From Agromyces aureus (GTDB lineage: Bacteria; Actinomycetota; Actinomycetes; Actinomycetales; Microbacteriaceae): a stretch of DNA of 64,000 nucleotides. Under the pieces are notes generated by a model that did not search any database, had not been told where the DNA came from, and saw only the letters and a list, made by a program, of their open reading frames with translations. The position numbers and the translations under genes were made by a program. Shown here piece by piece: positions 1-64,000 of this stretch. The DNA lies in NCBI RefSeq assembly GCF_001660485.1, contig NZ_CP013979.1, positions 1,674,001 through 1,738,000 of the forward strand, given 5' to 3'. The first letter of the stretch is position 1. Every line of letters starts with the position of its first letter.

Positions 1-1
1 G

Positions 2-613
2 GTGTCGAAGACCATTCTGAAGCCGGGCAAGGGGCCGATCGCCCTGCGCGTCAAGCTCGACGACGGCGCGGGCTTCGATCTCACCGAGGCCGGTACGAAG
101 AAGTCGCTCGCGGTCTACGTGGTGCGCGATCCGAACGAGGTTCCGGGCATCTCGCGCCTCGGCCCCGACCCGACGGCGCCCGAGTTCACGCTCGCCGACT
201 TCCAGGCCGTGCTCGACGGGCGGCGCACGCAGATCAAGGGCGTGCTGCGCGACCAGTCGGTGTTCGCGGGCATCGGCAACGCCTACTCCGACGAGATCCT
301 GCACGCGGCGCGCATGTCGCCGTACGCGCTCGCCGCGAAGCTCACGCCCGAGCAGGTCGAGACCTTGTTCACCGCGCTGCGCGACACGCTCGCCGAGGCG
401 GTGGCCGCGGCATCCGGTCGCCCGCCGGCCGACCTCAAAGACGCGAAGCGCCGCGGCATGCAGGTGCACGCCCGCACGGGAGAGAAGTGTCCGGTCTGCG
501 GCGACACCGTGCGCGAGGTGCGGTTCGCGGACTCGACGTTCCAGTACTGCCCGACGTGCCAGACCGGCGGCAAGCCGCTCGCCGACCGCGTGCTGTCGCG
601 GTTGCTCAAGTAG
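2..613 (+). CDS. Fpg/Nei-family DNA glycosylase, 5' end outside window
   Basis: This is the C-terminal 203 residues of a base-excision-repair glycosylase/AP lyase, which removes oxidised or otherwise damaged bases. Two parts of the family are visible. The helix-two-turn-helix region carries QSVFAGIGNAYSDEILHAAR. At the end is a zinc finger with Cys163-x2-Cys166 and Cys183-x2-Cys186. Full-length members have roughly 260-300 residues and start with a catalytic Pro-Glu, so the N-terminal domain lies upstream of base 1. The GTG at base 2 is simply the first in-frame codon and not a real start. The nearby acetyltransferase on the same strand has no obvious link. I cannot tell Fpg (MutM) from Nei without the N-terminus. 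Confidence 0.85.
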   Translation: MSKTILKPGKGPIALRVKLDDGAGFDLTEAGTKKSLAVYVVRDPNEVPGISRLGPDPTAPEFTLADFQAVLDGRRTQIKGVLRDQSVFAGIGNAYSDEILHAARMSPYALAAKLTPEQVETLFTALRDTLAEAVAAASGRPPADLKDAKRRGMQVHARTGEKCPVCGDTVREVRFADSTFQYCPTCQTGGKPLADRVLSRLLK

Positions 614-662
614 CGGCGCGTCTTCGCACGGTGGCGATGCGCGGAACGCGGGGCTCGAGCGC

Positions 663-1280
663 ATGTCGGCGGTCCGCGAGAACATCGAGGCGATGAACGT
701 CGCGCGAACGACCAGCCGGCTCGTACTGAGCCCGCTCACCGTCGATGACGTCGACGACATGTTTCGGGTGTACGGCGACGAGCGCACCTGGCAGCACCTG
801 CCCGCGGGCCGCCATCTCGATCGGGGCCAGACCGAACGGGCCATCGAGCAGGCGGTGCGGAGCCGGCGGGAGCACGGCTTCGGCATGAATGCCGTGCGAC
901 TCCGCGAGCCCGTCGGCTCACTCGCCGCAGGTCGCTTCATCGGCGTCGCCGGGGCGAACATGATGGCATTGGGTGCCTGGAACCTCGGGTATCGGTTCGA
1001 ACCCGCTGCGTGGGGGCACGGGCTGGCCGGCGAGGCGGCCGGGTCATCGCTCGAGGCGGCCGTCGAGAGCGCACCCGACGCTCCCGTCACCGCGCGCGTG
1101 TTCGCGAACAACCCGGTCTCCATCCGCGTGCTCGAGCGGCTGGGCCTCGACCTCGCGTGGCGTGGTTCGTCGGGCGCCGAGCCGCTCGGCGGCGGCGACA
1201 CGACCCACCTCGAACGGCTCGTGTTCGCCGATCGCGACCTCGACGCCGAGATCCTCGACGCCGTCATCGCGCTCGGCTGA
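663..1280 (+). CDS. GNAT-family N-acetyltransferase (RimJ/RimL-like)
   Basis: This 205-residue protein has the layout of RimJ/RimL-type acetyltransferases, which transfer acetyl from acetyl-CoA to a protein N-terminus or a small amine. The N-terminal strand TSRLVLSPLTVDDVDDMF is typical. The region around residues 105-125 (NLGYRFEPAAWGHGLAGEA) is the acetyl-CoA loop, and FANNPVSIRVLERLGL is the C-terminal motif that follows it. The substrate cannot be predicted. The ATG at 663 is used here. The ATG at 693 (MNVARTTSRL) is a credible alternative that fits the usual family N-terminus better. Neither has a strong ribosome binding site. Confidence 0.8.
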   Translation: MSAVRENIEAMNVARTTSRLVLSPLTVDDVDDMFRVYGDERTWQHLPAGRHLDRGQTERAIEQAVRSRREHGFGMNAVRLREPVGSLAAGRFIGVAGANMMALGAWNLGYRFEPAAWGHGLAGEAAGSSLEAAVESAPDAPVTARVFANNPVSIRVLERLGLDLAWRGSSGAEPLGGGDTTHLERLVFADRDLDAEILDAVIALG

Positions 1281-1332
1281 CGCGGGTGGGTCGCGCGCAT
1301 GCATCGGGTCCGTTCCGTCGCGTCCGCCGCTG

Positions 1333-1424
1333 CTCAGCGCGCAGCGGGATCTGCTGCGACCAGCTCAGCGCACCGGGCATCGATTGCGAGCAACTCAGCG
1401 CACCTGCGGATCGGCTGCGACCAG
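1333..1424. repeat. three tandem 30-31 bp units at the 3' end of the phosphotransferase gene
   Basis: Three head-to-tail units lie at 1333-1363, 1364-1393 and 1394-1424. Each begins CTCAGCGC and ends close to GCTGCGACCAG (the middle unit is more diverged). On the minus strand every unit would encode a version of Leu-Val-Ala-Ala-Asp-Pro followed by TGA. The copy at 1394-1424 is the real end of the phosphotransferase gene and the other two lie downstream of its stop. This looks like local tandem duplication of a gene's last codons. Confidence 0.75.
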
Positions 1425-2654
1425 GTCGGCCGCTCGCGCCAGCCACGTCGCGGGGTCGTCGCGGTGGTACACCCGTTCGTCGGGCTCGATGCGATCGAGG
1501 AACCCTTGATAGATGACGGCCTGCCGCAGCGCGGCGACCGGCGCCAGCAGCAACGCCGCGCGCGCCGGATCCGAACCGGGCACCGCCGTGGCCCACGCAT
1601 CGGTCCAGTGCCGACGAGCGAGCTCGGCGTGCCCTGCGTCGACCCGGTCGGTGAAGGCGGCCGCGTCGAGCAGCGGATGCCCGACACCGGAGTCGCCCCA
1701 GTCGAGCAGGGTCAGGTCGAGCCCGCGGCCGCGCACGTTGCCTGGCGCGAAGTCGCCGTGCACGAGGGTGTCGGGCAGGCCGCACGCGACGACCCGGGCG
1801 GCGCGCACGTCGAGTCCGTCGACGAGTGCGCGCACGGATTCGCGCAGCGCGGGCTCGAGTCGGTCGGCGGCCGTCTCGAGCGCATGCGTCGCCGGGGCGG
1901 CGAGGGCCGGCATCCGCCAATCGGGCAGGCCGAGCGCGAGCAGGTCATCGACCGCGCCCGCCTGATCGAACTGGATACCGACGAGCAGGTCGATCATGGC
2001 GCGCTGCTGCTCGACCGTCGAGCCGTCGTGGAGGTCGTCGCCCGGGATGTCGGCCAGCAGCACGAGGCCGTCGTCCCGTGCGATCACGTGCGGCACCGGG
2101 TGACGGCGGTGCGGCTCGTCCCGCCCGAGCCGCTCGCGCCGTCCGAGCCGCTCGATGATCCCGCCCTCGTGCGCGAAGAACGGCGGCACCTGCTTGAGCC
2201 AGACATCGCCCCGGCCGGTCGGCAGGCGCCAGACACTCGAGAGGTTCCAGGTCCGCACCTGCTGGGCGGGCGCGGTGAGCGCGACGCCCCGCTCGGCGAG
2301 TTCGTGCGCGGCCCAGCGCAACGCACGGGTGGGGCCGCCGGGCTCGGCCCACGGCATGCGCAGCGGTACGGATGCCGCGACGCGCGCAGCGGCATCCGTC
2401 AGCCCGATTTGCGGCACGGCGTCGACCTCGGCGAGGTATCGCACGAGGTCGGGCACGCCGTCGGCGCGGCGCACGACCTCGAGCAGCCGCAGCACGATCA
2501 CCTCGAGTCCGAGCGATGCCCGGGCGGCGGTGACGACCTCGCTCGCGAGCATGGTCCACGGCTGCTCGGCCGAGAACCGCGCGGTCGTGCCCAGCACCTC
2601 GCCCGTCGGCAGGCAGAGCACGAGCTCGACCTCGCGCGTTCGCCCGTCGCCCAT
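1395..2654 (-). CDS. APH-family phosphotransferase with extra N-terminal region
   Basis: This 419-residue protein belongs to the aminoglycoside phosphotransferase/choline kinase-like superfamily. The Brenner motif is clear around residue 295 (LVHGDFAPGNV, catalytic Asp in HGD). The metal-binding DWGDSG follows about 20 residues later, then the helix with HPLLDAAAF. The first 120 or so residues lie outside the core kinase fold and I do not recognise them. The gene starts 9 bases after the stop of the fused anthranilate synthase and is probably co-transcribed with it, so it may fall under the same tryptophan attenuator. The substrate is unknown, and an antibiotic-resistance role should not be assumed. 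Confidence 0.75.
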   Translation of the reverse strand: MGDGRTREVELVLCLPTGEVLGTTARFSAEQPWTMLASEVVTAARASLGLEVIVLRLLEVVRRADGVPDLVRYLAEVDAVPQIGLTDAAARVAASVPLRMPWAEPGGPTRALRWAAHELAERGVALTAPAQQVRTWNLSSVWRLPTGRGDVWLKQVPPFFAHEGGIIERLGRRERLGRDEPHRRHPVPHVIARDDGLVLLADIPGDDLHDGSTVEQQRAMIDLLVGIQFDQAGAVDDLLALGLPDWRMPALAAPATHALETAADRLEPALRESVRALVDGLDVRAARVVACGLPDTLVHGDFAPGNVRGRGLDLTLLDWGDSGVGHPLLDAAAFTDRVDAGHAELARRHWTDAWATAVPGSDPARAALLLAPVAALRQAVIYQGFLDRIEPDERVYHRDDPATWLARAADLVAADPQVR

Positions 2655-2663
2655 GCCCGAAGG

Positions 2664-4664
2664 CTAGGGCACCACCGCCGTCGGTGTCAGCACGCCGTCG
2701 ACCAGTCGTTCGAGCAGCGCCAGGCCGTCGGGCGAGGTCACCGACTCGAGGTGCCCCTGAACGGAGGCCACGCCACGGCCGCGAAGGGCGTGCACGATGC
2801 CCGTCGCGGCATCCGAGGCCACCTCGAAGCCGAGGCGCGGCGTGGTCGAACCGTCGGACGCGAGCGCTGAGAACGTGTTGTAGAAGCCGATGGCCGCGGT
2901 CTCGCCGAACACCTCGATCGGCAGCTGCACGCCCTGGCGGGGCGTCGGCAGGGGCGCGACCGGCAGGCCCGCGAGGTCGGCGAGCACCTGGTGGCTGAGG
3001 CAGACGGCGAGCAGTGGGCGTTCGGCTTCGAGGCGTGCGGCGATGAGCTCGCGCAGGCGGGCGATGCGCGGGTCGGTCGCGTCGCGCGGGTCGCCTGGTC
3101 CGGGGCCGAACACCACGAGATCCTCGGATGCCGCAGCCGACGCCTGGTGCCACGCCACGAGCCGCACGTCGAGCCCGAGGTGGCGCAGCTGGTGCGCGAG
3201 CATCGTCGTGAAGTCGTCGTTCGCGTCGATCACGAGCGCCGAGCGTCCGCGCGGCTCGTGCGCGTGCTGCGGCGATCTCCAGAACGCGGCGAGGTGGTCG
3301 TTGCGGGCCGCGAGCAGCGCCGCGTGCGGGTCGGCGGCGGCGTGCTCATCACTCGGCGCCGTGCCCGAGGACGCATCGCGGCCTGCCCCCGACCGGGCGG
3401 CACCCGTCGCACCGGGCCGTGCCACGGCATCCGCCCGTGGAATCGCACCGAGCGCCGTGAGCAGGCCGGCCGCCTTCGCCCGCGTCTCGGCGACCTCGCC
3501 GGCGGGGTCGGAGTGGCGCACGAGCGTCGCCCCGACGGGCACGCTCACGCGTCCGTCGCGCAGGTACGCCGTGCGGATGAGGATCGGAGCGTCGACGTCG
3601 TACCCCGTCGCGGTCGGCGTGAACCGGGCGAAGACGCCCGCGTAGTAGCCGCGCGCGGTCGGCTCGTGCCTGGCGATGACCGAGCACGCGTTCCCCATCG
3701 GCGACCCGGTGACGGTCGGCGCGAACATTGTGCGGCGCAGCACCTCGCGCGGGTCGAGGTCGGAGTGCCCCTCGAGCAGGTACTCGGTGTGGGTGAGGCG
3801 CGACATCCGCTTCAGGAAGGGGCCCCGGATGCGCCCGCCCTCCGGGCACACCGCGCTCATCATCTTGAGTTCCTCGTCGACGACCATGACGAGCTCCTCG
3901 CGCTCCTTGACGTCGTGCAGGAACGCGAGCAGGCGTTCGTCGACCGAGGTCGCGGCATCGGCCTCGGTCAGCACGTCGTGGCGGAACGTGCCGCTGATCG
4001 GGTTCATCGACACGAGCCCGTCGATCGAGGAGACGTGCCGCTCGGGCGTCGCGCCGACCGCCGAGAGCCCCGGCGTGTGCACCGCGAAGGTCCAGAACGC
4101 GCCGCGCTCGTGCTCGAGCAGCGCCCGCAGCCAGCCGAGCACCGCGACCGCCGGCGCCCCGTCGACCTCGCCCACGAACTCACGGCGGATCACGAAGTTG
4201 GCGCCCTCGCCGCGCCCGATCTCGTCGTCGATCACGCGGCGCACGATCTCGGCATAGGCCTCGTCGCTGGCGTCCACGTCGAGGTCGACGGCGATCGGAT
4301 GCCGCGGCAGCACGTCGATCGCCTCCGCGACCGCGAGCTCGGCGCGCTCGCGCACCACCAGGCAGCGGATCGGCGCGCCGTCGTCGTGCGCGTCGAACCC
4401 GCGCTCGCGAACCTGCCGGAACGGCACGAGTGCGAGCACCTCCGCGCCGTCGAGCGGGATGTCGGCGAGAAGTTCGACGTCGACGACGTCGCCCACGAGC
4501 ACGTCGAGCGTGGGCTCGTGCTCGCGACGGATGACGGCGAACGGCGGGGCATCGGCGCCCGCGGCGAGCAGCGAGGCGAGCAGCGCGGACGGGGCGCTCG
4601 ACGGCGCCGCCGGCTGGCGCTCGGGCTGGGCGACGTTCGGGATGGCCGGGTGCGGTGCGGTCAT
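2664..4664 (-). CDS. fused anthranilate synthase (TrpE+TrpG), PhzE-like subfamily
   Basis: This 666-residue fusion joins a chorismate-using synthase (residues about 90-400) to a glutamine amidotransferase domain (about 480-660). The synthase half shows MNPISGTFRHD, VVDEELKMMSAVC and TVTGSPMGNACSV. The amidotransferase half shows FGPGPGDPRD, the nucleophile Cys near 555 in AVCLSHQ, and the His-Glu pair in QGHLES. The CLSHQ and QGHLES forms and the short N-terminus resemble PhzE/ADIC synthase rather than classical TrpE-TrpG, and the LLES feedback motif of TrpE is not seen. The start at 4664 has the site GGAGA 4 bases upstream. The Trp-codon leader upstream argues for a role in tryptophan synthesis. 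The product (anthranilate or aminodeoxyisochorismate) cannot be settled by reading. Confidence 0.85.
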   Translation of the reverse strand: MTAPHPAIPNVAQPERQPAAPSSAPSALLASLLAAGADAPPFAVIRREHEPTLDVLVGDVVDVELLADIPLDGAEVLALVPFRQVRERGFDAHDDGAPIRCLVVRERAELAVAEAIDVLPRHPIAVDLDVDASDEAYAEIVRRVIDDEIGRGEGANFVIRREFVGEVDGAPAVAVLGWLRALLEHERGAFWTFAVHTPGLSAVGATPERHVSSIDGLVSMNPISGTFRHDVLTEADAATSVDERLLAFLHDVKEREELVMVVDEELKMMSAVCPEGGRIRGPFLKRMSRLTHTEYLLEGHSDLDPREVLRRTMFAPTVTGSPMGNACSVIARHEPTARGYYAGVFARFTPTATGYDVDAPILIRTAYLRDGRVSVPVGATLVRHSDPAGEVAETRAKAAGLLTALGAIPRADAVARPGATGAARSGAGRDASSGTAPSDEHAAADPHAALLAARNDHLAAFWRSPQHAHEPRGRSALVIDANDDFTTMLAHQLRHLGLDVRLVAWHQASAAASEDLVVFGPGPGDPRDATDPRIARLRELIAARLEAERPLLAVCLSHQVLADLAGLPVAPLPTPRQGVQLPIEVFGETAAIGFYNTFSALASDGSTTPRLGFEVASDAATGIVHALRGRGVASVQGHLESVTSPDGLALLERLVDGVLTPTAVVP

Positions 4665-4713
4665 GAGTTCTCCGGTGGTCTTCTGGCCCGGGCCGGAACC
4701 TTCCGCAGATGCG

Positions 4714-4737
4714 AAAACGACCGCCCTCGGGCGGTCG
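4714..4737 (-). terminator. attenuator terminator hairpin of the Trp leader
   Basis: Read on the minus strand, a 9-bp GC-rich stem (CGACCGCCC with GGGCGGTCG, a very short loop) is followed directly by TTTT. It sits between the leader peptide and the fused anthranilate synthase, about 50 bases before its start codon. It forms segments 3 and 4 of a Trp-type attenuator. Confidence 0.85.
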
Positions 4738-4801
4738 TCGTACGTCGAAACGTGGAGTCCGCCTAGGAGGCGGGCCACCAGCTGCAGGTCGACGTGGTCA
4801 T
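4718..4801 (-). promoter_or_regulatory. tryptophan transcription attenuator
   Basis: Four alternating short segments are visible in the minus-strand RNA. Segment 1 is CCGCC at 4769-4773. Segment 2 is GGCGG at 4759-4763. Segment 3 is CCGCC at 4730-4734. Segment 4 is GGCGG at 4721-4725. Pairing 1:2 spans the two Trp codons and the leader stop and is extended by GTGG with CCAC. Pairing 2:3 would be the antiterminator, and 3:4 is the terminator. A ribosome stalled on the Trp codons would free segment 2 to pair with 3. The antiterminator is only 5 GC pairs by my reading, which is its weakest part. Confidence 0.85.
4763..4801 (-). CDS. trpL: Trp leader peptide
   Basis: This is a 12-codon open frame reading MTTSTCSWWPAS and then TAG. 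Two adjacent Trp codons (4775-4780) fall where the ribosome would have to stall to disrupt the first RNA hairpin. The tandem Trp pair in so short a peptide, followed by alternating hairpins and a terminator, is the established layout of trp attenuators. The leader ATG lies 7 bases after a TAACAT hexamer, so the message probably starts at the ATG. Confidence 0.88.
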   Translation of the reverse strand: MTTSTCSWWPAS

Positions 4802-4808
4802 GGGCTCG

Positions 4809-4814
4809 ATGTTA
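4809..4814 (-). promoter_or_regulatory. -10 hexamer for leaderless trpL transcript
   Basis: TAACAT lies 7 bases before the leader ATG, which puts the expected transcription start on the ATG itself. No good -35 is evident. It is divergent from the methyltransferase promoter 50 bases away. Confidence 0.6.
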
Positions 4815-4865
4815 GGGCATCCGCGCGATGCGTGCACCCTCGGTGCGTCGCGCGGCGCGCGCGGC

Positions 4866-4871
4866 TAGCAT
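4866..4871 (+). promoter_or_regulatory. -10 hexamer, leaderless start of the PrmC-related gene
   Basis: TAGCAT is followed by exactly 6 bases and then the GTG at 4878. There is no Shine-Dalgarno sequence. This is one of seven genes in the window with the same 6-base geometry. Confidence 0.6.
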
Positions 4872-4877
4872 TCCCGG

Positions 4878-5813
4878 GTGATCGATGCCGCCGCGCCCGC
4901 ACCCGAGCCCGACTCCGTGCTCGTCGCGCGACTGCGCGCCGCGGGCTGCGTGTTCGCCGAGGACGAGGCGGTGCTGCTCGAGGCCGCGGTCGCCGAGCGG
5001 TTCGGCGGTGGCGGCGATGTCGGTGCGCACGGCGGTGCCGATGATGCCGCGGCGGAGCTCGAGCGGCTGGTCGCCCGGCGCATGGCCGGCGAACCGCTCG
5101 AGCAACTCCTCGGCTGGGCGGAGTTCGGCGGCCTCCGCATCCTGCTCGAACCCGGCGTCTTCGTGCCGCGACGACGCACCGAGCTCCTCGCCGAGACGGC
5201 GTCGGGGTTCGCGGCGGAGGTCGCGGCATCCGGTCGAGTGCCCGTCGTCGTCGACCTCTGCTGCGGCGCGGGCGCGATCGGGGCCGTGATCGCGGATGCC
5301 GCTGGGCCGATCGAGCTGGTCGCGGCCGACCTCGACCCGGCCGCCGTGCGTGCCGCCCGGCGCAACCTCGAACCGCGCGGTGCGCGCGTCGTCGAGGGCG
5401 ACCTCTTCGCACCGCTGCCGGCCGACCTCCGCGGCCGTGTCGAAGTGCTCGCCGTGAACGCGCCCTACGTGCCCACCGATGAGATCGCGATGATGCCGCC
5501 CGAGGCGCGCGACCACGAGGCTCGCGTCGCACTCGACGGAGGAACCGACGGTCTCGACGTGCACCGGCGCGTCGCGGCATCCGCCCTCGACTGGCTCGCG
5601 CCCGACGGGCGACTGCTGATCGAGACCGGTCGGCGGCAGGCTGCGGCCACCGCAGCGCTCGTCGAGGCCGGTGGGCTCGCCGCCGAGGTCGCGCACGACG
5701 ACGAGCGCGGCGGCACGGTCGTCATCGGCACCGTCGGCCCCGCCGTCGACCGCCTCCGACTCACCGGTTCGCGGCGAGCAGTGCCTGCACCTCGGCATCC
5801 GTCGTCTGCGTGA
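4878..5813 (+). CDS. putative protein-(glutamine-N5) methyltransferase, PrmC-related
   Basis: This 311-residue protein resembles HemK/PrmC, the enzyme that methylates the GGQ glutamine of release factors. An N-terminal helical domain (about 1-95) precedes a SAM-binding Rossmann domain with VVDLCCGAGAIG near residue 120. The PrmC signature NPPY is NAPY here (about residue 194, NAPYVP). That fits the PrmC-related family of unknown substrate seen in actinobacteria (TIGR03704-type) rather than PrmC itself. The GTG start at 4878 is supported by the TAGCAT hexamer six bases upstream. The 3' end overlaps the convergent phosphoribosyltransferase gene by 53 bases. Confidence 0.82.
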   Translation: MIDAAAPAPEPDSVLVARLRAAGCVFAEDEAVLLEAAVAERFGGGGDVGAHGGADDAAAELERLVARRMAGEPLEQLLGWAEFGGLRILLEPGVFVPRRRTELLAETASGFAAEVAASGRVPVVVDLCCGAGAIGAVIADAAGPIELVAADLDPAAVRAARRNLEPRGARVVEGDLFAPLPADLRGRVEVLAVNAPYVPTDEIAMMPPEARDHEARVALDGGTDGLDVHRRVAASALDWLAPDGRLLIETGRRQAAATAALVEAGGLAAEVAHDDERGGTVVIGTVGPAVDRLRLTGSRRAVPAPRHPSSA

Positions 5814-6417
5814 AGTCGAGGTAGTACTGCCCGACTGCCATGAACCCGGCGGGCGTCGAGAGGCACACGAGCTCGTCGATCGCGGGCGAGCCCACGAGGC
5901 CGACCGCCGCGTCGGGCGAGGCGACCGGCACCGCCAGGACCACGGATGCCGCGGCTCGCGCCCGCGCGACGAGGCACGCCACGCGGGCCGTCGCGCCCGT
6001 CGCCACCCCGTCGTCGACGACGATCGCCGTGCGCCCCGCGAGCTCGATCGGCGGGGCGTCGCCGCGGAACCGACGCACGCGCGCCTCGAGCTCGGCACGC
6101 TCGCGTCGCTCCACCGCCGCGAGCGTGCGGGCGTCGACGCCGCCGAGCGCGACGACGTCGTCGTTCAGCACGCGCGCACCCTCTTCGCCGATCGCCCCCA
6201 TGGCGACCTCCTCGCGGAACGGCAGCCCGAGCTTTCGCACCACGAGCACGTCGAGCGGGGCCGCGAGGGAGTCGGCGACCTCGGCCGCGACCGGAACCCC
6301 GCCACGCGGAAGCCCCAGCACGACGGGTCGCGCCCACGCGTCGCGCCCGTGTTCGCGCAGCAGCGCCGCCAGACGGCGACCCGCGTCGCGGCGGTCCTCG
6401 AACACTCGTTGCGTCAT
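5761..6417 (-). CDS. phosphoribosyltransferase-domain protein
   Basis: This 218-residue protein has a type I phosphoribosyltransferase fold. The PRPP-binding signature is clear around residues 131-141 (AIVVDDGVATGAT). The N-terminal part VVLGLPRGGVPVAAEVA with LDVLVVRKLGLPFREEVAMGAI matches a widespread family annotated only as phosphoribosyltransferase, which is often a stand-alone domain with no known base substrate. The start ATG at 6417 faces the VWA gene. Its 3' end overlaps the methyltransferase gene on the other strand. A purine salvage role is possible but not shown. Confidence 0.82.
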   Translation of the reverse strand: MTQRVFEDRRDAGRRLAALLREHGRDAWARPVVLGLPRGGVPVAAEVADSLAAPLDVLVVRKLGLPFREEVAMGAIGEEGARVLNDDVVALGGVDARTLAAVERRERAELEARVRRFRGDAPPIELAGRTAIVVDDGVATGATARVACLVARARAAASVVLAVPVASPDAAVGLVGSPAIDELVCLSTPAGFMAVGQYYLDFTQTTDAEVQALLAANR

Positions 6418-6500
6418 GACGGCACCTGCCGTCCGGCCTACTCCGGCGATGCGGGGGCGTCAAGCCCGCCCTCGTGAACGCGGTCGGATTCCAGACGGGA

Positions 6501-6573
6501 AGACGAGTATTTTTCGTCTCGGACGGTGCGTAACCTACACTGAACCAAATCCTTCCCCCTTTACCCGGGGGAA
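6501..6573. promoter_or_regulatory. two short inverted repeats around the VWA gene promoter
   Basis: AGACGA and TCGTCT (6501-6506, 6514-6519) flank an AT-rich GTATTTT. TTCCCCC and GGGGGAA (6553-6559, 6567-6573) form a second small palindrome. Between them lie overlapping -10-like hexamers TAACCT (6531) and TACACT (6536). The two repeats may be operator or 5'-leader structures. I cannot match either to a known regulator. Confidence 0.35.
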
Positions 6574-6627
6574 ACCCGAATCGAAGGATGCGACGGTGCC
6601 CTTGCTGCCGTCGGGCTTGGAGTGTCC

Positions 6628-8457
6628 GTGGGGCGTCACAGCGTCACCGCATCGACGACGAAGACGTCGAGACGCGGTCTCTACCTGTCCGTCATCGCCG
6701 CAGTCGTCGTCACCGGCGTCGTCGCGTCCGGTGTGTACCTCTGGATCGGCGGTCATCTCGACCCGAACCAGGCTGCCGCCGGGTCCGACTGCGAGAGCGT
6801 CGAGGAGCTGCGTATCGTCGCCGACACGACGATCGCGCCAGTGCTGTCCGACATCGCGGCGGATTTCGACGCAGCCAACGACGGCTGCGTCAGCACCGAG
6901 ATCACCTCGCAGGAGTCCGCCGACACGTCGGCCGTGCTCGCCTCCGGCGGTCTCGACGCCGACGCCTGGGTGCCGCAGTCGTCGGTGTGGGTCGACCGAG
7001 CCGGCGCCACGGCGACGTCGCTCGGCCGGTCGACCCCGAACGCCCGGGTCGGTCAGACGATCGCGGTCACGCCCGTCGTATTCGCCACGGCGTCGTCCGA
7101 CGCGACCGAGATCGCCAGCGAACCACTGACGTGGGCCCGCGTGCTCGACGGGTCGCTGCCCGCGATCCTGCCCGACCCCGAGGCCTCGGCGGCGAGCCTC
7201 ACGAGCCTCGTCGGGCTCGGCGCCCACGCGCCGGCCGGAGACCCGCGACCGCTGGCCGCGGCCATGATCTCGCTCGGCAAGTCGATTCCGGCGTCCACGA
7301 GCGCCGCCTTCGGCGCGCTCTCCTCGGCCGCGCAACCGAGCGTGGTGCTCACGAGCGAGGCGCAGGTCGCCGAGTACAACGGCGACGAGCCGAGCGAGAC
7401 GCTCACGGCCGGCTACCCGACCGATGGCACGCTCATGCTCGACTATCCGCTCGTGCGCATCGGCGATGCCGCCGACGAGGCGGCACTTGCGGCCGAGGGC
7501 GAGACCGGCGAGGACGCCGCGGAGCCGGCGGCCGAGCCCTCGGTCTCCAAGGGGTCGACGGCGCACGTGCAGACCGTCGGCCTGGCCGGGCGGAGCTCGA
7601 CCGCCTCGACGACCGAGGTCGCGCAGAGCCTGTCGGAGCGCGGTCGCCTGCTCGCGGCGTTCGAGAAGGCCGCGACGGCCTCGTACGACCGTCTCACCGC
7701 GGCCGGTTTCCGCACGGCGCTCGGCGCGGGCAAGATCGACACGCTCGGCATCGCGCCCGAGGGCCCAGTGGCCCAGGTGCTGCCCGTCGATTCGGCCACC
7801 GCCCTCACGCTGCTGCGCACGTGGGGCGTGCTGTCGCTCCGTGCCCGCTACCTCTCGGTCATCGACGTCTCGGGCTCGATGGAGGAGCCGGCCGAGAACG
7901 GCCTGCGCCGCATCGACATCTTCCAGCAGGCGGCCATGAACGCGGTCTCGAAGTTCTCGGGTGAGGTCGACCTCGGCGTGTGGGCGTTCTCGACGATGCG
8001 CAACGGCGACCTCGACTACGAGGAACTCGCCGCGATCGCACCGCTCGGAGATGCCGCGCACACCCAGCAGATCGCCGGCATCATCCAATCGCTTCCCGGC
8101 CGCCTCGGCGGGGCGACCGGACTCTACGACACCGTGCTCGCCGCGGTCGGCCGGGTGCGCGAAGGCTACGACCCCGAGAAGGTCAACGCCGTGCTGCTCA
8201 TCACCGACGGCAAGAACGAGGATGAGAACGGGATCAACCTCGACACGCTCATCGCCGAGCTCGCGAAGGGCGAAGAGAGCGGGCAGCCCGTGCCGGTCAT
8301 TCTGATCGGCTTCGGACCCGATACCGACCTCGAGGCCATGCAGAAGATCGCAAAGGTCACGAAGGGCGGGGCCTACTCCGCCTCGAAGCCCGAAGACCTC
8401 GGCATCGTGCTCGTCGATGCGCTCTCGCAGCGCAGCTGCCGCCCCGACTGCGGCTGA
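6628..8457 (+). CDS. membrane-anchored substrate-binding-like + VWA domain protein
   Basis: This 609-residue protein has one N-terminal transmembrane helix (about residues 15-38). Next comes a periplasmic-binding-protein-like region (about 55-380) and a von Willebrand factor A domain (about 405-600). The VWA metal site is intact: DVSGS at about 413-417, a Thr in the GGATGLYDT loop and ITDGKNED. Proteins with this order are known in actinobacteria but have no established role. They probably bind an extracellular ligand or partner outside the cell. The GTG at 6628 is chosen because GGAG lies 5 bases upstream. GTG 6622 is the alternative. A convergent terminator follows. Confidence 0.8.
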   Translation: MGRHSVTASTTKTSRRGLYLSVIAAVVVTGVVASGVYLWIGGHLDPNQAAAGSDCESVEELRIVADTTIAPVLSDIAADFDAANDGCVSTEITSQESADTSAVLASGGLDADAWVPQSSVWVDRAGATATSLGRSTPNARVGQTIAVTPVVFATASSDATEIASEPLTWARVLDGSLPAILPDPEASAASLTSLVGLGAHAPAGDPRPLAAAMISLGKSIPASTSAAFGALSSAAQPSVVLTSEAQVAEYNGDEPSETLTAGYPTDGTLMLDYPLVRIGDAADEAALAAEGETGEDAAEPAAEPSVSKGSTAHVQTVGLAGRSSTASTTEVAQSLSERGRLLAAFEKAATASYDRLTAAGFRTALGAGKIDTLGIAPEGPVAQVLPVDSATALTLLRTWGVLSLRARYLSVIDVSGSMEEPAENGLRRIDIFQQAAMNAVSKFSGEVDLGVWAFSTMRNGDLDYEELAAIAPLGDAAHTQQIAGIIQSLPGRLGGATGLYDTVLAAVGRVREGYDPEKVNAVLLITDGKNEDENGINLDTLIAELAKGEESGQPVPVILIGFGPDTDLEAMQKIAKVTKGGAYSASKPEDLGIVLVDALSQRSCRPDCG

Positions 8458-8575
8458 GCCCCACGGCTCGGCCGACGGAGGCCGGCCGGCCGGTGGCGGA
8501 CGACCGCCGCCGATCGGTGGACGGCCGCCGCGAACGTCGATCGGCGACGGTCTGGTCGACGGTGGCCGCGAACGA

Positions 8576-8617
8576 ACTCGGGCCCGCCCGGCGCTGATGC
8601 GCAGGGCGGGCCCGAGT
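8576..8617. terminator. bidirectional terminator between VWA gene and DHA2 exporter
   Basis: Perfect 14-bp arms (8576-8589 and 8604-8617, ACTCGGGCCCGCCC and its complement) enclose a 14-base loop between convergent genes. There is no U-tract. The preceding stretch 8460-8575 holds imperfect GC-rich direct repeats (CGCGAACG) and no gene. Confidence 0.7.
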
Positions 8618-8638
8618 CGTTCTGCGTGGGGCGGCCGA

Positions 8639-10171
8639 TCAGTGCGCCACGAACTCGCCGCCGGTGTCGGCCGGACGCCGCACGAACGCGCTGCCGACGA
8701 TCGCGAAGAGCGACAGGATCGCGCCGACCAGGAACGCGGTGTGGATGCCGGCGGCTTCGGCGGCCTCGGCCGAGCTCGCCGTCGGTGCGGCTGCGGCGCT
8801 CGCGGCGGCCATCACCGTGATGAACAGCGCGGTGCCCGCTGCACCGCCGACCTGCTGGACGGTGCCGACGATCGCCGATCCGTGCGCGTAGAAGCGCGGC
8901 TGCACCGAACCGAGGGCGGTCGTGAACAGCGGCGTGAACATGAACGCGAGTCCGGCCGAGAGCGCGATGTGGGCCGCGAGCAGCAGCCACGGCGATGTCT
9001 GCTCCGAGACGAGCGTCAGCGACCAGAGCACGCCGCTCACGAGGATGCTGCCGGGAACGAGCAGCGGCCGCGGGCCGAAACGGTCGTAGAGGCGGCCGAC
9101 GGTGGGGCCGAGCAGACCCATCACGAGTCCGCCGGGCAGCAGGAGCAGGCCGGTCATGATCGGCTCGAGGTGCAGCACGTTCTGCAGGTAGATCGGCAGC
9201 AGGATGATCGTGCCGAAGAGCGCGGCCATCATGACGGTCATGAGCGCGATCGAGATCGCGAAATTCGCGGACTTGAACGGCCGCAGGTCGAGCAGCGCGC
9301 GGTCGCGACGCTGCAGCAGGAGCTGGCGGACGACGAACGCGAGGATGCCGAAGGCACCGGCGCCGAGCGAGATCCACATCTGTGCCGGCGTCGCGGTGCC
9401 GGCGGCCTCACCGCCGATGAGGCTGAGGCCGTAGACGAGCCCACCGAAGCCGATCGCCGAGAGCACGACCGAGAAGACGTCGAGCGGCAGTCGCTTGGGG
9501 GTGTTCACGTTCTCGACGCGTCGGGTGCCGATGATCAGCATCGTCACGGCGATCGGCAGCACCAGCCAGAACATGAAGCGCCACGAGAGGAAGCTGAGGA
9601 TCAGGCCGGAGATCGTGGGCCCGATCGCGGGGGCCACCGAGATCACCGTCGAGACGCGGCCCATGAACCGGCCGCGGTCGGAGGGCGCGACGAGCGTCAT
9701 GAGGGTGGTCATGAGCAACGGCATCATGATCGCCGTGCCGGTCGCCTGCACGACGCGACCGCCGAGCAGCATCTCGAATCCCGGTGCGAGGGCCGAGATG
9801 AGCGTGCCGGTCGAGAACAGGCCCATCGCGGCGATGAACACCGCGCGCGTCGAGAAGCGCTGCAGCAGGTAGCCGGTGATCGGGATGACGACCGCCATCG
9901 TGAGCATGAACGCCGTGGTCAGCCACTGCGCCTCGGAGATCGTGATGCCGAGATCGGTGACGAGGTGCGGGATCGCCACGCCCATGATCGTCTCGTTGAG
10001 GATCACGACGAAGGCGGCCGCGAGCAGCAGCCAGATCACCCGCGAGTTGCGGGCGCCGTGCAGGGCCTCGGCGTCGGTGTGGTGCTGGCCGGTCGAGGTG
10101 TCTGGGCCCGCCGCGGCGGCAGGGGCGGTGTCGGTCGTGGGGGAGACGTCTGGGAGGGCGCGTTCGCTCAC
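8639..10171 (-). CDS. MFS drug exporter, DHA2 (EmrB/QacA) family
   Basis: This 510-residue membrane protein looks like a 14-helix proton-driven exporter. The first helix carries NETIMGVAIPHLVTDLGI and the region ITGYLLQRFSTR follows. Helix 5 holds the antiporter signature in the form APAIGPTISGLIL. EmrB/QacA members pump out hydrophobic compounds, but the substrate here is unknown. The GTG at 10171 is taken as the start. The open frame reaches a TTG at 10219 with no better ribosome site, so the N-terminus is uncertain. The gene stands alone, convergent with the VWA gene. Confidence 0.85.
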   Translation of the reverse strand: MSERALPDVSPTTDTAPAAAAGPDTSTGQHHTDAEALHGARNSRVIWLLLAAAFVVILNETIMGVAIPHLVTDLGITISEAQWLTTAFMLTMAVVIPITGYLLQRFSTRAVFIAAMGLFSTGTLISALAPGFEMLLGGRVVQATGTAIMMPLLMTTLMTLVAPSDRGRFMGRVSTVISVAPAIGPTISGLILSFLSWRFMFWLVLPIAVTMLIIGTRRVENVNTPKRLPLDVFSVVLSAIGFGGLVYGLSLIGGEAAGTATPAQMWISLGAGAFGILAFVVRQLLLQRRDRALLDLRPFKSANFAISIALMTVMMAALFGTIILLPIYLQNVLHLEPIMTGLLLLPGGLVMGLLGPTVGRLYDRFGPRPLLVPGSILVSGVLWSLTLVSEQTSPWLLLAAHIALSAGLAFMFTPLFTTALGSVQPRFYAHGSAIVGTVQQVGGAAGTALFITVMAAASAAAAPTASSAEAAEAAGIHTAFLVGAILSLFAIVGSAFVRRPADTGGEFVAH

Positions 10172-10334
10172 GGAGCGGATCCAATCGGCAGAAAGTGGAT
10201 GTCGCGCGGCGTCGCGCAAGAAGGTTCGTCAGCTGTGACGGGAGTCACCGACCACAGAGACAACCCGAGCGAGGCGCCGGGCTATTCCCGATCCGCACGA
10301 AGAATTGCAACGTATGGAATCGGCGCCTGGAGGC

Positions 10335-10505
10335 TCAGGGTGCCGGCGCGGGCCCGTCGATCGGCGTCGGGCGCGGGAGCCAGTCCTTGAACATCGACTC
10401 CTCGGGTGCGAGTTCGGAGCGGAGCCGCTCCTCGCGCTCGGCGTCGGCCGGGGAGGCCTTCGCGTCGTCGACGGCGTCGTTCTCAGGAGCGTTCGCTTCG
10501 GTCAT
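10335..10505 (-). CDS. small acidic protein at the end of the NAD operon
   Basis: This frame encodes 56 residues (MTEANAPENDAVDDAKAS...). It has a charged, low-complexity N-terminal half, then EESMFKDWLPRPTPIDGPAP, where WLPRP is the only hydrophobic patch. The ATG overlaps the stop of the cysteine desulfurase gene (ATGA), as at most junctions in this operon, which supports translation. I do not recognise a family. It could be a small partner of the desulfurase or simply a conserved tail gene. Confidence 0.65.
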   Translation of the reverse strand: MTEANAPENDAVDDAKASPADAEREERLRSELAPEESMFKDWLPRPTPIDGPAPAP

Positions 10506-11674
10506 GATCCGACGATACCGCGCACGGCCGACACCGCACGGATGACGGATGCCGCGGCATCCGCGATCTCGTCGTCGGTCGTCGCCCGGCCGAGCGTGAA
10601 GCGCACGGCGGTCAGCGCGAGGTCGGCCGGGACGCCGATGGCCGTGAGCACGTGCGACGGATCGCTGCTGCCCGCCGCGCACGCCGAGCCGCTCGAGCAC
10701 GTCACGCCGAGCCGGTCGAGCTCGAGCAGCACGGCCTCGCCGCTCGTTCCGGGGAAGACGAACGACACCGTGCCCGGCAATCGGCGGTCGGGGTCGCCCG
10801 TGAGCTGCGCGCCCTCGACGCCGGCGAGGATTCGCGCCCGCAACTCGAGTCCCTGGCGCGACGCCTGCGCCGCGGCATCCGCCCGCTCGGCCTCGGCGAG
10901 GCGCAGGGCCGTGGCGAACGCGACCGCACCGGCCACGTTCTCGGTGCCGGAGCGCCGGCCGCGTTCCTGCCCGCCGCCGTGCAGCACCGGTTCGAGCGCG
11001 ATCCGGCCGCGGGCGACGAGCACGCCGGTGCCCTTGGGTGCGCCGACCTTGTGGCCCGCCAGCGAGAGGGCGTCCGCGCCGAGACCGCCCAGACCGCCCG
11101 ACCCCGCCGGCGCGTCGAGCCGCAGGTCGAGATGACCGGCCGCCTGCACCGCATCCGTGTGCATGCGTGCGCCGGCCTCGTGCGCCACGGCCGCGAGCTG
11201 CGCGATCGGTTGTATCGTGCCGATCTCGTTGTTCACGAGCTGCACCGAGACGAGGGCCGTGTCGGGCCTGATCGCCGCCTCGAGCGCCGAGGGGTGCACG
11301 AGTCCGCCGGAGTCGACGGCGACCTCGGTCACCGTGAAGCCGTGGTGGCGCACGAGGTACGCGGCCGACTCGAGCACGGCCTCGTGCTCGACCGGCGAGA
11401 CCACGAGGTGACGACCGCGCGGACGCGCGAGCGAGATGCCCTTGATCGCGAGGTTGTCGGCCTCGGTGCCGCCGCTCGTGAAGACGACCTCGCCCGGTCG
11501 GCATCCGATCACCGCGGCGACCTCCGATCGCGCCCAGGCCAGCGCGCGCGCCGCCTCCTCGCCGAGTTCGTGCCGACTCGACGGGTTGCCGAACGAGCCC
11601 GTGAGGTACGGCCACATGGCCTCGATCGCCTCGCGGCGCACCAGGGTCGTGGCGGCGTGGTCGAGGTAGATCAC
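10502..11674 (-). CDS. cysteine desulfurase (NifS/IscS-like) of the NAD operon
   Basis: This 390-residue PLP enzyme strips sulfur from cysteine for Fe-S cluster assembly. The start MIYLDHAATTLV is typical. The PLP lysine is in SLAGHKVGAPKG (about residue 205). The persulfide-forming cysteine lies in CSSGSACAAGSSDPS (about 325). The GTG start overlaps the nadC stop by 4 bases (GTGA). Being last but one in a nadABC operon, it most likely supplies the [4Fe-4S] cluster of NadA, as proposed for NifS-like proteins linked to nad genes. Confidence 0.9.
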   Translation of the reverse strand: MIYLDHAATTLVRREAIEAMWPYLTGSFGNPSSRHELGEEAARALAWARSEVAAVIGCRPGEVVFTSGGTEADNLAIKGISLARPRGRHLVVSPVEHEAVLESAAYLVRHHGFTVTEVAVDSGGLVHPSALEAAIRPDTALVSVQLVNNEIGTIQPIAQLAAVAHEAGARMHTDAVQAAGHLDLRLDAPAGSGGLGGLGADALSLAGHKVGAPKGTGVLVARGRIALEPVLHGGGQERGRRSGTENVAGAVAFATALRLAEAERADAAAQASRQGLELRARILAGVEGAQLTGDPDRRLPGTVSFVFPGTSGEAVLLELDRLGVTCSSGSACAAGSSDPSHVLTAIGVPADLALTAVRFTLGRATTDDEIADAAASVIRAVSAVRGIVGS

Positions 11675-12597
11675 GTTCTCGCACCGCGCGGCGAACCCGC
11701 GCCCGCGTCGTCCTCGGCGGCCAGTGCGATGTCGATGTCGATGTCGACGTCGAGGCCGAGATCGAGCGCGCGCGCCGAGTGCGTGAGCGCCCCGACCGAG
11801 ATCACATCGACGCCGGTGGCGGCGATCGCGGCGACCGTGTCGAGGTTCACCCCGCCCGACGCCTCGACGACCGCGCGCCCGCCGATGCGGCGAACGCCCT
11901 CGCGAAGCGCGTCGAGGTCGAAGTTGTCGAGCATGATCGTGTCGGCGCCGCCGCCGAGCACCGCGTCGAGCTGGTCGAGCCGGTCGATCTCGACCTCGAG
12001 GTGGGCCGTGTGCGGCATCCGCTCCCGCGCCGATCGAAGCGCGGAGGCCAGGTCGACGCCGCCGGCCGTGAGCACCGCGAGGTGGTTGTCCTTGGCCATG
12101 ATCGCGTCGGAGAGCGAGCGCCGGTGATTGCGCCCGCCGCCGTCGCGCACGGCCTGGCGTTCGAGGCTGCGCAGCCCCGGAGTGGTCTTGCGCGTGTCGA
12201 CGATGCGAGCGCGAGCGCCGGCGATGCCGCTCACGGCGGCCACGTACCGCGCGGTGAGCGTCGCGACGCCCGACATGCGTTGGCTGAGGTTGAGGGCGAC
12301 ACGCTCCGCGGTGAGGATGCCACGGGCCGGCCCGTGCACACGGGCGAGCACGTCGCCGGCCGCGAACGAGTCGCCGTCCGCGGCGAGCCGCTCGACCTCG
12401 ATCGCCGGGTCGACGATGCGGAACGCCGCGGCGAACACCTCGATGCCGCTGAGCACGCCCGGTTCACGGGCGACGAGCGAGGCGGTGGCCGTGGCATCCG
12501 CCGGAATGAGCGTCTCGCTCGTGAGGTCGCCCCAGGGCGCGTCCTCGTCGAGTGCGGCGGTGACGATGCGGTCGATCTCGCGACGGTCGGTGCTCAT
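11671..12597 (-). CDS. nadC: quinolinate phosphoribosyltransferase
   Basis: This 308-residue enzyme converts quinolinate and PRPP to nicotinate mononucleotide, CO2 and pyrophosphate. Family segments include ALNLSQRMSGVATLT, DTRKTTPGLRSLERQAVRDGGGRNHR, MAKDNHL and EASGGVNLDTV. The ATG at 12597 overlaps the nadB stop (ATGA). The C-terminus carries a short run of alternating Asp-Ile/Asp-Val codons (about 282-292, DVDIDIDI) from a 6-bp tandem repeat, which is not part of the fold. Confidence 0.95.
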   Translation of the reverse strand: MSTDRREIDRIVTAALDEDAPWGDLTSETLIPADATATASLVAREPGVLSGIEVFAAAFRIVDPAIEVERLAADGDSFAAGDVLARVHGPARGILTAERVALNLSQRMSGVATLTARYVAAVSGIAGARARIVDTRKTTPGLRSLERQAVRDGGGRNHRRSLSDAIMAKDNHLAVLTAGGVDLASALRSARERMPHTAHLEVEIDRLDQLDAVLGGGADTIMLDNFDLDALREGVRRIGGRAVVEASGGVNLDTVAAIAATGVDVISVGALTHSARALDLGLDVDIDIDIALAAEDDAGAGSPRGART

Positions 12598-14345
12598 GCT
12601 GCCTCCTCGGCATCGGGGGTGAGGTGCACGAGTCCGTGCAGGGGCAGTGGGGCGGATGCCTCTGGCTCGCCGCCCAGGCCGGCTCCGAGCGGGTCGAGCA
12701 GGCGGGGCGTATCGACCGCGTTCGCCGCGGCATCCGACCGGAAGTGCGCGCCCAGGCTCTCGGTGCGCGCGGCCGCGGCGGCCACGGTGAGGCGTGCGAG
12801 GTCGAGCAGGTTCCGATCCTCGGCGCTGCGGCGGTCGTGCACCTCGGGCGCCCGCCAGGTCTCGAGGGCGTCGGATGCCGCGGCCAGGCCGTCGGCCGAG
12901 CGCTCGAGTCCGACGTGCTCCCACATGAGGGCCTGCAGGGCGACCCGGTCGACGGGCGCGGCGGCCCCGTGGCTCCGCTCGGGTCCGCCCGTCTTCGGCG
13001 CAACTCCGGATGCCGCGCGCGACTCGCCGAGGGGAGTGCGCAACTCGGCGGCGCGTCGTCTCCCGTCTCCGGAGTTCGGCTGCGCGAGCGCGTCGGCGTC
13101 CGCGTCGATCGCGCGCGCCGCCCGGTCGGCGAACACGGCCGCCTCGAGCAGCGAGTTCGACGCGAGCCGGTTCGCGCCGTGCACGCCCGTGCGCGCGGTC
13201 TCGCCGACGGCGTAGAGCCCGGGCAGGCTCGTGCGTCCGTCGAGGTCGGTGACGACGCCGCCCATGGCGTAGTGCGCAGCGGGCGTGACGGGCACGGGCT
13301 CCTCGGCCCAGTCGTATCCGGCATCGCGGCAGGCGGCCCCGAGCCCGGGGAATCGCCGATCGAGGAACTCCCGGCCGAGCGCGGTCGCGTCGAGCGTCAC
13401 GGGCTCGCCGCCCTGGTCGAGGCTCGCGCGCCAGACGGCGCGGGCCACGACGTCGCGGGGGGCGAGCTCGGCCTGCTCCGAGATCTCCGTCATGAAGCGG
13501 CGGCCGTCGCGATCGCGCAGCACGGCGCCCTCGCCGCGCACGGCCTCGGAGATGAGGGGCGTGCCGGGGGCGGCGAGCGCGGTCGGGTGGAACTGCACGA
13601 ACTCGAGGTCGGCGATCTCGGCGCCCGCACGCCAGGCCGCGGCGACGCCGTCGCCCGTCGCCACGTCGGGGTTCGTCGTGTGCCGGAACAGCTGCCCGGC
13701 GCCGCCCGTCGCGAGCACGACGGCATCGGCGCGCACGTCGATCAGGTCTCCGGATGCCGCGAGCAGGCGCGCACCGATCACGCGTACGCCATCGGTGCCG
13801 GTGCCGACCCCGCCGTCGGGCCGAACGCCGTCGCCCGCGGCGCGCAGGTCGCCCGACTCGGTCACCTCGCCGGCCTCGGTGAGCAGGTCCACGAGCATCG
13901 TCTGCTCGTGGATGCGCACCGCCCGTCGTCGCACGGTGGTCACGAGCGCGCGTTCGATGGCCGCGCCCGTGGCGTCGCCGCCGGCGTGCAGGATGCGCGC
14001 CCTCGAGTGCGCCGCCTCGAGCCCGCGCTCGAGCCCGGAGTCGCCGTGGTCGAACGCGACGCCGAACCGGATCAGGTCGCGCACGCGCGCCGGGCCCTCG
14101 TCGCAGAGCACGCGCACGGCCTCCGGGTTGCAGAGTCCGGCGCCCGCCGACAGGGTGTCGGCGAAATGCCGCTCCGCCGAGTCATCGGGAAAGAGGGCCG
14201 CCGCGATGCCGCCCTGCGCGTGGCGCGTGTTGCCGTCGGCGAGCTCGGTCTTCGTGACGAGCTCGACGTCGTGGCCGGCGTCGGCCGCGCGCACCGCGGT
14301 CCAGAGCCCCCCGATGCCGCCGCCGACGACGAGCACGTGCCCCAC
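12594..14345 (-). CDS. nadB: L-aspartate oxidase
   Basis: This 583-residue flavoprotein oxidises L-aspartate to iminoaspartate, the first step of de novo NAD synthesis. The FAD dinucleotide motif VVGGGIGGLWTAV is at residues 6-18. TRHAQGGIAA, QFHPTAL, RGEGAVLRD and the substrate/FAD segment GVHGANRLASNSLLEA are all present. A GTG start at 14345 is chosen because it lies two bases after the nadA stop and directly before the FAD fold. The frame stays open far upstream but overlaps nadA there, so that part is not coding. A linker near residues 435-460 is longer than usual. Confidence 0.93.
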   Translation of the reverse strand: MGHVLVVGGGIGGLWTAVRAADAGHDVELVTKTELADGNTRHAQGGIAAALFPDDSAERHFADTLSAGAGLCNPEAVRVLCDEGPARVRDLIRFGVAFDHGDSGLERGLEAAHSRARILHAGGDATGAAIERALVTTVRRRAVRIHEQTMLVDLLTEAGEVTESGDLRAAGDGVRPDGGVGTGTDGVRVIGARLLAASGDLIDVRADAVVLATGGAGQLFRHTTNPDVATGDGVAAAWRAGAEIADLEFVQFHPTALAAPGTPLISEAVRGEGAVLRDRDGRRFMTEISEQAELAPRDVVARAVWRASLDQGGEPVTLDATALGREFLDRRFPGLGAACRDAGYDWAEEPVPVTPAAHYAMGGVVTDLDGRTSLPGLYAVGETARTGVHGANRLASNSLLEAAVFADRAARAIDADADALAQPNSGDGRRRAAELRTPLGESRAASGVAPKTGGPERSHGAAAPVDRVALQALMWEHVGLERSADGLAAASDALETWRAPEVHDRRSAEDRNLLDLARLTVAAAAARTESLGAHFRSDAAANAVDTPRLLDPLGAGLGGEPEASAPLPLHGLVHLTPDAEEAA

Positions 14346-14347
14346 GG

Positions 14348-15697
14348 TCAGGCCCCGGTCGGCACGGCGTCGGCGGGCACGACCGCGGCCGGGGGCTTCG
14401 CGGCGAGCATGCGCTCGAGCGCGACGCGTGCGGGCTCGGCCACGTCGTCGCCGACGGTGATGCGGTTCACCACGCGCCCGGCGACGAGTTCCTCGAGCAC
14501 CCACGCGAGGTAGCCGGGGTGGATGCGGTACATCGTCGAGCACGGGCAGACCACCGGGTCGAGGCAGAAGATCTCGTGCTGCGGGTACTCGGCCGCGAGG
14601 CGCTGCACGAGGTTGATCTCGGTGCCGATCGCGAAGGTCGAGCCCGCGGGAGCGGCCTGGATGGCCTTCACGATGAAGTCCGTCGAGCCCGCGGCATCCG
14701 CAGCATCGACGACCGGCATGGGGCACTCGGGGTGCACGATGACCTGCACGCCGGGGTGGTCGATGCGCGCCTGCGCGATCTGGTCGACCGTGAAGCGGCG
14801 GTGCACCGAGCAGAAGCCGTGCCAGAGGATCACGCGAGCATCGACGAGCCCATCGGCGCTCGAGCCGCCGAACGGCTTGCGCGGGTTCCACATCGGCATC
14901 TGCTCGAGCGGCACGCCGAGGGCCTTCGCTGTGTTGCGCCCGAGGTGCTGGTCGGGGAAGAACAGCACGCGCTGCCCGCGCTCGAACGCCCACTCGAGCA
15001 CCGTCTTCGCGTTCGACGACGTGCAGACGATGCCGCCGTGGCGTCCGACGAAGCCCTTCAGGGCGGCCGACGAATTCATGTACGTGACCGGGATCACGGG
15101 CACGCGCCCCGAGGCATCCGTCGCCGTGAGATCGCCGTAGACCTCTTCGAGCTGGGCCCAGCACGCCTCGACCGACTCCTCGTCGGCCATGTCCGCCATC
15201 GAGCAGCCGGCGGCGAGGTTCGGCAGGATCACGGCCTGCTCGGGCGTCGAGAGCAGGTCGGCGGTCTCGGCCATGAAGTGCACTCCGCAGAAGACGATGG
15301 CCTCGGCATCCGGACGCGTGAGCGCGGCGTTCGCGAGCTGGAACGAGTCGCCCACGAAGTCGGCGTGCTCGATCACCTCGTCGCGCTGGTAGAAGTGGCC
15401 GAGCACGACGACGCGCTCGCCGAGGGTCGCCTTCGCGGCGCGGATGCGGTCGTGCAGCTCGGCGTCGGAGGCCGTCTTGTACGACTCGGGCAGCGCGCCC
15501 TGGCGGGGCGACCCCGTGGGGATCACGTCGCCCATCGACGAGCCCGGGCCGTACGCGACGGGGCCGGCGTCGAACTCCCACGGCCCCTTCGCGAGGTCGG
15601 GCGAGCAGGTGCTGCCCGCCGCCTTGCCGGTCTGGATCAACTGGATCGAGCGGTCGACGGATGCCGCGAGCCGCGTGTCGGGCTGGACGATCGTCAT
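14348..15697 (-). CDS. nadA: quinolinate synthase
   Basis: This 449-residue enzyme condenses iminoaspartate with dihydroxyacetone phosphate to quinolinate using a [4Fe-4S] cluster. The three cluster cysteines can be placed in IVFCGVHFMAE, GGIVCTSSNAKTVLEW and DPVVCPCSTMYRIHP. GHFYQRDEV, HPECP and AIGTEINLVQRL are further family blocks. The ATG at 15697 has GAGGAGA 7 bases upstream and overlaps the nrtR stop (ATGA). An N-terminal extension of about 75 residues precedes the conserved core. Confidence 0.95.
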   Translation of the reverse strand: MTIVQPDTRLAASVDRSIQLIQTGKAAGSTCSPDLAKGPWEFDAGPVAYGPGSSMGDVIPTGSPRQGALPESYKTASDAELHDRIRAAKATLGERVVVLGHFYQRDEVIEHADFVGDSFQLANAALTRPDAEAIVFCGVHFMAETADLLSTPEQAVILPNLAAGCSMADMADEESVEACWAQLEEVYGDLTATDASGRVPVIPVTYMNSSAALKGFVGRHGGIVCTSSNAKTVLEWAFERGQRVLFFPDQHLGRNTAKALGVPLEQMPMWNPRKPFGGSSADGLVDARVILWHGFCSVHRRFTVDQIAQARIDHPGVQVIVHPECPMPVVDAADAAGSTDFIVKAIQAAPAGSTFAIGTEINLVQRLAAEYPQHEIFCLDPVVCPCSTMYRIHPGYLAWVLEELVAGRVVNRITVGDDVAEPARVALERMLAAKPPAAVVPADAVPTGA

Positions 15698-16446
15698 GGG
15701 TGTCTCCTCAGGTGCGGTGCGACGGGGATCCGGAACGAGCCGTGGATGCCCGCCTCGGCGGGATCGGCGGGCCGGTACAGCTTGGGCGGGCGGTGCGGGG
15801 TGCCGGTGCGCACCTCGCCGGTCTCGACGAGTGCGCCCGACGCCTCGACCGTGCGGCGGAAGTTCGCCGGGTCGAGGGGGCGCCGCATCACGGTCTCGTA
15901 GACCTCGCGCAGTTCGGCGAGCGTGAACGTCTCGTCGAGGAAGGCGTGCGCGATCTGCGAGTAGCCGAGCTTGGTGCGCAGGCGCCCGAGCGCGTACGCG
16001 ACGATCTGGTTGTGGTCGAAGGCGAGCTCGGGCAGGTCGTCGGCGTCGAACCAGCGCACGTTCGGGTCTTCGATCGCGCCGCTCGTCTCCTCGGGTCGCA
16101 CGAGCGCCCAGTAGACGACCGAGACGACGCGTTCGTCGGGGGAGCGGTCGGGGGCGCCGAACGTGAAGAGCTGCTCGAGGTAGCGGGGCGTGACGCCGGT
16201 CGTCTCCTCGAGGGTTCGCGCCGCGGCGCCCTCGAGGCTCTCGGCCGCGCCGAGCCAGCCGCCGGGGAGCGCCCAGCGGCCCTCGCCGGGTTCGCGCAGG
16301 CGGCGCACGAGCGGGATCCACAGCGATCGGTCGGCCGGCTGGAGCGCCGGCACGGGCTGCTCGCCGTGGGCGACGCCGGGCTCGCGCGCGAAGATCACGG
16401 TCGACACGGCGAGGCGGGCTTCGGCCAGTTCGATCTTGCGGGGCAT
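15694..16446 (-). CDS. nrtR: NrtR-type NUDIX transcriptional regulator of NAD synthesis
   Basis: This 250-residue protein has a Nudix domain (about 10-145) and a C-terminal winged-helix (about 150-235). The Nudix box is present in the form WALPGGWLGAAESLEGAAARTLEETTG. NrtR proteins repress NAD genes and release DNA when the Nudix domain binds ADP-ribose or related metabolites. First position in an operon with nadABC is the classic context. The ATG at 16446 has a perfect AAGGAGG site. An upstream ATG at 16470 lies inside the operator palindrome and is less likely. The protein probably autoregulates through the palindrome at 16460-16510. Confidence 0.9.
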   Translation of the reverse strand: MPRKIELAEARLAVSTVIFAREPGVAHGEQPVPALQPADRSLWIPLVRRLREPGEGRWALPGGWLGAAESLEGAAARTLEETTGVTPRYLEQLFTFGAPDRSPDERVVSVVYWALVRPEETSGAIEDPNVRWFDADDLPELAFDHNQIVAYALGRLRTKLGYSQIAHAFLDETFTLAELREVYETVMRRPLDPANFRRTVEASGALVETGEVRTGTPHRPPKLYRPADPAEAGIHGSFRIPVAPHLRRHP

Positions 16447-16459
16447 CCGCCACCTCCTT

Positions 16460-16510
16460 CGTGTCAGCATGACTCTAAGTCTGCGATCATCTTACAGTCA
16501 CCATGACACG
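16460..16510. promoter_or_regulatory. 51-bp palindrome over the nad operon promoter, probable NrtR operator
   Basis: The arms 16460-16479 and 16491-16510 match at 16 of 20 positions (CGTGTCA...GACT.TAAG and complement), centred on 16485. On the minus strand a TAAGAT hexamer at 16489-16494 sits in the centre and would serve as the -10 for nrtR. Bound protein would therefore block the promoter. NrtR is the obvious candidate from position. I do not claim a consensus match. Confidence 0.65.
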
Positions 16511-16758
16511 AACAGAAATCCGGATGTCGCGGCGCGACGTCCGCGGCCGTCGGGGGACGGCTGGCGCCGATGAGGAGAGGGGTGCACCGGACCCCCATCC
16601 GATGCACCCCGAGGTGCGCGTCACGAGGCGGAGCAGGGCTCACGCCGTCGGACGGCACTTGAAGCATCCTCGATCGGATCGCTCCCGCCAAATCGACGCG
16701 ACTCCCGACGACGCCGCCGGTGCGGCGGCACGGCACTGGGCGAGGCGCGCGCAGCGCT
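16511..16758. other. intergenic stretch without a convincing gene
   Basis: This is the region between the nad operator and the glycine riboswitch promoter. GGGGTGCA (16579-16586) and TGCACCCC (16603-16610) make a loose 8-bp inverted repeat. A short plus-strand open frame runs through the region but starts in the operator, is arginine-rich and shows no family features, so I leave it uncalled. Confidence 0.6.
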
Positions 16759-16764
16759 GTTAGA
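16759..16764 (+). promoter_or_regulatory. -10 hexamer upstream of glycine riboswitch
   Basis: TAGAAT would start the transcript near 16771, about 30 bases before the first aptamer. I see no clear -35. Confidence 0.5.
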
Positions 16765-16796
16765 ATCGGCGCACAATCACATACCGGGCCATCGAC

Positions 16797-16996
16797 GCAT
16801 CGCGGGAGAGCCGGAGACGTTCTGTTCACGCAGAGCCGGGCCGGCACCGAAGGAGCAAGCCTCCCCGCCAATCTCTCAGGTATCACACCGCGATGAACAC
16901 GGCCGCTCTGAAAAGTGGATGCCGCACGCTGCGGCGTCCCGCCCACGGTGAAAGCGCGAACGCGTGAAACTCTCAGGCTCATGACAGAGGGGGAGT
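16797..16996 (+). ncRNA. tandem glycine riboswitch (gcvT type)
   Basis: Two consecutive glycine aptamers can be read. The first runs from CGGGAGAG (16803) through CCGAAGGAGCAA to ATCTCTCAGG. The second runs from CTCTGAAAAG through CGGTGAAAGCG to AACTCTCAGG and the closing strand GACAGAGGGG near 16983-16992. These blocks and their order are the hallmarks of the gcvT motif RNA, which turns on glycine cleavage genes when glycine is high. The gcvT start follows 55 bases later. Confidence 0.93.
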
Positions 16997-17049
16997 TCTC
17001 AAGCGGCATTCGCCGTTCGATGCGACGAACGCACCATTCAGGAGAACTC
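16993..17049 (+). promoter_or_regulatory. riboswitch expression platform sequestering the gcvT ribosome site
   Basis: GAGTTCTC (16993-17000), directly after the second aptamer, is perfectly complementary to GAGAACTC (17042-17049), which contains the 3' part of the ribosome binding site just before the gcvT GTG. A small inner hairpin CGTTCG/CGAACG lies between them. Control at translation initiation rather than by a terminator is inferred, since no U-tract follows. Confidence 0.6.
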
Positions 17050-18285
17050 GTGACCCTCGATCCCGGTACCACCAGCCCCGCGGCAGCGCCCGAAACGGCG
17101 GCGCCCGAAGTCGCAGCGCCCGCCGATGCGAACGCCGCGGGCGCGCGCGAGCGACGCAGCCCGCTCGACGCCGTGCACCGTGCGGCCGGTGCGAGCTTCA
17201 CCGACTTCGCCGGATGGCAGATGCCCGTGCGCTACTCGAGCGACCTCGCCGAGCACCACGCGGTGCGCACGACGTCGGGCCTGTTCGACCTGTCGCACAT
17301 GGGCGAGATCGTGCTCATCGGCCCCGAGGCCGCGGCCGCCCTCGACTACGCGCTCGCCGGAAAGCTCTCGGCGATCGAGATCGGCCAGGCGAAGTACTCG
17401 CTCCTGCTCGCCGACGACGGCGGCATCATCGACGACCTCGTCGTCTACCGCACGGGCGACGACCGGTTCATGGTCGTCGCGAACGCGTCGAACGCGGCCG
17501 TCGTCGCCGACGAGCTGCGCACCCGGGCCGCCGGATTCGACACCATCGTCGAAGACGAGAGCGACGACATCGCCCTCATCGCGCTGCAGGGCCCCGACGC
17601 TCGCGCCGTGATGCTCGAGACGCCCGGCTTCGGCGTCGCCGGACCCGGCAACGACGAGGAGGACTTCGACGCGAGCATCGCGGCGCTGAAGTACTACCGC
17701 GCGTTCCCGGCCACCTTCGAGGGTCAGCCCGTGCTCGTCGCCCGCACCGGGTACACCGGCGAAGACGGCTTCGAGCTCTACGTCGCACCCGAGCGCGCGC
17801 CGGCGCTGTGGTCCGCGCTCGTCGAGACCGGCGGCCCGCGCGTGACGCTCTGCGGGCTCGCCAGCCGCGACACGCTCCGCCTCGAGGCCGGCATGCCGTT
17901 GTACGGGCACGAGCTCGGCCGCGACATCCTGCCCGTGCAGGCCGGCCTCGGCCGTGTCGTCGCCCACGCCAAGGAGGGCGACTTCGTCGGCCGCGCCGCG
18001 ACCGCCGACGGCCCCGCCGACGACGCCCGCGTGCTCGTCGGGCTCACCACCGAGGGCCGCCGTGCGCCGCGCGCCGACTACGAGGTCTACGACGGCGACG
18101 GGGCGGATGCCGCGCTCGTCGGCGTCGTCACGAGCGGCGCGCTCTCGCCGACGCTCGGCCACCCCGTGGCCATGGCGTTCGTCGCGCCCTCGGCCGTCGA
18201 CGCCGGCGGCCTGCACGTCGACGTCCGGGGAACGCGCATCGCGGCATCCGTCGTCGCCCTTCCCTTCTACAAGCGCACGTCCTGA
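17050..18285 (+). CDS. gcvT: glycine cleavage system T protein (aminomethyltransferase)
   Basis: This 411-residue enzyme moves the methylene group from the H-protein intermediate to tetrahydrofolate and releases ammonia. Family blocks are [49 protein letters not shown] and the C-terminal [13 protein letters not shown]. The GTG at 17050 has AGGAGAACTC immediately upstream. The 35 or so residues before the core are alanine-rich and probably disordered. It is the first gene of gcvT-gcvH-gcvP under the glycine riboswitch. Confidence 0.95.
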
Positions 18286-18293
18286 CCGACGTC

Positions 18294-18321
18294 CGCCTCC
18301 GCGTGCCCGCACGCGGAGGCG
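18294..18321 (+). other. intercistronic hairpin between gcvT and gcvH
   Basis: A perfect 13-bp stem (18294-18306 with 18309-18321, CGCCTCCGCGTGC and complement) has a 2-base core. It may be a partial terminator or an mRNA stabiliser that tunes the T to H protein ratio. There is no U-tract. Confidence 0.55.
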
Positions 18322-18416
18322 ACCAGGCACCCGCGGCGCCGCGCCCCGCGCCGGCACCCACCCAGACACCGCACGACACCGCACACGATCAAGACCCCGA
18401 TCCAGAGGAGCACCCC

Positions 18417-18788
18417 ATGACCGACCAGACCGCACTGCAGTACACCGAAGAGCACGAGTGGGTGCTGGTCGAGGGCGACACCGTCACCATCGGCATCACC
18501 GACTACGCCGCCGAGAAGCTCGGCGACATCGTCTACGTCGACCTGCCCGCCGCGGGCACGGCCGTCACGCTGGGCACCGTCGTCGGCGAGATCGAGTCGA
18601 CGAAGTCGGTCGGCGAGCTCTTCGCGCCCGTGAACGGCGAGGTCGTCGAGGCCAACCAGGCCGTCGTCGACTCGCCCGAGCTCGTGAACTCCGACCCCTT
18701 CGGCGAGGGCTGGCTGCTGAAGATCACCGCCCCCGAACTGCCCGAGCTGCTGAGCCACGACGAGTACCGCGCCCTCACGGGCGAGTGA
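18417..18788 (+). CDS. gcvH: glycine cleavage system H protein
   Basis: This 123-residue lipoyl carrier shuttles the aminomethyl group between P, T and L proteins. The lipoylated lysine is in [18 protein letters not shown] (about residue 62). The N-terminal [20 protein letters not shown] and the C-terminal GEGWLLKI are typical. The ATG at 18417 has GAGGAG 6 bases upstream. The gap of 131 bases after gcvT holds the hairpin. Confidence 0.96.
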
Positions 18789-18812
18789 CCCCCGAGTAAG
18801 GAACCGCACCCG

Positions 18813-21704
18813 ATGAGCACCTCCTCCACGTTCGACCTCGACGCCTTCGGACGTCGCCACATCGGCACGACGCCGAGCGACCACGGCATCATGCTCGCCG
18901 AGCTCGGCTACGACTCGCTCGAGGCCCTCATGGCCGCGGCCGTGCCGACGTCCATCCGCATGGGCGAGGTGCTGAACTCGGCGATCCCCGCCGCCGCGAC
19001 CGAGCGCGAGGCGCTCGCCGAGCTCGCCGCGCTGGCCGACCAGAACACCGTGCGCACGTCGATGATCGGGCTCGGCTATTCCGGCACGATCACGCCGGCC
19101 GTGATCCAGCGCAACGTGCTCGAGAACCCCAGCTGGTACACGGCCTACACGCCCTACCAGCCCGAGATCTCGCAGGGCCGCCTCGAGGCGCTCATCAACT
19201 TCCAGACGATGGTCACCGATCTCACGGGGCTCGACACGGCCAACGCGTCGATGCTCGACGAGGGCACCGCGGTCGTCGAGGGCATGCTCCTGGCCCGACG
19301 CGGCTCCAAGAGCGCGAGCAACCGGTTCGTGGTCGACGCCGACGCGCTGCCGCAGACGCACGCGCTGCTCGTCTCCCGCGCCCAGGCCGTCGGCATCGAG
19401 CTCGTCGTCGCCCCGCTCGACGAGCACACGGATGTCGCCGCCCTCGGCGAGCACTTCGGCGTGTTCGTGCAGTACCCCGGCGCCTCGGGGCGCGTGTGGA
19501 ACCCGGCATCCGTCATCGCCGCATCGAAGGCGCAGGGCGCGCTGGCCGTCGTGGCCGCCGACCTGCTCGCGCTCGCGCTGATCACGAGCCCAGGCGAGCT
19601 CGGCGCCGACGTCGCGGTCGGCACGAGCCAGCGCTTCGGCGTGCCCATGGGCTTCGGCGGACCGCACGCGGGCTACATGGCCGTGCGCAAGGGCCTCGAG
19701 CGCCAGCTGCCCGGACGCCTCGTCGGCGTCTCGCAGGATGCCGCCGGCCACCCCGCGTACCGCCTCAGCCTGCAGGCGCGCGAGCAGCACATCCGCCGCG
19801 AGAAGGCGACGTCGAACATCTGCACGGCGCAGGTGCTGCTGGCCGTCATGGCGTCGATGTACGCGGTGTACCACGGCCCCCGCGGCATCCGCCACATCGC
19901 CGTGACGACCGCGGCGAAGGCGAAGGCCCTCGCCGACGCGCTCACGGGCTTCGGCCTGACGCTCGCGCACGACGAGTACTTCGACACGATCCGGGTGCAC
20001 GTGCCCGGCCTCGCGAAGAACGTGGTCGCCAATGCTCGCGACCTCGGCCTGAACGTCTGGGAGGCCGATGAGGCCACCGTGCACGTGGCGGTCGACGAGA
20101 CGACCACCGAGCGCGAGCTCGCGCTCGTCGTCGAGGCGTTCGGCTTCGGAGAGCGAGCGGATGTCCCGGCGTCGCTTTCCGAGCTTCCATCGAGCGTTCC
20201 CGCCGACCTCCGTCGCACGAGCTCGTACCTCACGCACCCCGTCTTCAACACGCACCAGTCCGAGACGCAGATGATGCGCTACCTCAAGCAGCTCGCCGAC
20301 CGCGACTACGCACTGGACCGCGGCATGATCCCGCTCGGCTCGTGCACCATGAAGCTCAACGCGGCGACCGAGATGCAGGCCGTGACCTGGCCCGAGTTCG
20401 CGAACCTGCACCCGTTCGCGCCCGAGGCCGACGTGGTCGGCACGCTCGGGCTCGTCGAGCAGCTCGAGACGTGGCTCGCCGAGGTCACGGGCTACGACAC
20501 CGTGTCGCTGCAGCCGAACGCGGGCAGCCAGGGCGAGCTCGCGGGCCTGCTCGCGATCCGCGGCTTCCACCTCGCGAACGGCGAGGCCGAGCGCGACCTG
20601 TGCCTCATCCCGTCGAGCGCGCACGGCACGAACGCGGCCTCCGCGGTGCTCGCGGGCATGCGCGTGGTGGTCGTGGCCTGCGACGAGCTCGGCAACGTCG
20701 ACCTCGCCGACCTGCGGGCCAAGATCGCCGAGCACGCGGCATCCATCGCGGCGCTCATGATCACCTACCCGTCGACGCACGGCGTGTACGAGCACGACGT
20801 GCGCGAGATCTGCCAGGCCGTGCACGACGCCGGCGGCCAGGTCTACGTCGACGGCGCGAACCTCAACGCCCTGCTCGGCTTCGCCCGCTTCGGCGACTTC
20901 GGCGGCGACGTCTCGCACCTGAACCTGCACAAGACGTTCTGCATCCCGCACGGCGGCGGCGGGCCGGGCGTCGGACCGGTCGCGGCCAAGGCGCACCTCG
21001 CGCCGTACCTGCCCGGCCACCCGATGGCGCAGCGCACCGACCACGCGGGCGGCTTCGTGCACGGCGGCGGACCGGTCTCGGCGGCGCCCTACGGCAGCGC
21101 CTCGATCCTGCCGATCTCGTGGGCGTACGTTCGCATGATGGGCGCCGAGGGCCTCGCGCAGTCGACCGCGTCGGCCGTGCTCGCGGCGAACTTCGTGGCC
21201 TCCCGCCTGCGCGAGCACTTCCCGGTGCTCTACACGGGCGAGAACGGGCTCGTGGCGCACGAGTGCATCCTCGACCTGCGGCCGCTCACGGCGTCGACCG
21301 GGGTCAGCGTCGACGACGTGGCGAAGCGTCTCGTCGACTACGGATTCCACGCGCCGACGATGTCGTTCCCGGTCGCGGGCACGCTCATGGTCGAGCCGAC
21401 CGAATCCGAGGACCTCGCGGAGCTCGAGCGGTTCGTCGAGGCCATGGTCGCGATCAAGGCCGAGGCCGACGCGGTCGCACGAGGCGAGTGGCCGGCCGAC
21501 GACAACCCGCTGCGGAACGCGCCGCACACGGCCGAGTCGGTCATCGCGGGGGAGTGGACGCACCCCTACACCCGCGAGCAGGCCGTGTACCCCGTGCACT
21601 CGCTCGTGCGGAACAAGTACTGGGCGCCCGTGCGACGCATCGACCAGGCCTATGGCGACCGCAACCTCGTGTGCGCCTGCCCGCCGGTCGAGGCGTTCGC
21701 GTAA
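18813..21704 (+). CDS. gcvP: glycine dehydrogenase (decarboxylating), P protein
   Basis: This 963-residue PLP enzyme decarboxylates glycine and passes the aminomethyl group to GcvH. It is the full-length fused form, with both the N-terminal half ([28 protein letters not shown]) and the C-terminal half. The PLP lysine is near residue 708 in [26 protein letters not shown] and the stretch [15 protein letters not shown] agree with the family. It closes the operon and is followed by a strong inverted repeat. The lipoamide dehydrogenase (L protein) is not in the window. Confidence 0.96.
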
Positions 21705-21727
21705 GGAGCAGAGCGGAGCGGAGCGAT

Positions 21728-21759
21728 CGGATGCCGCGGGCGGCCGCCCCCGGCATCCG
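21728..21759 (+). terminator. terminator-like inverted repeat after gcvP
   Basis: Two 16-base arms (21728-21743, 21744-21759) pair with one mismatch. They begin and end with CGGATGCCG and CGGCATCCG, the octamer that recurs across the window. There is no U-tract. Confidence 0.6.
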
Positions 21760-21805
21760 TCGCCGCGCGTTCGGGGCGCGTGCCGACGAGCCTGTCGACC
21801 CTGTA

Positions 21806-21844
21806 CGTGAGGTGCCCTCAGGTCTACACTGAGGGCACCTCACG
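21806..21844. promoter_or_regulatory. double palindromic operator around a -10 box
   Basis: Perfect 16-bp arms (21806-21821 and 21829-21844) flank GTCTACA. Each arm itself contains the smaller palindrome TGAGG-N3-CCTCA, so two operator-like half-sites face each other across a TACACT -10 (21825-21830). A dimeric regulator on each site would cover the promoter of the next gene. No known regulator is assigned. Confidence 0.65.
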
Positions 21845-21858
21845 AGGGGGTGTTCTGG

Positions 21859-22359
21859 ATGCTCATGGATCTGGTCTCGATCGTCGGCGGCGTCGGGTTC
21901 GTCGCGGCGATGGTCGTCTGCAGCGCGGCGGCCTCGCGCGTGTTCGGGCTCGAGCAGCGCGCCGGCCTCATGGAGCGACGGGACCCCGGTCTCGCCGAGG
22001 CGCTGCGACGCGCCGACTCGCTGAGTTCGCTCGCGCACTCCGGCGTGTACGGCCTCGACGGCATCTCGGCCGTCTGCACGCCGTCGCGCCGCAGCGGACT
22101 CGACATGGCGCGCGTGCGCGCGAGCGACTCCGACCTGCGCGTCGAGCCGCCGGAGGAGGCACTGCCGCCGATGCCGAAGACCGTGCTCGCGCTCGCGAGC
22201 GGGTCGCACCTGGCGCCGAGGGTGCGGCCGCGGCACCCGATGCCCGAGCGGCATCCGACGACCGAACCGCAGCGCGAGCCCGTGCGCGAATCCGCGCGCG
22301 ACCCTCAGGAGGCGGGCGCGGCGAACAGCCCGGGCCACCAGGCCACGGCCAGCGGGTAG
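21859..22359 (+). CDS. small hypothetical membrane protein
   Basis: This 166-residue protein starts with one likely transmembrane segment (about 5-27, LVSIVGGVGFVAAMVVCSAAA). A polar tail follows that is rich in Arg, Glu and Pro, with no family I recognise. The ATG at 21859 lies 8 bases after GAGGGGG. GTG 21850 and ATG 21865 are alternatives. Its 3' end overlaps the convergent CPBP gene by 55 bases. It directly follows the double operator at 21806-21844, so it is probably the regulated target. Confidence 0.55.
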   Translation: MLMDLVSIVGGVGFVAAMVVCSAAASRVFGLEQRAGLMERRDPGLAEALRRADSLSSLAHSGVYGLDGISAVCTPSRRSGLDMARVRASDSDLRVEPPEEALPPMPKTVLALASGSHLAPRVRPRHPMPERHPTTEPQREPVRESARDPQEAGAANSPGHQATASG

Positions 22360-23066
22360 CCGACGAACGACACCACGTCGAGCACGAGGTGCGCGACGAC
22401 GAGCGGCATCGTGCGCCCCCAGCGCTGGTAGCACCAGCCGAAGACGACGCCCATGGCGACGTTGCCGACGAACGGCCCGAAGCCCTGGTACAGGTGGTAC
22501 GTGCCGCGCAGCAGCGCGCTCGACACGATCGTGGCCCACGGTCCGACGCCCAGCTCGCGCAGGCGCGTGAACAGGTACCCGACGACGATGATCTCCTCGG
22601 TCAGCGCGGCCTCGAGCGCGCGCAGCACGAGGATCGGCACCGTCCACCACAGCCAGTTCGCCGGTGAGGCCTCCACGGCGACCGTGATGCCGAGCGCTCG
22701 GCCGGCCGCATACAGCGCGAGCCCTGGCACGCCGATCACCAGCACGAGCAGCAGGCCGGATGCCGCGTCGCGGCCCGGCCTGGTCAGGTCGAAGCCGATG
22801 CGGCGGAACGGGCTGCGGCCCGGCTGCCACAGCAGGTACAGCACGAGTGCGACCGCGAAGAGGCCGAAGAACACGTCGAGGAACTGGTACGTGAAGTCGA
22901 GCCACTCGCGTTGCGACCGGCTCGGGTTGAGGGCCACGGACTGGTCGCCGAGCGACTGCTCGGCCGTGAGCTTCGCGATGAGCGAGACGATCGAATAGAC
23001 GGCCGAGGCGCCGAGCGAGAGCCCCAGCACGATGATGATCTCGATGCGCAAACGAGCAGCCGACAT
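22305..23066 (-). CDS. CPBP-family intramembrane protease-like protein
   Basis: This 253-residue polytopic membrane protein contains the CAAX protease/bacteriocin-processing (Abi) domain. The paired glutamates are in ALTEEIIVVGYLFTRL (about residue 145), followed by RGTYHLYQGFGPFVGN and MPLVVAHLVLDVVSF with the expected histidines. Such proteins cleave within membranes or act in self-immunity, but the target here is unknown. The ATG at 23066 has GAGGA 8 bases upstream. The frame is open further 5' but lacks support there. Confidence 0.8.
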   Translation of the reverse strand: MSAARLRIEIIIVLGLSLGASAVYSIVSLIAKLTAEQSLGDQSVALNPSRSQREWLDFTYQFLDVFFGLFAVALVLYLLWQPGRSPFRRIGFDLTRPGRDAASGLLLVLVIGVPGLALYAAGRALGITVAVEASPANWLWWTVPILVLRALEAALTEEIIVVGYLFTRLRELGVGPWATIVSSALLRGTYHLYQGFGPFVGNVAMGVVFGWCYQRWGRTMPLVVAHLVLDVVSFVGYPLAVAWWPGLFAAPAS

Positions 23067-23177
23067 GCACTGATCCTCGCATACGAGTCGTCTGTGCAAA
23101 GATCCTGCGCGCCACGCCGGAATCCGTCGCACGTTGCCTTCCCAAGGTTGCGCGTCGGTAACAGTTTGCGCAGGAGT

Positions 23178-23206
23178 TTGCTTCGAGGGTTGGCGATTCA
23201 TAGTCT
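23178..23206 (+). promoter_or_regulatory. putative promoter of the peptide-binding protein gene
   Basis: TTGCTT (23178-23183), 17 bases, then TAGTCT (23201-23206) upstream of the substrate-binding protein gene. The match is moderate. The leader is about 60 bases. Confidence 0.4.
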
Positions 23207-23271
23207 CGACTCATCCCGCGCTCCAGGGCGGCCAGAAGCCGCACTGCCGACGCACGTCTACAGGAGGAACA

Positions 23272-24888
23272 TTGAAGATCAAGAGAATCGGCGTTGCCGC
23301 CATTGCTCTTGCTGCGGCCGGAGTGCTCGTGCTCACCGGTTGCACGAGCGGCACGCCCGAGGCGACCGACGGTGCGAGCACTTCCGCCATCGTCACGACC
23401 AACGGCAACGAGCCTCAGAACCCGCTGGTCCCGACCAACACCAATGAGGTCGGCGGCGGCAAGATCCTCGACTCGATCTTCGCGGGTCTGGTCTACTACG
23501 ACGCCGAAGGCGCCCCCCACAACGACGTCGCCGAGTCCATCGAGACCGAAGACGCCCAGAACTACACCATCAAGATCAAGTCGGGCCTGAAGTTCACCAA
23601 CGGCGAAGACGTCACGGCGAACTCCTTCGTCGACGCCTGGAACTACGGTGCACTCCTCTCGAACGAGCAGCTCTCGAGCTACTTCTTCGAGTCGATCGAG
23701 GGCTTCAGCTACGACGAGGACTCCGAGCTCACCGGCCTCGCGGTCGTCGACGACTCGACCTTCACGGTCAAGCTCAAGCAGCCCGAGTCCGACTTCCCGC
23801 TGCGTCTCGGCTACTCGGCGTTCTTCCCGCTGCCCGCGTCGGCATTCGACGACATGGACGCGTTCGGTGAGAACCCGGTCGGCAACGGCCCCTACATGCT
23901 CGACGGCGAAGGCGCGTGGAAGCACAACGAGCGCATCAGCCTCGTCGTGAACCCCGACTACGACGGCGACCGCAAGGCCCAGAACGGCGGCCTCGACATC
24001 GTCTTCTACGCCACGCAGGAGGCAGCGTACGCCGACCTCCAGGGCGGCAACCTCGACGTCCTCGACGCCATCCCCGACGGCGCGCTCTCGACCTTCCAGG
24101 ACGAGTTCGGCGACCGCTCGGTCACGCAGGCCGCGGCGATCTTCCAGTCGTTCACGGTTCCCGCCCGCCTCGCGCACTTCGGTGGCGAAGAGGGCAACCT
24201 GCGTCGCGCCGCCATCTCGAAGGCGATCGACCGCGATGAGATCACCGACGTGATCTTCTCGGGCACCCGCACCCCGGCCCACGACTTCACGTCGCCGGTC
24301 ATCGACGGCTACTCCGAGGACATCCCCGGATCCGACGTCCTCGACTTCGACGCCGACGCGGCGAAGGACCTGTGGGCTCAGGCCGACGCCATCTCCCCGT
24401 GGAGCGGCACCTTCCAGATCGCGTACAACGCCGACGGCGGCCACCAGGCCTGGGTCGACGCTGTGGCGAACCAGCTGAAGAACAACCTCGGCATCGACGC
24501 GTCGGGCGCTCCGTACCCGACCTTCGCCGAGGTGCGCACCGCGATCACCGACCGCACGATCGAGACCGGCTTCCGTACCGGTTGGCAGGCCGACTACCCG
24601 GCCCTGTTCAACTTCCTCGGCCCGATCTACGCAACGGGTGCCGGCTCGAACGACGGCGACTACTCGAACCCCGACTTCGACGCGCTCCTCAAGGAAGGCC
24701 TCGCAGAGACCGACCTCGCGACCGCCAACGAGAAGTTCCAGCAGGCGCAGGAGATCCTCTTCAAGGACCTCCCCGCGATCCCGCTGTGGTACTCGACGGT
24801 GAACGGCGCATGGAGCCAGTCGGTCGAGAACGTCCAGTTCGGCTGGAACTCGGTCCCGCTCTACTACGAGGTCACCAAGAGCGAGTAA
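23272..24888 (+). CDS. oligopeptide ABC transporter substrate-binding lipoprotein
   Basis: This 538-residue extracytoplasmic solute receptor belongs to family 5 (OppA/DppA). A TTG start is chosen because AGGAGGAA lies 5 bases upstream and the frame then begins with a clean lipoprotein signal (KIKRIGVAAIALAAAGVLVLTGC, lipobox LTGC around residue 23). Family blocks include TNTNEVGGGKILDSIFAGLVYYD, AESIETEDAQNYTIKIKSGLKFTNGE and the C-terminal LFKDLPAIPLWY. It heads the importer with oppB, oppC and the fused ATPase, and is separated from them by a strong hairpin and a second promoter. Confidence 0.9.
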   Translation: MKIKRIGVAAIALAAAGVLVLTGCTSGTPEATDGASTSAIVTTNGNEPQNPLVPTNTNEVGGGKILDSIFAGLVYYDAEGAPHNDVAESIETEDAQNYTIKIKSGLKFTNGEDVTANSFVDAWNYGALLSNEQLSSYFFESIEGFSYDEDSELTGLAVVDDSTFTVKLKQPESDFPLRLGYSAFFPLPASAFDDMDAFGENPVGNGPYMLDGEGAWKHNERISLVVNPDYDGDRKAQNGGLDIVFYATQEAAYADLQGGNLDVLDAIPDGALSTFQDEFGDRSVTQAAAIFQSFTVPARLAHFGGEEGNLRRAAISKAIDRDEITDVIFSGTRTPAHDFTSPVIDGYSEDIPGSDVLDFDADAAKDLWAQADAISPWSGTFQIAYNADGGHQAWVDAVANQLKNNLGIDASGAPYPTFAEVRTAITDRTIETGFRTGWQADYPALFNFLGPIYATGAGSNDGDYSNPDFDALLKEGLAETDLATANEKFQQAQEILFKDLPAIPLWYSTVNGAWSQSVENVQFGWNSVPLYYEVTKSE

Positions 24889-24930
24889 TTCTCGATCTGG
24901 GATGCCTCGGGGTTAGACTCTGAGGCGCCC

Positions 24931-24961
24931 GTGGGGCGGCAGCCATCGGCTGCCGCCCCAC
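24931..24961 (+). terminator. hairpin between binding-protein and permease genes
   Basis: Perfect 14-bp arms (24931-24944, 24948-24961, GTGGGGCGGCAGCC and complement) with an ATC loop and no U-tract. It is placed as expected for partial termination or 3' protection that keeps the binding protein more abundant than the permease. Confidence 0.7.
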
Positions 24962-24995
24962 ACTCACGTATCCTCCGGTGCTCGTCAGATCGGCG

Positions 24996-25001
24996 TAGCA
25001 T
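24996..25001 (+). promoter_or_regulatory. -10 hexamer upstream of the permease genes
   Basis: TAGCAT lies about 70 bases before oppB and after the hairpin, suggesting a second transcription start for the downstream genes. A 9-codon frame MSTNPKREA (25041-25070) ends 3 bases before the oppB ATG. Confidence 0.4.
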
Positions 25002-25073
25002 CGTGGGGTCGAACTCGCATAAGGGTGAGGTTTCTTCCACATGTCCACTAATCCGAAGCGCGAGGCCTGATCG

Positions 25074-26003
25074 ATGGCCGGATACATCGCGCGCCGACTG
25101 CTGCAGGCGATCCCTGTACTGCTCGGAACCACGTTCCTGATCTACTTCATGGTCTTCGCCATGCCGGGCGACCCGATCGTCGCCCTGTTCGGCGACAAGA
25201 CCCCGCCGCCCCAGGTGCTCGAACAGCTCCGCGAGAGGTACAACCTCGACAAGCCGTTCATCGTCCAGTACTTCATCTTCCTCGGCAACATCTTCCGAGG
25301 CGACCTCGGAACCTCGTTCTCGGGTCAGCCGGTGTCCGAGATCCTCGCGACCACGTTCCCGGTCACGCTCCGTCTCGCCCTCATGGCCGTCGTCATCGAG
25401 ATGTTCTTCGGCATCACGATCGGCCTGATCTCGGGCCTGCGCAAGGGCGGCATCTTCGACGCCAGCTCCCTGGTCGTGAGCCTCATCCTCATCTCCCTGC
25501 CGGTGTTCGTGGTCGCCTTCGTGGCCCAGTACATCTTCGGCATCCAACTCGGATGGTTCAGAACCACGGTCGGGCCAGGCGCACCGACCCAAGACCTGAT
25601 ACTCCCGGCCATCGTGCTCGCGACGATCAGCTTCGCGCAGATCACCCGACTGACGAGGGCGTCAGTCATCGAGACCGATGGTCAGGACTTCGTTCGCACC
25701 GCCGCGAGCAAGGGTCTGTCCCGCAGCCGCATCGTCCCCGTGCACATCCTGCGCAACTCCCTCATCCCGGTGGTGACCTACCTGGCCGTCGACTTCGGCG
25801 TGCTCATGGTCGGCGCGACCGTCACCGAGGGCATCTTCAACGTGCCCGGTGTGGGACGCACGCTCTACCAGGCGATCATTCGCGGTGAGGGCCCCACGGT
25901 CGTCTCGTTCGTGACCGTGATGGTGCTGATCTACCTCGTGGTGAACCTGCTGGTCGATCTTCTGTACGCCGTTCTCGACCCGAGGATCCGCTATGCCAAG
26001 TAA
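25074..26003 (+). CDS. peptide ABC transporter permease, OppB/DppB type
   Basis: This 309-residue inner-membrane permease has about six helices. Its N-terminus MAGYIARRLLQAIPVLLGTTFLIYF and the coupling loop EAA-like region (TDGQDFVRTAASKGLSRSRIVPVHILRN) are typical of the OppB/DppB group. The ATG at 25074 has GAGG 8 bases upstream. It overlaps the next permease gene by 11 bases, indicating tight coupling. Confidence 0.9.
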   Translation: MAGYIARRLLQAIPVLLGTTFLIYFMVFAMPGDPIVALFGDKTPPPQVLEQLRERYNLDKPFIVQYFIFLGNIFRGDLGTSFSGQPVSEILATTFPVTLRLALMAVVIEMFFGITIGLISGLRKGGIFDASSLVVSLILISLPVFVVAFVAQYIFGIQLGWFRTTVGPGAPTQDLILPAIVLATISFAQITRLTRASVIETDGQDFVRTAASKGLSRSRIVPVHILRNSLIPVVTYLAVDFGVLMVGATVTEGIFNVPGVGRTLYQAIIRGEGPTVVSFVTVMVLIYLVVNLLVDLLYAVLDPRIRYAK

Positions 26004-26946
26004 CACCAGACCCGATCAGCAGCACTTCGTCGCTCCGATCGAAGAGACCCCGCTCGTCGCGATCGACAAGGTCAAGGCCGAGGGCAAGCCCACCAACCTC
26101 TGGACCGATGCGTGGGCCGACCTCCGCGGTCGCCCGATGTTCTGGATCTCGTCGGCGCTCATCGTGCTCGTCGTGATCGTCGCCCTGTTCCCCGGCCTGT
26201 TCACGCAGGTTCCGCCGAACAACGACTGCCAGCTCTCGAACAGCAACGGCGGGCCGGCCGACGGACACCCGCTCGGCTTCACCAAGCAGGGCTGCGACAT
26301 CTACTCGCGCATCATCCACGGCACCTCGACCTCGCTCTCGGTCGGCATCATCGTGACCGTGCTCGTGGCCGTCCTCGGCATCACGTTCGGCGCGTTCGCG
26401 GGCTTCTACGGCGGATGGATCGACTCGGTGCTCTCGCGCCTGGGCGACATCTTCTTCTCGATCCCTTACATCCTCGCGGCCGTGGTCATCATGTCGGTGT
26501 TCTCGAAGTACGCGAACGTGTGGGTGATCTCGCTCGCCATCGGCCTCTTCGCGTGGCCAGCCACGGCACGTGTGCTGAGAGCCGAGATCCTCAGGGTGAA
26601 GAACGCCGACTACGTCATGGCGGCCACCGCCCTCGGCGTCTCGCGATTCCGCATCCTCCTGCGTCACGTGCTGCCGAACTCGATCGCCCCGGTCATCGTC
26701 ATCACCACGATCTCGCTCGCCTCGGCGATCGTCGCGGAGGCGACCCTGTCGTTCCTCGGCGTCGGCCTGCCGTCGAGCACCATGTCGTGGGGCAATGACA
26801 TCAGCGCCGCCCAGACCGACCTCCGTACCGCGCCGCAGGTGCTGATCCTCCCGTCGATCGCGCTGTCGATCACGGTGCTCAGCTTCATCATGCTCGGCGA
26901 GGTCGTCCGCGACGCGCTCGACCCGAAGGCGAGGGCCCGTCGATGA
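25993..26946 (+). CDS. peptide ABC transporter permease, OppC/DppC type
   Basis: This 317-residue permease partners OppB. A cytoplasmic N-terminal region (about 1-50) precedes the first helix, then the OppC-type periplasmic loop with HPLGFTKQGCDIYSRIIHGTSTSL, and the EAA-like loop RAEILRVKNADYVMAATALGVSRF. It begins inside the end of oppB and its stop overlaps the ATPase start by 4 bases (ATGA). Confidence 0.9.
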   Translation: MPSNTRPDQQHFVAPIEETPLVAIDKVKAEGKPTNLWTDAWADLRGRPMFWISSALIVLVVIVALFPGLFTQVPPNNDCQLSNSNGGPADGHPLGFTKQGCDIYSRIIHGTSTSLSVGIIVTVLVAVLGITFGAFAGFYGGWIDSVLSRLGDIFFSIPYILAAVVIMSVFSKYANVWVISLAIGLFAWPATARVLRAEILRVKNADYVMAATALGVSRFRILLRHVLPNSIAPVIVITTISLASAIVAEATLSFLGVGLPSSTMSWGNDISAAQTDLRTAPQVLILPSIALSITVLSFIMLGEVVRDALDPKARARR

Positions 26947-28709
26947 CCGACATCACCAACGAGACCGAACCGACCGCACGCCGTGACGGCGACGAGCGCC
27001 CGATCCTCGAGATCAAGAACCTCGAGGTCGGGTTCAGCACGCAGAACGGCCTGGTCAAGGCCGTCGACGGCGTGAACATCACGCTCTACCGCGGGCAGAG
27101 CCTCGCGATCGTCGGCGAGTCCGGCTCGGGCAAGTCGACGACCGCGCACGCGATCATCAACCTGCTTCCCGGCACCGGCAAGGTCACCGGCGGCCAGATC
27201 CTCCTCGACGGCCAGGACCTGACCAAGGCGTCGAAGAAAGAGATGGAGCGCGTCCGCGGTCGCAAGATCGGCTTCGTGCCCCAGGACCCGATGTCCAACC
27301 TCAACCCGGTGTGGTCCATCGGCTTCCAGGTCGAGGAGGGCATCAAGGCCAACGGCATCGCGACCGGCCGCAAGGAGATCAAGAAGCGCGCGATCGAGGT
27401 GCTGAAGCAGGCCGGCCTCCAGGACGCCGACCGTCGCCTCAAGCAGTTCCCGCACCAGTTCTCCGGCGGCATGCGTCAGCGCGTGCTCATCGGCATGGGC
27501 CTGGCCGCCGACCCGCAGCTGCTCATCGCCGACGAGCCCACCTCGGCGCTCGACGTCACGGTGCAGCGCGTGATCCTCGACCACCTCGAGTCGTTGACCC
27601 GCGAGCTCGGCACGACCCTGCTGTTCATCACGCACGACCTCGGTCTCGCGGCCGAGCGCGCCGAGCAGCTCGTGGTCATGTACAAGGGCCGCGTCGTCGA
27701 ATCCGGTCCGTCGGTCGAGATCCTGCAGAACCCGCAGCACCCGTACACGCAGCGTCTCGTGGCCGCGGCCCCGAGCCTCGCGTCGCGGCGCATCCAGGCC
27801 ACGGGCAGCATCGCCGCGGCCGAGGCGGCGATGCAGTCCGACGCCGAGACGGCGGCGGGCGACGAGATCGACCTGCTCGCGACGGCCGAGGCGCGTGCCG
27901 AGCTGCTCGCCGCGTCCGCGTCGGCGCCGCCGGCGATCACGGTCGAGCACCTCACCAAGGTCTACAAGATCCGTGGCGCTGGCGACTTCACCGCGGTCGA
28001 CGACGTATCGTTCCAGATCCCCAAGGGCACCACCATGGCGCTCGTGGGCGAGTCGGGCTCGGGCAAGTCGACCGTCGCGAAGATGCTCCTGAAGCTCGAA
28101 GACGCCACGTCGGGCAAGATCGTCGTCGGCGGCCAGGACCTGGCCAGCGTCACGGGCAAGCAGCTCTTCGACCTGCGCAGCCGCATGCAGCCGGTCTTCC
28201 AGGACCCGTACGGTTCGCTGAACCCGCTGCGCAACATCGGCAACACGATCTCCGAACCGCTCTCGACGCACGGCGTGGGCGACCGCGCCTCCCGTCGTGA
28301 GCGGGTGTTCGAGCTGCTCGACCAGGTGTCGCTCCCGCGCACCCTGGTCGGTCGCTACCCGAACGAGCTCTCGGGCGGCCAGCGCCAGCGCATCGCGATC
28401 GCGCGGGCGCTCGCGCTGAAGCCCGAGATCGTCGTGCTCGACGAGGCCGTCTCCGCGCTCGACGTGCTCGTGCAGGCCCAGATCCTGCGCCTGCTCGCCG
28501 ACCTGCAGGGCGAACTCGGCCTCACGTACCTGTTCATCACGCACGACCTCGCGGTCGTGCGGGTGATCGCCGACCACGTGAGCGTCATGCAGCGCGGTCG
28601 CATCGTCGAGGCGGCGACCACCGACGAGGTGTTCGACAACCCCCAGCAGCAGTACACGCAGGACCTGCTCGCGGCCATCCCTGGCGCGAACATCGAGCTC
28701 GGGGCCTGA
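26943..28709 (+). CDS. fused peptide ABC transporter ATPase (OppD-OppF)
   Basis: This 588-residue protein carries two complete ABC ATPase domains in one chain, replacing separate OppD and OppF. Domain 1 has Walker A GESGSGKST at 58-66, signature FSGGMRQRV near 174 and LLIADEPTSALD. Domain 2 has a second GESGSGKST near 370, signature LSGGQRQRI near 476 and VVLDEAVSALD (Ala-Val in place of Pro-Thr). An alanine-rich linker (about 285-315) joins them. Both OppD/F-type C-terminal segments are present. It completes the importer. Confidence 0.93.
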   Translation: MTDITNETEPTARRDGDERPILEIKNLEVGFSTQNGLVKAVDGVNITLYRGQSLAIVGESGSGKSTTAHAIINLLPGTGKVTGGQILLDGQDLTKASKKEMERVRGRKIGFVPQDPMSNLNPVWSIGFQVEEGIKANGIATGRKEIKKRAIEVLKQAGLQDADRRLKQFPHQFSGGMRQRVLIGMGLAADPQLLIADEPTSALDVTVQRVILDHLESLTRELGTTLLFITHDLGLAAERAEQLVVMYKGRVVESGPSVEILQNPQHPYTQRLVAAAPSLASRRIQATGSIAAAEAAMQSDAETAAGDEIDLLATAEARAELLAASASAPPAITVEHLTKVYKIRGAGDFTAVDDVSFQIPKGTTMALVGESGSGKSTVAKMLLKLEDATSGKIVVGGQDLASVTGKQLFDLRSRMQPVFQDPYGSLNPLRNIGNTISEPLSTHGVGDRASRRERVFELLDQVSLPRTLVGRYPNELSGGQRQRIAIARALALKPEIVVLDEAVSALDVLVQAQILRLLADLQGELGLTYLFITHDLAVVRVIADHVSVMQRGRIVEAATTDEVFDNPQQQYTQDLLAAIPGANIELGA

Positions 28710-28745
28710 CCCGAACCGGTCTCGCGCGGCTCGCCGCACACCGCC

Positions 28746-28782
28746 GAACGCCCGGCATCCGAACCTCGGATGCCGGGCGTTC
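28746..28782 (+). terminator. terminator after the peptide importer
   Basis: Perfect 17-bp arms (28746-28762, 28766-28782, GAACGCCCGGCATCCGA and complement) around a 3-base loop, with no U-tract. The arms contain the recurrent CGGCATCC/GGATGCCG octamer. Confidence 0.75.
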
Positions 28783-28814
28783 GCGGTTCTCAGGCGAAGC
28801 CCGCCTCGGCACGG

Positions 28815-28820
28815 TAGGCT
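28815..28820 (+). promoter_or_regulatory. -10 hexamer upstream of typA
   Basis: TAGGCT (28815-28820) would give a leader of about 127 bases before the typA ATG. Confidence 0.4.
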
Positions 28821-28953
28821 TGTCGGGCGCGGGCCGTCGATCTCGGCTGCGCATCCCCAGACCTTCACCAAAGCGCTTCCCGCGTTCCCCGTCGTGCCGC
28901 CCTCGCGGCCGAGGGGCGCGGCATCCGAAGCCCACCAGCCCAGAGGACCGAAC

Positions 28954-30858
<1,905 letters not shown>

Positions 30859-30868
30859 GCACCTTCGA

Positions 30869-30912
30869 ACGGGGCGGATGTCGCGGGCAGCAGCCCGCGG
30901 CATCCGCCCCGT
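30869..30912 (+). terminator. terminator after typA
   Basis: Arms of 20 bases (30869-30888, 30893-30912) pair with a single T-G wobble around a 4-base loop. They are followed by TTTCG. Confidence 0.75.
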
Positions 30913-31045
30913 TTCGCGTCTCGAGGCGCCCGCATTCTCGGCGTGCACACGGGTTGCGCAGGCGAAGTTGAGGGTTTGTACAGATTCGTTTCCTACGTTG
31001 GAACGGTTCACCTGGACGCCCCCGACCAGAAAACCTGCTCCACCC

Positions 31046-31900
31046 ATGACCTTCCCCCACTCCGGCCGTCGTGCCGCTGCGAGATCTCGCGCGGCCGTTC
31101 GCGGCACACGCTCCCGTGTCCGCCCCGCGAATCAGGCCATCCGCGCCGCGATCGCCTCGGTGCCGCCGATGCGCGACCTGCTCCCGCGCCGGTCCGGACT
31201 GGTGCTGCTCGGACTCGGCTTCGTCGGGGCGATGGTGGTCAGCTCCAGCGTTCCCGCACTCGCGGTGAGCGTGAGCGACACCACCGCCTCCGTCTACGCG
31301 CCGGCCCAGTACACGGGCGACTCCGTGGAGCTCGAGCCGCAGCACATCGAGGTCGCGAGCGACGTCGTCATGCCGGCCGCCGTCGCGGGAGCGAGCTCCT
31401 ACGCCGTCGAGGCGGCCCCACCGCCCCTGCTCTCGCAGGTCGCGAGCGTCGGCTCGATCTCGCTCATCGAGTCGGACCGCATCGTGTGGCCCGTGCTCAC
31501 CCCCGAGCGCCAGAGCGACGGCTTCGGCCCGCGCTCGGCACCCTGCGCCGGCTGCTCGACCGTGCACGACGGCGTCGACTTCAACCCGGGCAACGGGACG
31601 CCCGTGATGGCGATCGCCGACGGCGTGGTCGTGCTCGCGACGGCGAGCGGGGGCGGCCTCGGCGTCAACATCGAGGTCCAGCACAACATCGCCGGCACGC
31701 TCGTGACCTCGTCGTACGCGCACATGCAGGGCGGATCGATGACGGTCGGCGTCGGCGACCACGTCACGGCGGGGCAGCAGATCGGCCGCGTGGGCACCAC
31801 CGGCCAGTCGACCGGTCCGCACCTGCACCTCGAGATGTTCGGATCCGACGGGGTGCGATTCGACGGCTTCGCCTGGCTGGCGATGCGCGTCACCGGCTGA
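31046..31900 (+). CDS. secreted/anchored M23 (LytM-like) peptidase
   Basis: This 284-residue protein is likely a peptidoglycan endopeptidase. A basic N-terminus and one hydrophobic segment (about 50-75, LVLLGLGFVGAMVVSSSVPALAV) act as signal or anchor. The M23 domain occupies the last 130 residues, with zinc ligands in HDGVDFNPG (first His and Asp) and in PHLHLEMFG (HxH), plus a Cys pair CAGC in the loop before the first ligand. The ATG at 31046 has no good ribosome site, so the start is uncertain. It ends 10 bases before the convergent enoyl-CoA hydratase gene. Confidence 0.85.
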   Translation: MTFPHSGRRAAARSRAAVRGTRSRVRPANQAIRAAIASVPPMRDLLPRRSGLVLLGLGFVGAMVVSSSVPALAVSVSDTTASVYAPAQYTGDSVELEPQHIEVASDVVMPAAVAGASSYAVEAAPPPLLSQVASVGSISLIESDRIVWPVLTPERQSDGFGPRSAPCAGCSTVHDGVDFNPGNGTPVMAIADGVVVLATASGGGLGVNIEVQHNIAGTLVTSSYAHMQGGSMTVGVGDHVTAGQQIGRVGTTGQSTGPHLHLEMFGSDGVRFDGFAWLAMRVTG

Positions 31901-31910
31901 CCGGCACCGC

Positions 31911-32717
31911 TCAGCGGCTGAAGCCGGGGGAGCGCTTCTCGAGGAACGCCGCGACGCCCTCGCGCATGTCGTCGGTGCCGAACGCCTCGCCGAATCCGCC
32001 GATCTCGATCGCGACGGCCTCGTCGGTCGAGCGACCCGCGGCGCCCACGAGCACGCGCTTCGCGTTCGCGACCGCGACGGGGGAGTTCTGCGCGACCTGC
32101 GCGATCGTCTCGCGGGCGCCCGCGAGCAGCGCGTCCCGGTCGGCGAAGCGCCGGACGACGAGCCCCGACGCGACGGCCTCCTCGATGCCGATGCGGCGTC
32201 CGCTGTAGATGAGCTCCTTGGCACGGGCCGGGCCGACGACGCGCGGCAGGCGCACCGTGCCCCCGAACCCGGGGATCAGGCCGAGGCGCACCTCGGGCTG
32301 GCCGAAGCTCGAGGCATCCGTCGCGTAGATGAAGTCGCACGACAGCGCGAGCTCGAGGCCTCCGCCGAGTGCGAACCCGTCGACGCACGCGATCACGGGG
32401 GCGTGGCACGCCTCGATGCGGGCGGCGACGCGGTGGCCGAGCTCCGCCGAGCGTCGCCCCTCCTCGGGCGTCGCGCCGGCCATGCCCGCGATGTCGGCGC
32501 CCGCCACGAACGCGCGACCGCCGGCACCCACGACGAGCACGCCCCGAATGGATGCCGCGGCATCCGCGATGCGCGCGAAGGCGTCATCGATCGCCTCGAG
32601 CACGGTCGAGGACAGCGCGTTGAGCGCCTTCGGCCGATCGATCGTCACGATCGCGACGTCGCCGTCCAAGGTCAGTTCGACCTCGGTGCGGGCGGTTTCC
32701 GGCTCGGGTGTCGTCAT
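31911..32717 (-). CDS. enoyl-CoA hydratase/isomerase family protein
   Basis: This 268-residue crotonase-fold protein acts on acyl-CoA thioesters, probably hydrating enoyl-CoA in beta-oxidation. The oxyanion-hole blocks are GRAFVAGADIAGMAG and ALGGGLELALSCDFIYA. The two catalytic glutamates are expected at GGGLELAL and SFGQPEVRLGLIPGFGGT, and both are present. The ATG at 32717 follows GAGGA. An in-frame upstream start at 32795 is less likely. A TAGCGT hexamer about 33 bases upstream is a plausible -10. Confidence 0.88.
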   Translation of the reverse strand: MTTPEPETARTEVELTLDGDVAIVTIDRPKALNALSSTVLEAIDDAFARIADAAASIRGVLVVGAGGRAFVAGADIAGMAGATPEEGRRSAELGHRVAARIEACHAPVIACVDGFALGGGLELALSCDFIYATDASSFGQPEVRLGLIPGFGGTVRLPRVVGPARAKELIYSGRRIGIEEAVASGLVVRRFADRDALLAGARETIAQVAQNSPVAVANAKRVLVGAAGRSTDEAVAIEIGGFGEAFGTDDMREGVAAFLEKRSPGFSR

Positions 32718-32770
32718 CTTCGTCGATCCTCTCGGGTGGCTGGGCCTCCACGCTACGGCATGGGCGCCGG

Positions 32771-32776
32771 TAGAAT
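32771..32776 (+). promoter_or_regulatory. -10 hexamer for lipoprotein gene
   Basis: TAGAAT 31 bases before the ATG, with a separate GAGGAG ribosome site. This is a leadered promoter, unlike the leaderless ones elsewhere. Confidence 0.5.
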
Positions 32777-32807
32777 CCGAGGACACCGAATCCACCGAGG
32801 AGTCCCG

Positions 32808-33296
32808 ATGTCATCACCTTCCTTCAGGGTCCGGATGCCGCGCGCGGCCGTTCGCACCGCGCTCGCCGTCGCCGCAGCCGGCCTCGCGGCGGGGCTGCTC
32901 ACCGGCTGCGTGAACCCGGTCGAGGGCCTCGTGAAGAACGGCGTCGAGGGCGCGATCGAAGACGCGACCGGCGGAGACGTGAGCCTCGGCGGCGAACTGC
33001 CCGAGGGCTTCCCGGCCGAGATCCCGGTGGTCGAGGGCCAGATCACCGTCGGCATCGGCACCGGCGAGTCGAACAGCTGGGTCGTGGTCGTGAAGTCCAC
33101 CGAGGCCGACCCGGCCGCAGCGGCCTCCGCCGCGCTCGAAGGCGCGGGCTTCACCGTGGACACCTCGATGACCCAGGAGCAGCGCGACGCGCTGACGGGC
33201 GGGCAGCTCGACGCGAACGTCTACTCGAACGGGACCTACCTGGTGCTCCTCACCACGCAGGACGACACCGTCTCGTACACGGTGACCCCCCAGTGA
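32808..33296 (+). CDS. small lipoprotein of unknown function
   Basis: This 162-residue protein has a signal peptide ending in the lipobox LLTGC (Cys near 35). A compact soluble domain follows with no signature I know. The mature part has IPVVEGQITVGIGTGESNSWVVVVKS and ends with YLVLLTTQDDTVSYTVTP. The ATG has GAGGAG 6 bases upstream. Its stop overlaps the next gene by 4 bases (GTGA). Confidence 0.75.
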   Translation: MSSPSFRVRMPRAAVRTALAVAAAGLAAGLLTGCVNPVEGLVKNGVEGAIEDATGGDVSLGGELPEGFPAEIPVVEGQITVGIGTGESNSWVVVVKSTEADPAAAASAALEGAGFTVDTSMTQEQRDALTGGQLDANVYSNGTYLVLLTTQDDTVSYTVTPQ

Positions 33297-33730
33297 ACGA
33301 GCTCGGTGGGGCGAGCCTCTGGAGCCGCATCGCGATGCTCGTGCTCGCGCTCGTCGTGGGCGCGATCTACGGCACGCTCGGCACGGTCGGGCATCGTCAG
33401 GTCTGGCAGGTCGGCGAGGTGCGCCTTCCGTGGGGTCTGGTCCTGGCGCTGGTCGGCGTCGCGGCGCTGCTCGTCGCGTTCCGCACGATCGGCGGGGGCC
33501 GCCTGGTCGCCGCGGTCGCCGGGCTCGGCGTGATCCTCATGGTCGGCCTGCTCACGCTTCCCGGGCCCGGCGGCTCGGTGCTCGTGGTCGGCGACCTCAC
33601 CGGCACCGTCTGGTCGATCGGCCCCGCGCTCGTGACCGTGTTCGTCGTCGCCTGGCCGAGGCTGCCGCAGCGCACGCGCCAGGCCGGCGTCACGTCGAGC
33701 ACGCCATCGCCGGGCCTCGGCGCGGCATAG
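33293..33730 (+). CDS. small four-helix membrane protein (possibly DUF6113-like)
   Basis: This 145-residue protein has about four transmembrane segments (residues roughly 12-30, 44-62, 67-90, 95-120) and a short polar tail. It resembles small actinobacterial membrane proteins found next to ferredoxin or mycothiol genes, but I name the family only tentatively. It is coupled to the lipoprotein (GTGA overlap) and its TAG stop forms part of the ferredoxin promoter hexamer. Confidence 0.65.
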   Translation: MNELGGASLWSRIAMLVLALVVGAIYGTLGTVGHRQVWQVGEVRLPWGLVLALVGVAALLVAFRTIGGGRLVAAVAGLGVILMVGLLTLPGPGGSVLVVGDLTGTVWSIGPALVTVFVVAWPRLPQRTRQAGVTSSTPSPGLGAA

Positions 33731-33733
33731 ACT
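33728..33733 (+). promoter_or_regulatory. -10 hexamer for ferredoxin-dapC
   Basis: TAGACT overlaps the TAG stop of the preceding gene and lies 35 bases before the ferredoxin GTG, which has its own AAAGGA site. Confidence 0.5.
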
Positions 33734-33768
33734 GAAGACCCAGTCTTCCGAAAGGACCTCGAGCCACT

Positions 33769-34089
33769 GTGACCTACGTGATCGCCCTTCCGTGTGTCGA
33801 CGTCAAGGACCGCGCCTGCATCGACGAGTGCCCGGTCGACTGCATCTACGAGGGTGAACGCTCGCTCTACATCCACCCCGACGAATGCGTCGACTGCGGT
33901 GCGTGCGAACCCGTCTGCCCCGTCGAGGCGATCTACTACGAAGACGACCTGCCCGAAGAATGGGCCGACTACTACAAGGCCAACGTCGAGTTCTTCGACG
34001 ACCTCGGCTCGCCCGGCGGCGCCGCCAAGGTCGGCGTCATCGCCAAGGACCACCCCGTCATCTCCGCACTGCCCCCGCAGGCGCACTGA
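33769..34089 (+). CDS. fdxA: seven-iron ferredoxin (FdxA-like)
   Basis: This 106-residue ferredoxin has the two cluster sites of the actinobacterial 3Fe-4S/4Fe-4S type. They are Cys9, Cys17, Cys21 and Cys25 in the N-terminal half, and [12 protein letters not shown] in the second half. It carries electrons for unspecified reductases. It is one base upstream of dapC (TGACATG), an arrangement also known from mycobacteria (fdxC-dapC). Confidence 0.93.
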
Positions 34090-34090
34090 C

Positions 34091-35209
34091 ATGGCGCTCG
34101 GTGCGCTGCCCGACTACCCGTGGGACCTCATGACCCCGTATCGGGAGCGCGCGGCCGTGCACCCCGACGGCGTCGTCGACCTCTCGATCGGCTCGCCCGT
34201 CGATGAGACGCCCGCGGTGATCCGCGATGCGTTGTCGGCGGCGACCGACGCGCACGCCTACCCGCAGACGGTGGGCACGCCCGAACTGCGGCGCGCGATC
34301 GTCGAGTGGTTCGAACGTCGTCGCGGCGTGGTGGGCACCGGTCTCAGCGAGCGCAACGTGCTGCCGACGATCGGCTCGAAGGAGCTCGTCGCGCTGCTGC
34401 CGATGATGCTCGGCGTCGGCGAGGGCGATGTCGTCGTGCATCCGCGCGCCGCCTATCCGACCTACGCGATCGGCGCGGCCATCGCCGGCGCCGATGCGCT
34501 CGCCTCCGACGACCCCGCCGAATGGCCGGCCGAGACGAAGCTCGTGTGGCTGAACAGCCCGGGCAACCCCGACGGCCGCGTGCTCGGCGTCGACGAGCTG
34601 CGGGCGGCACAGGCCCGCGCCCGCGAACTCGGTGCGATCATCGTCAGCGACGAGTGCTACGCCGAGCTCGGCTGGGACGCCCCGTGGAGCACCGAGCACG
34701 TGCCCAGCATCCTCGATCCACGGGTGAGCGGCGAAGACCGCAGCAAGACGCTCGCCGTGTACTCCCTCAGCAAGCAGTCGAACATGGCCGGGTACCGTGC
34801 CGCGTTCGTCGCCGGATGCGGGCTGCTCATCGAGCAGCTCACGAACGTCCGCAAGCACGCCGGGCTCATGCTTCCGGCCCCGCTGCAGGCCGCCATGGTG
34901 GCCGCACTCGGCGACGACGCGCACGTCGCCGAGCAGAAGGAGCGCTATCGCGCCCGCCGCGAGGTGCTGCTGCCGGCGCTCGAGGCAGCCGGGTTCCGCA
35001 TCGACCGGAGCGAGGCCGGCCTGTACCTCTGGGCCACCGAGGGGCGCGACGCCTGGGAGTCCATCGGCCGGCTCGCCGACCTCGGCATCGTCGCCGGCCC
35101 AGGGCACTTCTACGGCGACCACTACCCCGAGCATGTGCGGCTCTCGCTCACCGCGACCGACGAACGCATCGCCGCCGCAGCACGGCGGCTCGCGGCATCC
35201 GGCGCCTGA
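34091..35209 (+). CDS. dapC: N-succinyldiaminopimelate aminotransferase
   Basis: This 372-residue class I/II aminotransferase makes N-succinyl-L,L-diaminopimelate in lysine and cell-wall synthesis. The PLP lysine is in YSLSKQSNMAGYR (about 225). WLNSPGNPDGRV and SDECYAELGWD are class I/II hallmarks. The position beside ferredoxin and the presence of dapD and dapE 5 kb away support DapC over other aminotransferases. The ATG at 34091 is coupled to the ferredoxin stop. Confidence 0.88.
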   Translation: MALGALPDYPWDLMTPYRERAAVHPDGVVDLSIGSPVDETPAVIRDALSAATDAHAYPQTVGTPELRRAIVEWFERRRGVVGTGLSERNVLPTIGSKELVALLPMMLGVGEGDVVVHPRAAYPTYAIGAAIAGADALASDDPAEWPAETKLVWLNSPGNPDGRVLGVDELRAAQARARELGAIIVSDECYAELGWDAPWSTEHVPSILDPRVSGEDRSKTLAVYSLSKQSNMAGYRAAFVAGCGLLIEQLTNVRKHAGLMLPAPLQAAMVAALGDDAHVAEQKERYRARREVLLPALEAAGFRIDRSEAGLYLWATEGRDAWESIGRLADLGIVAGPGHFYGDHYPEHVRLSLTATDERIAAAARRLAASGA

Positions 35210-35214
35210 ACTGT

Positions 35215-35229
35215 GGGCTGACACAGCCC
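35215..35229 (+). terminator. small hairpin after dapC
   Basis: GGGCTG-ACA-CAGCCC, 6 bases after the dapC stop, with no U-tract. It is a weak candidate terminator. Confidence 0.35.
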
Positions 35230-35294
35230 TCGAGGGGTCGAACGAGCCGTCGACTGTCGAATCCCGCAACTGCTCGCCCGTTGTCTTGGCGGAT

Positions 35295-35324
35295 GCGACA
35301 GTGTGCCCCGGCCACGTCTAGGCT
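35295..35324 (+). promoter_or_regulatory. promoter of citrate synthase gene
   Basis: GCGACA (35295-35300), 18 bases, TAGGCT (35319-35324). The leader to the start codon is about 50-70 bases. Confidence 0.45.
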
Positions 35325-35399
35325 GTAGTTCGGATCGCGGCCGAACCACGCCGCGAGACGGAAAGCAGGTGACCGCACATGACGATCACGGGAGGCGCC

Positions 35400-36698
35400 G
35401 TGAGCGACGCTCTGAACGCAGCCGAAGGCCAGAAGCCCCTTCAGGCGACCCTGAACTTCCCGGGTGGTACCGCGGAGTTCCCCATTCGTGCCGCCGTCGA
35501 CGGCGCCTCGAGCATCGACCTGTCGACGCTGACGCGACAGACCGGGCTCACCGCTCTCGACTACGGATTCGTGAACACGGCCTCGACGCAGTCCGAGATC
35601 ACCTACATCGACGGCAACCAGGGCATCCTGCGCTACCGCGGGTACCCGATCGAGCAGTTGGCCGAGCACTCCACGTACCTCGAGGTCGCCTGGCTGCTCA
35701 TCTACGGCACCCTGCCGACCGCAGACCAGCTCGGTGAGTTCGACGAGAAGATCCGTCGCCACACGCTGCTGCACGAAGACCTCAAGCGGTTCTTCTCGGC
35801 GCTGCCGCACACGGCCCACCCGATGTCCGTGCTCTCCAGCGCCGTCTCCGCGCTGTCGACGTACTACGAGGGCCAGGACCCCGACGACGTCGAGCTCACG
35901 ATGATCCGCCTGCTCGCGAAGCTGCCCGTCATCGCCGCCTACGCGCACAAGAAGAGCCTCGGCCAGGCGTTCCTGTATCCCGACAACTCGCTGAGCTTCG
36001 TCGACAACTTCCTGCGGCTGAACTTCGGCAACATGGCGGAGCCGTACGAGATCGATCCCACGCTGTCGAAGGCGCTCGACCGCCTCCTGATCCTGCACGA
36101 GGACCACGAGCAGAACGCCTCGACCTCGACCGTGCGCCTCGTCGGCTCCACGGGTGCGAACCTCTACTCGTCGATCTCGGCGGGCATCCAGGCCCTCTCC
36201 GGCCCGCTGCACGGCGGTGCCAACGAGGCCGTGCTGCAGATGCTCGCGCAGATCCGCGACTCGGGCGAGGGTGTCGGCAAGTTCGTCGAGCGCGTCAAGC
36301 GCAAGGAGGACGGCGTCAAGCTCATGGGCTTCGGACACCGCGTCTACAAGAACTACGACCCGCGCGCGACCATCGTCAAGCAGTCGGCCGACGAGGTGCT
36401 CGCGGGCCTCGGCGTGGCCGACCCGCTGCTCGACATCGCCAAGGAGCTCGAGCAGTTCGCCCTGCAGGACGACTACTTCAAGGAGCGTCGCCTCTACCCG
36501 AACGTCGACTTCTACACCGGCGTCATCTACAAGGCCATGGGCTTCCCGACCCGCATGTTCACCGTGCTCTTCGCGATCGGTCGACTGCCCGGCTGGATGG
36601 CGCACTGGCGCGAGATGAACCTCGACACGCAGACCAAGATCGGTCGCCCGCAGCAGCTCTACATCGGTGAGCCCGAGCGCCGCTACCCCGGCGCCTGA
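35400..36698 (+). CDS. gltA: citrate synthase
   Basis: This 432-residue enzyme condenses oxaloacetate and acetyl-CoA. It is the type II (hexameric, long) form. Catalytic residues lie in SGPLHGGANEAVL, GFGHRVYKNYDPRA and NVDFYTGVIY. The RQTGLTALDYGFVNTAS and GNQGILRYRGYPIEQLAE blocks are typical. The GTG at 35400 is preferred because GGGAGG lies 4 bases upstream. An in-frame ATG at 35379 would add seven residues. A strong bidirectional terminator follows. Confidence 0.95.
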   Translation: MSDALNAAEGQKPLQATLNFPGGTAEFPIRAAVDGASSIDLSTLTRQTGLTALDYGFVNTASTQSEITYIDGNQGILRYRGYPIEQLAEHSTYLEVAWLLIYGTLPTADQLGEFDEKIRRHTLLHEDLKRFFSALPHTAHPMSVLSSAVSALSTYYEGQDPDDVELTMIRLLAKLPVIAAYAHKKSLGQAFLYPDNSLSFVDNFLRLNFGNMAEPYEIDPTLSKALDRLLILHEDHEQNASTSTVRLVGSTGANLYSSISAGIQALSGPLHGGANEAVLQMLAQIRDSGEGVGKFVERVKRKEDGVKLMGFGHRVYKNYDPRATIVKQSADEVLAGLGVADPLLDIAKELEQFALQDDYFKERRLYPNVDFYTGVIYKAMGFPTRMFTVLFAIGRLPGWMAHWREMNLDTQTKIGRPQQLYIGEPERRYPGA

Positions 36699-36754
36699 GC
36701 ACCGGCCGCGCTGCCGATCCGTCCGATTCGGGCGAACGGATGCCGCGGCAACCG

Positions 36755-36798
36755 AGACGCCGAAGGGGCGCCGCGTTCGCGCGGCGCCCCTTCGGCGT
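36755..36798. terminator. bidirectional terminator, 20-bp stem with TTCG loop
   Basis: Perfect 20-bp arms (36755-36774, 36779-36798, starting GACGCCGAAGGGGCGC) close a TTCG tetraloop between convergent gltA and the penicillin acylase gene. The UUCG loop makes it exceptionally stable. Confidence 0.85.
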
Positions 36799-36844
36799 CC
36801 GATGCGGCCGCGGGGTCGTGGGCCAGAGCAGGCCGGATTCGGCG

Positions 36845-39496
36845 CTACTCCGCCGCGGGCGCCTCGCTCGACGCCGGATCGGACGCCGGAGCCGAGCCGG
36901 TCACGGGGCGCAGGTCGAGGGTGTCGGTCGCGGCCTCCCGAACCGCATCGAGGCTGAACGGCCAGTCGCGAGTCTCGCCGCGCTGCCACAGCGGCGCCTG
37001 GTCGACGTAGTTCGGGTGGAACGCGTGGCCCGACGCGCCGGTGAGGTTGACCCAGGTCGAGGCGTCGAAGTCGCTCAGGTCGACGACCATGCGCATCGAC
37101 GGCACCCAGTCGACGCCGTAGCCCTGCGTCGCGTCCCAGCCGGTGGCGTTCACGATCGACGATCCGCCGCCGACCTCGTAGGGGCCGCGGTTGAAGAGCC
37201 ATTCGATGGGCGCGATGCCGGAGGTGCCGAAGCTCGGGTTCGTGAGCGTCAGGGTGTGCAGGCGACCCCAGCGCCACGTGTCGGCGTTGCCGCCCATGCG
37301 GCTCGTGGCCTCGCCCCAGGCCTCGTCGAGGGCGTCGGCGATCATCGCGTCCCGGCCGGCGACGCCGAGGCGCTCGTTCGTCCACCAGGCGGCGTCGGGC
37401 TCGCCCAGCAGCGTGCCGACGACCGTGTACCACCGATCGCCGCCGGTCGGGCGGGTCTGCTCGGGCAGCGAGTCGAACATGTCGGCGAGCAGGGTGCGCC
37501 AGAAGACGGCGAAGTACGCGGCCTGCGGGCTGCTCTCGTCGGCCCGGCCATCCCAGTCCGCCAGGAGGTCGGCCCCGCGCGCGGCGTCGCCCGAGAGGTC
37601 GAGTTCGGCGATCACCGGCAGGAATGCGGCGGCGTTCGCATCGCTCGTGTCGAGCTGGATGCGGGTGAAGTCGTCCGACGTGAGTTTCTCGCCCGCGTCG
37701 ATGCGCTCCTTCAAGAGGCGTTCGATGGCCGTGGCCCGGTAGCCGTAGTCCCAGTCGGCGGTGAGGAACGGGCCCCCGTTCGCTACCGCGTTGTTCGCCG
37801 TCACGAGGTAGCCGCGCGGCGGATTGAAGACGCTCGGCAGGTCGTCGAACGCCACCTCGCCCGCCCATCCGACGGCGGTCGTCCAGCCGGGCTGCGGCAC
37901 AGTGCCGTCGCCGGAGGTGCGGATCGGCACGGCACCCGGAGCCTGGTAGCCGATGTTGCCGTCGACGTCGGCGTAGATCAGGTTCTGCGAGGGCACGTCG
38001 AACAGGGCGGCCGCGGCCCGGAACTCGTTCCAGTCGCGGGCGCGGTCGAGCGCGAAGATCGACTGGGCGGTCGTGCCCGGCGTCAGCGCGGTCCACTGGA
38101 GCGACAGCTGGTACTCGCCCTCGGGTGCACCGGACGCCGCTGGGTACCCTTCGGCGACGGCCGCGAAGTCCGAGTCGAGGTCGGTGACGATCGGCCCTCG
38201 CCCGGTGGAGCGCACCGTCACGGTGACGGGGGAGCCTCCGGCGACCTCGATCGTCTCCTCGCGAACCTGCAGCGGCAGCTGCACGCCGTCGAGCTCGTAC
38301 GTGTCGCCCGTGACGCGCTCGAGGTAGAGGTCGGCGACGTCGGGGCCGAGGTTCGTGAAGCCCCACGCGATGCGCTCGTTGTGGCCGATGATGACGCCGG
38401 GCAAGCCCGCGAAAGTGTACCCGGCGGTGTCGAACGTGCACGTCTCGGTGAGGGCGGCGCAGTGCAGGCCCATCTGCGCCCAGATCGACGGCAGGGCCGG
38501 GCCCAGGTGCGGGTCGTTGGCGAGCAGCGGCTTGCCGGATTCGGTGAGCGCGCCCGAGACGACCCACGAGTTGGAGCCGATGTCGTTGCCCTCCGGTCCG
38601 AGCAGCGCCGGGATGCCGTCGAGCGTGGCGCGCAGCGACGTGAGCGCGGCCACGTAGTCGGTCGTGACGGCCCCGGTGGCGGATGCCGCGAGGGGCCCGC
38701 CCGCGGCATCCGTCGCCGTGTCGGCGTTCGCGAGCGGGGTCGGAGTGCCCGTCGAGGCCGTCGCGGCGGCGGCCGGCAACCCGTCGACGATGGTGGGGGC
38801 GGTCGACCAGTCGAAGCCGGGATGCAGGCGCGCCACCTCCGCGGGGGGAAGCGCGGTGGCGAGCAGCGCCCGGTCGATCTCGTCGCCGAGATTGGAGCGC
38901 AGGTCCCAGGCCATGGCCTTGAGCCACGCGATCGAGTCGACGGGGGTCCATGGCTCGGGCGAGTAGCCGGGGTTCTGCAGCCCCAGTACGGCGTATTCGA
39001 GCGAGAGCTCGGAGCCGCTGCGCTCGGCGAGGTAGGCGTTCACGCCCTCGGCGTAGGCCTCGTAGTAGGCACGGGAGGCCTCGTCGAGCAGTGCGTACTC
39101 CGCTTCGGCGACGCCCCGCCAGTTCAGCGTGCGGATGAACGCGTCGGTGCCGACCTGCGTGGCGCCGAAGAGCTCGGCGAGCCGGCCGGCGGTGACGTGA
39201 CGACGGAAGTCCATTTCCCAGAACCGGTCCTGCGCGTGCACGAAACCCTGCGCGTAGAACAGGTCGTGGTCGCTCTCGGCGACGATCTGGGGAATTCCGG
39301 CGTCGTCGCGGTAGACGCTCACGGGTGCGACGAGCCCGGGTGCGTCGATGCGCCCGCTCGTCGTGGGGAACGAACGCTGCACCGTCCACCAGCCGACGCC
39401 GCCCGCCACGAGGACGAGCAGCAGCACGACCGCGAGCGTCCAGGTGAGCGCTCTCAGCCAGCGATGGTGTCGGGTTCTGGGTGCGTCGGTGCCCAC
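36845..39496 (-). CDS. penicillin acylase-family amidohydrolase, membrane anchored
   Basis: This 883-residue Ntn-hydrolase has an N-terminal signal-anchor (about 14-38, WLRALTWTLAVVLLLVLVAGGVGWW). The small-chain part holds DDAGIPQIVAESDHDLFYAQGFVHAQDRFW. The new N-terminal serine after self-cleavage is expected at DIGSNSWVVSG (about residue 310), preceded by a linker rich in Ala, Thr and Gly. Family members hydrolyse amide side chains of penicillins, acyl-homoserine lactones or other acylated amines. The substrate here is not known. The GTG at 39496 has AAGGAG 4 bases upstream. Confidence 0.87.
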   Translation of the reverse strand: MGTDAPRTRHHRWLRALTWTLAVVLLLVLVAGGVGWWTVQRSFPTTSGRIDAPGLVAPVSVYRDDAGIPQIVAESDHDLFYAQGFVHAQDRFWEMDFRRHVTAGRLAELFGATQVGTDAFIRTLNWRGVAEAEYALLDEASRAYYEAYAEGVNAYLAERSGSELSLEYAVLGLQNPGYSPEPWTPVDSIAWLKAMAWDLRSNLGDEIDRALLATALPPAEVARLHPGFDWSTAPTIVDGLPAAAATASTGTPTPLANADTATDAAGGPLAASATGAVTTDYVAALTSLRATLDGIPALLGPEGNDIGSNSWVVSGALTESGKPLLANDPHLGPALPSIWAQMGLHCAALTETCTFDTAGYTFAGLPGVIIGHNERIAWGFTNLGPDVADLYLERVTGDTYELDGVQLPLQVREETIEVAGGSPVTVTVRSTGRGPIVTDLDSDFAAVAEGYPAASGAPEGEYQLSLQWTALTPGTTAQSIFALDRARDWNEFRAAAALFDVPSQNLIYADVDGNIGYQAPGAVPIRTSGDGTVPQPGWTTAVGWAGEVAFDDLPSVFNPPRGYLVTANNAVANGGPFLTADWDYGYRATAIERLLKERIDAGEKLTSDDFTRIQLDTSDANAAAFLPVIAELDLSGDAARGADLLADWDGRADESSPQAAYFAVFWRTLLADMFDSLPEQTRPTGGDRWYTVVGTLLGEPDAAWWTNERLGVAGRDAMIADALDEAWGEATSRMGGNADTWRWGRLHTLTLTNPSFGTSGIAPIEWLFNRGPYEVGGGSSIVNATGWDATQGYGVDWVPSMRMVVDLSDFDASTWVNLTGASGHAFHPNYVDQAPLWQRGETRDWPFSLDAVREAATDTLDLRPVTGSAPASDPASSEAPAAE

Positions 39497-39595
39497 GTCA
39501 CTCCTTCGTGATCGCCCACGGCGATGGCCGCCGCCCGGCGACCTGAGGCACAACTGTAATGGAGCGGGAGGGCGGTGCGAACGGCCCCGACGAAC

Positions 39596-40540
39596 TCAGG
39601 CGTGCAGTGCGGTGTTCAGCGTGACGCCGTGCCCGTCGCGGGAGAGCACTTCGACCCTGCCATTGACCGAATTGCGTCGGAAGAGCAGGTTCGGCACGCC
39701 GGAGAGCTCGACCGCCTTGACCGTGCGATCGCTGCCGCCGAGCACGGCGACCTTGGTGCCGGCGGTCACGTAGAGGCCGGCCTCGACGACCGTGTCGTCG
39801 CCGATCGAGATGCCGATGCCCGAGTTCGCGCCGAGCAGGGCGCGCTCGCCGATCGCGACGCGCTGCGTGCCGCCGCCCGAGAGGGTGCCCATGATCGAGG
39901 CGCCGCCGCCGATGTCGGAGCCGTCGCCGACGACGACGCCCTGCGACACGCGACCCTCGATCATCGAGTTGCCGAGCGTGCCGGCGTTGAAGTTCACGAA
40001 GCCCTCGTGCATGACCGTGGTGCCGGGCGCGAGGTGGGCCCCGAGGCGCACGCGCGAGGCATCCGCGATGCGCACGCGCGCCGGCGTGACGTAGTCGAGC
40101 AGGCGCGGGAACTTGTCGAGGCCGGTCGCGTGGATGCCGGCGCGCTGCAGGGCGGGGCGCAGTCGGTCGAAGTCGGCGGGGTGCACCGGGCCGGCGTTCG
40201 TCCAGACCACGGCCGGCAGGTGCGCGAAGACGCCGTCGAGGTTGATCGTGTTCGGGGCGGCGAGCAGGTGCGAGAGCAGGTGCAGGCGCAGGTACGCGTC
40301 GGCCGTGCTCGCCGGGGCGGCGTCGAGGTCGATCTCGAGCTCGATGACCTCGATGTGCACGTTGCGTCGGGCGTCGTCGCCGGCGAGTGCGGCATGCTCG
40401 GCCGCGAGCGGCGTCGCCGCATCGCCGATGGCCGGCGCCGGGAACCAGGCGTCGAGCACGGTGCCGTCGCCCGCGATGGTCGTGAGACCCGAGGCGGCGG
40501 CGGTGCGGGCGTGGGCGATGGCGGTCTCGTTCGCGGGCAT
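39596..40540 (-). CDS. dapD: tetrahydrodipicolinate N-succinyltransferase
   Basis: This 314-residue enzyme of the diaminopimelate pathway adds succinyl to tetrahydrodipicolinate. The actinobacterial DapD type is recognised by its N-terminal domain and the left-handed beta-helix (about 160-260) with [49 protein letters not shown] and [19 protein letters not shown]. The ATG follows a TACCCT hexamer by 6 bases, so the mRNA is probably leaderless. It is divergent from dapE. Confidence 0.94.
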
Positions 40541-40546
40541 GCTCCA

Positions 40547-40617
40547 AGGGTACCGACCGGTGCCGACCCGGGCGGACGGATGACGCGGGGCGACGTCGGC
40601 GGCTCCCCGAATAGACT
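40547..40617. promoter_or_regulatory. divergent leaderless promoters of dapD and dapE
   Basis: Minus-strand TACCCT (40547-40552) lies exactly 6 bases before the dapD ATG. Plus-strand TAGACT (40612-40617) lies exactly 6 bases before the dapE ATG. Only 83 bases separate the two start codons, so any shared regulator would act here. Confidence 0.6.
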
Positions 40618-40623
40618 CGGGGA

Positions 40624-41715
40624 ATGCCCGACGAGACGCCAGCCCCGCTCGATCCGACCGCCGACTCGGTGACGCTCACGAAGGCGATCTGCGACATCCC
40701 GAGCGTCTCGGGCGACGAGACCGTGCTCGCCGATCTCGTCGAGCAGGCGCTCGCCGCGGCATCCCACCTCGAGCTGCACCGCGACGGCGACACGATCGTC
40801 GCGCGCACGCACCTCGGGCGCGAGCGCCGGGTCGTGATCGCCGGGCACCTCGACACCGTGCCGATCAACGGCAACGTGCCGACCCGCTTCGAGCGCGAGG
40901 ACGGCGTCGACTACCTCTGGGGTCGGGGCACGACCGACATGAAGGGCGGGGTCGCGGTCGCGCTCAAGCTCGCGGTCGAACTCGCCGACCCGGTCTACGA
41001 CGTCACCTGGATGTTCTACGACCACGAGGAGGTCTCCGCCGACCTCAACGGGCTCAAGCGTCTCGCCGAGGCGCGGCCCGATCTGTTCGAGGCCGACTTC
41101 GCGATCCTCGGGGAGTCCTCGAACGGGCAGGTCGAGGGCGGCTGCAACGGCACGCTGCGCGTCGAGCTTCGCGCGACCGGCACGCGTTCGCACACGTCTC
41201 GGCCCTGGATGGGCGTGAACGCCATCCACGCGCTGGCTCCGGCGCTCGACCGGCTCGCCGCATTCGAGGCCGAGACCGTCGACGTCGAGGGGCTCGCGTA
41301 CCGCGAAGGGCTCAGCGCGGTCGGCATCCGCGGCGGCGTGGCCGGCAACGTCGTGCCCGACGAGGCCGTGCTCACGGTCAACTACCGCTTCGCGCCCAGC
41401 CGCACGGTCGACGAGGCGATCGAGGCCATGCGAAGGCTCTTCCCCGAGTACGAGCTGACGGTGACGGATGCCTCGGCCGGCGCCCGGCCGGGGCTCCACG
41501 ACCCGTTCGTGCAGGGGTTCCTGGCGGCGGTCGGCGCCGAGGCGCGACCCAAGTACGGGTGGACGGATGTCGCGCGCTTCAGCGCCCTCGGCGTGCCCGC
41601 GGTGAACTACGGGCCAGGCGACCCGAGCCTCGCGCACACCGACGACGAGCGCGTGCGCCTCGACGCCATCGTCGCGTGCGAGGTCGGACTGCGTTCGTGG
41701 CTGACCGGCGCGTGA
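40624..41715 (+). CDS. dapE: succinyl-diaminopimelate desuccinylase
   Basis: This 363-residue M20-family metallohydrolase releases succinate from N-succinyl-diaminopimelate. The zinc-site blocks are visible: [37 protein letters not shown] (catalytic and ligand Glu) and the dimer-domain His in [31 protein letters not shown] lies near the end. It is divergent from dapD, with the dapC product feeding it. Confidence 0.93.
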
Positions 41716-41722
41716 GCCGGGC

Positions 41723-42991
41723 ATGACCGACCCGACGGAAGCGACCGCTGCGACCGGGGCGACCCCGGGCCGGCGCGCCGACCGCGAGGCCGACCCGTTC
41801 CGCGCGACGCGGTGGTCGCCGCGCGTGCGGTGGCGCCTGGCGCCGTGGTGGCTGCGCGTGATGCTCGTGTTCGCGGGCGCCCGTGCGATCACGACGGTGT
41901 TCGTGCTCACGCTCGCGAGCGTGCAGGGCGCCAACCCGTGGACGGCCGCGAAGCCCGGCTACTTCGAGTTCGCGAACATGTGGGACGCCCGCTGGTACCA
42001 GATCATCCTGCTCTCGGGGTATCCGAGCGCGCTGCCGCAGACCGCCGACGGCCACGTCGCCGAGAACGCGTGGGCGTTCATGCCCGTGTATCCGGCGTTC
42101 GTGGGCATGCTCACCTGGCTCCAGGTGCCGTGGAACGTCGCGTCGGTCGTCATCTCGCTCGCGGCGGGCCTGGGCGCCGCGCTCGTGTTCCACCGGCTCA
42201 TGTCGCGGTTCCTCGAACCCGATCGGGCGATGTTCGCCGTCGTGCTCTTCTGCGTCGCACCGGTGTCGCCGATCATGCAGTTCGGCTACGCGGAGTCGCT
42301 CGGCTACCTGCTGCTCGCGACGGCCCTGCTGCTGCTCGTCGACCGGCGCTACGGCTGGCTGTTCCCGGTCATCGCGCTGTGGTCGTTCACCCGGCCCGGA
42401 GCGCTCGCCTTCGCCCTGACGCTCGGGCTGCACTGGCTGTGGCGCTGGTGGCGGCGACGCGACGACCCGTTCCCGATGCGGGAACGGGTGCTCGCGGCAT
42501 CCGTCACCGTCTTCGCCGTGGTGTTCGGCTTCGGGTGGCTGCTCGTTGCGGCGATCGGCACGGGCGACCTGCATGCCTACACCGACACCGAACTGGCGTG
42601 GCGCGCCGCGTACATCGGCTACGGCGAGCTCGTGCCGTTCACGGCCTGGTTCGAGTCGGGCGGATGGTGGCTCGGACAGCCGCTCGGCACGATCGCCGTC
42701 GTCGCGCTCGTGATCGGGTTCGCGCTCGTGCTCGTCATGCCGGCGGTGCGACGGCTCGGCGTCGACATCCGGCTGTGGTCGGCGAGCTACGCGCTCTACC
42801 TGCTCGCGGTGTTCTTCCCGCAGTCGAGCGTGTTCCGCATCGCCTCGCCGCTGTTCCCCCTGCTCGGCGCCCTGGCGGTGCCGCGAGCGAGGTGGTACCG
42901 CTGGAGTCTCGTCGTGCTCTTCCTGGCCTTGCAGATCGGCTGGCTGCTCATCGCGTGGGGAATCGACGGGCGCGACTGGACTCCGCCCTGA
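41723..42991 (+). CDS. polytopic membrane protein, PIG-V-like GT-C glycosyltransferase
   Basis: This 422-residue protein has about nine to eleven transmembrane segments. The first extracytoplasmic loop contains FANMWDARWYQIILLSGYP, which resembles the WDxxWY and acidic motif of PIG-V mannosyltransferases. Later WSFTRPGALAFALT and the amphipathic loops agree with a GT-C fold. It could add a mannosyl or other sugar from a lipid donor to a cell-surface glycolipid or protein. The acceptor is unknown. The start is 8 bases after the dapE stop, so coupled expression is likely. Confidence 0.72.
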   Translation: MTDPTEATAATGATPGRRADREADPFRATRWSPRVRWRLAPWWLRVMLVFAGARAITTVFVLTLASVQGANPWTAAKPGYFEFANMWDARWYQIILLSGYPSALPQTADGHVAENAWAFMPVYPAFVGMLTWLQVPWNVASVVISLAAGLGAALVFHRLMSRFLEPDRAMFAVVLFCVAPVSPIMQFGYAESLGYLLLATALLLLVDRRYGWLFPVIALWSFTRPGALAFALTLGLHWLWRWWRRRDDPFPMRERVLAASVTVFAVVFGFGWLLVAAIGTGDLHAYTDTELAWRAAYIGYGELVPFTAWFESGGWWLGQPLGTIAVVALVIGFALVLVMPAVRRLGVDIRLWSASYALYLLAVFFPQSSVFRIASPLFPLLGALAVPRARWYRWSLVVLFLALQIGWLLIAWGIDGRDWTPP

Positions 42992-43105
42992 GTCCATTCG
43001 AGTCGTCGTCGGTCGCCCTGCGTCATCCACAGGCTCCCGGCGATTTCTCAGGACTGCTTCCGATGCGGGATAATGGATGGGTACAGCCACGAAAGGGGTA
43101 GCTCA

Positions 43106-43279
43106 ATGGCGGCCATGAAGCCACGCACCGGAGACGGGCCTATGGAGGCTGTGAAGGAGGGTCGGCTGATCATCGTGCGGGTACCGCTCGAGGGCGGCGG
43201 ACGCCTTGTCGTCTCGGTGAACGATGCTGAGGCCAAGGAGCTCTACGACGTGCTCGGCGGCGTCGTCAACCCGGCCTGA
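43106..43279 (+). CDS. DUF3117 family protein
   Basis: This 57-residue protein (MAAMKPRTGDGPMEAVKEGR...) is highly conserved across actinobacteria (Rv1211-type), has no known function, and matches the family along its whole length. The ATG at 43106 follows GAAAGGGG. A GATAAT hexamer at 43069-43074 is a likely -10. Confidence 0.92.
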   Translation: MAAMKPRTGDGPMEAVKEGRLIIVRVPLEGGGRLVVSVNDAEAKELYDVLGGVVNPA

Positions 43280-43376
43280 TCAGATCCATTCGTTTCGAGC
43301 CGAGCCCGCCTGCGGTGCTCGGCTCGAGGCATGTCCGCTCGAGCGCATCGGCGCTCGGGCGGGCTCACGCGAAGCC

Positions 43377-43408
43377 GATGCCGCGTCACGAGGTCGTGAC
43401 GCGGCATC
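43377..43408. terminator. terminator-like palindrome between DUF3117 gene and methyltransferase gene
   Basis: Arms of 15 bases (43377-43391 and 43394-43408, GATGCCGCGTCACGA and complement) with a GG core. The rest of 43280-43499 holds GC-rich direct repeats (CGGGCGCTCG) and no gene. Confidence 0.65.
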
Positions 43409-43499
43409 CGTGATTTCCCGCGGATTCCGGATGCCGCGGGCGGGCGCTCGTGCACGGACGGGCGCTCGCGCGGACGGCGACGGGTCCGCGGCTCGCGCG

Positions 43500-44132
43500 T
43501 CAGGCGCCGAGCTTGACGATCTGCAGCAGCCCGTCGCCGGCGGGCGAGACCGCCGTGGCCACGGCCGCGGAGGCCGACAGCTCGGAGATCAGCGCCCGGA
43601 ACGCCGTCGCCTCGTCGTCGCGGCGCGCGGGATCGGCCACGCGCCCGCGCCACAGGGCCCTGGCCACGAGCACCGACCCGGTCGGTTTCGCGAGCCGGAG
43701 GCCGTGCTCGACGTACTCGATCACCGAGCCGGCGTCGGCGTCGACGAAGACGACGTCGTAGGAGTTCTCGTTCATGCGGGGGAGCACCTCGCTCGCGCGC
43801 CCGGCGATGAGTCGCACACGGGCGGCGGCCACGCCGGCGTCCGCGAAGTTCTCGCGCGCCGCCTGGAGGTACTCGTTCTCGGTGTCGATCGAGGTGAGCA
43901 GGGCGCCGCGGGCGGCCTGCAGCATCCACAGGCCCGAGACGCCGACGCCGGTGCCGATCTCGATGATCGACTCGGCGCGCGCTGCAGCGGAGACGACCGC
44001 GAGCTGCGCGCCCACGGCGGGCGAGACGGGATCGATGCCGAGCTCCATGGACTGCTGGCGCGCGCGGGCGACGGCCTCGCTCTCGACGACGGATTCGTCG
44101 ACGTACTTCCAGTTCAGGTCACGTTCGGACAC
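43500..44132 (-). CDS. O-methyltransferase (family 3, Rv1220c-like)
   Basis: This 210-residue SAM-dependent methyltransferase has the SAM-binding motif IIEIGTGVGVSGLWML (about 57-72). The acidic IDTENEYLQAA follows, then DVVFVDADAGSVIEYVEHGLRL (metal-binding Asp region). It resembles small-molecule catechol-type O-methyltransferases. In mycobacteria its homologue sits beside sigE and tatB, and here it is divergent from tatB. The GTG start at 44132 follows a weak GGAG. The substrate is unknown. Confidence 0.83.
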   Translation of the reverse strand: MSERDLNWKYVDESVVESEAVARARQQSMELGIDPVSPAVGAQLAVVSAAARAESIIEIGTGVGVSGLWMLQAARGALLTSIDTENEYLQAARENFADAGVAAARVRLIAGRASEVLPRMNENSYDVVFVDADAGSVIEYVEHGLRLAKPTGSVLVARALWRGRVADPARRDDEATAFRALISELSASAAVATAVSPAGDGLLQIVKLGA

Positions 44133-44209
44133 GATGCGGCTCCCGGCACTCTCTCAGCTGCCAAGCCTACGTCCAGCCGGGTGTGTGTTTCGGACGCCTC
44201 GCCGCAGAC

Positions 44210-44215
44210 TATCCT
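44210..44215 (+). promoter_or_regulatory. -10 hexamer, leaderless start of tatB
   Basis: TATCCT is followed by exactly 6 bases and the GTG at 44222. Confidence 0.55.
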
Positions 44216-44221
44216 GTAACG

Positions 44222-44614
44222 GTGTTCGGTCTGACGTTCGAGAAACTCCTCATCATCGGGGTGATCGCCGTGTTCCTGCTCGGCCCCGAACGCCTGCCCC
44301 ATTACGCGGCCCAGCTCGGCAAGTTCGTGCGCTCGGTGCGCGACTTCGCGAACGGTGCGAAGGACCGCATGCGCGAGGAGATGGGCCCCGAGTTCGACGA
44401 CGTCGACTGGCAGAAGCTCGACCCGCGTCAGTACGACCCTCGGCGCATCATCCGCGATGCCCTGAGCGACGGCGACCCGTTCGCCGAGCCGGCGGCGGCG
44501 CCCGTCGTCGCGAGAGCCGCGGTCAACGAGAACTCCGCATACCTGCAGCGCAAGCGCAAGCGCGAGGCCCTGGGCGCGGGCGATGCGGCCCCGTTCGACT
44601 CCGAAGCGACCTGA
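44222..44614 (+). CDS. tatB: Sec-independent translocase subunit TatB
   Basis: This 130-residue Tat component has a single N-terminal helix (FGLTFEKLLIIGVIAVFLLGPERLP), then an amphipathic helix and a charged tail, as in TatB. The GPERLP turn is the family mark. The GTG at 44222 is selected because a -10 hexamer lies six bases upstream and family members begin just before the helix. Other Tat genes are not in the window. Its last codons (Ser-Glu-Ala-Thr-stop) are the first unit of a tandem repeat. Confidence 0.88.
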   Translation: MFGLTFEKLLIIGVIAVFLLGPERLPHYAAQLGKFVRSVRDFANGAKDRMREEMGPEFDDVDWQKLDPRQYDPRRIIRDALSDGDPFAEPAAAPVVARAAVNENSAYLQRKRKREALGAGDAAPFDSEAT

Positions 44615-44684
44615 GTCCCGAAGCGACCTGAGTCCCGGAGGGACCTGAGTCCCGGATCGACCGAGCCCGGCATCGACCTGAGCC
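44602..44684. repeat. five tandem 15-17 bp units at the 3' end of tatB
   Basis: The units are 44602-44618, 44619-44635 (identical, CGAAGCGACCTGAGTCC), 44636-44652, 44653-44667 and 44668-44684 (diverged). The first includes the tatB stop codon. This is local tandem duplication of the gene end into the intergenic space. Confidence 0.85.
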
Positions 44685-44690
44685 GCTCGT

Positions 44691-44712
44691 GACGGATGCC
44701 GCGGCATCCGTC
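44691..44712. terminator. 22-base perfect palindrome between tatB and aldehyde dehydrogenase gene
   Basis: Positions 44691-44712 form a perfect palindrome built around GGATGCC-GCGGCATCC, followed by TTCG. Position between convergent genes suggests termination. It is also a prime example of the recurrent octamer. Confidence 0.55.
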
Positions 44713-44743
44713 TTCGAACCGTGACGGATGCCGCAGCGAGGCG

Positions 44744-46294
44744 TCAGGCGCGGCGGATCGCCTTGAGCGCCTGCGAGACGAGCACCATGACCGGCACGAG
44801 CGTGCGGTACTCGGCGCCCGTGCGGGGCAGGGGGATGAGCCCGGTCGACCGGGCGACCGTGATCGGCTCGACGAAGCGCAGCAGGCCCTCGCGGCCGTTG
44901 CGGCGGCCGACGCCCGACTGCTTGACGCCGCCCATGGGCGCCGAGACGGCCGAGAACGAGCCTCGGTAGCCCTCGTTGATGTTGATGCTGCCGGCCTCGA
45001 GCGCGTCGGCGACGCGTGAGGCGTGGCGCAGCGAGCCGGAGAAGATCGACGCGTTCAGGCCGTACTGGCTGTGGTTCGCGGCGACGATGGCCTCGGCATC
45101 GCCGTCGACGAGGTAGAGGGAGGCGATCGCGCCGAACGTCTCGTCGGCGTAGACGCTCATCTCGGGCGTGACGCCGGTGAGCACGGTCGGCTCGAAGAAC
45201 CAGGGGCCGAGATCGGGGCGCGGCCTGCCGCCCACCAGCACGGTCGCGCCCTTGGCGATGGCGTCGTCGAGGTGCGCCTGCACGCGGGCGACCTGGGCGG
45301 CACTCGTCAGCGAGCCGAAGTCGGGCCCGAACTCGAGCGCGGAACCGAGCGCGGCACCCTCCAAGCGTGTGACCAGCTCACGCTGGAATTCGCCAGCGAC
45401 CTCGCGGTCGACGTAGAAGCGCTCGACCGACACGCAGAGCTGGCCCATGGCCGAGAACGCGGCGTGCGCGGCGCCGCGCGCGGCGTCGACGGGATCCGCG
45501 TCATCGAGCACGAGCAGGGCGTTCTTGCCGCCGAGTTCGAGCGACGCGCCCACGAGGCGGCGGCCGGCCTTCTCGGCGACCTTTCGGCCGGTCGCGGTCG
45601 AGCCGGTGAAGCAGATGTAGTCCGCGACATCCGTCACGGCCTCGCCCACTTCGGCCGCCGGACCGGTGACGACCGCCCAGAGCGCCTCGGGCACGCCGGC
45701 GTCGATGAAGGCGCGGCGCAGGGCGAGGATCGACAGCGCGCCCTGGTCGTCGGCCTTCTGCACGACCGCGCAGCCGGCCGCGAGCGCGGGCACGACGTCC
45801 ATGGCAGCGAGGCTCAGCGCGTAGTTCCAGGGGGTGATGACGCCGGCGACGCCTTTCGGCTTGTACCGCACGCTCGCGGTGAGCACGGTCGGGATGCCGC
45901 CGCGTCGCGGGCCGCCGCGGAGCGTCCGGCGCGCCTCGAGCGCGTTGTAGCGCGTGACGGAGGCGGCCTGGAACACCTCCTCGAAGGCCTGCCCGCGCGT
46001 CTTGCCGCTCTCGAGCTGGATGAGGTCGAGCAGCAGTTCGCGGCGCTCCAGCACGAGGTCGTGCGCGCGCAGCAGGATCCGGCGGCGCTCGGCGAAGCCC
46101 GCGCGGGCCCACGCGAGCTGGGCGATGCGGGCTCTCGCGGTCGCGTCGAGCACGTCGGCGGCGCTCGACTGCGGCAGCGCATGGAGCGTCTCGCCGGTGC
46201 TCGGCGTCGGAACCTCGACCGTGGCGTCGCCGGTGGCGACGATCTCAGCGGTGAGGCGGGCGTACAGGTCGGGGGAGGCCAGGGTGGCGCGCAT
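44744..46294 (-). CDS. succinate-semialdehyde dehydrogenase-like aldehyde dehydrogenase
   Basis: This 516-residue NAD(P)-dependent aldehyde dehydrogenase resembles the actinobacterial GabD2 type. ITPWNYALSLAAMDVVPAL, FTGSTATGRKVAEKAG, LELGGKNALLVLDDAD (catalytic Glu) and GQLCVSVERFYV (catalytic Cys) are all in place. The ATG at 46294 lies 7 bases after a TAGACT hexamer, so the message is probably leaderless. It is divergent from the transporter and S1P-lyase-like genes, which suggests it may oxidise an aldehyde made by that enzyme. The natural substrate is open. Confidence 0.85.
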   Translation of the reverse strand: MRATLASPDLYARLTAEIVATGDATVEVPTPSTGETLHALPQSSAADVLDATARARIAQLAWARAGFAERRRILLRAHDLVLERRELLLDLIQLESGKTRGQAFEEVFQAASVTRYNALEARRTLRGGPRRGGIPTVLTASVRYKPKGVAGVITPWNYALSLAAMDVVPALAAGCAVVQKADDQGALSILALRRAFIDAGVPEALWAVVTGPAAEVGEAVTDVADYICFTGSTATGRKVAEKAGRRLVGASLELGGKNALLVLDDADPVDAARGAAHAAFSAMGQLCVSVERFYVDREVAGEFQRELVTRLEGAALGSALEFGPDFGSLTSAAQVARVQAHLDDAIAKGATVLVGGRPRPDLGPWFFEPTVLTGVTPEMSVYADETFGAIASLYLVDGDAEAIVAANHSQYGLNASIFSGSLRHASRVADALEAGSININEGYRGSFSAVSAPMGGVKQSGVGRRNGREGLLRFVEPITVARSTGLIPLPRTGAEYRTLVPVMVLVSQALKAIRRA

Positions 46295-46301
46295 GCGGCA
46301 C

Positions 46302-46357
46302 AGTCTAGGACAGTTGACCCACTTCGGTCTCACCGAGGTTGCGGAGCCGATTACACT
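46302..46357. promoter_or_regulatory. divergent promoters of aldehyde dehydrogenase and GPH transporter
   Basis: Minus-strand TAGACT (46302-46307) lies 7 bases before the dehydrogenase ATG. Plus-strand TACACT (46352-46357) lies 8 bases before the transporter ATG at 46366. Both are leaderless-type placements in a 71-base gap. Confidence 0.55.
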
Positions 46358-46365
46358 ATGCCTCC

Positions 46366-47781
46366 ATGACCGCACTGGAGCGCCCCCTCTCCCGCGGCGT
46401 CGTCACCCGCTACGCGATCGGATCGCTCGGTACCGGTGGGTTCGCGACGCTGCCAGGACTCGTCCTCGTCTTCTACATGACCGACACCCTCGGCGTCACC
46501 GCGCTCGTCGCCGGTCTGGTCGTGACGGCGGCCAAGGTGTGGGACGTCGTCATCGATCCGTGGATCGGCGAGCACAGCGACCGGGCGCTCGCCCGCACGG
46601 GTTCGCGCCGCACGTGGATGCGCATCGGAGCGATCGCGCTGCCCGTCGGATTCGTGCTGACCTTCGCGGTTCCGGCCGGGCTCGCGCCCGCGGCATCGGG
46701 CGTCTGGGTGTTCCTCGCGTTCCTCGCGACGGCGACCGCGTTCAGCCTGTTCCAGGTGCCCTACATCGCGCTGCCCGCCGAGCTCACCTCCGACTACGAC
46801 GCGCGCACGCGCCTGCTGTCGTGGCGTGTCGTCGTGCTGAGCCTCGCCATCCTGCTGTTCGGCGCGGGCGGGCCGATGCTCCGCCGCATGGGCGACGACG
46901 AGGCGACCGGGTACCTCGTGATGGCGATCGTGGCGGGCCTCGTCATCGGCGCCGGCATGCTCGTCGCGGTCACGACGGCCCCGCGCGGCCTGCCCGGCGT
47001 TCAGGCGCCGCGCCGCGGCATCCGCGCAGCCTACGCCGAGGGCTTCGCGGCCCTGCGTCGCAGCGCCCCGTTCCGCGCGCTGCTCGCGACCTTCGTGCTG
47101 CAGGGGCTCGCCACCGGCGTCATGCTCGCGGGCGCCAACTACGTCGCCGTCTGGGTGCTCGACAGCGAAGATGCGCTGACCCTGCTGTTCGTCGCGCTCA
47201 TCGCCCCGGCGGTGCTCTGCGCGCCCCTGTGGAGCCGCATCTCCCGGAGCACTGGCAAGGAGCGGGCGTTCCGGTGGGCGAGCCTGCTGTTCGCGGTCGC
47301 CTCGCTCAGCATGGTCGGCATGATCTGGGCACCCGGCGCCTGGGTCTACCTGCCCGTCGCGCTCGCCGGCGCCGCCTACGCGGGCATGCAGACGCTGCCC
47401 ATGGCCATGCTGCCCGACGTCATCTCGCACGACGCCCGCGAGCACGGCGAGGGGCGCGCCGGCAGCTTCGGCGGCATCTGGACCGCCGGCGAGACCGCGG
47501 GCATGGCGCTCGGGGCGACCGTGCTCACGATCGTGCTGGCACTGACCGGCTACCTCGAGTCGACCGGTTCGACCGTCGTCGAGCAGCCCGCGGCGGCCGT
47601 CGCCGGCATCGCCGTCAGCTTCAGCGCGCTGCCCGCGCTGCTCGTGTTCCTCAGCCTCGTGCCGCTCAGCCGGTACGCGCTCCGCCGCCACGACATCGAT
47701 GCGGATGTCGCGGCGGCGCCCGCTGCGTCGGCCCCCCCGACGCAGCCGAACCCCCGGAACGACACGCAGGAGACGGTGTGA
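46366..47781 (+). CDS. MFS transporter, GPH (MelB-like) family
   Basis: This 471-residue twelve-helix transporter belongs to the glycoside-pentoside-hexuronide group. VTRYAIGSLGTGGFATLPGLVLVFYM and WDVVIDPWIGEHSDR (the Asp-Pro signature after helix 2) are characteristic. SLFQVPYIALPAELTSDYDARTRL is the MelB-like loop. The substrate could be a sugar, a lysolipid or a metabolite related to the downstream PLP enzyme. Its stop lies 2 bases before that enzyme's ATG. Confidence 0.82.
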   Translation: MTALERPLSRGVVTRYAIGSLGTGGFATLPGLVLVFYMTDTLGVTALVAGLVVTAAKVWDVVIDPWIGEHSDRALARTGSRRTWMRIGAIALPVGFVLTFAVPAGLAPAASGVWVFLAFLATATAFSLFQVPYIALPAELTSDYDARTRLLSWRVVVLSLAILLFGAGGPMLRRMGDDEATGYLVMAIVAGLVIGAGMLVAVTTAPRGLPGVQAPRRGIRAAYAEGFAALRRSAPFRALLATFVLQGLATGVMLAGANYVAVWVLDSEDALTLLFVALIAPAVLCAPLWSRISRSTGKERAFRWASLLFAVASLSMVGMIWAPGAWVYLPVALAGAAYAGMQTLPMAMLPDVISHDAREHGEGRAGSFGGIWTAGETAGMALGATVLTIVLALTGYLESTGSTVVEQPAAAVAGIAVSFSALPALLVFLSLVPLSRYALRRHDIDADVAAAPAASAPPTQPNPRNDTQETV

Positions 47782-47783
47782 CC

Positions 47784-49322
47784 ATGAACGACTTCCGACG
47801 CGACCCCGCCGAGGTGCTGGCCGAACTCGCCGCCCTGCGCGAGGGCGACGCGCCCACCCACGGCGGCCGGGTGCTCTCGTACGTCTACGACTCCGGGCTG
47901 GCCGAGCTCGACGAGCTCTCCGCCGCGGCCGCGCGTCTCGTGCAGCCCGTGAACGGCCTCGACCCGACCACGTTCACCTCGGTCGCGGCCATGGAGGCCG
48001 GCGTCGTGGGCTTCGCCCGACGCGTGTTCCACGGCGAGGGCGACGGTTCCGACGCGGCATCCGACTCGGCCGAGGTCGTCGTCGGCACCGTCACCTCGGG
48101 TGGCACCGAGAGCTGCCTGCTCGCGGTGAAGACCGCGCGCGACGTGTGGCGTGCGGCCCGCGTCGGCACTCCGCGGATGCCGCGCATCGTCGCCCCGATC
48201 ACCGTGCACGCCGCGTTCCACAAGGCGGCCGAGTACTTCGGGCTCGTCCTCGACCTCGTGCCCGTCGACCCCGCGACCGGCACGCTCGCGGCCTCCGCCA
48301 TCGAAGACCGCCTCGGCGACGACGTCGCGCTCGTCGTGGTCTCGGCGCCGTCGTACCCGTTCGCGAGCCTCGACCCCGTCGCGGACGTCGCGGCGGTCTG
48401 CCGCGCGCGCGGCATCGCGCTGCACGTCGACGCCTGCATCGGCGGCTTCGCGCTCGGCTTCTGGCCCGACGAGCTGCCGGCATGGGACTTCCGCGTGCCC
48501 GGCGTCACGAGCCTCTCGGCCGACCTCCACAAGTACGGGTACGCGCCGAAGGGCGTCTCGGTGCTGCTCACGCGCGGCCGCGACCGCCAGCGCCACCAGT
48601 ACTTCCGCACGACCGGCTGGCCCGGCTACCCCGTCGTGAACCCGACGATGACGGGCTCGAAGCCCGCCGGACCGCTCGCGGCCGCCTGGTCGATCACCGA
48701 GGTGCTCGGCGAGGCCGGGTTCGCCGAACTCTCGGCGAAGGCCGCTCGCGCCACGACGACGCTGCGCGAGGTCGTCGAGGGCATCGAGGGCCTGCGGGTC
48801 GTCGGGGTGCCCGTCGGGCCGTTGTTCGCCGTCGCGACCGACGAGTCCGTCGCGCCCGGGCTCCGGGTCGACCCGCATCACTGGGCGGATGCCGCGCGCG
48901 GCTCGGGCTGGCTCCTGCAGCTGCAGCCGGGGCTCACCCAGGCCGACGGCACGCGGTTGCCGCACACCACCCACCTCACGATCACGCCCGTGACCGAGCA
49001 CGTCGTCGAAGACCTCTCGGCGGCGCTCGTCGCGGCGGCCGATGCCGTGCGCGGCGTTCCGCAGGTCGACGGGCAGCTCGTGCTGGCCGGCCTCGCCGAA
49101 GCGCTGCCCGGCGGGGTCGAGCCCCTGATCGCGGCCGCCGGTGAACTCGACTCCGACACCGCGGCCGGACTCCTCGGTGCGATCGGCCTGCTCGGCGGCG
49201 AGGGCGGCGGGCTTCCGGCGCAGATGGCGCCCGTGCTCGCCCTCGTCGAGGCGCTGCCGTCGGAACTCACCGGGCGTCTGCTCGTCGAGCTGCTCGCGCG
49301 GGTCGTCGAGCCGCGCGGCTGA
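47784..49322 (+). CDS. PLP-dependent lyase/decarboxylase, sphingosine-1-phosphate-lyase-like
   Basis: This 512-residue group II PLP enzyme has the pyridoxal lysine in SLSADLHKYGYAPKGVS (about residue 252), the form found in S1P lyases and related decarboxylases. VTSGGTESCLLAVKTARD and HVDACIGGFALGFW (PLP-stacking and Asp) agree. The C-terminal 60 or so residues (LPGGVEPLIAAAGELDSD to the end) are an added helical extension. S1P lyases cut phosphorylated long-chain bases to an aldehyde and phosphoethanolamine. Another amine or amino acid substrate is equally possible. Confidence 0.78.
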   Translation: MNDFRRDPAEVLAELAALREGDAPTHGGRVLSYVYDSGLAELDELSAAAARLVQPVNGLDPTTFTSVAAMEAGVVGFARRVFHGEGDGSDAASDSAEVVVGTVTSGGTESCLLAVKTARDVWRAARVGTPRMPRIVAPITVHAAFHKAAEYFGLVLDLVPVDPATGTLAASAIEDRLGDDVALVVVSAPSYPFASLDPVADVAAVCRARGIALHVDACIGGFALGFWPDELPAWDFRVPGVTSLSADLHKYGYAPKGVSVLLTRGRDRQRHQYFRTTGWPGYPVVNPTMTGSKPAGPLAAAWSITEVLGEAGFAELSAKAARATTTLREVVEGIEGLRVVGVPVGPLFAVATDESVAPGLRVDPHHWADAARGSGWLLQLQPGLTQADGTRLPHTTHLTITPVTEHVVEDLSAALVAAADAVRGVPQVDGQLVLAGLAEALPGGVEPLIAAAGELDSDTAAGLLGAIGLLGGEGGGLPAQMAPVLALVEALPSELTGRLLVELLARVVEPRG

Positions 49323-49384
49323 CCAGCCGCCGGCGAGACCGGCCCGACACGCCGCGACGACACGCCGTCCCATGACCGCGGGGG

Positions 49385-49430
49385 GTCACGATCTGCGGGA
49401 AAACCGCCCCGGATTCCAGCAGATCGTGAC
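49385..49430. repeat. 12-bp inverted repeat with AT-containing loop, possible REP-like element
   Basis: GTCACGATCTGC (49385-49396) and its complement (49419-49430) flank a 22-base loop containing GGGAAAACCGCCCC. It lies between convergent genes and may act as a terminator or dispersed repeat. No second copy is seen here. Confidence 0.5.
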
Positions 49431-49463
49431 GCCTCGGCGGCGCAGCGCGGCGGGTCGTTCGCG

Positions 49464-50414
49464 TCAGTTCGAGGGCAGGCCGCAGCGCTCGGTGAAGTAG
49501 GCGAACAGGTCCTGCTTCAGCGTCGCCGAGGCGCGCACCTCGTACTGGCCCGACCAGCCCTCGCTCGTCGTCACCACGAGCGGCAGGATGGTGCCGCGCT
49601 TGTCCTCCGCGCCCGCGTGCGGGTCGCAGCGTGCGGGTCGCACGGGCAGCGAGATCGTCGACGGGGCGTCGGACGCCTCGATGTGCGCGGTCGTCGTCGA
49701 CCAGTTCAGGCCGTCCTCGGCCGAGAGCAGGGTCGTGCCGAGCACCTCGGAGAGATCCACCGAACCGGATGCCGCGCCGGTGGGCTCGACCGAGATGTCG
49801 AGGAAGGCCCGCCGGTCGGTGCCCGACCCCGTCGAGCGCAGGTGCTCGGCGAGGGTGAACGCGGCGACGTCCGCGACGGCGCCGGCGAGGCATCCGCTGT
49901 TCTGCAGCCGAGGGAGCGTGTCGTAGAGGTCGTCGGCCTCGATCGTGCCGACGGCTTCGCCGCCACCGCCCCCGGACACTTCGAGCGCGACCTCGGCCGG
50001 CCCCGCGTCGCCGTCGCAGCGGGTGCCGCCCAGCTCGACCCGGTACTGCACCGACCGCCCGTCGGGGATGGTGCGCGGCCCCTCGAATCGCAGGCCCGGC
50101 TCGAGGCCGGGCGCCGAGACCTCGAACGCGGCGAACTCGAGCGCGTCGCCCGTGGCGTTGTCGAGCTGCACCACGAGCTTGCCGTCGACGACGTCCTGCC
50201 GACTCTGCAGCACGCTCGCGGTGATGCCGGCGGGCAGGGCTGCCGGTGGGGCGGATGCCGCGGGGCCGCCCGCCTGCGGCGTGCATCCGGCCATGGAGGC
50301 GACGCCGATCGCGAACGCCAGCGGAAGCAGCACGGCCCGTGCGCGCGAAGCCACTGGGGTGCGGCGCGCACGCCGGCCCGTGGGGGCGACGGCGGCGCGC
50401 GGCATCCGCATCAC
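49464..50414 (-). CDS. hypothetical secreted lipoprotein
   Basis: This 316-residue protein has a twin-arginine-rich N-terminus and a signal peptide ending in SMAGC (lipobox Cys near residue 44). The mature part is predicted all-beta with four cysteines and repeats of a domain-like pattern (LVVQLDNATGDALEFAAFEV). I know no family. The GTG start overlaps the mrp stop (GTGA), so it is coupled to mrp. It is convergent with the S1P-lyase-like gene. Confidence 0.75.
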   Translation of the reverse strand: MMRMPRAAVAPTGRRARRTPVASRARAVLLPLAFAIGVASMAGCTPQAGGPAASAPPAALPAGITASVLQSRQDVVDGKLVVQLDNATGDALEFAAFEVSAPGLEPGLRFEGPRTIPDGRSVQYRVELGGTRCDGDAGPAEVALEVSGGGGGEAVGTIEADDLYDTLPRLQNSGCLAGAVADVAAFTLAEHLRSTGSGTDRRAFLDISVEPTGAASGSVDLSEVLGTTLLSAEDGLNWSTTTAHIEASDAPSTISLPVRPARCDPHAGAEDKRGTILPLVVTTSEGWSGQYEVRASATLKQDLFAYFTERCGLPSN

Positions 50415-51586
50415 CGCACGGAGACGTCGAGCCGACGGCCCGAGAGCTGACGAGGACGGGAGGCGATGACTTCGGCGACGAGCTCGATCGCACGTGCCGC
50501 GGGGTCGTCGGGGGCGCCGGCGACGACGGGGATGCCGTCGTCGCCGCCCTGACGGAGCGCGATGCTGAGCGGCACGCTCGCGACGAGCGGCACGGACTCG
50601 GATTGCCCGGCCGACAGGCGTCGGGCCACCTCTTCGCCGCCGCCCGAACCGAAGAGGTCGAGCACGGTGCCGTCGGGGCCGGGCAGCCCGGCCATGTTCT
50701 CGACGACGCCGATGATGCGCTGGCCGGTCTGGCGTGCGACGACGCCGGACCGTTCGGCGACGTCGGCCGCAGCGGGCTGCGGGGTCGTGACCACGAGCAC
50801 CTCGGCGTTCGGCAGCAGCTGCCCGAGCGAGATCGCGATGTCGCCGGTGCCCGGCGGCAGGTCGACGAGCAGCACGTCGAGATCGCCGAAGTACACGTCG
50901 GTGAGGAACTGGTTCAGCGTGCGATGCAGCATCGGCCCGCGCCAGGCCACCGCGGTCGACGACGCTCGCGCACCCGGCTCGGCCGGCTCCACGAACATGC
51001 CGATCGAGATGACCTTCACCCCGTGCGCGACGGGCGGCAGGATCATGTCGTTGACCTGGGTCGGCCGGGCCGCGAGCCCGTCGTCGTCGACGAGTCCGAG
51101 CAGTGCCGGGATCGAAAATCCGTGCACGTCGGCGTCGATGAGCCCGACCGAGAGTCCGCGCGCCGCGAGCGCGACGGCGAGGTTCGCGGTGAGCGTCGAC
51201 TTGCCGACGCCGCCCTTGCCGCTCGTGACCGCGATGACGCGCGTCAGCGTGCCGGGGCCGAAGGGGTTGGTGCGACCCGCCTTGGCGCCGCGGAGGCGTT
51301 CGGTCAGCGCCGTGCGCTGCTCGGGCGTCATGACCGTGAGCGCGACGTCGACGAGGCCCTCGCCCGCGACCGTCTCGGCGGCCTGCCGCACGTCGCGTTC
51401 GATGCGATCGGATGCCGGACAGCCGACGATCGTGAGCCGGACGACGACCTGCACGCGATCGCCCGAGACCTGCACCGACTCGAGCATGTCGAGCTCGGTG
51501 ATGGGCTTGCGGATCTCGGGGTCGATCACGGACTCGAGCGAGCGGCGCACCGCGGCCTCGAGCTCGTCAGGGGCGAGGGGCGGCAT
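50411..51586 (-). CDS. mrp: Mrp/ApbC/NBP35-type P-loop ATPase (Fe-S cluster carrier)
   Basis: This 391-residue protein delivers Fe-S clusters to apoproteins. The N-terminal DUF59/MIP18 domain (about 1-100) carries SVIDPEIRKPITELDML. The P-loop is VTSGKGGVGKSTLTANL (about 118-135), with DADVHGFSIPALLG and VDLPPGTGDIAISL following. The usual C-terminal CxxC of NBP35 is not apparent in the last part (FGSGGGEEVARRL), which would matter for cluster binding. The ATG at 51586 (alternative 51595) overlaps the DUF1003 gene. Confidence 0.9.
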   Translation of the reverse strand: MPPLAPDELEAAVRRSLESVIDPEIRKPITELDMLESVQVSGDRVQVVVRLTIVGCPASDRIERDVRQAAETVAGEGLVDVALTVMTPEQRTALTERLRGAKAGRTNPFGPGTLTRVIAVTSGKGGVGKSTLTANLAVALAARGLSVGLIDADVHGFSIPALLGLVDDDGLAARPTQVNDMILPPVAHGVKVISIGMFVEPAEPGARASSTAVAWRGPMLHRTLNQFLTDVYFGDLDVLLVDLPPGTGDIAISLGQLLPNAEVLVVTTPQPAAADVAERSGVVARQTGQRIIGVVENMAGLPGPDGTVLDLFGSGGGEEVARRLSAGQSESVPLVASVPLSIALRQGGDDGIPVVAGAPDDPAARAIELVAEVIASRPRQLSGRRLDVSVR

Positions 51587-52097
51587 TCGCGGCATCCTCG
51601 TCGTGGGTGCGGTCGAGCTCTTCGAGCACGGCGCGGAGCTCCGACCGGATGAAGTCCTTCGACGCGAGGTCGCGCATGGCCAGCCGCAGGGCGACGACCT
51701 CGCGTGCGAGGTACTCGGTATCGGCGAGATTGCGCTCGGCGCGCTGGCGGTCCTGCTCGATCTGCACGCGGTCGCGGTCGTCCTGACGGTTCTGCGCGAG
51801 CAGGATGAGCGGGGCGGCGTACGAGGCCTGCAGGCTGAGCACGAGCGTGAGCACGGTGAACCCGTAGATCTGCGAGTCGAAGCGCAACTGCTCGGGAGCG
51901 TACGTGTTCCAGAGCAGCCAGGCGAGCACGAACAGCGAGAGCCCGGCCAGGAAGGCGGGGGTGCCCATCGCACGCGCGACCCATTCGGTGAAGCGGCCGA
52001 AGCGGTCCTTGTCGGGGTTGCCGCGGCGGAAGGGTGCACGACGGCTGCCCTTCGGGGTGTCGAAGCGCCGTTCGTCGGCGGTGTTAACGCGTGCCAT
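51567..52097 (-). CDS. DUF1003 membrane protein
   Basis: This 176-residue protein has two transmembrane helices (about 48-66 and 80-102) and a C-terminal charged coiled region (about 105-165, RDRVQIEQDRQRAERNLAD). It is the DUF1003 family of unknown role, often beside Mrp and MgtE-N proteins in actinobacteria (Rv1231c-like). The start overlaps the MgtE-N/CBS gene by 14 bases. Confidence 0.9.
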   Translation of the reverse strand: MARVNTADERRFDTPKGSRRAPFRRGNPDKDRFGRFTEWVARAMGTPAFLAGLSLFVLAWLLWNTYAPEQLRFDSQIYGFTVLTLVLSLQASYAAPLILLAQNRQDDRDRVQIEQDRQRAERNLADTEYLAREVVALRLAMRDLASKDFIRSELRAVLEELDRTHDEDAANAAPRP

Positions 52098-53418
52098 CTG
52101 CTGCCCTCCTCGCGTTGCTCGGGATCGGGATGCTGCCCGTCGTCAGTTGTGCGCGGGCGGTCGCGCGTTTACTCACCTCGTCGTCGTCTTCGGGATGACT
52201 TCGCCAATCATCGGGCAGCAGGTAGTCGAGCACGTCGTCGATCGTGACCACGCCGACGAGTCGGTGCTTCTCGTCGATGACCGGCACCGAGACGAGGTCG
52301 TAGCTCGCGAGGATGCGGCTCACCTCGGCGGCCGACGTGTCGGCGCCGACAGGCTCGAGGCCCTGGTCGATGAGCGTGCCGAGTCGCTCGTGCGGGGGAT
52401 ACCGCAGCATGCGCTGGAAGTGCACGACGCCGAGGAACCGCCCCGTCGGCGCCTCGTACGGAGGCAGCGTGACGCAGACGGCTGCCCCGAGGGCCGGCGG
52501 GAGGTCGTGCCGGCGGATGAGCGCCAGCCCCTCGGCCACCGTGGCGTCGGCCGAGACGATGATCGGCTCGGTCGTCATGAGCCCGCCGGCCGAGTCTGGG
52601 CCGTACGTGAGCAGCATGCGCACGTCTTCGGCCTCCTCGGGCTCCATGAGCTCGAGCAGGTGCTCGCCGCGCTCTTCGGGGAGCTGGGCGATGAGGTCGG
52701 CGGCGTCGTCGGGCTGCATGTGGTCGAGCACGTCGGCGGCGCGATCGTCGCCGAGTCCCGAGAGGATCTCGACCTGGTCGGACTCGGGCATCTCTTCGAG
52801 CACGTCGGCGAGGCGGTCGTCGGAGAGCTCCTCGGCGACCTCCTGGCGGCGCGCCATGGGCAGGTCGAGCAGGGTGTTCGCGAGGTCGGCGGGCTTCAGC
52901 TCGGAGTAGGTCGCGATGAGCTGCTCGGCCGACTGTGCTTCGCCGGAGGCGGCGATCTCGCTGACCTCGCGCCACGTGACGTACGCCGACTGGCCCTTCG
53001 AGAACGGCGAGGCGCCCTTGGGGCGGCGCACGAAGAGCTGTTCGACCTCCCAATCGCCGGGCTCGCGCTCCTCGATCGAGACGTCCTCGATGGAGGCCAC
53101 GCCCGAGCCGTCGTTGAAGGCGACCTTGCGGCCGAGCATCTCGGCGATGACGCGCACCTCACCGCCGCGCTGCTCGAAGCGGCGCAGGTTGATGAGGCCC
53201 GTCGTGATGATCTGCCCGCCGCCGATCGACGTGACGCGACCGATCGACAGGAACACGCGGCGTTTGCCGGGAACCTCGACGATGAGTCCGACGACCCGCG
53301 GGGGGTCGTTGCGTCGGTACACGACGAGGACGTCGCGCACCTTTCCGACCCGATCACCGGCGGGGTCGAAGACGGCGCATCCGGCGAGTCGGGCGACGAA
53401 GACTCTCGTTGCGCTCAC
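52084..53418 (-). CDS. MgtE N-terminal/CBS-domain protein without transport domain
   Basis: This 444-residue cytosolic protein has an N-terminal PRC-barrel-like part (about 5-135), then MgtE intracellular repeats (about 170-285, LPEERGEHLLELMEPEEAEDVRMLL) and two CBS domains (about 290-410, MTTEPIIVSADATVAEGL and VDVP-like VPVIDEKHRLVGVVTIDDVL). It lacks the five-helix Mg2+ channel of MgtE, so it probably senses Mg2+ or nucleotides and regulates something else. The GTG follows TAAGTT by 6 bases (leaderless type). Confidence 0.85.
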   Translation of the reverse strand: MSATRVFVARLAGCAVFDPAGDRVGKVRDVLVVYRRNDPPRVVGLIVEVPGKRRVFLSIGRVTSIGGGQIITTGLINLRRFEQRGGEVRVIAEMLGRKVAFNDGSGVASIEDVSIEEREPGDWEVEQLFVRRPKGASPFSKGQSAYVTWREVSEIAASGEAQSAEQLIATYSELKPADLANTLLDLPMARRQEVAEELSDDRLADVLEEMPESDQVEILSGLGDDRAADVLDHMQPDDAADLIAQLPEERGEHLLELMEPEEAEDVRMLLTYGPDSAGGLMTTEPIIVSADATVAEGLALIRRHDLPPALGAAVCVTLPPYEAPTGRFLGVVHFQRMLRYPPHERLGTLIDQGLEPVGADTSAAEVSRILASYDLVSVPVIDEKHRLVGVVTIDDVLDYLLPDDWRSHPEDDDEVSKRATARAQLTTGSIPIPSNARRAADGTR

Positions 53419-53424
53419 GGTACC

Positions 53425-53430
53425 AACTTA
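53425..53430 (-). promoter_or_regulatory. -10 hexamer, leaderless start of MgtE-N/CBS gene
   Basis: TAAGTT on the minus strand lies exactly 6 bases from the GTG at 53418. Confidence 0.5.
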
Positions 53431-53450
53431 GCCCGTGGGAGGATGAGGGG

Positions 53451-54236
53451 GTGAGCACCCCTTCGCCGTTCGGCGGCCGCATGTCCAGAGTCTTCCCGAC
53501 CCTGCCGCAGGGTGAGACGGTCGCGAGCTTCGAGACGTACGCCGAGGCGCAGGCCGGAGTCGACGCACTCGCCAAGGCCGAGTTCCCGCTGAAGGAACTC
53601 GCGATCGTGGGCACCGGACTCACGAGCGTCGAGCGCATCACGGGCAAGCTCACGTGGGGTCGTGCCGCAGGTGCCGGTGCACTGTCGGGCGCCTGGTTCG
53701 GCACCTTCCTCGGCCTGCTGTTCTTCATCTTCGCGCCGACCGGCGCCTCGGTCGGCATCCTGATCTCGGCCGTGCTCATCGGCGCCGGGTTCGGCATGAT
53801 CTTCAGCGTCGTGTCGTACTCGGTCAACCGCCGACGCCGCGACTTCACGTCGGTCGCGCAGGTGCTCGCCACGAGTTATTCGATCATCGCTGAGACCGCG
53901 CACGTGGAGCGCGCCCGGCAGGTGCTCGGCGTGACCGAGGCGCCTGCGCCGGCGATTCCCACGCCCGGCTCGGCTCCGGCTCCGGCTCCAGCGGCGAGCC
54001 CGACGGCTCCGCGGTACGGGGCGATGGTTCCGGATGTCGAGGCCGCCGCTGAAGCGCCCGCAGGCGACAGCGCGGCCGGCGGGGCACTGGCCCCCACGAC
54101 CGATGCCGACCGTGCCGAGGGCGAGGATGCCGCTCCCGATGAAGTTGCCTCGCCGCAGGGGCTCACCTACGGCGAGGCCCTCGATGCGGCACGCCGCAAG
54201 GAGCGCGAGCAGCGCCGCACCGGCGGGGACTCCTGA
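53451..54236 (+). CDS. general stress protein 17M-like membrane protein
   Basis: This 261-residue protein has an N-terminal GSP17M-like domain (VASFETYAEAQAGVDALAKAEFPLKELAIVGTGL). Two transmembrane helices follow (about 70-120, ALSGAWFGTFLGLLFFIFAPTGASVGILISAVLIG). The rest is an alanine/proline-rich tail ending in a charged helix. The family is linked to stress but has no defined activity. The GTG at 53451 follows GAGGGG. It is divergent from the MgtE-N/CBS gene. Confidence 0.75.
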   Translation: MSTPSPFGGRMSRVFPTLPQGETVASFETYAEAQAGVDALAKAEFPLKELAIVGTGLTSVERITGKLTWGRAAGAGALSGAWFGTFLGLLFFIFAPTGASVGILISAVLIGAGFGMIFSVVSYSVNRRRRDFTSVAQVLATSYSIIAETAHVERARQVLGVTEAPAPAIPTPGSAPAPAPAASPTAPRYGAMVPDVEAAAEAPAGDSAAGGALAPTTDADRAEGEDAAPDEVASPQGLTYGEALDAARRKEREQRRTGGDS

Positions 54237-54297
54237 GCGGTCGCCGGCCCTTGCTGCGAGGTCGCTGAGTTCGGATGCGGGCCATCTACTCGCGATA

Positions 54298-54303
54298 TAT
54301 CGT
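54298..54303 (+). promoter_or_regulatory. -10 hexamer, leaderless start of the PGPGW gene
   Basis: TATCGT is followed by 7 bases and the ATG at 54311. Confidence 0.5.
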
Positions 54304-54310
54304 GTCTTGC

Positions 54311-54661
54311 ATGGTGACCGAGCAGGAACTCTCCCGCGATATCGCCGCGGCCGAACGGCCCGAGCGCCCGATCCGCCGCTGGTTGCGGGCGATCCGTCGC
54401 CGCATCCACGACCGGCCGATGCTGCGTCGCACCTACCGAGTGCTCGTCGGAGTCCTCGGCGGCACGATCGCCGCGGTCGGACTCGCCCTCGTGCCGCTGC
54501 CCGGCCCGGGATGGCTCGTCGTGTTCCTCGGACTCGCGATCCTCGGCTCCGAATTCGCCTGGGCGCGCCGCGTCGCCGTCTTCGCGAAGCGCCAACTCGC
54601 GCGCTTCTGGGCCTGGTGGCAGGCCCGGCGCGCCGCGCGGGCGGCGGGCGACGCCGCGTAG
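54311..54661 (+). CDS. PGPGW/TIGR02611-family membrane protein
   Basis: This 116-residue protein has two transmembrane helices (about 46-64 and 68-84). The signature PLPGPGWLVVFLGLAILGSEF sits between and within them. The family has no known function. The C-terminal helix is rich in Arg and Trp. The ATG at 54311 is chosen for the hexamer 7 bases upstream. An ATG at 54275 is an alternative. Confidence 0.82.
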   Translation: MVTEQELSRDIAAAERPERPIRRWLRAIRRRIHDRPMLRRTYRVLVGVLGGTIAAVGLALVPLPGPGWLVVFLGLAILGSEFAWARRVAVFAKRQLARFWAWWQARRAARAAGDAA

Positions 54662-54706
54662 CGACGACGCCCGCGCGGCGTCAGGCTCCGACGGCGCCCG
54701 CCGGCG

Positions 54707-56284
54707 TCAGGCCCGCTGCGCGCCCTGCACCCATGCCTCGACCTCGGCGACCGTGCGGGGGATGCCGGCCGAGAGATTCTCGGCGCCGTCGGCCGTCACC
54801 ACGATGTCGTCCTCGATGCGCACGCCGATGCCGCGGAACTCCGCCGGCACCGTGAGGTCGTCGGGCTGGAAGTAGAGCCCCGGCTCGATCGTGAAGACCA
54901 TGCCGGCCTCGAGCACGCCGTCCAGGTACATCTCGCGGCGGGCCTGCGCGCAGTCGTGCACGTCGAGGCCGAGGTGGTGGCTCGTGCCGTGCACCATGTA
55001 ACGGCGGTGGAACTGGTTCTCGGGTCGCAGCGACTCCTCGGCCGAGACCGGCAGGAAGCCCCACTCGGCGGTCTTGCGCGCGATCACGGCCATCGCGGCG
55101 GCGTGCACCTCGCGGAAGATCGCGCCGGGGCGCACGACGGCGAACGCGGCATCCGCTGCCTCGAGCACGGCCTCGTAGACCTGGCGCTGAACGGCCGAGA
55201 AGGTGCCGTTGACCGGGAACGTGCGCGTGATGTCGGCCGTGTAGTAGGAGTCCAGCTCGACGCCCGCGTCGAGCAGCACGAGGTCGCCGGGCACGACGGG
55301 GCCGTCGTTGCGCGTCCAGTGCAGGATCGTCGCGTGCGGGCCGGCTGCGGCGATCGAGCCGTAGCCGACGTCGTTGCCGTCGAGTCGGGCGCGCGTCGCG
55401 AACACGCCCTCGATGACGCGCTCGCCGCGCACCTCGGACGTGATGCGGGGGAGCTCTTCGAAGACCTCGGTGAAGCCGCGCTTCGTCGCCTCGACGGCGG
55501 CACGCATCTCGCCGAGCTCGTAGTCGTCCTTGACGAGGCGGAGCTCGGAGAGCACGCGCGCGAGCTCAGCGTCGGGTTCGTGGTCTCCGCCGACCTCGAG
55601 CGAGAACGGGGCGTCCTGCGCATTGGTCGACAGCGCCTCCTCGGCGGCGAAGCGGATGCGGGCGTGGTCGATGCGCTCGGTGATCGCGGCATCGGCCTCG
55701 CGCAGCACGAGCGTCGACGTGTCGACCTTGCCGATCACGGCGTCGAACTCGTCGAGGCCGCGCGTCGCGATCGCGAGGTCGGTGGCGACGTGCTCGAGCG
55801 AGGGGCGTGCGCCGATCCAGAACTCGCCGATCGCGGGGTTCGCGTAGAACTCCTCGGAGTCCCGGCCCGCGCGCTCGCGGAAGTAGACAGTGCTCTCATG
55901 GCCCGCGCCCGACGGCTCGAGCACGAGCACGGCGCCGGGCTCGCTGTCGGAGCCCCAGCCCGTGAGGTGCGCGAACGCCGAGTGTGCGCGGTACGGGTAG
56001 TCGGTGTCGTTGGCGCGCTGCTTCATGTCGCCGGCCGGGATCACCAGGCGGATGCCGGAAAACGCCGCGGAGACGGCGCCGCGTCGAGCCGCGGCGAAGG
56101 CGGCCTGCTCGCGTGCCGACGGCAGCGCCTCGTCGCGCTCGGCCCATCCGTTGCTGATGAAGTCCCGGAATCCGTCGGAACCGGGCGTCGTCGAGCGGTT
56201 CGCGTTGCGCCCGCCCTCATCGGTGGAGGTGGCCGATGCCGTCGTCTCGGTGGTGGAGATGTCGCTCGTGGTCATGTGCTCCAT
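54707..56284 (-). CDS. pepP: Xaa-Pro aminopeptidase (M24 family)
   Basis: This 525-residue metallopeptidase removes N-terminal residues before proline. Creatinase-like N-domain (about 40-260) and pita-bread catalytic domain (about 270-520). Dinuclear metal ligands are in LLDAGVELDSYYTADITRTFP (two Asp), MVHGTSHHLGLDVHD (His), FTIEPGLYF (Glu) and GIGVRIEDDIVV (Glu). The ATG at 56284 is used. An in-frame ATG at 56275 with GGAG before it is equally possible. Confidence 0.92.
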   Translation of the reverse strand: MEHMTTSDISTTETTASATSTDEGGRNANRSTTPGSDGFRDFISNGWAERDEALPSAREQAAFAAARRGAVSAAFSGIRLVIPAGDMKQRANDTDYPYRAHSAFAHLTGWGSDSEPGAVLVLEPSGAGHESTVYFRERAGRDSEEFYANPAIGEFWIGARPSLEHVATDLAIATRGLDEFDAVIGKVDTSTLVLREADAAITERIDHARIRFAAEEALSTNAQDAPFSLEVGGDHEPDAELARVLSELRLVKDDYELGEMRAAVEATKRGFTEVFEELPRITSEVRGERVIEGVFATRARLDGNDVGYGSIAAAGPHATILHWTRNDGPVVPGDLVLLDAGVELDSYYTADITRTFPVNGTFSAVQRQVYEAVLEAADAAFAVVRPGAIFREVHAAAMAVIARKTAEWGFLPVSAEESLRPENQFHRRYMVHGTSHHLGLDVHDCAQARREMYLDGVLEAGMVFTIEPGLYFQPDDLTVPAEFRGIGVRIEDDIVVTADGAENLSAGIPRTVAEVEAWVQGAQRA

Positions 56285-56314
56285 TCTCGCACCGGAGGCG
56301 TCGTGCGGCCCTCC

Positions 56315-57340
56315 TCAATCCGTGCGCGAGAGGGTTGCGACGATCGGACGGTGATCGGAGCCCGACCCGTCGACCTCTCCGATCACGCGGAAGGCGTCGA
56401 CGTGCCAGCCCGGCGTCGCGAGCACGTGGTCGATCGGGCTGCCAAGGATCTCGGGCAGGTCGGTCGGCCAGGTGCCGACGCCGCCCGCACCGCCCTGCAC
56501 CGCGGCATCCGCGCATCGGCCGAGGTCGCCGCCGTCGACGCCGCGACCGGAGAAGTGGTCGACCGTCGCGTTGAAGTCGCCCGCCATGATGACGTTCTCG
56601 CCCTGACACTGTTCGGCGAGCCAGTCGAGATCGCTGCGCCAGTTGCGCAGCTCCCAGCGGATCGGGGCGACCGCGTGCACCGCGACGATGCGCGGGCCGT
56701 CGCCGGAGACCGGATCGGCGACGACGGACGGCAGCGTGTTCGTGTTGCCGGGCGGGCCGGGCACCTCGGCCGACACGACCTCGTAGTCGCCGAGTTCCGG
56801 CGAGATGAGGATCGTCGTCGAACGCGCCTTCGCGATCTCGTCGAAGGCGCGGGTGTGCACCCACATCGGGCGCCCGCCCTCGCGCATCGCGACCGCGACC
56901 TCCTCGCCGAGCGGCTCGGTCGTCTCGGGCAGCACCACCACGTCGGCACCCTCTGCGAGCGCGAGCTCGGTGATGGTCGACGCGTCGGGCACCTCGCCGA
57001 GCGTGTTCCACGACAGCACCGTGACGGTGTCGGATGACGCGGCGGCCGCGGCATCCGACCCTCCGAGTCCGCGCGCGGCGAGCACCGCGACGTTGCCCGC
57101 GGCGAAGATCGCGAGCATGAGCACCATCGCGAGCGCGAAGCGGCGCGGCCGCCTGGGGATCGCGAGCAGCGCGAAGAGGCCGGCGGCGACGATGCCGACG
57201 AGGGCCGCCGAGCCGCGGAGCGCGACGATGTGCGTGGCGATCCACTGGTTCTGCAGGCCGAACCCCTGCGGCCAGAGCAGGATGAGTCCGATGATGGCCG
57301 ACACGATGACGACGAGCCAGCCGAGGATGCGGGGGAGCAT
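56315..57340 (-). CDS. membrane-anchored endonuclease/exonuclease/phosphatase-fold protein
   Basis: This 341-residue protein has three N-terminal transmembrane helices (about 1-90, ILGWLVVIVSAIIGLILLWP; LVGIVAAGLFALLAIP). An extracytoplasmic EEP (DNase I/sphingomyelinase-like) domain follows. Metal and catalytic blocks are VLSWNTLGEV, VVLPETTEP, VIMAGDFNATVDHFSG and the final GSGSDHRPIVATL. The substrate is unknown, with phosphodiesters, phosphoinositides or sphingolipids as options. Confidence 0.82.
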   Translation of the reverse strand: MLPRILGWLVVIVSAIIGLILLWPQGFGLQNQWIATHIVALRGSAALVGIVAAGLFALLAIPRRPRRFALAMVLMLAIFAAGNVAVLAARGLGGSDAAAAASSDTVTVLSWNTLGEVPDASTITELALAEGADVVVLPETTEPLGEEVAVAMREGGRPMWVHTRAFDEIAKARSTTILISPELGDYEVVSAEVPGPPGNTNTLPSVVADPVSGDGPRIVAVHAVAPIRWELRNWRSDLDWLAEQCQGENVIMAGDFNATVDHFSGRGVDGGDLGRCADAAVQGGAGGVGTWPTDLPEILGSPIDHVLATPGWHVDAFRVIGEVDGSGSDHRPIVATLSRTD

Positions 57341-57482
57341 CCCACCACGCTAGGGGAGGATGCTGTGCCGTGGCCGCGAGCGATCGCGTCGGTCGCGTGT
57401 CGGCGGCCGGCTGCCGTGCCGGTCTGGTCGGTCGAGCACCCGACGGTCGCCAGTCGCTGCCCGGGCGGGCGCGGGCTCGCCC

Positions 57483-57488
57483 TAGCAT
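57483..57488 (+). promoter_or_regulatory. -10 hexamer, leaderless start of the PHP gene
   Basis: TAGCAT is followed by six G bases and the ATG at 57495. A run of G could also work as a weak ribosome site. Confidence 0.5.
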
Positions 57489-57494
57489 GGGGGG

Positions 57495-58379
57495 ATGGCA
57501 CCCTCGTCGGCATCCGAGCACGGTTCCGTGATCGGTGACGCCGACCTGCACGTGCACTCGACCGTCTCCGACGGCACCGGGGCCCCGGCCGACCTGCTCG
57601 TCGAGGCCGCCGAGGCCGGCCTCTCGGCCATCGCGCTGACCGATCACGACTCGACGGCCGGGTGGGCCGAGGCAGCGGCGGCCGTGCCGGCCACCGGCGT
57701 CGCCCTGATCCCTGGCATGGAGCTCTCGACCCGCGAGCAGTACACGAGCGTGCACGTGCTCGCCTACCTGATCGACCCGTTCGACGAGGGCCTGCTCGCC
57801 GAGACCACCCGCATCCGCGAATCCAGGCTCACGCGGGCGGAGGAGATCGTGCGGCGCATCTCGCGCGACTACCCGCTCACGTGGGACGACGTGCTCGCCC
57901 AGACCGCGATCGGCGCCACCGTCGGCCGCCCGCACATCGCCGACGCGCTCGTGGCGCGCGGCCACGCGAACACGCGTTCGGCGGCGTTCGCCGGCATCCT
58001 GCACCCTCGGCACGGGTATGCGCGCCCGCACTACGCGCCCGATCCGCTGACGGGCGTGCGACTCATCCGCGCGGCCGGTGGCGTGCCCGTGCTCGCGCAT
58101 CCGGGCGCCCGCGGCGAGGAGTACGTCGTGTCGCCTCCGCGCCTGCGGCAACTCGTCGACGCCGGGCTCTTCGGCCTCGAGATCGACCACCCCGAGAACG
58201 ACCCGGCCTCGAAACCCCGCCTGCACGCCCTCGCGCGCGAGTTCGGCCTCGCCGTCACGGGCTCGAGCGACTACCACGGCACGGGCAAGCCGAACCGGCT
58301 GGGTGAGGAGCGCACGCGCGCCGACGTCGTGGCGCGCATCATCGCCGAGGGCACCGGGTCGGCGCCCGTGCTGCCGTAG
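57495..58379 (+). CDS. PHP-domain phosphoesterase
   Basis: This 294-residue protein belongs to the PHP family with the first metal motif DADLHVHSTVSDGT (about 15-28) and ALTDHDSTAG. RPHIADALVARGH lies mid-protein, and GLEIDHPEND with VTGSSDYHG sits near the end. Related proteins are 3',5'-nucleoside bisphosphate phosphatases (RNase AM, TrpH/YciV type), which is the most likely activity. It is convergent with the DEAD-box helicase gene. Confidence 0.87.
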   Translation: MAPSSASEHGSVIGDADLHVHSTVSDGTGAPADLLVEAAEAGLSAIALTDHDSTAGWAEAAAAVPATGVALIPGMELSTREQYTSVHVLAYLIDPFDEGLLAETTRIRESRLTRAEEIVRRISRDYPLTWDDVLAQTAIGATVGRPHIADALVARGHANTRSAAFAGILHPRHGYARPHYAPDPLTGVRLIRAAGGVPVLAHPGARGEEYVVSPPRLRQLVDAGLFGLEIDHPENDPASKPRLHALAREFGLAVTGSSDYHGTGKPNRLGEERTRADVVARIIAEGTGSAPVLP

Positions 58380-58406
58380 CCGACGCGCGATCGAAGCGAG
58401 CGACGA

Positions 58407-58444
58407 CGAAGGGGGCGGATGCCGCGTGGCATCCGCCCCCTTCG
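58407..58444. terminator. bidirectional terminator between PHP and helicase genes
   Basis: Perfect 17-bp arms (58407-58423, 58428-58444) with a GCGT loop, which carry GGATGCC and GGCATCC. Confidence 0.82.
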
Positions 58445-58467
58445 TGCAGGTCGTTCGGTCGACCGGG

Positions 58468-60015
58468 TCAGACCTGCGGCGCAGCGCCCGTCGAGCCGGC
58501 CGGACGCGGTCCGCGACGACGGCGACGACGGCGCGGAGCCGCATTGCCGTCGTGGTGCTCGCTGCCGCCGCCGTCGTGCGTGCCGGTGCCGGGCTCGCGC
58601 ACGGTCGCCGTCGCGGCGTCGCCGGAATCGGATGCCGCAGGCGAGCCGGCCTCGACCGACGCGCCCTCGCCGGCGGGGCGTCCGCCACGGGTGCGCTGAC
58701 GCGAACGGCTGCTGCGCGGCGCGCGCTCGCCATCGCCCTGACGTGCCTCGCCGCGACCCGCGGAGCTGCCCGAGCCGCCTTCGGTGCGACCGGCGGTGCT
58801 CGACCGGGTCGGAGGGGCGGCCAAGGCCGACGGCTTCAGACGGCCCTTCGTGCCGGCGGGGATGTCGAGGTCGGTGAACAGGTGCGGGCTCGACGAGTAG
58901 GTCTCGACCGGTTCGGGCTGACCGAACTCGAGCGCGCGGTTGATGAGCGCCCACTTGTGCAGGTCGTCCCAGTCGACGAAGGTGACGGCGATGCCGGTCT
59001 TGCCCGCGCGGCCCGTGCGCCCCGCGCGGTGGAGGTACGCCTTGTCGTCGTCGGGGATGGTGTGGTTGATCACGTGCGTGACGTCGTCGACGTCGATGCC
59101 TCGTGCCGCGACATCCGTTGCGATGAGGATGTCCTTCTTGCCCGCCTTGAACGCGGCCATGGCGCGCTCGCGCTGGTCTTGATTGAGGTCGCCGTGCACG
59201 GCAGCGGCGTTGAATCCGCGGTCGTTCAGCTCTTCGACGAGCTTGGCCGCCGCGCGCTTCGTGCGCGTGAAGATCACGGTCTTGCCGCGGCCCTCGGCCT
59301 GGAGGATGCGCGAGATCACTTCGTCTTTGTCGAGCGAGTGCGCCCGGTAGACGAGGTGCTTGATGTTCGCCTGCGTGAGGCCCTCGTCGGGGTCGGTCGC
59401 ACGGATGTGGATCGGCTTCGACATGAAACGGCGTGCGAGCGCCACGATCGGGCCGGGCATGGTGGCCGAGAAGAGCATGGTGTGACGCACCGCGGGCGTC
59501 TGCGCGAAGATCTTCTCGATGTCGGAGAGGAAGCCGAGGTCGAGCATCTTGTCGGCCTCGTCGAGCACGACCTCCTGCACGTTCTTCAGCGACAGGAGTC
59601 GCTGCGATGCGAGGTCGAGCAGACGACCGGGGGTGCCGACGACGATCTGGGCGCCGGCCTTGATCGCCTCGATCTGGCCCTCGTAGGCCTTGCCGCCGTA
59701 GATCGACACGACCTTGGTCGGCCGGTTCGACGTCGCCAGCTCGAGGTCTTCGGTGACCTGGACGCAGAGTTCGCGGGTCGGCACGACGACGAGCACCTTG
59801 ACGCCCGGCTCGGGGTCGTCGCCGAGGCGCTGGATGATCGGCAGGCCGAACCCGAAGGTCTTGCCGGTGCCCGTCTTGGCCTGGCCGATGATGTCCTGGC
59901 CCGAGAGGGCGAGGGGGATGGTCTGCTCCTGGATGGGGAAGGCATCGAAGATGCCCTTCGTTGCGAGCGCGTCGACGATGTCGGACGCGACGCCGAGTTC
60001 TGCGAAAGTAGTCAA
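58468..60015 (-). CDS. DEAD-box RNA helicase
   Basis: This 515-residue ATP-dependent RNA helicase has Q motif, AKTGTGKT (about 45-52), PTRELCVQV, VLDEADKMLDLG, SATMPG, ARGIDVDDVTHVIN and HRAGRTGRAGKTG. The basic, Gly/Arg-rich C-terminal tail (about 395-515) is disordered and probably binds RNA. This is the RhlE/RhlB type common in actinobacteria (Rv3211-like). The frame starts with a TTG at 60015. No better start is in frame nearby, so the exact N-terminus is tentative. Confidence 0.92.
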   Translation of the reverse strand: MTTFAELGVASDIVDALATKGIFDAFPIQEQTIPLALSGQDIIGQAKTGTGKTFGFGLPIIQRLGDDPEPGVKVLVVVPTRELCVQVTEDLELATSNRPTKVVSIYGGKAYEGQIEAIKAGAQIVVGTPGRLLDLASQRLLSLKNVQEVVLDEADKMLDLGFLSDIEKIFAQTPAVRHTMLFSATMPGPIVALARRFMSKPIHIRATDPDEGLTQANIKHLVYRAHSLDKDEVISRILQAEGRGKTVIFTRTKRAAAKLVEELNDRGFNAAAVHGDLNQDQRERAMAAFKAGKKDILIATDVAARGIDVDDVTHVINHTIPDDDKAYLHRAGRTGRAGKTGIAVTFVDWDDLHKWALINRALEFGQPEPVETYSSSPHLFTDLDIPAGTKGRLKPSALAAPPTRSSTAGRTEGGSGSSAGRGEARQGDGERAPRSSRSRQRTRGGRPAGEGASVEAGSPAASDSGDAATATVREPGTGTHDGGGSEHHDGNAAPRRRRRRRGPRPAGSTGAAPQV

Positions 60016-60146
60016 GTATCTGCCTGTCGGTTCAGCTGGAGAGGTGCGCGCTGCTGGTCCTCAGGCGCACGGCCGCGGGTCCGATGCCCGCATGCGACCT
60101 CCAGCCTATCGGAGAGAGCCTGAACGGCTCCGTTAGGCTGTGTGCC

Positions 60147-60860
60147 GTGGTGTCCTGGATCAATCGACGCGTAGCCCGCCCCGAGGCGCCGCGGCAGCGA
60201 CCGCGCGTCGCGCCGACCGAGCTCACGCGGGTCGACTTCACCGAGTTGGTGCCCGAACCGGTGCCGTTCCTCGGCCAGGCCGCGTACATCCAGCTGGTGT
60301 TCTTCGAGGGGCTCGCGCTCGCGGTGCAGACCGCGCCGACCCTCCGCGCGAAAGAGGGGCTGAGCGCCGCCGCAGGGGTCGCGCTCCGCAAGCATCACGC
60401 CCTCATCGCCGAACTGCGCCTGCAGGGCGTCGAGCCGGTCGACGTCATGGCGCCGTTCGCGCCGGCGGCCGAACGACTCGAGTCGGCCTCGCGCGGGGGC
60501 GACTGGGAGGAGCTCCTGCTCGCGATCCACGTGACCTCCGGCATGCTCGACGGGTACTTCTCGCGACTCTCGAACGGCCTGCACGCCGACCTCGCGCGCC
60601 GGGTGCGCGCGATCCTCGACGAGGCCGGCTCGGCCACGGTGCTCGAACGCGAGCTCTCCGTCGCGATCGCCGAGCAGCCCGGTCTCGCCGACCGCCTCGC
60701 GCTCTGGGGTCGCAGCCTCGTGGGCGACACCCTGCTCATCGCCCGCTCGGCCCTGCGCGCGTCGGACGCCCGCGGTCTCGAGGAGCGCGTCGAGCCGATC
60801 TTCACCGAGCTGATCGCCGATCACACGCGCCGCATGGACGCGCTCGGGCTCACGGCCTGA
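60147..60860 (+). CDS. ferritin-like (MiaE_2-type) protein
   Basis: This 237-residue all-helical protein resembles the MiaE-like ferritin-fold family found beside DEAD-box helicases and DUF3107 in actinobacteria. Candidate metal ligands are the Glu in VFFEGLALAVQ, the His pair in RKHHALIAEL, and Glu and His in TELIADHTRRMD. MiaE hydroxylates a modified tRNA base, but activity of this branch is not known. The GTG at 60147 lies 7 bases after TAGGCT (60134-60139), a leaderless-type start. Confidence 0.75.
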   Translation: MVSWINRRVARPEAPRQRPRVAPTELTRVDFTELVPEPVPFLGQAAYIQLVFFEGLALAVQTAPTLRAKEGLSAAAGVALRKHHALIAELRLQGVEPVDVMAPFAPAAERLESASRGGDWEELLLAIHVTSGMLDGYFSRLSNGLHADLARRVRAILDEAGSATVLERELSVAIAEQPGLADRLALWGRSLVGDTLLIARSALRASDARGLEERVEPIFTELIADHTRRMDALGLTA

Positions 60861-60874
60861 CGCCGCGGCATCCG

Positions 60875-60914
60875 CTCGCGCTGCCCCTGAGAACCTCGCG
60901 CTGCCCCTGAGAAC
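60875..60914. repeat. 20-bp direct tandem duplication
   Basis: CTCGCGCTGCCCCTGAGAAC occurs twice in immediate succession (60875-60894 and 60895-60914), just after the stop of the ferritin-like gene. Confidence 0.9.
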
Positions 60915-60919
60915 GCGGA

Positions 60920-60949
60920 AACGGCGCCCTCCAGAGGAGGACGCCGTTC
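60920..60949. terminator. convergent terminator after the ferritin-like gene
   Basis: 13-base arms (60920-60932, 60937-60949) with one mismatch around AGAG, between convergent genes. Confidence 0.65.
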
Positions 60950-60973
60950 GAGTCGTGCGTACGCGTGCTCGCG

Positions 60974-61300
60974 TCAGGCCGCGCTGGCCGCCCGCGCGGA
61001 TGCCTCCGTGCGCGGCCGCGAGAGCCGCGCGAAGAGCGCGGCATCCGCTCGCTCGCGCTTCGGGCCGATCAGGTACGCGGATGCCGCGGCGGCCAGCCCT
61101 GCGACGGCGAGCGAGATCACCCAGATCCACGCGCCGTCCCAGGCCATGCCGAGCCACGTCAGGGCGACCCACACGATCGCCGCGACGCCCGCGCCGATCG
61201 ACGGGATCAGCAGCACGCCGTGCGTGTGCCGGAGCGGCAGCAGGTAGCGCGCGGCCAGGCCGAGGATGGCCCCGCCGAGCACGACGAAGAGCAGCTCCAT
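60974..61300 (-). CDS. small three-helix membrane protein
   Basis: This 108-residue protein has three predicted helices (about 1-18, 25-48, 55-78: ELLFVVLGGAILGLAARYLLP; VLLIPSIGAGVAAIVWVALTWLG; WIWVISLAVAGLAAAASAYLIGP) and a basic tail. It starts one base after the DUF3107 stop, so the two are co-expressed. I see no function in the sequence. Confidence 0.75.
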   Translation of the reverse strand: MELLFVVLGGAILGLAARYLLPLRHTHGVLLIPSIGAGVAAIVWVALTWLGMAWDGAWIWVISLAVAGLAAAASAYLIGPKRERADAALFARLSRPRTEASARAASAA

Positions 61301-61301
61301 G

Positions 61302-61526
61302 TCAGGCCACGAATCCGACGCGGCGCGACTCCTCTGAGCCGATCTCGACGTAGGCGAGCGCGGCGGCGGGCACGAGGAAGACGCTGCCCTTCGCATCGAC
61401 GAACTTCAACGTCGCCGCGTCGCCGGCGAGTGCTGCGCCGACCTGGTTCTGGACCTCCTCTGCCGACTGGGAGGACTCGAATGCGAGTTCGCGGGGGGAG
61501 TTCTGAATGCCGATCCGTACGTCCAC
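61302..61526 (-). CDS. DUF3107 family protein (TB9.4-like)
   Basis: This 74-residue protein matches the DUF3107 family (VDVRIGIQNSPRELAFES... AYVEIGSEESRRVGF), conserved in actinobacteria near AdnA-type helicase genes. The GTG at 61526 is preferred because AAAGG lies 6 bases upstream and the family starts with this segment. The further upstream GTG at 61553 would add nine non-conserved residues. The function is unknown. Confidence 0.88.
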   Translation of the reverse strand: MDVRIGIQNSPRELAFESSQSAEEVQNQVGAALAGDAATLKFVDAKGSVFLVPAAALAYVEIGSEESRRVGFVA

Positions 61527-61606
61527 AGTGGGCCTTTCTGTCCGTGCGTCCACACTATGACACGGCTCGCGGGGCTCGGGGCACGTTCACTGTCGGCGGA
61601 ACGGGT

Positions 61607-61612
61607 TAACGT
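61607..61612 (+). promoter_or_regulatory. -10 hexamer, leaderless start of the adnA-like gene
   Basis: TAACGT is followed by exactly 6 bases and the ATG at 61619. It is divergent from DUF3107. Confidence 0.5.
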
Positions 61613-61618
61613 GTGGGC

Positions 61619-64000
61619 ATGCCAAGCCCCAGCGCCCCGTCGCAGCCCGATGCGACCCTCGTCGCACCCGACTCCGCGAGGCAGGCGGCGACCCTCGCCG
61701 AGGGCATCTCCGAGGGTGAGCACCATGCGGTGTTCGGGGCCCCGGGGTCCGGCAAGACGACGCTCGCGGTCGAGCTCGTCGCCGACCGCGTCGCGCGACT
61801 CGGGTACGGCGTCGACGACGTGCTCGTGCTCTGCGCGAGCCGGTCGACCGCCACCGCGCTCCGCGACCGCATCGCGGTGCGGCTCGGCGTGACGACCCGC
61901 GGTCCGCTCGCGCGCACGGCGAACTCCACGGCCTTCCAGCTCGTGCGCGCCTACACGGCGGCGCCCGTCACGCTGCTCACGGGCGGAGAGCACGACCGCA
62001 TCGTCGCCGACCTCGTCGAGGGCGGCATCCGCGACGGGTTCGGGCCCGCGTGGCCCGAACCGCTGACGCCCGAGGTGCGCGTGCTCAGGGGGTTCCGCAC
62101 CGAGTTGCGCGACCTGCTCATGCGTGCGGTCGAGCTCGGCATCGACGAGCGCGAGCTCGCCCGACTCGGCCAGGCGGCGGCCCGGCCCGAGTGGGTGGCG
62201 GCTGCCGACTTCATGTCCGAGTACTCCGACGTGAAGGACCAGGTGCGGCCGAACCAGTTCGACTCGGCCGAACTCGGCGCGTTCGCGGCGTCGATCGTGC
62301 GTCGCAGCGCCACCGAGCCTGATGCGGCCGCTGCGCTCGGCCAGCTCGCGGGGCTGCGGCTGCTCGTGGTCGACGACGCGCAGGAGACCACCGAGGCGTC
62401 GGCCTCGCTCATCGCCGCCTTCGCCGCGTGCGGGGTGCAGATCGTCGCGATCGGCGATCCGGATGTCGCGAGCAACGGGTTCCGCGGCGGCCGGCCCGAG
62501 CTGCTCGGCTCACTGAGCTCGATGCTCGACGGTGCGCCCGTTCGACGCATCGAACTCCCGATCGTGCACCGGGGCCGTCCCGAGATCGCCGAGGTCGTCT
62601 CGGGCGTGCGCGCCCACGTCGGCACGGCGCTCGGCGGCACCCACCGTTCCGCACGGCTGGCAGGTGGCGACGACGACACCGTGGCCGCGCCCGCGGTCGA
62701 TCCGCTCGCGCCCGTGCTCGGCATCGAGGCAGCCTCGGGCGCGGCCGAGCACCAGGCGATCGCCGCGCTGCTCCGCGAGCGGCACCTGCTCGACGGCGTG
62801 GCCTGGTCGCAGATGGCGGTCGTGCTGCGCTCGGGCGGCGACGTGCCGACCGTCGAGCGCGCGCTCGCGCTCGCCGACGTGCCGACCTCCGGCGCCGCAT
62901 CGGGGCTGGCCCTGCGCGACGCGCCCGCCGCCGCGGCGCTGCTCACCGCGTGCTCGTTCGTGCTCGGCCGCGAGCCGCTCACCGCCGAGCTCGCGGTCAC
63001 GCTGCTCACCGGACCGATCGGACGGCTGGACGGCATCGGGCTTCGACGACTGCGCCTCGCGCTCCGGCACGAGGAGCTCGCCGCCGGCGGCACTCGCACG
63101 GGCGACGAACTGCTCGTCGACGCGCTCTCAGCGCCCGGGGGGTTCGCGACGATCGACGCGGCGCCCGGCCGCCGCGCGGCGAGGCTCGCATCCGTGCTCG
63201 ACGACGCGGTGCAGGTGGGCCGCGCCGGCGGCACGATCGAAGAGGTCCTCTGGTCGCTCTGGGAGGGCGGCGGACTCGGCACCGAGTGGGGGCGGCAGGC
63301 CGCCGGCACGGGCGTGCTCGCCGACGAGGCCGATCGTTCGCTCGACGCCGCCGTGGCGCTGTTCTCGGCCGCCACCCGGTTCGTCGAGCGCGAGCCCGAG
63401 GCTCCCGCCGTGCGATTCGTCGACGAGGTGCTCGCGAGTGAGCTGCCCGAAGACTCGCTCGCGCCCAGGCGGACGACCGAGACCGTGCTCGTGACCACCC
63501 CGCAGGGCGTCGTCGGCCGCGAGTTCGACGTGGTCGTCGTGGCCGGGCTCCAAGACGCCGTGTGGCCGAACCTGCGCCCGCGCGGCACCCTCCTGCACGC
63601 CGGACTCCTGCCGCGCGTCGCGCAGGCGGCGCGAGCCGGTGCGCCGCTGCCCGGCGTCGAGACGCCGGCCGAGGTGCGGGCCGCCGTGCGCGACGACGAG
63701 CTGCGCATGTTCGTGCTCGCCGTCTCGCGGGCCCGACGACAGGTCGTGCTCGCCTGCACCGCGAACGACGACGAGCAGCCGTCGGTGCTCATGGGCTACG
63801 CCCGCGAGCGCGTGCGTGCGCGTCGGCGGCCGTTGCAGCTCCGCGCGCTCGTCGGCGCGCTGCGGCGCGAGGCCGTGACGGGCGATCCCGAGTCCGCGGC
63901 CGCACTGGCCCTCCTCGCCGAGGAGGGCGTGCCCGGCGCGAATCCGGCCGAGTGGTACGGCCTCGCCGACCTCTCGAGCGAGGCACCGCTCGTCGACCTC
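61619..64000 (+). CDS. adnA: AdnA-like UvrD-family helicase-nuclease subunit, 3' end outside window
   Basis: At least 794 residues are read and the frame is open to the window edge. It is a UvrD/Rep superfamily motor with Walker A GAPGSGKTT (40-48). The Walker B equivalent is VVDDAQETT (about 248), AIGDPD follows near 283, and LPIVHRG (motif IV-like), TTPQGVVGREFDVVVVAGLQDAVWPN (motif V) and AVSRARRQVVLACT (motif VI) come later. AdnAB is the actinobacterial double-strand-break end-processing helicase-nuclease. AdnA carries a RecB-like nuclease at the C-terminus, which is beyond the window. The context next to DUF3107 and the DEAD-box helicase matches the mycobacterial order. Motif II reads DDAQ rather than DExQ. 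Confidence 0.88.
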   Translation, partial: MPSPSAPSQPDATLVAPDSARQAATLAEGISEGEHHAVFGAPGSGKTTLAVELVADRVARLGYGVDDVLVLCASRSTATALRDRIAVRLGVTTRGPLARTANSTAFQLVRAYTAAPVTLLTGGEHDRIVADLVEGGIRDGFGPAWPEPLTPEVRVLRGFRTELRDLLMRAVELGIDERELARLGQAAARPEWVAAADFMSEYSDVKDQVRPNQFDSAELGAFAASIVRRSATEPDAAAALGQLAGLRLLVVDDAQETTEASASLIAAFAACGVQIVAIGDPDVASNGFRGGRPELLGSLSSMLDGAPVRRIELPIVHRGRPEIAEVVSGVRAHVGTALGGTHRSARLAGGDDDTVAAPAVDPLAPVLGIEAASGAAEHQAIAALLRERHLLDGVAWSQMAVVLRSGGDVPTVERALALADVPTSGAASGLALRDAPAAAALLTACSFVLGREPLTAELAVTLLTGPIGRLDGIGLRRLRLALRHEELAAGGTRTGDELLVDALSAPGGFATIDAAPGRRAARLASVLDDAVQVGRAGGTIEEVLWSLWEGGGLGTEWGRQAAGTGVLADEADRSLDAAVALFSAATRFVEREPEAPAVRFVDEVLASELPEDSLAPRRTTETVLVTTPQGVVGREFDVVVVAGLQDAVWPNLRPRGTLLHAGLLPRVAQAARAGAPLPGVETPAEVRAAVRDDELRMFVLAVSRARRQVVLACTANDDEQPSVLMGYARERVRARRRPLQLRALVGALRREAVTGDPESAAALALLAEEGVPGANPAEWYGLADLSSEAPLVDL

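Follow-up and report, generated by a model that had tools for sequence, protein, structure and literature searches.

A putative leaderless tryptophan attenuator preceding a PhzE-like fused anthranilate synthase gene in Agromyces aureus

Introduction

The closest described counterparts of the locus analysed here come from Streptomyces. The S. venezuelae anthranilate synthase SvTrpEG is described as highly similar to PhzE (PMC3111181), and the title of Ashenafi et al. (2008), cited in the same paper, presents SvTrpEG as an anthranilate synthase and not an ADIC synthase. For the trp attenuator of this organism, Lin et al. (1998) is cited in PMC1262725 and PMC4833913. In S. lividans TK24, the leader trpL1 (MFAHSTRNWWWTAHPAAH) lies with a terminator before the monocistronic trpE gene, and RNA-seq characterized it as leaderless (PMC8079986). 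Trp attenuators with UGG repeats, a GC-rich terminator and three complementary segments were predicted in Corynebacterium and Streptomyces by Seliverstov et al. (2005), whose predictions also include attenuators before trpS (PMC1262725).

The locus considered here lies in a 64,000-nucleotide stretch of the Agromyces aureus genome (hereafter the window). Its leader region very probably represents a classical, leaderless, ribosome-mediated trp attenuator that would control a PhzE-like fused anthranilate synthase feeding tryptophan synthesis. As in S. venezuelae trpL-trpE(G), a Trp attenuator stands before a fused PhzE-like anthranilate synthase; this comparison was made through S. narbonensis (L083) and Streptomyces sp. 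Root431 (L080), whose genes belong to the attenuated clade and carry 18-residue WWW leaders upstream. The S. lividans system likewise combines a leader peptide, leaderless there and predicted to be so in A. aureus, with a terminator and a single gene, but trpL1 has 18 residues and three Trp codons as against 12 and two in A. aureus, and its start was mapped by RNA-seq, whereas that of A. aureus is predicted. The features given by Seliverstov et al. (2005) recur as well; the conserved triple in A. aureus is GGCGG/CCGCC/GGCGG, and neither Agromyces nor Microbacterium is named in the available part of PMC1262725. The PhzE ADIC synthases of phenazine clusters share family and two-domain architecture with the A. 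aureus enzyme, which differs in not lying beside phzD or phzA/B, in having a trp leader, in its tree group and in Pro360 (phz-cluster copies compared: L184, L188, L190, L198, L200, L203).

The combination of the two elements is already known, because the S. venezuelae TrpEG is PhzE-like (PMC3111181) and an attenuator is reported for it (PMC1262725, PMC4833913). As far as these sources go, a trp attenuator on a PhzE-like enzyme gene is the known actinobacterial trpL-trpEG arrangement. The first-pass annotation of this DNA had treated a PhzE-type enzyme with a trp attenuator as unusual; the link to tryptophan was borne out, the unusualness was not. In the open-access literature, to which the search was mostly confined, no description of an attenuator-PhzE-like unit in Agromyces or Microbacterium was found.

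Results

Leader region and synthase gene

The elements of the locus, all on the minus strand, are as follows.

4809..4814, minus strand: -10 promoter hexamer TAACAT, from the sequence, 7 nt upstream of the leader ATG
4763..4801, minus strand: leader ORF of 12 codons, MTTSTCSWWPAS, with ATG at 4801 and TAG stop at 4765-4763
4789..4795, minus strand: outer 1:2 helix, 5' strand ACGTCGA (transcript nt 7-13), from the fold and partner-swap test
4775..4780, minus strand: tandem regulatory Trp codons TGG TGG, from the sequence
4769..4773, minus strand: segment 1, CCGCC, within the leader ORF, from sequence and fold
4759..4763, minus strand: segment 2, GGCGG, partner of 1 or 3, from the sequence and antiterminator pairing in the alignment
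4742..4748, minus strand: outer 1:2 helix, 3' strand TCGACGT, from the fold and partner-swap test
4730..4734, minus strand: segment 3, CCGCC, partner of 2 (antiterminator) or 4 (terminator), from the alignment
4721..4725, minus strand: segment 4, GGCGG, from terminator pairing in the alignment
4716..4739, minus strand: intrinsic terminator hairpin, -17.7 kcal/mol in isolation, with two covarying pairs
4714..4717, minus strand: TTTT 3' of the hairpin, its first T's able to pair
4670..4673, minus strand: GGAG, likely ribosome-binding site of the enzyme gene
2664..4664, minus strand: PhzE-like fused anthranilate synthase, 666 aa, with PF00425 (chorismate-binding) and PF00117 (glutamine amidotransferase)

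The 12-residue leader with two adjacent Trp codons (read at 4780-4775), the promoter element (4814-4809), and the terminator with its TTTT (hairpin 4739-4716, TTTT 4717-4714) upstream of the fused synthase (ATG at 4664) had all been claimed from the sequence before, and each was found in place; the four alternating segments agreed base for base with their earlier positions. The terminator stem in the window is perfect and GC-rich, and TTTT comes after it. An outer helix was also recognized, in which the opening codons of the leader (4795-4789) pair with the stretch after its stop (4748-4742). No Rfam match was found at 4500-5000 at gathering score or at E ≤ 5, and assignment to a known Rfam family was rejected on that ground. 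Elsewhere in the window, a glycine riboswitch aptamer was recognized at 16793-16900 on the plus strand (58.9 bits against a gathering score of 32).

The mechanical ORF list places the enzyme start at 4778, and most protein analyses used 2664-4661, one codon short. The best PDB match of the enzyme was 3r74 (E 5.4e-137, residues 37-652), listed under anthranilate/para-aminobenzoate synthases component I and taken by us to be a PhzE; together with PF00425 and PF00117, this match gives the PhzE-type domain order. The TrpE-clade3 fused anthranilate synthase model TIGR01815 scored 125.8 bits, below its curated cut-off of 739.15, and no match to PF04715 was obtained at E ≤ 1. About 10 nt behind the synthase starts an ORF for an APH-like phosphotransferase (1395-2654, minus strand; PF01636, E 4.1e-7). 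Its co-regulation as a conserved feature was rejected, since a relative occurred in only 4 of 122 loci, many of them with short flanks (the own locus L085, L086, and L005 and L088, which are one record). In two genomes, G007 and G031 (L093 and L096), the match to the fused gene contains one in-frame TGA.

Conservation of the leader and covariation of the helices

The relatives named individually were the best 80 of at least 577 loci and therefore lean to close relatives; L020 and L050 have too little upstream sequence. A WW or WWW leader was present in 76 of the remaining 78 and absent from L079 and L082. A further 22 loci with the gene (L085-L106) include the own locus, L085, and five records already counted among the named loci (L088, L091, L096, L101 and L104); upstream sequence is present for 21 of the 22, of which 20 carry the leader and one, L103, does not. 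The leader is thus conserved across genera. The spacing between -10 box and start codon is 6 or 7 nt in 89 of 91 distinct leaders, compared with 4 of 4819 random upstream positions, and the gap of 7 nt in A. aureus falls within this pattern. The leaders contain two Trp codons (83/91) or three (8/91).

The alignment and the covariance model were built from 49 rows. TGG TGG is invariant in 49/49 of them, but the rows had been selected for TGGTGG; L064, L074, L060 and L024 were set aside before that selection, and L068 and L072 were dropped from the alignment. Terminator pairs are formed in 98.2% of cells across the 49 sequences, and two pairs covary, namely 101:134 (AU in 22 rows, CG in 18) and 103:132 (AU in 38, GC in 11). 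Antiterminator pairs are formed in 92.2% of cells. Within this helix, pair 61:103 occurs as UA (22 rows) and CG (9 rows) and is unpaired in 17 of 49, the A. aureus sequence included. Two antiterminator pairs are changed on both sides, a number reached in 24 of 500 shuffles, and 10 such cells were counted, a number reached in 0 of 500. Column 103 covaries with two partners, one in the terminator and one in the antiterminator, which is what two mutually exclusive helices would require.

The best-helix score of the outer helix was 18.5 in 65 nonredundant sequences, compared with 15.4 (sd 0.33, highest 16.2) when partners were swapped; the register was left free in this test, so that the rows need not all share one helix. 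The register of the inner 1:2 helix shifts between Agromyces and Microbacterium, and this helix was left out of the helix counts.

Folding of the nascent and complete RNA

When the nascent RNA was folded with a ribosome footprint on the Trp codons, the 2:3 hairpin was obtained (-11.7), whereas folding without a ribosome gave the 1:2 hairpin (-24.0). With the footprint reaching the stop region, neither the 1:2 nor the 2:3 hairpin formed. Free-energy folding of the full RNA gave the terminator in every state; the antiterminator must therefore act kinetically, as in known attenuators. Folding with and without a stalled footprint and comparison of leaders in related genomes had both been put forward in the first-pass annotation as checks, and both favour the attenuator: the fold changes with the footprint, and the Trp codons and terminator pairs are kept in relatives.

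Occurrence in the genome, genus and class

In the 4.37-Mb genome the covariance model gave one significant match (E 1.4e-10; next 0.32). Since the model includes this very sequence, a fairer test is whether relatives conserve the leader. Within the genus the fused gene is accessory, being found in 19 of 37 genomes (the own one included), and the leader accompanies it in 19 of 19 cases. In the 18 same-genus genomes without the fused gene, the best model match had an E of 0.0027, and the three best were hairpins without a WW leader. For four neighbouring genes, the search of 122 loci turned up relatives in Agromyces alone, which indicates that the conserved unit is the leader plus the gene.

Across 394 genomes of the class, the model matched 135 at E ≤ 0.001 and a PhzE-like gene was found in 147 at E ≤ 1e-60. 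The two were compared using 150 listed matches of each kind. Of the RNA matches listed, 81 (in 81 genomes) precede a PhzE-like gene on the same strand and 69 do not; among these 81, the matched portion of the gene starts -14 to 316 nt after the end of the model. From each set of unpaired matches, 20 loci were fetched, hand-picked and not random. The 20 taken from the 69 unpaired RNA matches are followed by trpS (10), a TrpE-clade3 synthase (7) or trpD (3). Nineteen of these genes were identified by HMM and that of L166 by reading the ORF; two trpD frames and one trpS frame were taken from ORF lists. A leader holding Trp codons was read in 18 of the 20, and none was read by the script in L162 and L170. 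In each of these 20 loci, out of the 69 listed, the gene behind the attenuator RNA thus serves tryptophan, which bears on the A. aureus gene indirectly.

Several of these placements can be listed in their own right. An attenuator before trpD was seen in three genomes of the class (L159, L160, L161), and one before a TrpE-clade3 synthase in L162, L164-L166, L168, L175 and L177. Genomes G205 and G414 have an attenuator before a TrpE-clade3 synthase together with a PhzE-like gene that has no adjacent listed model match.

In the opposite direction, no model match adjoins 69 of the 150 listed PhzE-like matches. The 20 fetched comprised 8 with a tandem-Trp leader and a -10 box, 7 linked to phzD and without a leader, and 5 with neither. 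A direct search of these loci brings six of the 8 leaders to E ≤ 0.003.

Discussion

Proposed mode of action

The anatomy of the locus, the conservation and covariation of its helices and its association with one gene agree with a classical attenuator, a reading which the first-pass annotation had drawn from family knowledge and which the tandem-Trp leader, the terminator, the mutually exclusive antiterminator and the Trp-supply genes behind the RNA elsewhere (20 of the 20 examined) uphold. Transcription probably starts at or beside the A of the leader ATG. When charged tRNA-Trp is ample, the ribosome would clear both Trp codons, reach the stop and cover segment 2, so that the 3:4 terminator would form and the enzyme gene would stay untranscribed. 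When Trp is scarce, the ribosome is predicted to stall at the Trp codons with segment 1 covered; 2:3 pairing would then be established before segment 4 is made, allowing read-through into the enzyme gene. With no ribosome present, the 1:2 hairpin and the helix tying up the start of the leaderless ORF may leave the terminator free. The start site, the stalling and the response to Trp are what we infer for this locus.

The mode of termination could differ from this scheme: the leader would be functional, with transcripts ending mainly through Rho or with part of the control exerted at translation, and the hairpin would be no more than an aid. The U-tracts are short, and in some relatives, such as L065, L067 and L068, short or broken. 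Of 97 leader-bearing rows, 24 gave no hit with a simple terminator finder, which also picked a different hairpin in L034, L045 and L078; the misses are partly due to long loops or one mismatched base, and they imply that the U-tract or stem is imperfect in some relatives. Other actinobacterial leaders are also reported without clear terminators (PMC1262725, PMC8079986). In the window itself, however, the stem is perfect and GC-rich with TTTT after it, and covariation maintains the terminator pairs. Moreover, the distance from the model to the gene, which varies from -14 to 316 nt among the relatives listed, argues against sequestering of the gene's own ribosome site. Rho-dependent or translational control is considered unlikely, and intrinsic termination within a ribosome-mediated attenuator is preferred.

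Tryptophan or phenazine enzyme

The enzyme might instead be a true PhzE, that is, an ADIC synthase for phenazine or another secondary metabolite, with the attenuator tying that pathway to aromatic amino acid status. Its closest structure, 3r74, is taken to be a PhzE, and 14 of 120 listed relatives bear the name "phenazine biosynthesis protein phzE" and one that of a phenazine-specific anthranilate synthase. The genomic context speaks against this. No PHZA_PHZB match was found in the A. aureus genome, none over 150 bits occurred in the 81 attenuated genomes, and phzD, phzF, phzG and phzA/B gave no match in loci L005-L106 (the own L085 included; flanks at most 3 kb). On the absence of phz genes from the loci searched and of PHZA_PHZB from the genome, the phenazine reading was rejected.

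The genes linked to phzD form a different set. A tandem-Trp leader was found in 0 of 13 of them (7 fetched and 6 plasmid-borne, the latter with phzD annotated or matched), and upstream of these 13 genes no model match was obtained at E ≤ 0.5; L184, L198 and L204 have weak matches elsewhere. A quick tree built from 52 proteins explains the attenuator label with 4 changes, compared with 15.5 when shuffled. One branch (SH-aLRT 93, not starred) holds all 32 labelled attenuated rows, those of A. aureus and Streptomyces among them, as well as L079, L103, L192 and L194, which have no WW leader and are apparently leader losses; 0 of 13 phzD-linked rows fall in it, although support along the deep backbone is weak and the branches leading to L200, L196, L201 and L079 are long. 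The tree does not include L185, whose frame is broken, or L181, which duplicates the record of L082, and L105 was unlabelled. Residue 360 is Pro in 31 of 32 attenuated proteins and in 0 of 13 phzD-linked ones (11 Ala, 2 Ser); the canonical TrpE has A at this position, so that residue 360 is not an anthranilate-synthase residue. One genome, G145, holds both types, L189 with a leader and a separate phz-cluster copy, L190, without, which counts against a strict split at the level of genomes.

The S. venezuelae TrpEG, reported as an anthranilate synthase and not an ADIC synthase in the title cited in PMC3111181, provides a precedent for a tryptophan role. A true PhzE is accordingly held to be very unlikely. 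The earlier link of this PhzE-type enzyme to tryptophan supply receives support from clade, gene context, regulon and the S. venezuelae precedent (PMC3111181), and anthranilate is the product we infer. In L071, L074, L081, L182, L186 and L189 the attenuated synthase has a gene for DAHP synthase next to it (39-42% identity to the query), an adjacency that fits a chorismate-to-Trp role.

A chance meeting of an ordinary short ORF with the terminator of a neighbouring gene has a negligible probability and was rejected: hairpins are common in GC-rich DNA, as the three best weak matches in genus-mates illustrate, but 0 such leader ORFs were found in 5.12 Mb of second-order Markov sequence, and conservation over genera and covariation stand against it as well. 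In the window, on both strands, the arrangement of a -10 box (TAnnnT) at 6 or 7 nt and a short TGGTGG ORF occurs at a single place, and a hairpin with T's follows. Applied to 652,008 bases of real sequence, made up of both strands of loci L179 and above, the same search gave 8 places, every one a leader before a PhzE-like gene.

Canonical TrpE and division of labour

The genome also encodes a canonical TrpE (L115:4778-6304), which scores above the curated cut-off and has both PF04715 and an LLES motif. PF04715 is presumably the Trp-binding N-terminal domain for feedback. No model match below E 0.1 was found in the canonical trpE, pabB and isochorismate synthase stretches. LLES is absent from the first 140 residues of 54 of 54 PhzE-like rows (one a fragment); its use as a marker of feedback control was dropped, as the one TrpE-clade3 protein tried was not matched by a similar pattern either.

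A TrpE with a feedback domain and no attenuator, alongside an attenuated enzyme without PF04715, makes a division of labour plausible, in which one enzyme would be controlled by feedback and the other by attenuation. More tentatively, and at somewhat less than even probability, the attenuator and the PhzE-like gene may be one travelling accessory cassette, supplying a starvation-induced second anthranilate synthase without the Trp-binding N-terminal domain, so that the isozymes would split RNA sensing and enzyme feedback between them.

What is new here is the distribution of the unit, a means of marking 'phzE' genes that have been misnamed, and the finding that the canonical trpE has no attenuator. 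The leader offers a simple mark separating likely tryptophan-supply enzymes from phenazine enzymes, and the two copies in G145 (L189 and L190) form a natural side-by-side comparison of leader-bearing and phz-cluster genes. The leader also predicts which of the two anthranilate synthases in a cell would answer Trp starvation. The few studied Streptomyces cases are thereby widened to a likely class-wide regulon of PhzE-like TrpEG, TrpE-clade3, trpD and trpS.
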